IMG/VR virus record: IMGVR_UViG_3300025120_011425
Coordinates: 1 to 21,431 of that record
Reading direction: 5' to 3' (one strand)
Length of the DNA: 21,431 nucleotides
Source of the DNA: a virus
Every line of letters begins with the position of its first letter. Position 1 is the first letter of the stretch. Below, piece after piece: positions 1 through 21,431 of this stretch. Below the pieces are notes generated by a model. The model was given only the letters and a program-made list of their open reading frames with translations, was not told the origin of the DNA and did not search any database. The position numbers and the translations under genes were made by a program.

Positions 1-11
1 CTGTTGAAATA

Positions 12-644
12 ATGAAATATATCTTTGTAGTAGGTGCTCCAGGTTCACGCTGGAGTGGTGTGGCCAAGAGCATCTACTTCTCAGAACAAATTGATCAATC
101 AGACGACACACCTGAAAGAACTTATTTTAATCCCAATAGTCCTGCCAAAGCCAAACAGTTGATGCATAGAGGTGCTTACTTTGATCCTGGAATGGAGTTT
201 GGCAATGAACTTGAAAATTTTGACAAGTTGTCAAAACAAGATCTTGCAAAAATATTTGACGCTCCTTTTAAAGGTTCTGATCAAATCAGAATAATAAAAA
301 GTCATGTCCTCAGTAATCATTTAGATAAACTTGCTGACTTGTTTAATGATCCTATTGTGTTGGTTTATAGACACGACGAAGATTGCTTTAATTGGTGGAA
401 CCAGGCTGGAGGTTGGAACATCACTTATCCCAATTACCAATGGTATAAAAATAACGAAACTATAAAAAAGCATATTGCCGTACAAAATCAATCCATAAGA
501 AACTTTGTTAGCAAACACAGATTGTATTCTTTAAACGACAACATTCAACTACAAAAAACACTAGGAATCCAAAGTATGAGTTATTTGCGGTTTACAGATG
601 TAGAAGTATATTGTAAAATAAAGAATGAATCACAAAATTCTTAA
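12..644 (+). CDS. Sulfotransferase-like P-loop protein
   Basis: A 210-residue protein that begins with a beta strand and a P-loop-like GAPGSRWSG (residues 8-16), the position where sulfotransferases bind the 5'-phosphosulfate of PAPS. Two further segments fit that fold: RIIKSH (93-98), and VLVYRHDEDCFNWW (116-129), which resembles the strand-plus-Arg element that binds the 3'-phosphate. The enzyme would transfer sulfate from PAPS to an unknown acceptor, or be a nucleotide-binding relative that has lost this activity. It overlaps the next gene, a methyltransferase, by 20 bases, so the two are probably co-translated and may modify the same molecule. Only 11 bases lie upstream in the window, so the start at ATG 12 cannot be tested by promoter context. 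The fold assignment is moderate and the substrate is unknown. Confidence 0.55.
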   Translation: MKYIFVVGAPGSRWSGVAKSIYFSEQIDQSDDTPERTYFNPNSPAKAKQLMHRGAYFDPGMEFGNELENFDKLSKQDLAKIFDAPFKGSDQIRIIKSHVLSNHLDKLADLFNDPIVLVYRHDEDCFNWWNQAGGWNITYPNYQWYKNNETIKKHIAVQNQSIRNFVSKHRLYSLNDNIQLQKTLGIQSMSYLRFTDVEVYCKIKNESQNS

Positions 645-1278
645 TCAATTAATAGTGGATCTTGGTAAAGGTGAGATAACACCTGAATACATCAAGAGCA
701 CCTTTGATATAGATTTAGACAAAAATTATAACAATGTAGAACAGTATGCACGAGCAATCGATGATGCAGTCCTGCACAGGTACTTTTCTAAGGTGTGGCA
801 ATCCGACATGAAAAAATGGAAACACAGTGGACTACAACTAATTGATGAAGTCAATAAATTAAGACCAAGAGCAGTGCTTGATGTAGGGTGCGGTTATAAC
901 GAGTTCAAAGGCAAGATTAATTTCCTAACCGGTATAGATCCTTACAACGACAACGCAGATATTAGAATAAACACAATCGATTATAAACCCAAAGAAAAAT
1001 TTGATGTGATATTGTGCCTTGGATCCATTAACTTTGGCTCGCAGTCTAAGATAGAAACAGAAGTTGCCCATTGTGCCAGTCTGTTGGAGCAGGACGGTAT
1101 CATGTTCTTTAGGGTCAACCCAGGTGTTCCACACGACAAACCAGAGTCTAAATGGATTCACTTCTTTGCTTGGAATGTGCCCTTCATAATAGATCTAGCC
1201 AACAAGTTAAATTTAAAAGTATTAGATATTAGAGACGATAGCAACAAGAGAAAATACTTTGTTTATAGGAAAATCTAA
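625..1278 (+). CDS. Class I SAM-dependent methyltransferase
   Basis: A 217-residue protein with a Rossmann methyltransferase core. Motif I is VLDVGCG (84-90), the acidic end of strand 2 is GIDP (103-106), and a motif IV-like strand is FDVILCLG (126-133). The N-terminal 80 residues are helical and probably form an acceptor-specific lid. A family of this kind transfers a methyl group from S-adenosylmethionine, but the sequence does not reveal the acceptor. It does not have the DPPY-type motif of amino DNA methylases, so a small-molecule, sugar or protein target is more likely than DNA. The start ATG overlaps the end of the upstream sulfotransferase-like gene by 20 bases, suggesting translational coupling. 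After the stop there is a 67-base intergenic region carrying promoters. Confidence 0.8.
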   Translation: MNHKILNQLIVDLGKGEITPEYIKSTFDIDLDKNYNNVEQYARAIDDAVLHRYFSKVWQSDMKKWKHSGLQLIDEVNKLRPRAVLDVGCGYNEFKGKINFLTGIDPYNDNADIRINTIDYKPKEKFDVILCLGSINFGSQSKIETEVAHCASLLEQDGIMFFRVNPGVPHDKPESKWIHFFAWNVPFIIDLANKLNLKVLDIRDDSNKRKYFVYRKI

Positions 1279-1300
1279 GCAAAAACACACATAATAACAA

Positions 1301-1328
1301 TAGACAAATGCTTTTTCTGTGCTACAAT
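1301..1328 (+). promoter_or_regulatory. Sigma-70-like promoter upstream of 1346
   Basis: TAGACA (1301-1306) and TACAAT (1323-1328) are separated by 16 bases and lie in the intergenic gap after the methyltransferase gene. The -35 block ATAGACAA is the same as in the promoter ahead of nrdA. The predicted start near 1334-1336 falls on top of the late-type TAAATA element, so early and late polymerases would compete here. Confidence 0.5.
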
Positions 1329-1331
1329 AAA

Positions 1332-1339
1332 CGTAAATA
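1332..1339 (+). promoter_or_regulatory. T4-late-type promoter element (CGTAAATA)
   Basis: CGTAAATA matches the last six bases of the T4 late consensus TATAAATA. It ends 6 bases before the ATG at 1346, so by T4 geometry transcription would begin one base before the start codon. No Shine-Dalgarno sequence lies between, as expected for a near-leaderless message. Confidence 0.5.
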
Positions 1340-1345
1340 CACAAG

Positions 1346-1645
1346 ATGCAAAAAAAAACAAATAGTATCTTAGAAGAATTATCAAAGGTAAGGTTCACTA
1401 AAGAGCCCGAAAACTTTGTAGAACATCGTGCTTCTCATATAATTGACAGTGCAATAAACCTTATACATTATATTAGAGAAAATTTTAATGCTCAAACAGC
1501 ATACACTTTAGAAAAAAAATTCAACAGTGCAATCAAAAATCTAGACAGTAATAAATTTCATAAAGGCGTTTCTAGACTAAAAGAACTCAAAGATGTCAAA
1601 CAGTCTTTCACCGTCAAACAAGGTGAATACAAAGACGAGGAATAA
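1346..1645 (+). CDS. Small helical protein of unknown function
   Basis: A 99-residue protein that I do not recognise. It is charged and predicted to be almost entirely helical (for example the region around HIIDSAINLIHYIREN, residues 33-50), with a lysine-rich C-terminal half and an acidic tail. There is no signal peptide or membrane segment. It follows an intergenic region with both a sigma-70-like promoter and a late-type TAAATA element, and ends 2 bases before the ligase-like gene at 1648, whose Shine-Dalgarno (GACGAGGA) lies inside its last codons. It is therefore the first gene of a two-gene unit and may work with the ligase-like protein or be a minor virion or assembly factor; that role is inference from position only. 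Confidence 0.75.
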   Translation: MQKKTNSILEELSKVRFTKEPENFVEHRASHIIDSAINLIHYIRENFNAQTAYTLEKKFNSAIKNLDSNKFHKGVSRLKELKDVKQSFTVKQGEYKDEE

Positions 1646-1647
1646 AA

Positions 1648-2865
1648 ATGCTTATCGAAGACATTCTTAATGAGTTTAAGAGAACACATTTAGAACACAT
1701 AGAAGACATAGTGCTTACCCAAGGCTATAATGGTGGCAAGGCAGTGATAGATTATTATAAAGGTTTGCTTGTTACCCTACAAGGAACCACTGTTAATCCT
1801 GTACAGGTTAGTGTCAAATGGGACGGTGCTCCTGCTGTAGTGTGTGGAATAAATCCAGACAACGGTAAATTTTTTGTTGGGACCAAATCGGTTTTTGCAC
1901 AAAGTCCTAAAATAAATTATACCAAAAATGATATCGCTCGTAATCACGGTACAGATGATCTTGGACAAAAACTTTTAAAGTGTTTGGTTCATCTTAAAAA
2001 AATTAATATTCAAGGAGTTGTACAAGGTGACTTATTGTTTACTGAAGATGATTTAAGTAGAAAACCAATTGGTGGTAAGCAACATATAACTTTTACTCCT
2101 AACACAATAACTTATGCAGTACAAGAAGGTACAGATATTGCAAAACAAGTTGAAGCGGCCAAAGTCGGTATAATATTTCATACAACATATACAGGCGACA
2201 GTCTAGGAGACATGAATGCATCAGCAGGAGTTGATGTACAAAGTTTTACAAAATCACCTAACGTGTTTTTTGATAACGCAACGTACAAGGATGTTTCAGG
2301 CAGTGCAAAATTTACTAAAGATGAAACTGCATTGTTTATGCAACAGGTAGATAACTTAGAAAAACTTTTGCAATCGGTTCCAAGAAATTTAAGTGACATG
2401 TTTAAAGGCAATCAAGACTTTGTTCCATACTTTCAAATGTTTATTAATGATCAAGTAAGGCAAGGTAAACTTCCAACCAATGCAAATTTATTTGTAAACG
2501 ATTTTAAAAAGTTTTACACAAATAGAATGCAACAACAAATTGCAGGACTTAAAGCACAAAAGGCTCTAGCACTTAGACAAGAAAAAATGAAACAGATGCC
2601 TGTGTTTTTAAACAGACTGAAAAGACCATTACAGGCCATGCTTAACTTTTACAAGCAGACACAATCAATGAAAACATTAATTTTAAAAAAAATGAATCAA
2701 GCAATGCAGATTGGATCATTTAGTCAAACTGAAAATGGATTGGAAGTTACAGAACCTGAAGGATTTGTTGCAGTTGATAAACAAGGTGGTGCTGTAAAAT
2801 TAGTAGATAGATTAGGATTCAGTAGAAGAAATTTGACTGTTATCAACAAATTCAAACCATCTTAA
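1648..2865 (+). CDS. DNA/RNA ligase-type nucleotidyltransferase-like protein
   Basis: A 405-residue protein with the ordered motifs of the covalent nucleotidyltransferase superfamily (ATP-dependent DNA ligases, RNA ligases, capping enzymes). Motif I is VKWDGAP (56-62), in which Lys57 would carry the AMP or GMP. There is a following strand FFVGTKSVF (75-83) and a motif III-like GVVQGDLLF (123-131). Near the C-terminus are EGFVAVD (371-377, motif IV-like) and VKLVDR (383-388, motif V-like). Between them lies a long helical insertion (about 225-350) that normal ligases lack, which sets motifs IV and V unusually far from motif I. It could seal or cap a nucleic acid, or be a non-catalytic virion relative; large phage proteins of unknown function with KxDG exist. 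The Shine-Dalgarno GAGGA precedes the ATG. The last 54 bases overlap the convergent glycosyltransferase gene. Confidence 0.6.
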   Translation: MLIEDILNEFKRTHLEHIEDIVLTQGYNGGKAVIDYYKGLLVTLQGTTVNPVQVSVKWDGAPAVVCGINPDNGKFFVGTKSVFAQSPKINYTKNDIARNHGTDDLGQKLLKCLVHLKKINIQGVVQGDLLFTEDDLSRKPIGGKQHITFTPNTITYAVQEGTDIAKQVEAAKVGIIFHTTYTGDSLGDMNASAGVDVQSFTKSPNVFFDNATYKDVSGSAKFTKDETALFMQQVDNLEKLLQSVPRNLSDMFKGNQDFVPYFQMFINDQVRQGKLPTNANLFVNDFKKFYTNRMQQQIAGLKAQKALALRQEKMKQMPVFLNRLKRPLQAMLNFYKQTQSMKTLILKKMNQAMQIGSFSQTENGLEVTEPEGFVAVDKQGGAVKLVDRLGFSRRNLTVINKFKPS

Positions 2866-3882
2866 TAATTCATTATTGATTGAAGGAATTAAATTTAGTT
2901 TATTATAAAAAGTTTTTTTATTATGTTCTCTTATTTCTGTTGTTTGTTCATATAATTTGTGCCAATTGCTAGACTTTAAATTTGTAATTAATTTAACAAT
3001 CTTATCGATCCTTTTATCGCAATCATGTGTTTCATCGTAAGATTCGTCAAATACTGTTTCAAAAGTTTTAAATCCAAGTTTTTTTAATTTTTTAAGATAT
3101 GCAAAATTGCCATGCACAATAAAAATGTGTCCAGCAATTATTGGTTTCCATATCTTCTCTGTCATAAAAACATCGTTACAGTTGTCGTTTGTTTCTGACA
3201 CTATACTTAAACCTGTTTCGTTGTAGGGTTTTTCATATATTTCTTGATCACAATCATACATTGGATAGGTTTGTGTATTATCCAACCAAGGCAATTCATA
3301 GGCAGGGTTCAGTTTTACCGGATGATCTCTATGATGAGTAAAACTATATAAACTTTTTTCTAACAGATTAACATCTAATAGTTTTTCATAAAGTTTTGCT
3401 CTATGTTTTCTAGGTTGCTTATTAAGATATAAAAAATCATATTTTTTAACTGAATGGTCAAACTGTAACTGAGGTTTAGTATATTTTTTGCTCATTAGAT
3501 ACCAAAACCAACTGTGTTGACCATGCCATAGAAATCTATTTTTGAATCCTGTTGGAAAATACTTAGAGTTTTCAAAATTTTCTTTTGATTCCCATGAACA
3601 TGAAACGATTATTTTAAAGCCTAGTGTTTCAAGTTTAACGATTCTATTTTTTAATTCAATATCAAAATCTTTATTTCCTTGTAATCTTTGATTACGATGT
3701 TTTACATCTAGCAGTGCAATTTTTCTGTCATAATCAGAAAGATTAAATTGATGAAGGGTATAATATTCTCCGGTCATTTCAAATTTTTGATTAGGTAAGT
3801 TGTTTAGTTTTATAAATCCTTCAGTGGCCAGGTGATCTCCAGTTTTCATTATGTCAGTTAGAATAAAATTGGTCTGGGCCAT
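2812..3882 (-). CDS. GT10-like glycosyltransferase
   Basis: A 356-residue protein whose C-terminal third resembles the donor-binding half of GT10 fucosyltransferases: an SETND segment (229-233) followed by VFMTEKIWKPIIAGHIFIVHG (238-258), where GT10 enzymes have the conserved TEKxxxxxxxGxVPVxxG signature. An earlier strand, DFLYLNKQPRKHR (149-161), fits the start of the nucleotide-sugar domain. The likely role is transfer of a sugar from a GDP-sugar to phage or host surface glycan; donor and acceptor are unknown. It is on the minus strand between plus-strand genes. Its 3' end overlaps the ligase-like gene by 54 bases, and its start is only 15 bases from the divergent gene at 3898. ATG at 3882 is chosen; an internal ATG at 3849 is possible. 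Confidence 0.65.
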   Translation of the reverse strand: MAQTNFILTDIMKTGDHLATEGFIKLNNLPNQKFEMTGEYYTLHQFNLSDYDRKIALLDVKHRNQRLQGNKDFDIELKNRIVKLETLGFKIIVSCSWESKENFENSKYFPTGFKNRFLWHGQHSWFWYLMSKKYTKPQLQFDHSVKKYDFLYLNKQPRKHRAKLYEKLLDVNLLEKSLYSFTHHRDHPVKLNPAYELPWLDNTQTYPMYDCDQEIYEKPYNETGLSIVSETNDNCNDVFMTEKIWKPIIAGHIFIVHGNFAYLKKLKKLGFKTFETVFDESYDETHDCDKRIDKIVKLITNLKSSNWHKLYEQTTEIREHNKKTFYNKLNLIPSINNELLRWFEFVDNSQISSTES

Positions 3883-3884
3883 TG

Positions 3885-3892
3885 GGTAAATA
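3885..3892 (+). promoter_or_regulatory. T4-late-type promoter element (GGTAAATA)
   Basis: TAAATA (3887-3892) sits in the 15-base gap between the divergent glycosyltransferase start and the gene at 3898, ending exactly 5 bases before the ATG. By T4 late-promoter spacing the transcript would begin at that ATG. The element overlaps the alternative upstream ATG at 3892, which argues against that codon being used. Confidence 0.55.
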
Positions 3893-3897
3893 TGTTT

Positions 3898-4749
3898 ATG
3901 TTAACACCTTTTTTACAGTATGTATCCGAAGCAAGAATCGTGAGACGACAAGATGACTTGTCTAGATACACTTATGGAGAAATTGAGGATAAGATCTACC
4001 TGAGTTTTATGTCATTGGCACTATTAAACAAGTTTGGAACATTCAAATCATTTGTAAAACAATATTCCAATGCAACTTTAACCTACGGTGGCTTTGAAAG
4101 AGTGAGAACAACAGCGAACGATCTACACAATATGCTGGCAGTGGTAGACGGAAACAAAGACATATTAGATAAACTTTCAAACAAAGGTCAAGCAAAAGCC
4201 ATGAGAGAAAGACATGTATTACCAACAATGTCAGTGAAAAGATGGTTGAGAACACAAGACAATGATTACAACTTCTTGGCCCAACTAGAAAGATCACTTG
4301 GCATAACAAACAGTGACTACAAAAATTTAAGAATAGCAATTAGTGACTTTAATAATTTAGATAGCCGTAGAAAAAAAGTTACAGTTACAAGATTGCTACA
4401 AGCATTAAGATCAAAACTTGCAGGCACAGACATTGCCAAACAAGTAGACAGACTAGCAGGTAACAAAGCATTAGAGTTAGACAACGTAGTCGACGCTGAA
4501 CAAACAACCAGACCAAGCGATATGACTGCTGATGAACTAAACGCATACAGAATACTAGTTGGTCCAACCAATGTTAGACGTGCCAAGATAGCAGTTGATC
4601 AGGCACGACAAGGAAAAGGATTAGCGGGTCCTCTTGCCGCGAGTTACTATCCCATAATGAAAATGATAGATGACATTGCCAAAGGTGGATTTACTTTCGT
4701 AAAATTACTTCAAACAATAGCAGACCGAGCCAAACGTAGCAAAAAATAA
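3898..4749 (+). CDS. Conserved-type phage protein of unknown function
   Basis: A 283-residue basic, helix-rich protein that I cannot assign to a family. It has a lysine/arginine-rich C-terminus, a central segment full of Lys and Arg (around VTRLLQALRSKL), and no membrane span or signal peptide. Its opening residues, MLTPFLQYVSEARIV, have the short amphipathic N-terminus often seen in small structural or assembly proteins of marine T4-like phages, but that is only suggestive. I place the start at 3898 and not at the in-frame ATG at 3892, because the late-type TAAATA promoter occupies 3887-3892 and sits 5 bases before 3898, as at three other genes here. The stop overlaps the next start as TAATG, so the downstream kinase-like/methyltransferase gene is translationally coupled to it. 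Confidence 0.7.
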   Translation: MLTPFLQYVSEARIVRRQDDLSRYTYGEIEDKIYLSFMSLALLNKFGTFKSFVKQYSNATLTYGGFERVRTTANDLHNMLAVVDGNKDILDKLSNKGQAKAMRERHVLPTMSVKRWLRTQDNDYNFLAQLERSLGITNSDYKNLRIAISDFNNLDSRRKKVTVTRLLQALRSKLAGTDIAKQVDRLAGNKALELDNVVDAEQTTRPSDMTADELNAYRILVGPTNVRRAKIAVDQARQGKGLAGPLAASYYPIMKMIDDIAKGGFTFVKLLQTIADRAKRSKK

Positions 4750-5954
4750 TGGTCCAACAATGGCTACACCGAAGTTATGGTAAAATCAGCGAAGTCACTT
4801 TAGATATCAAAAAATGTGAAGTTGTTAAAGAATTTCATCGTCATGACATCAAGAATAAAAGATCTAGACAAATAAAGGCTCGAGACAGTTTTTATCATTC
4901 TTTTTACAGAGAACTTACCTGTTTGCAAAGACTAAAAGGGGCAAAACATTTCCCCCAGTTGCTAGATTACAACAAAGAAGACATGTGGATAAAAATGACC
5001 TATTGTGGCACTCCTTACCCTGTAGACAAAACACCACGAGATAACAAAAGTGAACTGATTCCACAAGCACAAAAAATCCTAGAAACTTTACAAGAAAAAA
5101 AGATCAAGTATCCGTATAAAAAATTTATGCAAATAGATAAGGCAAAAGGTCTAAGTTATCCTTTTTTTACTGCTACAAATCTCCATATCCTTGATAACGT
5201 GTTACATCTAATTGATTTTGAAACCTCTTATCCTGTAGACAGCGACTATGACAAATATTTTAGTGAAGAATTCAAACAAGGTTACAAAGACTGGTCTGCT
5301 GAAGAATTTATGGAATTATTTAAAAAACTTGCTGTAGATGACGAATCTGAATTAAGTAGTAAAGTATATCTAAAATCCAATGAAAAACAATTTGTGAAAA
5401 CACACGCACCACACATCAGAAAAAAATGGCTTAACTATCAAAATAATTCTGTTGGAGATAATGTTACTGATAGAATTAAAAAGTTTGGCATATTGAATTA
5501 CGCAGGTCCCGAAAAAACAATGATAGACATAGGAGCCAATCATGGCAAATTTGGCATAGATTTACAAAATAATTTTAGGCACATTGATTGTGTAGAACCC
5601 TTTTGTTCAGCACCAGACCCTATACCAACCAACATGAGTTGGCATTCTATGGGTTTTAAACAATTTGTAGGCACAAACAAACAGCAATGGGATCTTGTTT
5701 TAACTTTTGCTTGTACAATACAAATTGCCGATATTGATCTAATGAAAGAAGCAGATATTGCCAAAAGCCATTATGACTTGATAAAAACTAACGGGTATCT
5801 CATTTATGAAACACAAAAACAAAGCGGCAGGCCAGCAAATGGTGAGCATGTCCAAAAAATTGTTAATGCATTCATTAAACTTATGGGAAAACCTATAAAG
5901 TCCGGAAAAGCCAGGCGCGGTGGCAGAATGTACTATGTTTTTAATAAAAAATAG
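4749..5954 (+). CDS. Kinase-like domain fused to a methyltransferase
   Basis: A 401-residue two-domain protein. Residues 1-200 look like a small-molecule or LPS-type kinase fold: VVK with Lys27 in the ATP-binding position, RELTCL with Glu55 in the helix C position, and TNLHILDNVLHLIDFE (143-158), where Asn144 and Asp156 match metal-binding Asn and DFG-type Asp. The residue five before Asn144 is Phe and not the catalytic Asp of HRDxxxxN, so the domain may be inactive, or the catalytic base may lie elsewhere. Residues 250-401 are a class I methyltransferase with MIDIGANHGKFGIDL (258-272, motif I) and VEPF (282-285). The gene starts on the stop of the upstream gene (TAATG), so the pair is coupled. 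The target is unknown; a glycan or small molecule is plausible for this kinase class. Confidence 0.6.
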   Translation: MVQQWLHRSYGKISEVTLDIKKCEVVKEFHRHDIKNKRSRQIKARDSFYHSFYRELTCLQRLKGAKHFPQLLDYNKEDMWIKMTYCGTPYPVDKTPRDNKSELIPQAQKILETLQEKKIKYPYKKFMQIDKAKGLSYPFFTATNLHILDNVLHLIDFETSYPVDSDYDKYFSEEFKQGYKDWSAEEFMELFKKLAVDDESELSSKVYLKSNEKQFVKTHAPHIRKKWLNYQNNSVGDNVTDRIKKFGILNYAGPEKTMIDIGANHGKFGIDLQNNFRHIDCVEPFCSAPDPIPTNMSWHSMGFKQFVGTNKQQWDLVLTFACTIQIADIDLMKEADIAKSHYDLIKTNGYLIYETQKQSGRPANGEHVQKIVNAFIKLMGKPIKSGKARRGGRMYYVFNKK

Positions 5955-5959
5955 CCATT

Positions 5960-5987
5960 TTGGTAATATTATCACAGAATTTACCAA
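5960..5987 (+). repeat. Inverted repeat TTGGTAA/TTACCAA
   Basis: TTGGTAA (5960-5966) and TTACCAA (5981-5987) are perfect inverted repeats with a 14-base loop, directly after the kinase-methyltransferase stop. A further TTACCA at 5991-5996 abuts the late-type promoter. No U-run follows, so it is not a canonical terminator; it could be an operator or an mRNA 3'-end stabiliser. Confidence 0.3.
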
Positions 5988-5994
5988 CCTTTAC

Positions 5995-6002
5995 CATAAA
6001 TA
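5995..6002 (+). promoter_or_regulatory. T4-late-type promoter CATAAATA
   Basis: CATAAATA differs from the T4 late consensus TATAAATA by one base. It would start transcription near 6008, giving the three-gene cluster a leader of about 58 bases that ends in a strong Shine-Dalgarno, AAGGAGG (6052-6058). This is the normal-leader type of late promoter, in contrast to the leaderless type at 3898, 7388, 9587 and 19610. Confidence 0.65.
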
Positions 6003-6065
6003 TTAGCAACTTGATTCCTGAGCGGGATCAAAGTCATTATAATCAGAAAAAAAGGAGGATTAAAA

Positions 6066-6467
6066 ATGGCAACGGAAAACAACACGACATTCGTGGCAGG
6101 AACACAATCTTTTCTAGGAAAAGAACTTGAGTTCATCACGATTGATGCAGGTGAGGAGTTAGCGAATCACTTGTTAAAAAACGAAACAGCAAACGCTATC
6201 GAAAACACAGTTAGAGTATACGGTAACATCGTAGGTTCTGGCCCATTATTCGATACGAATGCTTCAAGAACATACATCGTAGAAGGTACAGACATGTTCG
6301 TTGGTGCACCAGCAGGTGCAGGCGGCACTTTTACTTTCACTGAATCAGGTGCAGACGGTTCGTCAGTAGGAACACTACTTGCGGCACTTAAAGCATTAGG
6401 TACAGTCGATGGTATTGACTTAAACGACTCTGGCACTACTGCCAAAATCGAAAACTTAGAAATATAA
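6066..6467 (+). CDS. Small abundant virion-type protein, paralogue 1
   Basis: A 133-residue protein, glycine-, alanine- and threonine-rich and predicted mostly beta, without membrane segments. It is the first of three tandem genes of nearly equal length (133, 134, 131 residues) that share a pattern: an N-terminal GKELEFITIDAG-like strand, a central strand after a GP or glycine turn, and a C-terminal NDSGTTAKIENLEI-like strand. The strong Shine-Dalgarno AAGGAGG eight bases before the ATG, the late-type promoter and a dedicated terminator at the cluster end suggest very high late expression, as for capsid decoration, tail-tube-like or other major virion proteins. I do not recognise a named family. 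Base composition is somewhat less AT-rich than the flanking genes, consistent with high expression. Confidence 0.75.
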   Translation: MATENNTTFVAGTQSFLGKELEFITIDAGEELANHLLKNETANAIENTVRVYGNIVGSGPLFDTNASRTYIVEGTDMFVGAPAGAGGTFTFTESGADGSSVGTLLAALKALGTVDGIDLNDSGTTAKIENLEI

Positions 6468-6486
6468 TAGGAAAGGGAAATAAATT

Positions 6487-6891
6487 ATGCCAATATCAAG
6501 AAATAACTTTACAGCTCTACCTGTTGCGGCAGAGTTAGAAGGTGTAGATGTATCTTACTTCACAGTAGATTTCATCAACGCAATGAACGCAGAAGTTGGG
6601 GATCCACAAGCGGGTTCACAAGTTGCTGGATTAGCACTAGTAGAAGCGGCTATCATGAACCAAGGAATCAACATCTTGGCTCAAGGTCCGTTAGGAAACT
6701 CAAACACAGAATGTACTTACATGGTAAGAACTGACAGTTTGGATGTTGCTAACCACATAACTGCAAACGGTCTAAGAGATGCAATCAGAGCGGTTGACAC
6801 AGCAGGAAGAGCGGCAAGTGCCACTCCAAGAAACACTGCTAACATATCATCTGCGACAGTAACGGCTAAAACGTTAACAATCGCTGTTTAA
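6487..6891 (+). CDS. Small abundant virion-type protein, paralogue 2
   Basis: A 134-residue protein and second member of the tandem trio. Its N-terminal LEGVDVSYFTVDF (residues 18-30), central QGPLGNSNTECTYMVRTD and C-terminal ISSATVTAKTLTIAV line up with the same elements of its neighbours, most clearly with paralogue 3, whose tail reads LSSATVVAATAASF. It is separated from the first gene by 19 bases containing a purine-rich ribosome binding site (AGGAAAGGGA). There is no catalytic motif and no signal peptide. The even spacing and absence of promoters inside the cluster imply one late transcript. It is probably an abundant virion component; whether the three form a hetero-oligomer or serve different sites in the particle is not visible from the sequence. 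Confidence 0.75.
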   Translation: MPISRNNFTALPVAAELEGVDVSYFTVDFINAMNAEVGDPQAGSQVAGLALVEAAIMNQGINILAQGPLGNSNTECTYMVRTDSLDVANHITANGLRDAIRAVDTAGRAASATPRNTANISSATVTAKTLTIAV

Positions 6892-6911
6892 TAACATAGG
6901 AGGAATAGACA

Positions 6912-7307
6912 ATGACAACTAAAGTAAATCCTACTAAAGCAAACACAACTGATCACCTTTCAGGTAAGACGATCACGGCTGTGACTGTAGACTTTGCAGT
7001 TAACGGTACGAACTTCGCTTCTACTGAAATGGGACCATTGGGTGCGGTGCAAACAGCAATAGCGACAATGACGCAAGAAGCAACACCAATCATCATTACT
7101 AAATTAAGAAGTGATGGTTCGAATGACGGTCAAGTATTTGACATGGTATTCGAAGGTGAGTTCGGAACTGACACGTACGATGGTTCTAACTCTGAGGCTT
7201 TCGCGGCATACCTACAAACTGTAGTAAGACTGTTAACATCAGTTGGTGCAGGACCAGTGAACTTATCAAGTGCAACTGTTGTAGCGGCTACGGCGGCATC
7301 ATTCTAA
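6912..7307 (+). CDS. Small abundant virion-type protein, paralogue 3
   Basis: A 131-residue protein and third of the tandem paralogues. It has the N-terminal LSGKTITAVTVDFAVNG strand (residues 17-33), a central IIITKLRSDGSNDGQVF region, and the C-terminal LSSATVVAATAASF, which aligns with the tail of paralogue 2. A strong Shine-Dalgarno, AGGAGGA (6898-6904), lies seven bases before the ATG. A clear rho-independent terminator starts 31 bases after the stop, closing the late operon. The alanine- and threonine-rich composition, lack of charge clusters and strong expression signals fit a self-assembling virion protein. Function beyond that is inference. Confidence 0.75.
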   Translation: MTTKVNPTKANTTDHLSGKTITAVTVDFAVNGTNFASTEMGPLGAVQTAIATMTQEATPIIITKLRSDGSNDGQVFDMVFEGEFGTDTYDGSNSEAFAAYLQTVVRLLTSVGAGPVNLSSATVVAATAASF

Positions 7308-7337
7308 TCTAATTAGACTGAAGTACAATTACCAAAG

Positions 7338-7371
7338 AGGGCGGATCTTTAATTAGGTTCGCCCTTTTTTT
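7338..7371 (+). terminator. Rho-independent terminator
   Basis: AGGGCGGA (7338-7345) pairs with TTCGCCCT (7358-7365), including one G-U pair, around a 12-base loop, and is followed by a run of T ending at 7371. It ends the transcript of the three small paralogous genes. A late-type promoter begins only 3 bases after the T-run. Confidence 0.85.
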
Positions 7372-7374
7372 ATG

Positions 7375-7382
7375 ATTAAATA
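7375..7382 (+). promoter_or_regulatory. T4-late-type promoter element (ATTAAATA)
   Basis: TAAATA (7377-7382) ends exactly 5 bases before the ATG at 7388 and follows the terminator immediately. T4 late spacing puts the transcription start at the A of the ATG. There is no Shine-Dalgarno in this gap. Confidence 0.55.
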
Positions 7383-7387
7383 ATCAC

Positions 7388-8071
7388 ATGCCAACGCACC
7401 TAGAAGAAGCCATAAAAATAATCGTTGGTCCTGACTCAAAACTGCGGGACAAGACACCCCGCATCTACTCGATGCCCAAGGACGAACACATGCCAAAGCA
7501 GTTCACCAACCTAAAACGTATGAGATTCTTAAATCATGATGTCAGTGCCGGCAGAAACATAAAGAGATGGTTATGGAGAGACTATCACCCAGAGATAATA
7601 TTACAGGAACCCCCGTTCAACAAGTACGAGGACCAAAGTGAAATCTTTACATTGATCAGGAAACCAGATGATCGTTGGTGGTCAGGTATCAAGGACATGA
7701 TCTATTTTATGCCATGGTACACTTGGTGGACCAATGAAAAAATAATGACACAGTGGCCACACTTCAATAGAGGCACTCTGAGACTACATGACGTGATGCA
7801 AGAAGTCAATCCACAACACCTTATCAAGTGTGACGATGGGTTGAATGATAGAGTGATCAAATTCGCAAAGAAACATGGATTGCTATGCTTTGGTAACATA
7901 CCTCATGAAAAAGCACTAAGACATTCCAAACCAGACATAAAGAAGTTAGAAGACATAGGTGTGCGTGAGTTGAAGACATGGCTCCGGAAAAATCCTAACA
8001 GGCAGAAACAGTTGGACGAATACATCGAACCAGACTGGCAATATTGGGAAAAGGTGGAGTACCAGGACTGA
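7388..8071 (+). CDS. Second sulfotransferase-like protein
   Basis: A 227-residue protein with a strand-Arg-Pro-Asp element, EIFTLIRKPDDRWWSG (about 88-103), like the RDPxxRxxS segment of sulfotransferases, followed by aromatic-rich helices (DMIYFMPWYTWW). I see no clear PAPS P-loop at the N-terminus, so it may be a degenerate or structural relative of the sulfotransferase fold. Its bases are notably richer in G and C than its neighbours (7441-7500 is 34/60), and codon use differs, which suggests a different origin. It begins directly after a late-type promoter with a 5-base gap and no Shine-Dalgarno, and its stop overlaps the next start as TGATG, so the next gene depends on its translation. 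Confidence 0.5.
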   Translation: MPTHLEEAIKIIVGPDSKLRDKTPRIYSMPKDEHMPKQFTNLKRMRFLNHDVSAGRNIKRWLWRDYHPEIILQEPPFNKYEDQSEIFTLIRKPDDRWWSGIKDMIYFMPWYTWWTNEKIMTQWPHFNRGTLRLHDVMQEVNPQHLIKCDDGLNDRVIKFAKKHGLLCFGNIPHEKALRHSKPDIKKLEDIGVRELKTWLRKNPNRQKQLDEYIEPDWQYWEKVEYQD

Positions 8072-8541
8072 TGCACCAATACATGATACACACCCTAGTT
8101 GACATAACCCAACACGGAGACTTAAAAAAAACATTTCCTTTCACAAGCAAAAGTGGGGAACTAATTCACGATAAAGACTCCCTTTTAGTTGCAAAAAATC
8201 AGCAGTCAAACTTCACAACTCTCTTACAAACTTTACAGTTAAGGGGTAACATAGTCTGGGAACATTCGCCAATTAAAATTCACGAAAACATTGCCAATAT
8301 GCGTTTTGGTACTGCTTATTTTGGAAAACATTACATATGGAATTTTATGTGGCAAGTTGAACAATCAGCCTTATATGAAAGTGAAAATGATCGTTATGGA
8401 CAACTAAAAGAAGATTTCGATATTGTGCCTGTAATTAACTTCTGTAAAGAGACAGCAACATTTCCTGCCAGTGCTTTTATGACCAAAGATAATCATAATA
8501 TAAACACCTACTTTTCTTATGTGCCAAATGAAAATAAATAA
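8071..8541 (+). CDS. Phage protein of unknown function
   Basis: A 156-residue protein that I do not recognise. It begins MHQYMIHTLVDITQHGDLKK and contains a glutamine-, asparagine- and leucine-rich helix (NQQSNFTTLLQTLQLRGN) and an aromatic stretch (HYIWNFMWQVEQSALYE). There is no signal peptide or membrane span. I chose the ATG at 8071 because it overlaps the stop of the preceding gene (TGATG), a coupling pattern found elsewhere in this window; the longer reading frame from 8044 would add nine residues with no separate ribosome binding signal. A late-type AATAAATA lies at its 3' end and drives the next gene. It may be an assembly or virion protein, by position only. Confidence 0.65.
   Translation: MHQYMIHTLVDITQHGDLKKTFPFTSKSGELIHDKDSLLVAKNQQSNFTTLLQTLQLRGNIVWEHSPIKIHENIANMRFGTAYFGKHYIWNFMWQVEQSALYESENDRYGQLKEDFDIVPVINFCKETATFPASAFMTKDNHNINTYFSYVPNENK
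8533..8540 (+). promoter_or_regulatory. T4-late-type promoter AATAAATA
   Basis: AATAAATA differs from TATAAATA by one base and overlaps the last codons of the upstream gene. Predicted transcription from about 8546 leaves a leader of about 65 bases before the ATG at 8611. That leader contains four phased AGGCA repeats. Confidence 0.45.
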
Positions 8542-8550
8542 ATGTGTTAA

Positions 8551-8586
8551 AGGCACTCATAGGCACACCAGGCAAATTTCAGGCAC
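8551..8586 (+). repeat. Four AGGCA repeats about one helical turn apart
   Basis: AGGCA occurs at 8551, 8561, 8570 and 8581, three times as AGGCAC, with spacings of 10, 9 and 11 bases. They fill the leader between a late-type promoter and the gene at 8611. Phased repeats could bind a protein on one face of DNA, or an RNA-binding regulator; either role is inferred. Confidence 0.5.
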
Positions 8587-8610
8587 AGCAAGTGTAAACG
8601 GAATAAAAAT

Positions 8611-8841
8611 ATGAGTACTACAGAGTTAGAAAAACAGAATTTAGAAGCACACGTTGACTTATGCAGTGAACGTTACAAAGGCCTGCATGACCGTTTATCA
8701 GCCATTGAATTTAGTTTAGCAAGAATGAACGAAAACATGACAGCAGGACAAAAATCAACATCAAAGACTTTAATTGCCACAGCAGGCACAGTGATAGCAG
8801 GACTGCTTTCAACTGTTGTTGTGGTTCTAATGAAATTTTAA
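8611..8841 (+). CDS. Small coiled-coil protein with C-terminal membrane anchor
   Basis: A 76-residue protein. Residues 1-50 form a charged helix that may coil (LEAHVDLCSERYKGLHDRLSAIEFSLARMNENM). Residues 52-74 form one hydrophobic segment (LIATAGTVIAGLLSTVVVVL), ending with Lys-Phe. This resembles XhlA-type haemolysin or holin-associated proteins, which are short, coiled and tail-anchored and act in lysis at the inner membrane. A holin or lysis accessory is therefore possible, but no endolysin lies in the window, and a small virion-membrane protein cannot be excluded. It has its own late-type promoter and a 65-base leader with AGGCA repeats; the ribosome binding site (ACGGA) is weak. Confidence 0.6.
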   Translation: MSTTELEKQNLEAHVDLCSERYKGLHDRLSAIEFSLARMNENMTAGQKSTSKTLIATAGTVIAGLLSTVVVVLMKF

Positions 8842-8858
8842 TCAATTAAAACACAAAT

Positions 8859-9083
8859 ATGAAATGTCAAATTGCTCGAGGAATTCGAGTGCTCATCTCC
8901 AAAGAAGAATACAATTTTGTTTTGTTAATGCGAGACAAAGTGCCATTCTTATTGAACAAATTACCAATTGAACAACAGATGTTGGCACAAAAACTTGGTG
9001 ATAAAACCATATTTGTAAGAAAAAAACTTACCCATACCACACAGTACAATTTAAATAAGAACATAAAGTTCTTATATGAATAA
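8859..9083 (+). CDS. Small basic protein of unknown function
   Basis: A 74-residue basic protein, not recognised. It has mixed alpha/beta character, with a hydrophobic N-terminal strand (ARGIRVLISKEEY), a leucine-rich helix (FLLNKLPIEQQML) and a lysine-rich C-terminus. It lies 17 bases after the membrane protein gene and overlaps the next start by 8 bases, so it is probably translated as part of the same unit. The gene is kept because of the tight packing and the absence of any better frame here. There is no clear Shine-Dalgarno, and translation may rely on the upstream gene. Confidence 0.6.
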   Translation: MKCQIARGIRVLISKEEYNFVLLMRDKVPFLLNKLPIEQQMLAQKLGDKTIFVRKKLTHTTQYNLNKNIKFLYE

Positions 9084-9567
9084 AAACGAACTATTAAAAC
9101 AGATACATCATTACAACTTGGGTGGCAAGTTGAAAGGTCTTGCGGAAAAGGATGAGCAACGTAGACCATTTAGGCACTTACCCAAACAATTTAGCAAAGG
9201 CATATTGATTGGCAACATTGCCATTGTCCCCAAAAAAGCCACTGAAACAAGATACAACTATGTCATTGCTGACATGATTGAAGCAAAAGTGTTGTATGAA
9301 GATATAAGTCTCAAACAAACAGCAATTATGATTGCACACTATCTAGCAGAAGGCAACACTCCACCTAATAACATACTGGATCAAGATAGGGAATTTGCCT
9401 CAAAACTGTTTGATATTAGCAATTTTAAACGTATGCAAAAAGAAGCACATAAAGAAAGCGACGAAGATCTAGAATTTATGTATGAGACTAAATTTTTACA
9501 AGCCAATAGAAAAGCAGACGAAATAAAGCAGTTTATCCAGTCAAATTTTAACAGCCTGTTCAGTTGA
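9076..9567 (+). CDS. Phage protein of unknown function
   Basis: A 163-residue soluble protein that I cannot assign. It opens with a basic segment (KLKGLAEKDEQRRPFRHLPKQF), followed by two strands (GILIGNIAIVP, YNYVIADMIEAKVLYEDI) and a helical, acidic C-terminal half. It has no transmembrane segment or known catalytic motif. The start overlaps the end of the preceding gene by 8 bases. Its stop is 20 bases before the ATG at 9587, and the late-type promoter of that gene lies in between. It may be an assembly, head or tail-completion protein, judging only from its position among small late genes. Confidence 0.65.
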   Translation: MNKNELLKQIHHYNLGGKLKGLAEKDEQRRPFRHLPKQFSKGILIGNIAIVPKKATETRYNYVIADMIEAKVLYEDISLKQTAIMIAHYLAEGNTPPNNILDQDREFASKLFDISNFKRMQKEAHKESDEDLEFMYETKFLQANRKADEIKQFIQSNFNSLFS

Positions 9568-9573
9568 TGACTT

Positions 9574-9581
9574 GCTAAATA
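9574..9581 (+). promoter_or_regulatory. T4-late-type promoter element (GCTAAATA)
   Basis: TAAATA (9576-9581) ends exactly 5 bases before the ATG at 9587. It lies inside the extension that would begin at TTG 9572, which argues against that earlier start. There is no Shine-Dalgarno before the ATG. Confidence 0.55.
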
Positions 9582-9586
9582 AACAC

Positions 9587-10471
9587 ATGCAATCATTTGA
9601 ATTAACACAACCAGTATCTAGTGCAGTTTTATTGAAGCAGTTTGAGTCAAGATTTGGCCAAACAATGAATTTAGCTGACTTAGACAAAACACAATTAGAA
9701 GATTTAGCCAATGGTGTAAGAACAAAAATACACACAATCACTGACAACTTACATTTTGGCAAAGAGTTAAAAGATAATGAATATCAAAAGAGTCAAATGA
9801 TGTTAGACATTTTAAATCAAAGTATTAAAGAGTATGGTGGAGCCCAAATGGATCCACAAGCAAAGGCGGCGGCACAGGGCATGTCAGCACAAAACAAATT
9901 AGAAAAAGGTCAAGCACTAACACCAGATGAAAGAAAAACTGTGGCAAAAGTTTTACCTAAGGAAATGGCAAAAATGCCAAAAGGAACAGGCAAAATGGTT
10001 GCCAGTGAAGGTGTAGAAGAACAATCAGAATTAATATTAGCGGCTAAAGACATGATGGACAAAGTCACAGGTTACTTAGAAGATCTAGCATCAATGAAAA
10101 CAGAAGGCATGTTAGAACTTGCAGACAGAATTAGAGACGAAATGGGTGCAGACAAGGCTGATGCTTTTATACAAAAAATTCAACCAGCACTCGAACAAGC
10201 AGAATCAACACTTACTCAAACTAGACAAGACTTAGATCAAGGTGTAAGAATACTTACAGGTGAAGAGACAGCAACTGACACCATCGGCGCTGACACAGAC
10301 ACCATGAACACTGACGCTGACCTAGACAGTTTAGAAAATCCAGAAGCAGATGAATTTGGAGCCACTGATGCAGAAGCAGGCGGCACTGAACCAGAAGGCA
10401 GAGAACAGAGAGAGTCTAAAGAAGTGTTTGAAACTTCAAATAGAATCTACGCCAAACTAGCAGGGAAGTAA
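9587..10471 (+). CDS. Helical protein with acidic tail, putative virion or assembly protein
   Basis: A 294-residue protein: a long helical, Gln/Glu/Lys-rich body (about 1-220), then a low-complexity acidic region (about 225-275, rich in Asp, Thr, Ala, Gly, Glu, with NPEADEFGATDAEAGG) and a short C-terminal helix (VFETSNRIYAKLAGK). Proteins with this acidic Gly-Gly-Glu-Pro-Gly-Arg type tail occur among virion-associated genes of marine T4-like phages as I remember them, but I cannot name the family. The composition recalls scaffold-like proteins. I start it at the ATG at 9587, 5 bases after a late-type TAAATA, and not at TTG 9572. It is followed after 4 bases by the gene at 10476, probably on the same transcript. 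Confidence 0.65.
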   Translation: MQSFELTQPVSSAVLLKQFESRFGQTMNLADLDKTQLEDLANGVRTKIHTITDNLHFGKELKDNEYQKSQMMLDILNQSIKEYGGAQMDPQAKAAAQGMSAQNKLEKGQALTPDERKTVAKVLPKEMAKMPKGTGKMVASEGVEEQSELILAAKDMMDKVTGYLEDLASMKTEGMLELADRIRDEMGADKADAFIQKIQPALEQAESTLTQTRQDLDQGVRILTGEETATDTIGADTDTMNTDADLDSLENPEADEFGATDAEAGGTEPEGREQRESKEVFETSNRIYAKLAGK

Positions 10472-10475
10472 TTCC

Positions 10476-10832
10476 ATGCGTTTTCAAGAGTTTCGATCTA
10501 CAAACAAAGAATTAGAATCAGCATTGGTTAATACACTGACAAATATGCGAGGTGATGCAAATGATGATGATCAAACAGCACAGATAAGTTTTGATGCTCT
10601 TGACCAAATAATGAAGAACACTGGTTATCCAACATTTAATTACGACCTATTTAAATCAATCTATGACAACGGCGACATACTTAAAAATGTTGTTGACGAT
10701 TTTGATCAAGAAAAAATTGTTCTCAAAACAGAAAAGCAGGCTGAAAAAGATCCCTCAATGGATTTTGACGATCAAGGTTCTACTGACAAGGTTAAACAGA
10801 TGGCTAAGTCAGCGATGAACAGACGAAAATAA
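10476..10832 (+). CDS. Small acidic protein of unknown function
   Basis: A 118-residue protein, not recognised, with a strongly acidic middle (GDANDDDQTAQISFDALDQI, DNGDILKNVVDDFDQEK) and a basic C-terminal end (KMAKSAMNRRK-type: KQMAKSAMNRRK). The Asp-rich stretches could bind metal, but no EF-hand pattern is evident. The start lies 4 bases after the stop of the preceding acidic-tailed protein, so the two share a transcript and may interact. After its stop there are 17 bases to the GPx gene with no terminator, so read-through into the accessory region is likely. Confidence 0.65.
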   Translation: MRFQEFRSTNKELESALVNTLTNMRGDANDDDQTAQISFDALDQIMKNTGYPTFNYDLFKSIYDNGDILKNVVDDFDQEKIVLKTEKQAEKDPSMDFDDQGSTDKVKQMAKSAMNRRK

Positions 10833-10849
10833 TACGCATAATTACATAC

Positions 10850-11269
10850 ATGACAGATAAATTACTCCAAATGGATTTGGAATCCTTGAAGTTAGGATTA
10901 CTGTCCTCAAATAAATTTTGGAATAAAAAACTAATTATTTTTAACACCGCAAGTTTATGTGGTTTTACAAAACAATTAGCAGACTTTCAAAAAATTTTTA
11001 TTGCTGGACTTGCAGTGCCAATAGCAATACCTACTAACGATTTTGGTAAACAAGAACCTGGTGACGATTACGAAATTTTACAATTTGCAAAAAAAACATA
11101 CGGAGTTACTTTTCCTATTTGCAAAAAAACAGATATTAATCATAAATTTTTTAAAACTTTTGGACAACCCGATTGGAACTTTAACAAGTACCTTTTTACA
11201 GTAGATCATAATTTTGTACAAAAATTCAGTTCGGCTAAAAGTCCTCATGAGGTGGTTGCATATGTCTAA
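10850..11269 (+). CDS. Glutathione peroxidase family protein
   Basis: A 139-residue thioredoxin-fold peroxidase. NTASLCGFT (32-40) holds the peroxidatic Cys37. TNDFGKQEPG (62-71) holds Gln68, YGVTFPICKK (84-93) contains Cys91, and WNFNKYLF (109-116) supplies Trp109 and Asn110, completing the Cys-Gln-Trp-Asn tetrad of the family. It would reduce hydrogen or lipid peroxides using thioredoxin or glutathione. Cys91 may serve as a resolving Cys, although its position (within the FPI-x-K-x-D stretch) is not the usual one. It is shorter than the usual ~160 residues, mainly at the N-terminus. The gene overlaps the start of the radical SAM gene by 8 bases (ATGTCTAA), so expression is coupled, which could link oxygen-sensitive radical chemistry to peroxide removal. 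Confidence 0.85.
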   Translation: MTDKLLQMDLESLKLGLLSSNKFWNKKLIIFNTASLCGFTKQLADFQKIFIAGLAVPIAIPTNDFGKQEPGDDYEILQFAKKTYGVTFPICKKTDINHKFFKTFGQPDWNFNKYLFTVDHNFVQKFSSAKSPHEVVAYV

Positions 11270-12539
11270 TACTTTTTGCAATTTTCCATGGAAACAAATT
11301 TATGTAGCAACTTCTGGGCATCAAAGACTTTGTTGTCAAAATATTGAAAACATTGAAAAAGCAGATGGCTACAAGCAATACAATATGCTTCATGATGAAA
11401 TTACAGATTGTTGGAATAGTGAATACATGAAAAAAATGCGGCTGGCAATGATCAAAGGAGAAAAAGTTGCAACATGCTCAAAATGTTATACACAAGAACA
11501 GGAAGGATATAACTCCTTAAGAAATACAGCAGGAAAAGATTATTTTATTAAAAATACAAATTTAGACGGTAGTCTAAATTATCTACCAACTGATTTAGAA
11601 TTACATTTTGGTAACTTGTGCAACTTATCTTGTAAGATGTGTAGTCAACAGTTTTCTCATACTATAGGAAAAGAATTATTAAAGATGGGAGATGCTGATC
11701 CAGAATTTTTAACGTGGGTCAAAAAAGAAAGTGGGGTAGTAAACAACTGGACAGGTCAATTAGATGTAGTCTACGACTGGTTCAAAAATGAAAAAATTAA
11801 AAACAGTATTTTTGCTTTTGTTAGTGAACATGTTGAAGAACTTAATATTATAGGAGGTGAGCCAACGGTGATTAAAGAATTTTTTGAACTGTTAGAATTC
11901 TGTCACAAAGCGGGTACGCTACAAAATAAGTCGATAATGATTCACAGTAATATGACAAATATAAATCCAAAACTAACAGACTGGTTGGGTAGTATGAAAC
12001 GATGGTCAGTTGCGGCAAGTATAGATGGTATTGATGAAAGAAATAGATATATTAGATATCCGTCAAACTGGAGAAGTATTTTAAAAAATTTAGATTTTTA
12101 TAAAAACATTACCAATAAATTTACAAACGGATACGTAAGTTTTGGTCCTGCCATACAACTTTTAAATGTTGATCATATTGTTGACTTATTTGAATTTTTT
12201 CAAAGTCAAACAGTAACACAATTTGGTAATTTCTTTTCACATGTAAAACACCCAATAATATGTGATTATGATATCTTGCCTACTGATTATAAACAAAAAG
12301 TTGCTGACCATTTAACAAAAAATTTACATAAAATTAGAATTAAAAATTTTAAACATGAGATAGAAACACACGTTAACGGACTGCAAAGAGAATTATATAG
12401 TGAGGAACAAAAATTGAATTATCAAAAAATGTTTATAAGGTATAACGATTCACAAGATAGATTTAGAAATAATACAATGACATGGAGAAAATTACTGCCC
12501 GATCTCGAAAAATCTTTGCTTAACTTAGGCCACAAGTAA
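11262..12539 (+). CDS. Radical SAM protein with N-terminal SPASM/twitch-like cysteines
   Basis: A 425-residue protein. The radical SAM core holds CNLSCKMC (about 125-132, CX3CX2C, binding the 4Fe-4S cluster that splits SAM) and IIGGEPTV (about 200, the GGE motif). Before the core lies a Cys-rich N-terminal part: CNFPW near residue 5, LCCQN around 26-30, and ATCSKCY around 67-73 after a WNSEYMKKMRLAM helix. This resembles a SPASM/twitch auxiliary-cluster domain moved to the N-terminus. Such enzymes modify peptides, proteins or sugars, but no precursor peptide is seen nearby. I chose ATG 11262, with GAGGTGG (11250-11256) as ribosome binding site, and not TTG 11214, which lies within the GPx gene. 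The 3' end overlaps the convergent radical SAM gene by 20 bases. Confidence 0.85.
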   Translation: MSNTFCNFPWKQIYVATSGHQRLCCQNIENIEKADGYKQYNMLHDEITDCWNSEYMKKMRLAMIKGEKVATCSKCYTQEQEGYNSLRNTAGKDYFIKNTNLDGSLNYLPTDLELHFGNLCNLSCKMCSQQFSHTIGKELLKMGDADPEFLTWVKKESGVVNNWTGQLDVVYDWFKNEKIKNSIFAFVSEHVEELNIIGGEPTVIKEFFELLEFCHKAGTLQNKSIMIHSNMTNINPKLTDWLGSMKRWSVAASIDGIDERNRYIRYPSNWRSILKNLDFYKNITNKFTNGYVSFGPAIQLLNVDHIVDLFEFFQSQTVTQFGNFFSHVKHPIICDYDILPTDYKQKVADHLTKNLHKIRIKNFKHEIETHVNGLQRELYSEEQKLNYQKMFIRYNDSQDRFRNNTMTWRKLLPDLEKSLLNLGHK

Positions 12540-13533
12540 AGTAACAAGTTTGAAGTCTATACGATCCTTTTTCACCTTTGATACCTGTTTCAAGTGCATT
12601 AAAAAACTCTCCATGGAGAATCTCTTCTAATGATGAATGATTAAGATTTACTTTCTTATAATTACTGATAATATTTTTTGATTCATGTTGACTTAAATCA
12701 CCAAGCCAACAACAAGGCGAAACATCACCATTGGCGGCAATATAAATCTCATAATTTTTATTTGCATGATCACAAGATTTACAAATTATATTTTTACTAT
12801 TTAAAGATTCAACTTTAATAGGCATTCTATCGCTGTTTCCACCGGTGCCCACTTTTTGAGGCTCTAAACTAGATGACTTTTCTAAATAGTAATCATCAAC
12901 TGGTAATTTGTCAAATTTTCTCCAATTTCCCAAATGATCAAAGTCTGACCATCTAGCAGATTGCTGTATATCAAATTTTCTAAAACCTAATTTAATTGCT
13001 AATTTTTTACAAGAGTCAATTTGTGATTCGTTGTGTTTAAAAACAAGCATCTGCCAAGAAGCATCTCCTCCGGCCTGAATAAAAGATTTAATATTATCCA
13101 TAAGTTTTTGCCATTTTACATTCCTACGATAAAGGTGATTGGTATTCTCTAGTCCGTCGATAGCAAAAACAACAGAAACATTTAGTTTTGCCAAACCAAC
13201 CCAAAATTCTTTATTTCTAGCACCACCGTTAGTATGTAATTCTAGTTTACAATTTTTATTGGTGCTCCTTAACCAAGTGTAAATGTCAAGACATTGTGGA
13301 TTCATTGAGGCATCTCCTAGATTGCCACAGGAAGAAAAATGTTTTAATTGAGAAATTATTTTTGTTCCTATTTTATCCTTAAGAAAATTTAGTGTGGTAT
13401 GAGTATTATTAACTTTACCTTTGTTTAGTACTCCATCAATAAAATATCTTGCACACATAGGACAGGCCGCATTACAAAAGTTTGTAAGTTCAGCGTTTAT
13501 TTTATTAATATTATCAGTTGTTATATAAGGCAT
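12520..13533 (-). CDS. Radical SAM/SPASM-like protein
   Basis: A 337-residue protein. The cluster motif CNAACPMC (about 20-27) lies in a CX3CX2C pattern, followed by CGNLGDASMNP (about 69-79), where the usual GGEP loop is replaced by a GNxGDxxxNP form, as in some radical SAM families. The C-terminal part holds further Cys: CKSCDH, VSPCCWLGD and LQTCYFTCG, fitting a SPASM-like auxiliary Fe-S cluster domain. It is on the minus strand and convergent with the other radical SAM gene, overlapping it by 20 bases, and starts 19 bases from the divergent exonuclease gene. The arrangement suggests that the two enzymes were acquired or kept as a unit. Substrates are unknown. A weak TATAAGTA on the minus strand (13550-13543) might be its promoter. 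Confidence 0.85.
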   Translation of the reverse strand: MPYITTDNINKINAELTNFCNAACPMCARYFIDGVLNKGKVNNTHTTLNFLKDKIGTKIISQLKHFSSCGNLGDASMNPQCLDIYTWLRSTNKNCKLELHTNGGARNKEFWVGLAKLNVSVVFAIDGLENTNHLYRRNVKWQKLMDNIKSFIQAGGDASWQMLVFKHNESQIDSCKKLAIKLGFRKFDIQQSARWSDFDHLGNWRKFDKLPVDDYYLEKSSSLEPQKVGTGGNSDRMPIKVESLNSKNIICKSCDHANKNYEIYIAANGDVSPCCWLGDLSQHESKNIISNYKKVNLNHSSLEEILHGEFFNALETGIKGEKGSYRLQTCYFTCGLS

Positions 13534-13552
13534 GTGAATATATACTTATATT

Positions 13553-14257
13553 GTGAAAATTACTAAAGACATCCTTGAAGACAAAGGCATAGCATATATT
13601 ACAAAGTATCCTTACACAGATTTATCTAAAACAGCCAAAAATGGCAAGCGACATTATCAAACACCAGACGGAAGATCTGTGCCTAGTGTGACTACAGTGC
13701 TTTCAGCCACTAAAGACATGACACATCTAAACGCATGGAAGAAAAGAGTAGGCGAACAAAAGGCACAACAGATTGCTACTGAGTCTGCAAATATTGGTAC
13801 TGTTATGCATAGGAGTTTAGAAAAACATGTCAAAGGGCAAGACAGGAAACCCGGTTCTAATTTGATACAACAAAAAGCACATGCAATGGCCAATGTGATT
13901 ATTGACAACGGGCTAAAAGATGTATCAGAAGTATGGGGATCAGAGGTATCACTTTATTATCCTGAGTTGTATGCCGGTACCACTGACTTAGTTGGCGTTT
14001 ACAAAGGACATCCTTTCATAGGGGATTTCAAACAAGCAAGGCGGTTAAAGAAAAAAGAATGGGTAGAAGATTATTACTTGCAGTTGACAGCATATGCAGA
14101 AGCACACAACAAACAGTACGGCACACAGATAAAGAGTGGTCGTATGTTTATATGCACACAAAAGAACGAATTTCAAACATTTGAAATAGAAAACTACGAC
14201 TATTGGGTGGACCAATGGTTTCGTAAATTAGAACAATATTACAAGTCTGTCCTTTAA
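13553..14257 (+). CDS. PD-(D/E)XK exonuclease
   Basis: A 234-residue nuclease of the RecB/MGME1-like PD-(D/E)XK class. GTVMHRSLE (82-90) with a conserved His, EVSLYYPELYAGTTD (131-145) with Asp145, IGDFKQARR (156-164) carrying the D-x-K pair Asp158 and Lys160, and QLTAYA (177-182) with Gln177 and Tyr181 form the expected ordered set. Metal-dependent digestion of single- or double-stranded DNA ends is expected, in phage replication, recombination or host-DNA recycling. It starts with GTG at 13553, because no ATG occurs upstream in frame and the divergent radical SAM gene begins 19 bases away. SVTTVL (45-50), in a PSVTTVLSATKD segment, is typical of the family N-terminus. It is followed by a late-type promoter for the tailspike. 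Confidence 0.85.
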   Translation: MKITKDILEDKGIAYITKYPYTDLSKTAKNGKRHYQTPDGRSVPSVTTVLSATKDMTHLNAWKKRVGEQKAQQIATESANIGTVMHRSLEKHVKGQDRKPGSNLIQQKAHAMANVIIDNGLKDVSEVWGSEVSLYYPELYAGTTDLVGVYKGHPFIGDFKQARRLKKKEWVEDYYLQLTAYAEAHNKQYGTQIKSGRMFICTQKNEFQTFEIENYDYWVDQWFRKLEQYYKSVL

Positions 14258-14263
14258 TAAATA
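14256..14263 (+). promoter_or_regulatory. T4-late-type promoter AATAAATA
   Basis: AATAAATA overlaps the end of the exonuclease gene and ends 20 bases before the tailspike ATG. Predicted transcription from about 14269 would include AGGA (14275-14278) as the ribosome binding site, so this late message has a short normal leader. Confidence 0.5.
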
Positions 14264-14283
14264 ACACTAAATTTAGGACAAAT

Positions 14284-15888
14284 ATGGCAATTACAACTAT
14301 TTCAAGAATACAACACAGAAGAGGACTTTCAACAGATCTCCCTCAATTGGCGGCAGGCGAATTAGGTTGGGTGGTTGACCAACAAAAACTTTTCATAGGT
14401 AATGGTACAGTAGCCGACGGAGCACCAGCAGTAGGCAACACAGAAATAATTACAAGCGGATCTAGTAGTTTTACAACAGCATTAAGTTATGTTTATCAAG
14501 GATATCTGGGAGGTTCAACTCCAATTGCAACAGGCGCCAGTGGTGACTTTACTAGAACAGTGCAAACCAAACTTGATGATTTTGTTTCAGTTAAAGATTT
14601 TGGCGCACTAGGAGATGGATCAACTGCTGATGTTACAGCCATACAACGAGCTCTTGATGAATTATACTGTGACACAGACAAAGATGATGAAAGAGCAAGA
14701 AGAATTTTATATTTTCCAGCAGGAGATTACAGAATAAATGCAAGTTTAAAAATTCCACCATTTGCAAATATAAGAGGTGAAGGTCCGGGAAAAACTGTTA
14801 TTGTTCAAAGTGCAAGTGCACCAGTAGCAGTGTTTGAAGACGACGAAAAACAAGTTTTTGGATCTATTGGTGGCAGTTCAGCAACTACTCCAACTAAAAT
14901 AAACATTGAAGGCATAACATTTCAAAACGGGTCCAGCTACGGTGGAGTTAGCATTGACAATGCAACTAATGTTAGATTCGAAAGATGTGAATTTAAAGGC
15001 GCTTATGTATCAGGTGGTGCAGACAATACAAATTCAAAAGGTGTTACTGTAAGATCAACAACTGCTTTACCTTGCAGAGATATTGTGTTTGATGCTTGTC
15101 TCTTTACAAAATTTGCTAGATTAGCAGATCTTTCTCAAGACTCAACAAGTATTAAATTTGTAAACTGTGATTTTAAAACTGGTCTCTACGGAATAATTGT
15201 AGGTGACGAACTTGACGGATCATCAACTGGTAATACAATTGGAGCAAAAGACATAAAAGTTTCAAATAGTCAATTCAACACAATTGGATTAAATGGCATA
15301 AGAGTCAAAGCACAATCAGGCTCAGCAACTGGCACAGTAGGAGAAGTAAGAAATTTTGTAAGTATGGCAAACTTTTTTGCAGAAGATGTTGGAACCAATT
15401 TTGATTCAGTTGATTCAACTGTTAACACTAGTCCAGCAATTCAATTTGACACAGATGAGTGTACCAGCATAGCAGATTTTTTTGATGCTACGCAAGACAG
15501 ACACCATGAAATAAATCCTTATGTTGAAGTTCAAGGTATAGGATATCATACTAGAGCAATTAAACAAACTACCCTTTTAGACAACATCGAATCGGCCACC
15601 AGACTTTTACAACTGCCAGCACTAGCAGGTAAACGTATCGAAATAAAATACAAAATGGAAAGAAGCGGAAATCTTAGAACAGGAACATTTTGTATAAGTG
15701 CAAGTACAAGTGGAGTTGCTTTCCAAGATGATTTTATTGAATCAGATGGAGATGTAGGCGTGACACTTTCAGCAGTTCTAAGCAACTTAGATTCAACAGC
15801 TGGTAATGAAACCGTGGAAGTGAAATACGTGACCACTGACGACAGTTCTGCAGTCACTATGGACTATGTTATATCCGAAATGGTATAA
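14284..15888 (+). CDS. Beta-helix tailspike or tail fibre protein
   Basis: A 534-residue receptor-binding-type protein. The N-terminal RIQHRRGLSTDLPQLAAGEL (8-27) with KLFIGNG (35-41) is the short repeat-type module seen at the base of many phage tail fibres and tropism determinants. From about 100 the sequence FVSVKDFGALGDG opens a pectate-lyase-3-like right-handed beta-helix: AIQRALDEL, ILYFPAGDYRI and IRGEGPGKTVI are its usual first coils, followed by Asn- and Gly-rich turns to about 400. The C-terminal ~130 residues form a separate, probably beta-sandwich, domain. The protein would sit on the baseplate and bind, possibly cleave, surface polysaccharide of the host. No catalytic residues are identified. 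It has its own late-type promoter and a Shine-Dalgarno AGGA. Confidence 0.85.
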   Translation: MAITTISRIQHRRGLSTDLPQLAAGELGWVVDQQKLFIGNGTVADGAPAVGNTEIITSGSSSFTTALSYVYQGYLGGSTPIATGASGDFTRTVQTKLDDFVSVKDFGALGDGSTADVTAIQRALDELYCDTDKDDERARRILYFPAGDYRINASLKIPPFANIRGEGPGKTVIVQSASAPVAVFEDDEKQVFGSIGGSSATTPTKINIEGITFQNGSSYGGVSIDNATNVRFERCEFKGAYVSGGADNTNSKGVTVRSTTALPCRDIVFDACLFTKFARLADLSQDSTSIKFVNCDFKTGLYGIIVGDELDGSSTGNTIGAKDIKVSNSQFNTIGLNGIRVKAQSGSATGTVGEVRNFVSMANFFAEDVGTNFDSVDSTVNTSPAIQFDTDECTSIADFFDATQDRHHEINPYVEVQGIGYHTRAIKQTTLLDNIESATRLLQLPALAGKRIEIKYKMERSGNLRTGTFCISASTSGVAFQDDFIESDGDVGVTLSAVLSNLDSTAGNETVEVKYVTTDDSSAVTMDYVISEMV

Positions 15889-15929
15889 CCAACAGTTGTA
15901 AAAAAATTATCTACACACATAACTTTCTA

Positions 15930-15958
15930 TAGACAATCTTGTTAAATTATTTTATAAT
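15930..15958 (+). promoter_or_regulatory. Sigma-70-like promoter upstream of nrdA
   Basis: TAGACA (15930-15935) and a perfect TATAAT (15953-15958) are 17 bases apart, in the 193-base gap between tailspike and nrdA. It shares the -35 block ATAGACAA with the promoter at 1301. Predicted initiation near 15965 gives nrdA an early, host-polymerase-driven transcript with a leader of about 117 bases. Confidence 0.7.
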
Positions 15959-16029
15959 AGCACATAATAAAAGATAATTTTAAACGCTATGATAAAAAAT
16001 ATACAAAATACCCTTATTCAAAAAAATAC

Positions 16030-16037
16030 GATAAATA
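16030..16037 (+). promoter_or_regulatory. T4-late-type promoter GATAAATA
   Basis: GATAAATA differs from TATAAATA by one base and lies 44 bases before the nrdA ATG at 16082. With the upstream sigma-70-like promoter this would let the RNR genes be expressed early and again late. Chance occurrence in this AT-rich leader cannot be excluded. Confidence 0.4.
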
Positions 16038-16081
16038 CGCACATTCAAAACAAGAAAATCAACGGAACAAATAAACTTATT

Positions 16082-18451
16082 ATGCCATCGACCAATACTG
16101 CAACTATTCAAATTGAAAAAAGGGATGGCAGAAAAGAAATTTTAAACATTGACAAAATTCATTTTGTAGTGGAAGAAGCCTGCGAAGGTCTTGCAGGGGT
16201 CAGTGCTTCCTTGATTGAAATGAATGCCAACATACAATTCTATGATGGCATGACAACAAAAGATATTCAAAATGTTTTGGTAAGATCAGCAAATGATTTA
16301 ATCAGTCTAGAAGCACCCAACTATCAATATGCCGCGGCAAGATTACTTTTATATGATGTGAGAAAAGAAGCACATGGTCAATACGAGTACATGCCTTTTT
16401 TAAAACTAATTTTAAGAAATATTAGATTAGGGGTGTATGACAAAGGCATAGTTGACAAATATACTAAAACTGAATTAAAAAAATTCAACACATGGATAAG
16501 AAGAGATAGAGATCTTAAATTTACCTATGCAGGTTTAAGACAGGTTGTTGACAAATATCTTGTACAAGATAGAAGTTCGGGTGCTTTATATGAAACACCA
16601 CAGGACATGTACATGATGATTGCGGCTACTCTGTTTGCATCTTATCCTACAAAAACAAGGATGACATATGTTAAAAAATATTATGATGCAATTTCACTAC
16701 ACAAAATCAACATACCTACACCGGTTATGGCAGGTGTTAGGACGCCTATCAGACAGTTTGCAAGTTGCGTTCTCGTTGACAGTGACGACACTTTGTCTAG
16801 CATTTTTAGTAGCGATATGGCCATTGGTCTTTATGTGGCTCGTAGGGCAGGGATTGGTATCAACGCTGGTAGGATCAGAGGTATCAACTCAAAAATAAGA
16901 GGTGGTGAAGTACAACACACAGGCGTCATTCCATTCCTTAAAAAGTTTGAATCAACTGTGAGATGTTGTACACAGAATGGAGTGCGTGGAGGAAATGCAA
17001 CGGTGCACTTTCCAATATGGCACCAAGAAATTGAAGATATTTTAGTTTTAAAAAATAACAAAGGTACAGAAGACAACAGAGTAAGAAGAATGGATTACTC
17101 AATACAAATTAGTAAATTATTCTATGAAAGATTTATAAACGATGAAGAAATAACTTTGTTTTCGCCACACCAAGCACCAGGCTTGTATGATGCGTTTGGT
17201 ATGCCAGAATTTGATGAATTGTATTTGAAATATGAAAAAGACAAAACTGTTCCTAAGAAAACAATTAAAGCACAAAGTTTATTTTTTGACTTGTTAAAAG
17301 AAAGAGCAGAAACTGGTCGTATCTATATCATGAACATTGACCATGCTAACACCCATTCGAGTTTCAAAGACAAAGTCTCAATGAGTAACTTATGTCAAGA
17401 AATTACTCTGCCAACTAAACCAATTACTCACATTGATGATGAAAAAGGAGAAATTGCTCTTTGTATTCTTTCTGCTGTAAATGTTGGAACGATTAACAAT
17501 CCAGATGAACTAGAAAATTTATGCGACTTGAGTGTGAGAGCCTTGGACGAAATAATCGACTATCAAGACTACCCAGTCAAGGCCGCAGAAGTTAGCACCA
17601 AAGCTAGAAGAAGTTTGGGTGTTGGTTACATTGGGTTGGCACACTACTTGGCAAAACAAGGTCACAAATATTCAGACAAAGGTGCTTGGGACGCCACAGA
17701 CAGACTGTCAGAAGCATTCCAATACTATCTATTGAGAGCAAGTAATTTACTTGCACAAGAAAAAGGAAAATGCACAGGGTTTGAAAGAACAAAATACTCA
17801 GACGGACAACTGCCAATAGATCATTACAAGAAAGAAGTTGACGAAATTGTGCCACACAAACAGAGAATGGCTTGGGAGAGTTTAAGAAAAGACATTGCCA
17901 AACACGGGTTAAGACACAGCACATTGTCAGCACAGATGCCATCAGAATCAAGTTCAGTTGTGTCAAATGCTACAAATGGTATAGAACCACCAAGAGCATT
18001 AATGGCAATTAAGAAAAGTAAGAAAGGTCCGCTGAAGCAGATAGCACCAGGATTCCCTAAACTAAAAAATGATTACACTTTGCTTTGGGAAATGAAGGGC
18101 AATAAAGGCTATATCAACATTGTGTCTGTGATGCAAAAATATTTTGATCAGGCTATATCTGGTAACTGGAGTTATAATCCGTTACAATATGATAACAATG
18201 AAGTACCATTAAGTGTAATGGCCACTGACCTATTAACAACATACAAATACGGATGGAAAACAAGTTATTATCAAAACACTTACGACTTTAAAGGCGAGGA
18301 AGAAGAAGTACAGCCTGCAGGATTAGGAGCAGTTGTAGAAGAGGATGAAGGCGAAGATGTTATTTTACCACACGAAACTGATCACGTAAATGGCACAGGC
18401 AAAATAAATATCAACACTGAAGATGGTGAGTGTGATGCCTGCACCATATAA
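16082..18451 (+). CDS. nrdA: Ribonucleoside-diphosphate reductase alpha subunit (class Ia)
   Basis: A 789-residue large subunit that converts NDPs to dNDPs for phage DNA synthesis. The N-terminal ATP-cone (about 5-95; IEKRDGRKE, YAAARLLLYD) suggests allosteric activity control. Catalytic elements match E. coli NrdA closely: Cys229 in FASCVLV, Asn436-Cys438-Glu440 in NLCQE, Cys461 in ALCILSAVN, PSESSSVVSNATNGIEPPR for substrate phosphate, the YYQNTYD Tyr pair for radical transfer, and the C-terminal CDACTI redox pair. I begin at ATG 16082: the 31 residues before it in the longer frame from 15989 are Asn/Lys/Ile-rich low complexity and contain the late-type promoter. nrdB follows after 6 bases, so the subunits are co-expressed. 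Confidence 0.95.
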   Translation: MPSTNTATIQIEKRDGRKEILNIDKIHFVVEEACEGLAGVSASLIEMNANIQFYDGMTTKDIQNVLVRSANDLISLEAPNYQYAAARLLLYDVRKEAHGQYEYMPFLKLILRNIRLGVYDKGIVDKYTKTELKKFNTWIRRDRDLKFTYAGLRQVVDKYLVQDRSSGALYETPQDMYMMIAATLFASYPTKTRMTYVKKYYDAISLHKINIPTPVMAGVRTPIRQFASCVLVDSDDTLSSIFSSDMAIGLYVARRAGIGINAGRIRGINSKIRGGEVQHTGVIPFLKKFESTVRCCTQNGVRGGNATVHFPIWHQEIEDILVLKNNKGTEDNRVRRMDYSIQISKLFYERFINDEEITLFSPHQAPGLYDAFGMPEFDELYLKYEKDKTVPKKTIKAQSLFFDLLKERAETGRIYIMNIDHANTHSSFKDKVSMSNLCQEITLPTKPITHIDDEKGEIALCILSAVNVGTINNPDELENLCDLSVRALDEIIDYQDYPVKAAEVSTKARRSLGVGYIGLAHYLAKQGHKYSDKGAWDATDRLSEAFQYYLLRASNLLAQEKGKCTGFERTKYSDGQLPIDHYKKEVDEIVPHKQRMAWESLRKDIAKHGLRHSTLSAQMPSESSSVVSNATNGIEPPRALMAIKKSKKGPLKQIAPGFPKLKNDYTLLWEMKGNKGYINIVSVMQKYFDQAISGNWSYNPLQYDNNEVPLSVMATDLLTTYKYGWKTSYYQNTYDFKGEEEEVQPAGLGAVVEEDEGEDVILPHETDHVNGTGKININTEDGECDACTI

Positions 18452-18457
18452 TCAAAA

Positions 18458-19558
18458 ATGACTAAAACTGTTTTTAACAAAAAAAATATAGATTTCACAA
18501 AACAACCCATGTTCTTTGGTGAAGATGGAGGAGTACAGCGATACGACGAATTTAAATATCCACAATTTGACAAATTAAATCAAACAATGATCGGTTACTT
18601 TTGGAGACCCGAAGAAGTTTCTTTACAGAAAGACAGAGCAGACTTTCAAGGATTTAGACCAGAACAAAAACACATATTCACATCTAACTTGAAATACCAG
18701 ACACTGTTGGATTCAGTGCAAGGCAGAGGACCAAGTCTTATGTTTTTGCCATATGTTTCAAATCCTGAACTAGAAGGATGTATTGTAACTTGGGACTTTT
18801 TTGAAACTATTCACTCAAGATCCTACACACACATTATGAAAAATGTGTACAGTGATCCTAGTGAAGTGTTTAATACTATTTTAAATGATAAAGAAATTTT
18901 AAAAAGAGCAAAAAGTGTAACAGGTGAGTATGACAAGTTTGGTAAAATAGCATTGGATCATGCAGTAGGCAAAAAAGTAGATATGATTGATCTTAAAAAA
19001 CAATTATATCTAGCAATGAACACAGTAAACCTATTAGAAGGTTTAAGGTTTTATATTTCATTTGCTTGTACCTTTGCATTTGGTGAACTAAAACTTATGG
19101 AAGGTTCAGCAAAAATACTTTCATTGATTGCTAGAGACGAAGCAACACACTTGAACTTGTCAACACACGTGATCAAAGCATGGCAAAAAGGTGACGATCC
19201 TGAAATGACCAAAGCAATGAAAGGCACAGAAAAAACTGTGATCCAGATGTTTAAAGATTGTGTTGAAGAAGAAAAAGCATGGGCAAAACATTTATTCAAA
19301 GATGGTTCGATCATTGGACTAAACGAAAAACTACTTGGACAATATGTTGAATATATTGCAAACAAAAGGCTTAGGGCACTAGGATATGACCCTCTTTATG
19401 ATATTTCAGCAAATGCAAATCCACTTCCATGGACACAACATTGGCTAAGTTCAAAAGGTATGCAGGTAGCACCCCAAGAAACAGAAGTTGAATCTTATAT
19501 CGTTGGCGGAATCAAACAAGACGTCAAACAAGGACAATTCTCAAAATTTAAACTGTAG
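18458..19558 (+). CDS. nrdB: Ribonucleoside-diphosphate reductase beta subunit (class Ia)
   Basis: A 366-residue radical-generating subunit, close in length to E. coli NrdB. All di-iron ligands and the radical tyrosine are present: Asp85 (YQTLLDS), Glu116 and His119 with Tyr123 (FETIHSRSYTHI), Glu194 (LLEGLRFYISF), and Glu228 and His231 (ARDEATHL). The C-terminal tail (VESYIVGGIKQDV...FSKFKL) is the type that docks on NrdA. The retained Tyr123 identifies it as a normal class Ia/NrdB protein and not a Tyr-less variant. It starts 6 bases after nrdA with no internal promoter, so both subunits come from one message. A 7-bp palindrome directly follows the stop. Confidence 0.95.
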   Translation: MTKTVFNKKNIDFTKQPMFFGEDGGVQRYDEFKYPQFDKLNQTMIGYFWRPEEVSLQKDRADFQGFRPEQKHIFTSNLKYQTLLDSVQGRGPSLMFLPYVSNPELEGCIVTWDFFETIHSRSYTHIMKNVYSDPSEVFNTILNDKEILKRAKSVTGEYDKFGKIALDHAVGKKVDMIDLKKQLYLAMNTVNLLEGLRFYISFACTFAFGELKLMEGSAKILSLIARDEATHLNLSTHVIKAWQKGDDPEMTKAMKGTEKTVIQMFKDCVEEEKAWAKHLFKDGSIIGLNEKLLGQYVEYIANKRLRALGYDPLYDISANANPLPWTQHWLSSKGMQVAPQETEVESYIVGGIKQDVKQGQFSKFKL

Positions 19559-19577
19559 GTTACAGATCAACTGTAAC
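19559..19577 (+). repeat. Perfect 7-bp hairpin after nrdB
   Basis: GTTACAG (19559-19565) and CTGTAAC (19571-19577) are exact inverted repeats with a 5-base loop, starting the base after the nrdB stop. No long U-run follows, so termination would be weak. It may protect the 3' end of the nrd message or limit read-through into the PAAR gene. Confidence 0.45.
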
Positions 19578-19596
19578 AACCACCATTTGTTCCTTT

Positions 19597-19604
19597 CATA
19601 AATA
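19597..19604 (+). promoter_or_regulatory. T4-late-type promoter element (CATAAATA)
   Basis: CATAAATA differs from TATAAATA by one base and ends exactly 5 bases before the ATG at 19610. It would begin transcription at that start codon. There is no Shine-Dalgarno in the 5-base gap. Confidence 0.6.
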
Positions 19605-19609
19605 TTTGT

Positions 19610-19912
19610 ATGTCAAGAAACCTATGTCGCCATGCAGACCTTGGAAGAACAGGTCATATTTGTACCACAGTGATAGGAGCAAGAGCCACCCAAAATTCTG
19701 TTTTTGCTAATGGAATTCCTGTATTGCGACAAGGAGATCCTGCTTTCCCACATTTAATTAAGAGAGGAAAGTTTTGTGTAGGACATTTTGCTAGAGTAAA
19801 CAGTGGATCAAGATCAGTTTTTTGTTTGGGTATACCAGTTGCAAGAGTTGGAGATAGTTTCGATTTTGGAAGAATGATCAGAGGATCCGGTAACGTGTTC
19901 GCAGGAGGTTAA
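19610..19912 (+). CDS. PAAR-domain tail spike tip protein
   Basis: A 100-residue PAAR-type protein, the sharpening tip that caps the central spike of contractile tails (T4 gp5.4 is an example). It shows the repeated ADLGRTGH, SVFANGIPVLRQGDPAFPH, CVGHFA, SGSRSVFCLGIPVARVGD and GNVFAGG elements, with candidate metal ligands His16, Cys18, His48, Cys56 and His59. It would bind the end of the spike beta-helix and help to pierce the outer membrane. The late-type promoter places its transcription start at the ATG. Its last codons contain the AGGAGGT (19903-19909) ribosome binding site for the next gene, so the two are co-expressed and may assemble together in the baseplate. No toxic C-terminal extension is present. 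Confidence 0.9.
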   Translation: MSRNLCRHADLGRTGHICTTVIGARATQNSVFANGIPVLRQGDPAFPHLIKRGKFCVGHFARVNSGSRSVFCLGIPVARVGDSFDFGRMIRGSGNVFAGG

Positions 19913-19913
19913 T

Positions 19914-21125
19914 ATGCCAGTAAATCAAGGTCTTAAAACATTAATAGAATCAACTCCTAATTTCAATAATCAGCATGTTCAAAATTTAATTGCTCCGGTA
20001 AACATTGGCTTTGTCACAAAGACAAGAACACTAGTTCAAAAAACAAACGCCAGCACTGTGCTAACTGTGAGTCAAAGAAATGATCTTAATGCAACATTAA
20101 ACATTCAAGCACATTTGAACTTAGGCAAAGTGCTAGAAGATCTTGATCTTCACACAACAAAAATTTACACTGGTGCCCTTGGCCAGGCTAGAGATGACAA
20201 TCCTGTAAGTCTGTTTCTCGATCATGTGCAAACTGTTCAAGGTTTTATTACAACAATTCCTAATCTCTATGGTTACACAGCAGATTCTATAAACAAGGGT
20301 GTTGCAGGACATTTTGGCACAGTAAGCGGCTCAGTGACTTCAGCAATGGATACATTAAAAGAAGCAGTGGTACATATTAATTCTAAATCTGAAAGCACCG
20401 ACACTGCATTCCAAACAGCCGCTCAGAATCTAATAAATTTTTTAGACAGTTTGGGGGACAGTTCAAGTTTTGATGAAAGCACTTTTAACAGTCTACAATC
20501 AGCATTTCAAACAGCGGCAAACAATTTTGATACAGAACTAAAAAATGGAGACTACACTGTATTTAGAACCAACATGATTAATCAAAGAAAAATTATAGTT
20601 GATCAAATAGCATTAGAAGTTGCTAATCTTGGAACTATAGACACTTACAACGAATCTTTAGCATCAGTAAGCATTTATTCTGCTTTGGCTGAAGACACTG
20701 ATGTAAGAAATTTAATAATTCAATCAAGTCAAAACAACACTTTTAAAAGTTATTTTGAAAATTATTCAAATAGGGAATCTCAATTGAATCCACTGTTTAC
20801 TGGTCTTGCAGATGACAGTGCAGAAACAACTGCGGTAGATGAAATTTTAAAATTAAAAGGGTTACCTGATGTTGTTGATTTTTTGGATTTAGACTCTGTG
20901 TCTTCGAAAGCACAACGTGATGACAGATTAAAAACCACTGTGAGTTTCAAGGGTCTAAGCACTGAGCAAATTATAACTTTGGCTTGTGAAACTTTAAAGA
21001 TCAGCATAAACAATAAAGATGTATATGCCAAAAGTAAAAGTCTACTTGCAAATCTAAATAATCATGATAGAGATTTAGTAAAAATACAAATTGACGCTAA
21101 CCAGCAAATTGATACTTTAAGTTAA
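19914..21125 (+). CDS. Large putative virion protein of unknown function
   Basis: A 403-residue protein that I do not recognise. It is Asn/Ser/Thr/Leu-rich and mostly helical, with long heptad-like stretches (LNATLNIQAHLNLGKVLEDL; TLKEAVVHINSKSE; LINFLDSLGDS) and no signal peptide or membrane segment. A coiled, extended particle protein is plausible. Expression is through the strong AGGAGGT site in the end of the PAAR gene, with a 4-base spacing, so it is tied to the spike tip and is likely to be a baseplate, spike or tail component; this rests on neighbourhood alone. Its stop abuts that of the convergent bL12 gene (TAATTA), leaving no space for a terminator. Confidence 0.65.
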   Translation: MPVNQGLKTLIESTPNFNNQHVQNLIAPVNIGFVTKTRTLVQKTNASTVLTVSQRNDLNATLNIQAHLNLGKVLEDLDLHTTKIYTGALGQARDDNPVSLFLDHVQTVQGFITTIPNLYGYTADSINKGVAGHFGTVSGSVTSAMDTLKEAVVHINSKSESTDTAFQTAAQNLINFLDSLGDSSSFDESTFNSLQSAFQTAANNFDTELKNGDYTVFRTNMINQRKIIVDQIALEVANLGTIDTYNESLASVSIYSALAEDTDVRNLIIQSSQNNTFKSYFENYSNRESQLNPLFTGLADDSAETTAVDEILKLKGLPDVVDFLDLDSVSSKAQRDDRLKTTVSFKGLSTEQIITLACETLKISINNKDVYAKSKSLLANLNNHDRDLVKIQIDANQQIDTLS

Positions 21126-21431
21126 TTACTTTAATGCAACCGTAGCACCTTGTTCTTCTAGTGCTTTTTTCATTTCTTCTGCTTCTGATTTATCAATATC
21201 TTCTTTGACTGCTTTAGGTAATCCTTCAACAAAGTTTTTTGCTTCTAACAGGCCTAGGCCAAGTATTTCTTTAACTTTTTTAAGTACGCCTATTTTTTTA
21301 CCGTCAGCAAAGCCTGTTATCATAACTGTGGCTGTGGTTTTTGCTTCTACTGGTGCTTCTACTGGTGCCGCAACCATGCCTGCTGTTGCTGTTACACCCC
21401 ACTCTATTTCCAGTTTGTTGGCTAAATCAGC
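21126..21431 (-). CDS. rplL: Viral ribosomal protein bL12 (5' end cut by window)
   Basis: The visible 101 residues show the end of the N-terminal dimer domain and hinge ([13 protein letters not shown]), a linker rich in Ala/Pro/Val/Glu, and the full C-terminal domain with [21 protein letters not shown], which in cellular bL12 binds translation factors EF-G and EF-Tu. The frame stays open to the window edge, so the gene begins beyond 21431; the ATG at 21377 is internal. bL12 forms the ribosomal stalk, and a phage copy could replace host bL12 and bias translation to phage mRNA. Phage-encoded bL12 is known from Pelagibacter phages and other viruses. Compared with E. coli, the helix-face Lys of GLGLKEAK is Leu here. 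It is on the minus strand, and its stop abuts the convergent gene's stop. Confidence 0.9.

Follow-up and report, generated by a model that had tools for sequence, protein, structure and literature searches.

The DNA analysed here (the window) is the 21.4 kb (21,431 nucleotides) IMG/VR record of an uncultured T4-like phage, whose nrdB gene is about 65 % identical to those of pelagimyophages (Mosig/HTVC008M) and cyanophages. Three genes lie between the small gene h10476 and the exonuclease gene exo (Table 1), and encode a glutathione peroxidase (GPx)-like protein and two radical SAM proteins, rSAM1 and rSAM2. These genes and their overlaps of 8 and 20 nt, which had been proposed in an original prediction made from the sequence alone, are real as judged by their coordinates and by Pfam and NCBIfam matches. 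Since the intergenic gaps along the locus are 17 nt, −8, −20 and 19 nt, there is no room in the module for a precursor peptide gene, in agreement with the same prediction, and relatives are equally tight, although a RiPP-like precursor could be encoded elsewhere in the genome. The gene that precedes h10476 has its match in a family of virion structural proteins, and next to exo is a fibre gene whose product has a pectate-lyase domain. The neighbourhood also contains methyltransferase-like genes and, as judged by eye, glycosyltransferase- and sulfotransferase-like genes.

Table 1. Features of the variable slot and its borders (positions are those of the window)
Feature	Position	Strand	Description	Basis
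h10476	10476..10832	+	Phage-specific, 118 aa; left border of slot	About 63–88 % identity in relatives, always left of slot
GPx-like protein	10850..11269	+	139 aa	Pfam GSHPx 63.1 bits; hhalign probability 99.9 % vs cellular GPx
Cys37	10958..10960	+	Peroxidatic cysteine position of GPx; absent in pseudo-GPx clade	Alignments
Asp64	11039..11041	+	Replaces catalytic Gln of GPx tetrad	Alignment
Trp109-Asn110	11174..11179	+	GPx tetrad, present in window; Trp absent in pseudo-GPx clade	Alignments
Stop/start overlap ATGTCTAA	11262..11269	+	8 nt, GPx end/rSAM1 start	Sequence
rSAM1, N-terminal-twitch radical SAM protein	11262..12539	+	425 aa, ATG at 11262	NF033640 288.7 bits
N-terminal twitch motif CX12GX4CC...CX2C	11277..11486	+	Cys6, 24, 25, 72 and 75	Invariant in alignment
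rSAM1 radical SAM motif CxxxCxxC	11619..11642	+	CNLSCKMC	rSAM1 sequence, alignment
Convergent overlap rSAM1/rSAM2	12520..12539	.	20 nt	Sequence
rSAM2, radical SAM/SPASM-like	12520..13533	-	337 aa	Pfam; slot survey
rSAM2 C-terminal auxiliary-cluster Cys region	12532..12783	-		Alignment; Pfam SPASM 31.8 bits
rSAM2 radical SAM motif	13453..13476	-	CNAACPMC	Alignment
Weak sigma-70-type site	13518..13546	+	TTGTTA-17-TATACT, before exo	TTGACA-17-TATAAT there in relatives
exo, Cas4-like PD-(D/E)XK exonuclease	13553..14257	+	Right border of slot	phrog_298 E 3.9e-51; 73–83 % identity in relatives

The GPx-like protein of the window passes the gathering score of Pfam PF00255 (GSHPx; 63.1 against 27 bits) and falls below the cut-offs of the BtuE (NF007900; 73.6 of 270 bits) and Gpx7 (TIGR02540; 58.6 of 207.3 bits) equivalogs. 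It resembles glutathione peroxidases of these types in its fold and in its SxCG and WNF motifs, but the loop before the WNF motif is shortened and the complete catalytic tetrad Cys/Gln/Trp/Asn is not present, the position of the Gln being occupied by Asp64. None of the 12 Cys-bearing phage members, that of the window included, has this Gln, which is present in the cellular GPx proteins fetched for comparison. They have Asp, Asn, Glu or Met instead, and the other three tetrad residues, Cys, Trp and Asn, are retained in all 12 in the alignment. A resolving Cys is absent from its usual position in the window protein, and resolving-type Cys residues are present in two relatives (L002 and L004). 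With Cys37, Trp109 and Asn110 in place, the window protein may have some thiol chemistry or activity.

The product of rSAM1 passes the curated cut-off of NF033640 (N_Twi_rSAM; 288.7 against 170 bits) over residues 2–417, and Pfam recognizes a Radical_SAM domain together with an N-terminal SPASM-type match (residues 6–76). Like the proteins of this family it has an N-terminal twitch Cys motif and a CxxxCxxC core, both of which are intact in 41/41 rSAM1 sequences, although the name of the model gives no function and neither a GPx-like partner nor a fusion was found described for the family in the literature searched. The nearest solved folds of the rSAM1 core, and its closest sequences among proteins of solved structure, are the SPASM/twitch peptide maturases SuiB, SkfB and anSME. 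It differs from these in that its twitch domain is N-terminal, it scores under the cut-off of every maturase equivalog and no precursor gene accompanies it; rSAM2 likewise lies below all cut-offs of the named equivalogs (SkfB, PapB, mycofactocin maturase, ScmF and others). Membership of a defence system was considered and rejected, since PADLOC gave only a viperin-like match of 40 bits confined to the radical SAM core, and the curated model for prokaryotic viperin (pVip) scored 34.1 of 180 bits. A cellular origin of the pair is similarly discounted: among 385 genomes from the sampled class, one had a close orthologue of rSAM1, and this sole example belongs to a Pelagibacter MAG. The contig concerned shows the gene order of the phages, includes a pseudo-GPx gene (see below) and is likely to be phage sequence in the bin. 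Cultured phages yielded orthologues of neither rSAM1 nor rSAM2, nor of the pair, and have just distant radical SAM proteins and GPx of the cellular type.

Relatives were gathered by searches with rSAM1, GPx and rSAM2 and with h10476 as a neutral anchor. Apart from distant radical SAM clusters of other phages, all fall at a single locus in which h10476 and exo enclose a variable slot, and the best 80 of the 121 loci found with the anchor represent 57 distinct slots. Among these 57 (best 80 of 121 loci), 11 are empty, with h10476 and exo spaced 17–57 bp apart. The others hold rSAM2 alone (6), rSAM-C (a further radical SAM family) alone (5), rSAM-C with rSAM2 (4), rSAM-C/D with rSAM2 (4), rSAM1 alone (4), rSAM2 with rSAM1 (6), GPx with rSAM1 (4), pseudo-GPx with rSAM1 (7), a fused pseudo-GPx–rSAM1 (1), larger combinations (2) or other cargo (3). 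Because a tree of the two proteins that flank the slot (66 tips, seven states, with many weakly supported branches) requires no fewer than 32 changes of slot state, the comparison indicates that cassettes are swapped in and out of this position.

The rSAM2 protein, in which Pfam detects a Radical_SAM domain and a C-terminal SPASM domain (31.8 bits) and which matches no NCBIfam equivalog, is an independent passenger of the slot. Its CxxxCxxC and auxiliary-cluster Cys motifs are intact in the window, as are those of rSAM1. Fourteen of the 57 distinct slots (best 80 of 121 loci) contain rSAM2 but no rSAM1, and one has rSAM2 along with a GPx-family gene; the exact layout of a GPx–rSAM1 pair facing rSAM2 is restricted to the window and one relative (L013), the latter having the only comparable convergent overlap, of 11 nt. 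The three-gene module that had been proposed is therefore not upheld. Regular separation of the genes, or decay of either radical SAM gene, had been named in advance as evidence against it, and both are seen for the triple, including an rSAM1 remnant with its middle deleted (L125); neither applies to the GPx–rSAM1 pair.

That pair appears to be the real unit. Of the 24 slots that contain rSAM1, 14 also have a GPx-family gene, as opposed to none of the 33 that lack rSAM1 (Fisher p=2.5e-7; best 80 of 121 loci), and two profile scans with GPx alone retrieved 35 contigs, every one at this slot. In 34/34 contigs that are long enough rSAM1 is directly 3′ of the GPx gene or fused to it, and these figures rule out chance adjacency. 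The stop/start overlap is likewise beyond chance, since almost every unfused relative has one of 8, 4 or 1 nt. GPx and rSAM1 are strongly correlated in their protein distances (r=0.89), as opposed to GPx and h10476 (0.28) or GPx and exo (0.26). The same is true when the nine pairs of the Cys type are taken alone (0.74, with 0.01 for each flanking gene), and also for the 14 Cys-less pairs (0.90, with 0.65 and 0.32 for the flanking genes). Taken with the fusions described below, the adjacency and the correlated distances indicate that the GPx-like gene and rSAM1 are co-inherited as a functionally coupled two-gene unit, as the original prediction had it for these two genes. The GPx-family partner is nevertheless dispensable for at least part of the rSAM1 family, since rSAM1 stands without any GPx-family protein in 10 of the 24 anchor slots that contain it (best 80 of 121 loci), and all of its motifs are intact there.

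Of the 28 GPx-like proteins, 16 have lost Cys, Gln and Trp, and the other 12 are Cys-bearing. These 16 proteins (pseudo-GPx) form a single clade both in the GPx tree and in the rSAM1 tree. When the latter is rooted on distant twitch proteins, its basal grade consists of the Cys-GPx pairs, and the Cys-less group and a GPx-free group (with rSAM2 upstream, or nothing) are sisters in a derived clade (support 83/99). The Cys was evidently lost rather than gained in the GPx family of these phages, since it is found in cellular GPx and since the Cys-GPx pairs are basal in the rSAM1 tree. The pseudo-GPx genes are not decaying and are under strong purifying selection, because dN/dS is 0.07–0.13 in the pairs that are unsaturated and thus measurable. 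That their products are true GPx homologues is indicated by hhalign (99.8 % with the Cys-bearing phage proteins and 95.4 % with GPx of cells) and by an AlphaFold model (pLDDT 92.6, pTM 0.88, from an input alignment that contained Cys-type rows), the best structural match of which is GPX4 (Z 16.1 over 123 residues). None of the pseudo-GPx relatives examined reaches the PF00255 cut-off; in a Pfam scan of unfused Cys-less proteins, two had no match at all and one had a sub-threshold GSHPx match. Phage-specific residues, among them L10, G16, D72, H98, P107 and F116, are common to the Cys and Cys-less clades, and the stretch around Cys37 differs between them.

In three relatives (L038, L043 and L048) pseudo-GPx is fused to rSAM1 through a short in-frame linker to give a protein of 552 aa. 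The three are 86–87 % identical and form one clade inside the Cys-less group. A sequencing frameshift is ruled out as the source of the fusions by the in-frame linker common to three separate contigs. In a structure model of the fusion the GPx domain, which is covered by the three fused sequences only, is poorly predicted and the interface is unreadable; a mixed alignment placed the GPx rows wrongly, and the interface is not readable from it either.

Expression of the cassettes may be deduced from their surroundings. A sigma-70-type site (TTGACA-17-TATAAT, or with one to three mismatches) is located just 5′ of exo in most slots, empty and loaded, and the end of the rSAM1 reading frame in plus-strand cassettes reaches into the −35 box of this site. 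These cassettes usually start 14–24 nt 3′ of h10476 and, with few exceptions, no sigma-70-type site precedes them. Because no recognizable promoter precedes the cassette and the neighbourhood is of structural type, the cassette is probably read through with the upstream structural-type genes, and hence expressed late.

From these comparisons it seems probable that the GPx-like protein is a dedicated partner of rSAM1 and largely not a peroxidase. The pairing had originally been attributed to peroxide removal next to an oxygen-sensitive enzyme. Fe-S enzymes are indeed oxygen-sensitive as a matter of general knowledge, and the window protein, a clear GPx homologue with Cys37, Trp109 and Asn110, could in principle guard rSAM1 in this way. 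We regard such protection as a quite unlikely reason for the cohesion of the pair, because the clade of 16 without Cys, Gln and Trp has kept the protein and even fused it and because the catalytic Gln is replaced in all 12 Cys-bearing members. Slots that are rich in other radical SAM genes, and phage records with up to nine of these, also have no GPx-family gene. Were Cys37 to serve rSAM1, or the substrate of rSAM1, as a shuttle of the disulfide or sulfenate type, a role dropped later in the Cys-less clade, this would account for the invariance of this residue in the Cys grade (12/12), for the retained Trp and Asn and for the resolving-type Cys of two relatives. Such a thiol redox partnership is nonetheless rather improbable, given that the window protein has no resolving Cys at the usual position, that the entire motif is dispensable in the derived lineage and that the rSAM1 motifs are unchanged alongside its loss.

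The GPx-like protein might alternatively be the substrate of rSAM1, radical-modified as precursors are by maturases, with the fused forms modifying themselves. An upstream, translation-coupled position and fusions occur with RiPP-type precursors too, and here the GPx gene is upstream, translation-coupled and in some phages fused, the slot fits no other small gene and the radical SAM part has SuiB, SkfB and anSME as its nearest solved folds. Yet the conserved residues are dispersed across the fold and do not mark out a tail or core peptide, the surroundings of Cys37 are not conserved between the clades and rSAM1 survives without any GPx-like protein, so that we consider this unlikely. The nearly universal overlap among unfused pairs would also be expected if the GPx gene simply hitch-hiked, with its end coupled to the start of rSAM1; such passive linkage is very improbable in view of the low dN/dS of pseudo-GPx (0.07–0.13, well below 1), the in-frame fusions with a linker and the existence of GPx-free rSAM1 directly behind h10476.

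If the GPx-like protein is a dedicated partner, an ancestral Cys-bearing, peroxidase-like protein would have been recruited next to rSAM1, and the pair would be an accessory two-gene cassette, its exchangeable slot bounded on one side by a structural-type gene and on the other by the sigma-70-type promoter of exo. Translational coupling would yield both proteins together, probably, to judge from the fusions, as a 1:1 complex. Selection would then keep the partner scaffold rather than peroxide chemistry, one lineage having dropped the Cys, Gln and Trp and another the whole GPx gene. The partner may position or recognize the substrate, or stabilize rSAM1, and the complex could modify a protein or other polymer at virion assembly, which would confer an exchangeable trait on the phage, for instance escape involving receptors or defences. 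Since peptide maturases are its closest relatives of solved structure, the rSAM1 core mildly favours a substrate that is a protein or peptide; a glycan is an open possibility from the methyltransferase-, glycosyltransferase- and sulfotransferase-like genes and the pectate-lyase fibre of the neighbourhood. More tentatively, and with rather less than even confidence, we suggest that a peroxidase fold has become a partner module of phage radical SAM enzymes, a counterpart of the RiPP recognition element. It would have passed from a Cys-bearing protein through a dead adaptor to a fused, substrate-recruiting domain, the N-twitch enzyme acting on virion or host-surface polymers.

A full-text search of the literature (open-licence papers) found no published account of a GPx–radical SAM pair, and in this respect the locus remains, as first proposed, a candidate for an undescribed pathway. 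Passages of two papers come close: in pelagimyophages the host-recognition cluster carries radical SAM cassettes (PMC7029224), and 12 radical SAM genes are reported for one environmental genome of the T4-like type (PMC5332604). According to these passages, the phages are likewise marine and T4-like, and have a Cas4-like nuclease and radical SAM genes that are exchangeable and close to those for tail fibres, but a GPx partner, fusions and the present slot are not mentioned in them. A further likeness to what these passages describe is an Fe-S carrier gene (ATC), found here in one of 12 phage records, most of which are fragments (G001); at this frequency among such records it is ruled out as a regular companion. 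GPx paralogues without the tetrad residues are also known from ciliates (PMC7409322), but no partner enzyme is mentioned there, whereas the phage gene is tied, and partly fused, to one.

Marine phages commonly encode radical SAM proteins of the N-twitch type, for which no function or partner was found to be known in the literature searched. A co-inherited and sometimes fused partner derived from GPx would thus provide a handle on the complex, its structure and its substrate. Routine annotation is likely to miss this link, the pseudo-GPx members examined falling under the Pfam GPx cut-off. If the reading of a dedicated partner is true, these phages would present a clear natural series of an enzyme-like protein, a dead scaffold and a fused domain, with one partner enzyme throughout.

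In relatives (L091, L112, L022 and others) a near-consensus sigma-70 promoter lies directly 5′ of exo, the Cas4-like exonuclease gene that forms the right border of the variable slot, and it is kept in empty and loaded slots alike; the window has a weak site of this type at the corresponding place. In plus-strand cassettes this promoter overlaps the 3′ end of rSAM1, the N-terminal-twitch radical SAM gene. A DegP-like trypsin/PDZ protease replaces the radical SAM genes in the slots of L092 and L093. Of three further cargo genes adjoining radical SAM genes, two have products that by eye resemble SGNH hydrolases; the product of the third is similar to that of the putative glycosyltransferase-like gene of the window.

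Features of the window and of related contigs
Feature	Location	Strand	Details
Putative glycosyltransferase-like gene	window 2812-3882	-	
Overlap with DUF6267 gene	window 2812-2865		54 nt, convergent
Run of small genes	window 6066-7307		each ~132 aa; at 6066, 6487, 6912
Weak sigma-70-type promoter site	window 13518-13546		
Ribosomal protein L7/L12 C-terminal domain gene	window 21126-21377	-	Pfam, 85 bits
DegP-like protease	L092:6387-7487		
DegP-like protease	L093:6357-7478		
Additional slot cargo	L027:11271-12086	-	
Additional slot cargo	L142:7390-8076	+	
Additional slot cargo	L009:8978-9970	+	

The convergent overlap of the glycosyltransferase-like gene with the DUF6267 gene is seen again in relatives. 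In other phage contigs (L057-L085, e.g. L064, L073 and L084), several radical SAM genes of the twitch type form tandem arrays, with relatives of the glycosyltransferase-like gene scattered among them. The number of successive ~132-aa genes differs between relatives (L002, L004, L007 and L013).

The reading frame of the L7/L12 domain gene runs open to the contig end; PMC7029224 reports L12 in pelagimyophages. Contig CAJQJC010000067.1 (L164) of a Pelagibacter metagenome-assembled genome has h10476 (the left border gene), rSAM1 and pseudo-GPx, a GPx-family protein without the peroxidatic Cys, Gln and Trp. This contig is probably phage sequence, and its binning as Pelagibacter may be either an error or a hint of the host.
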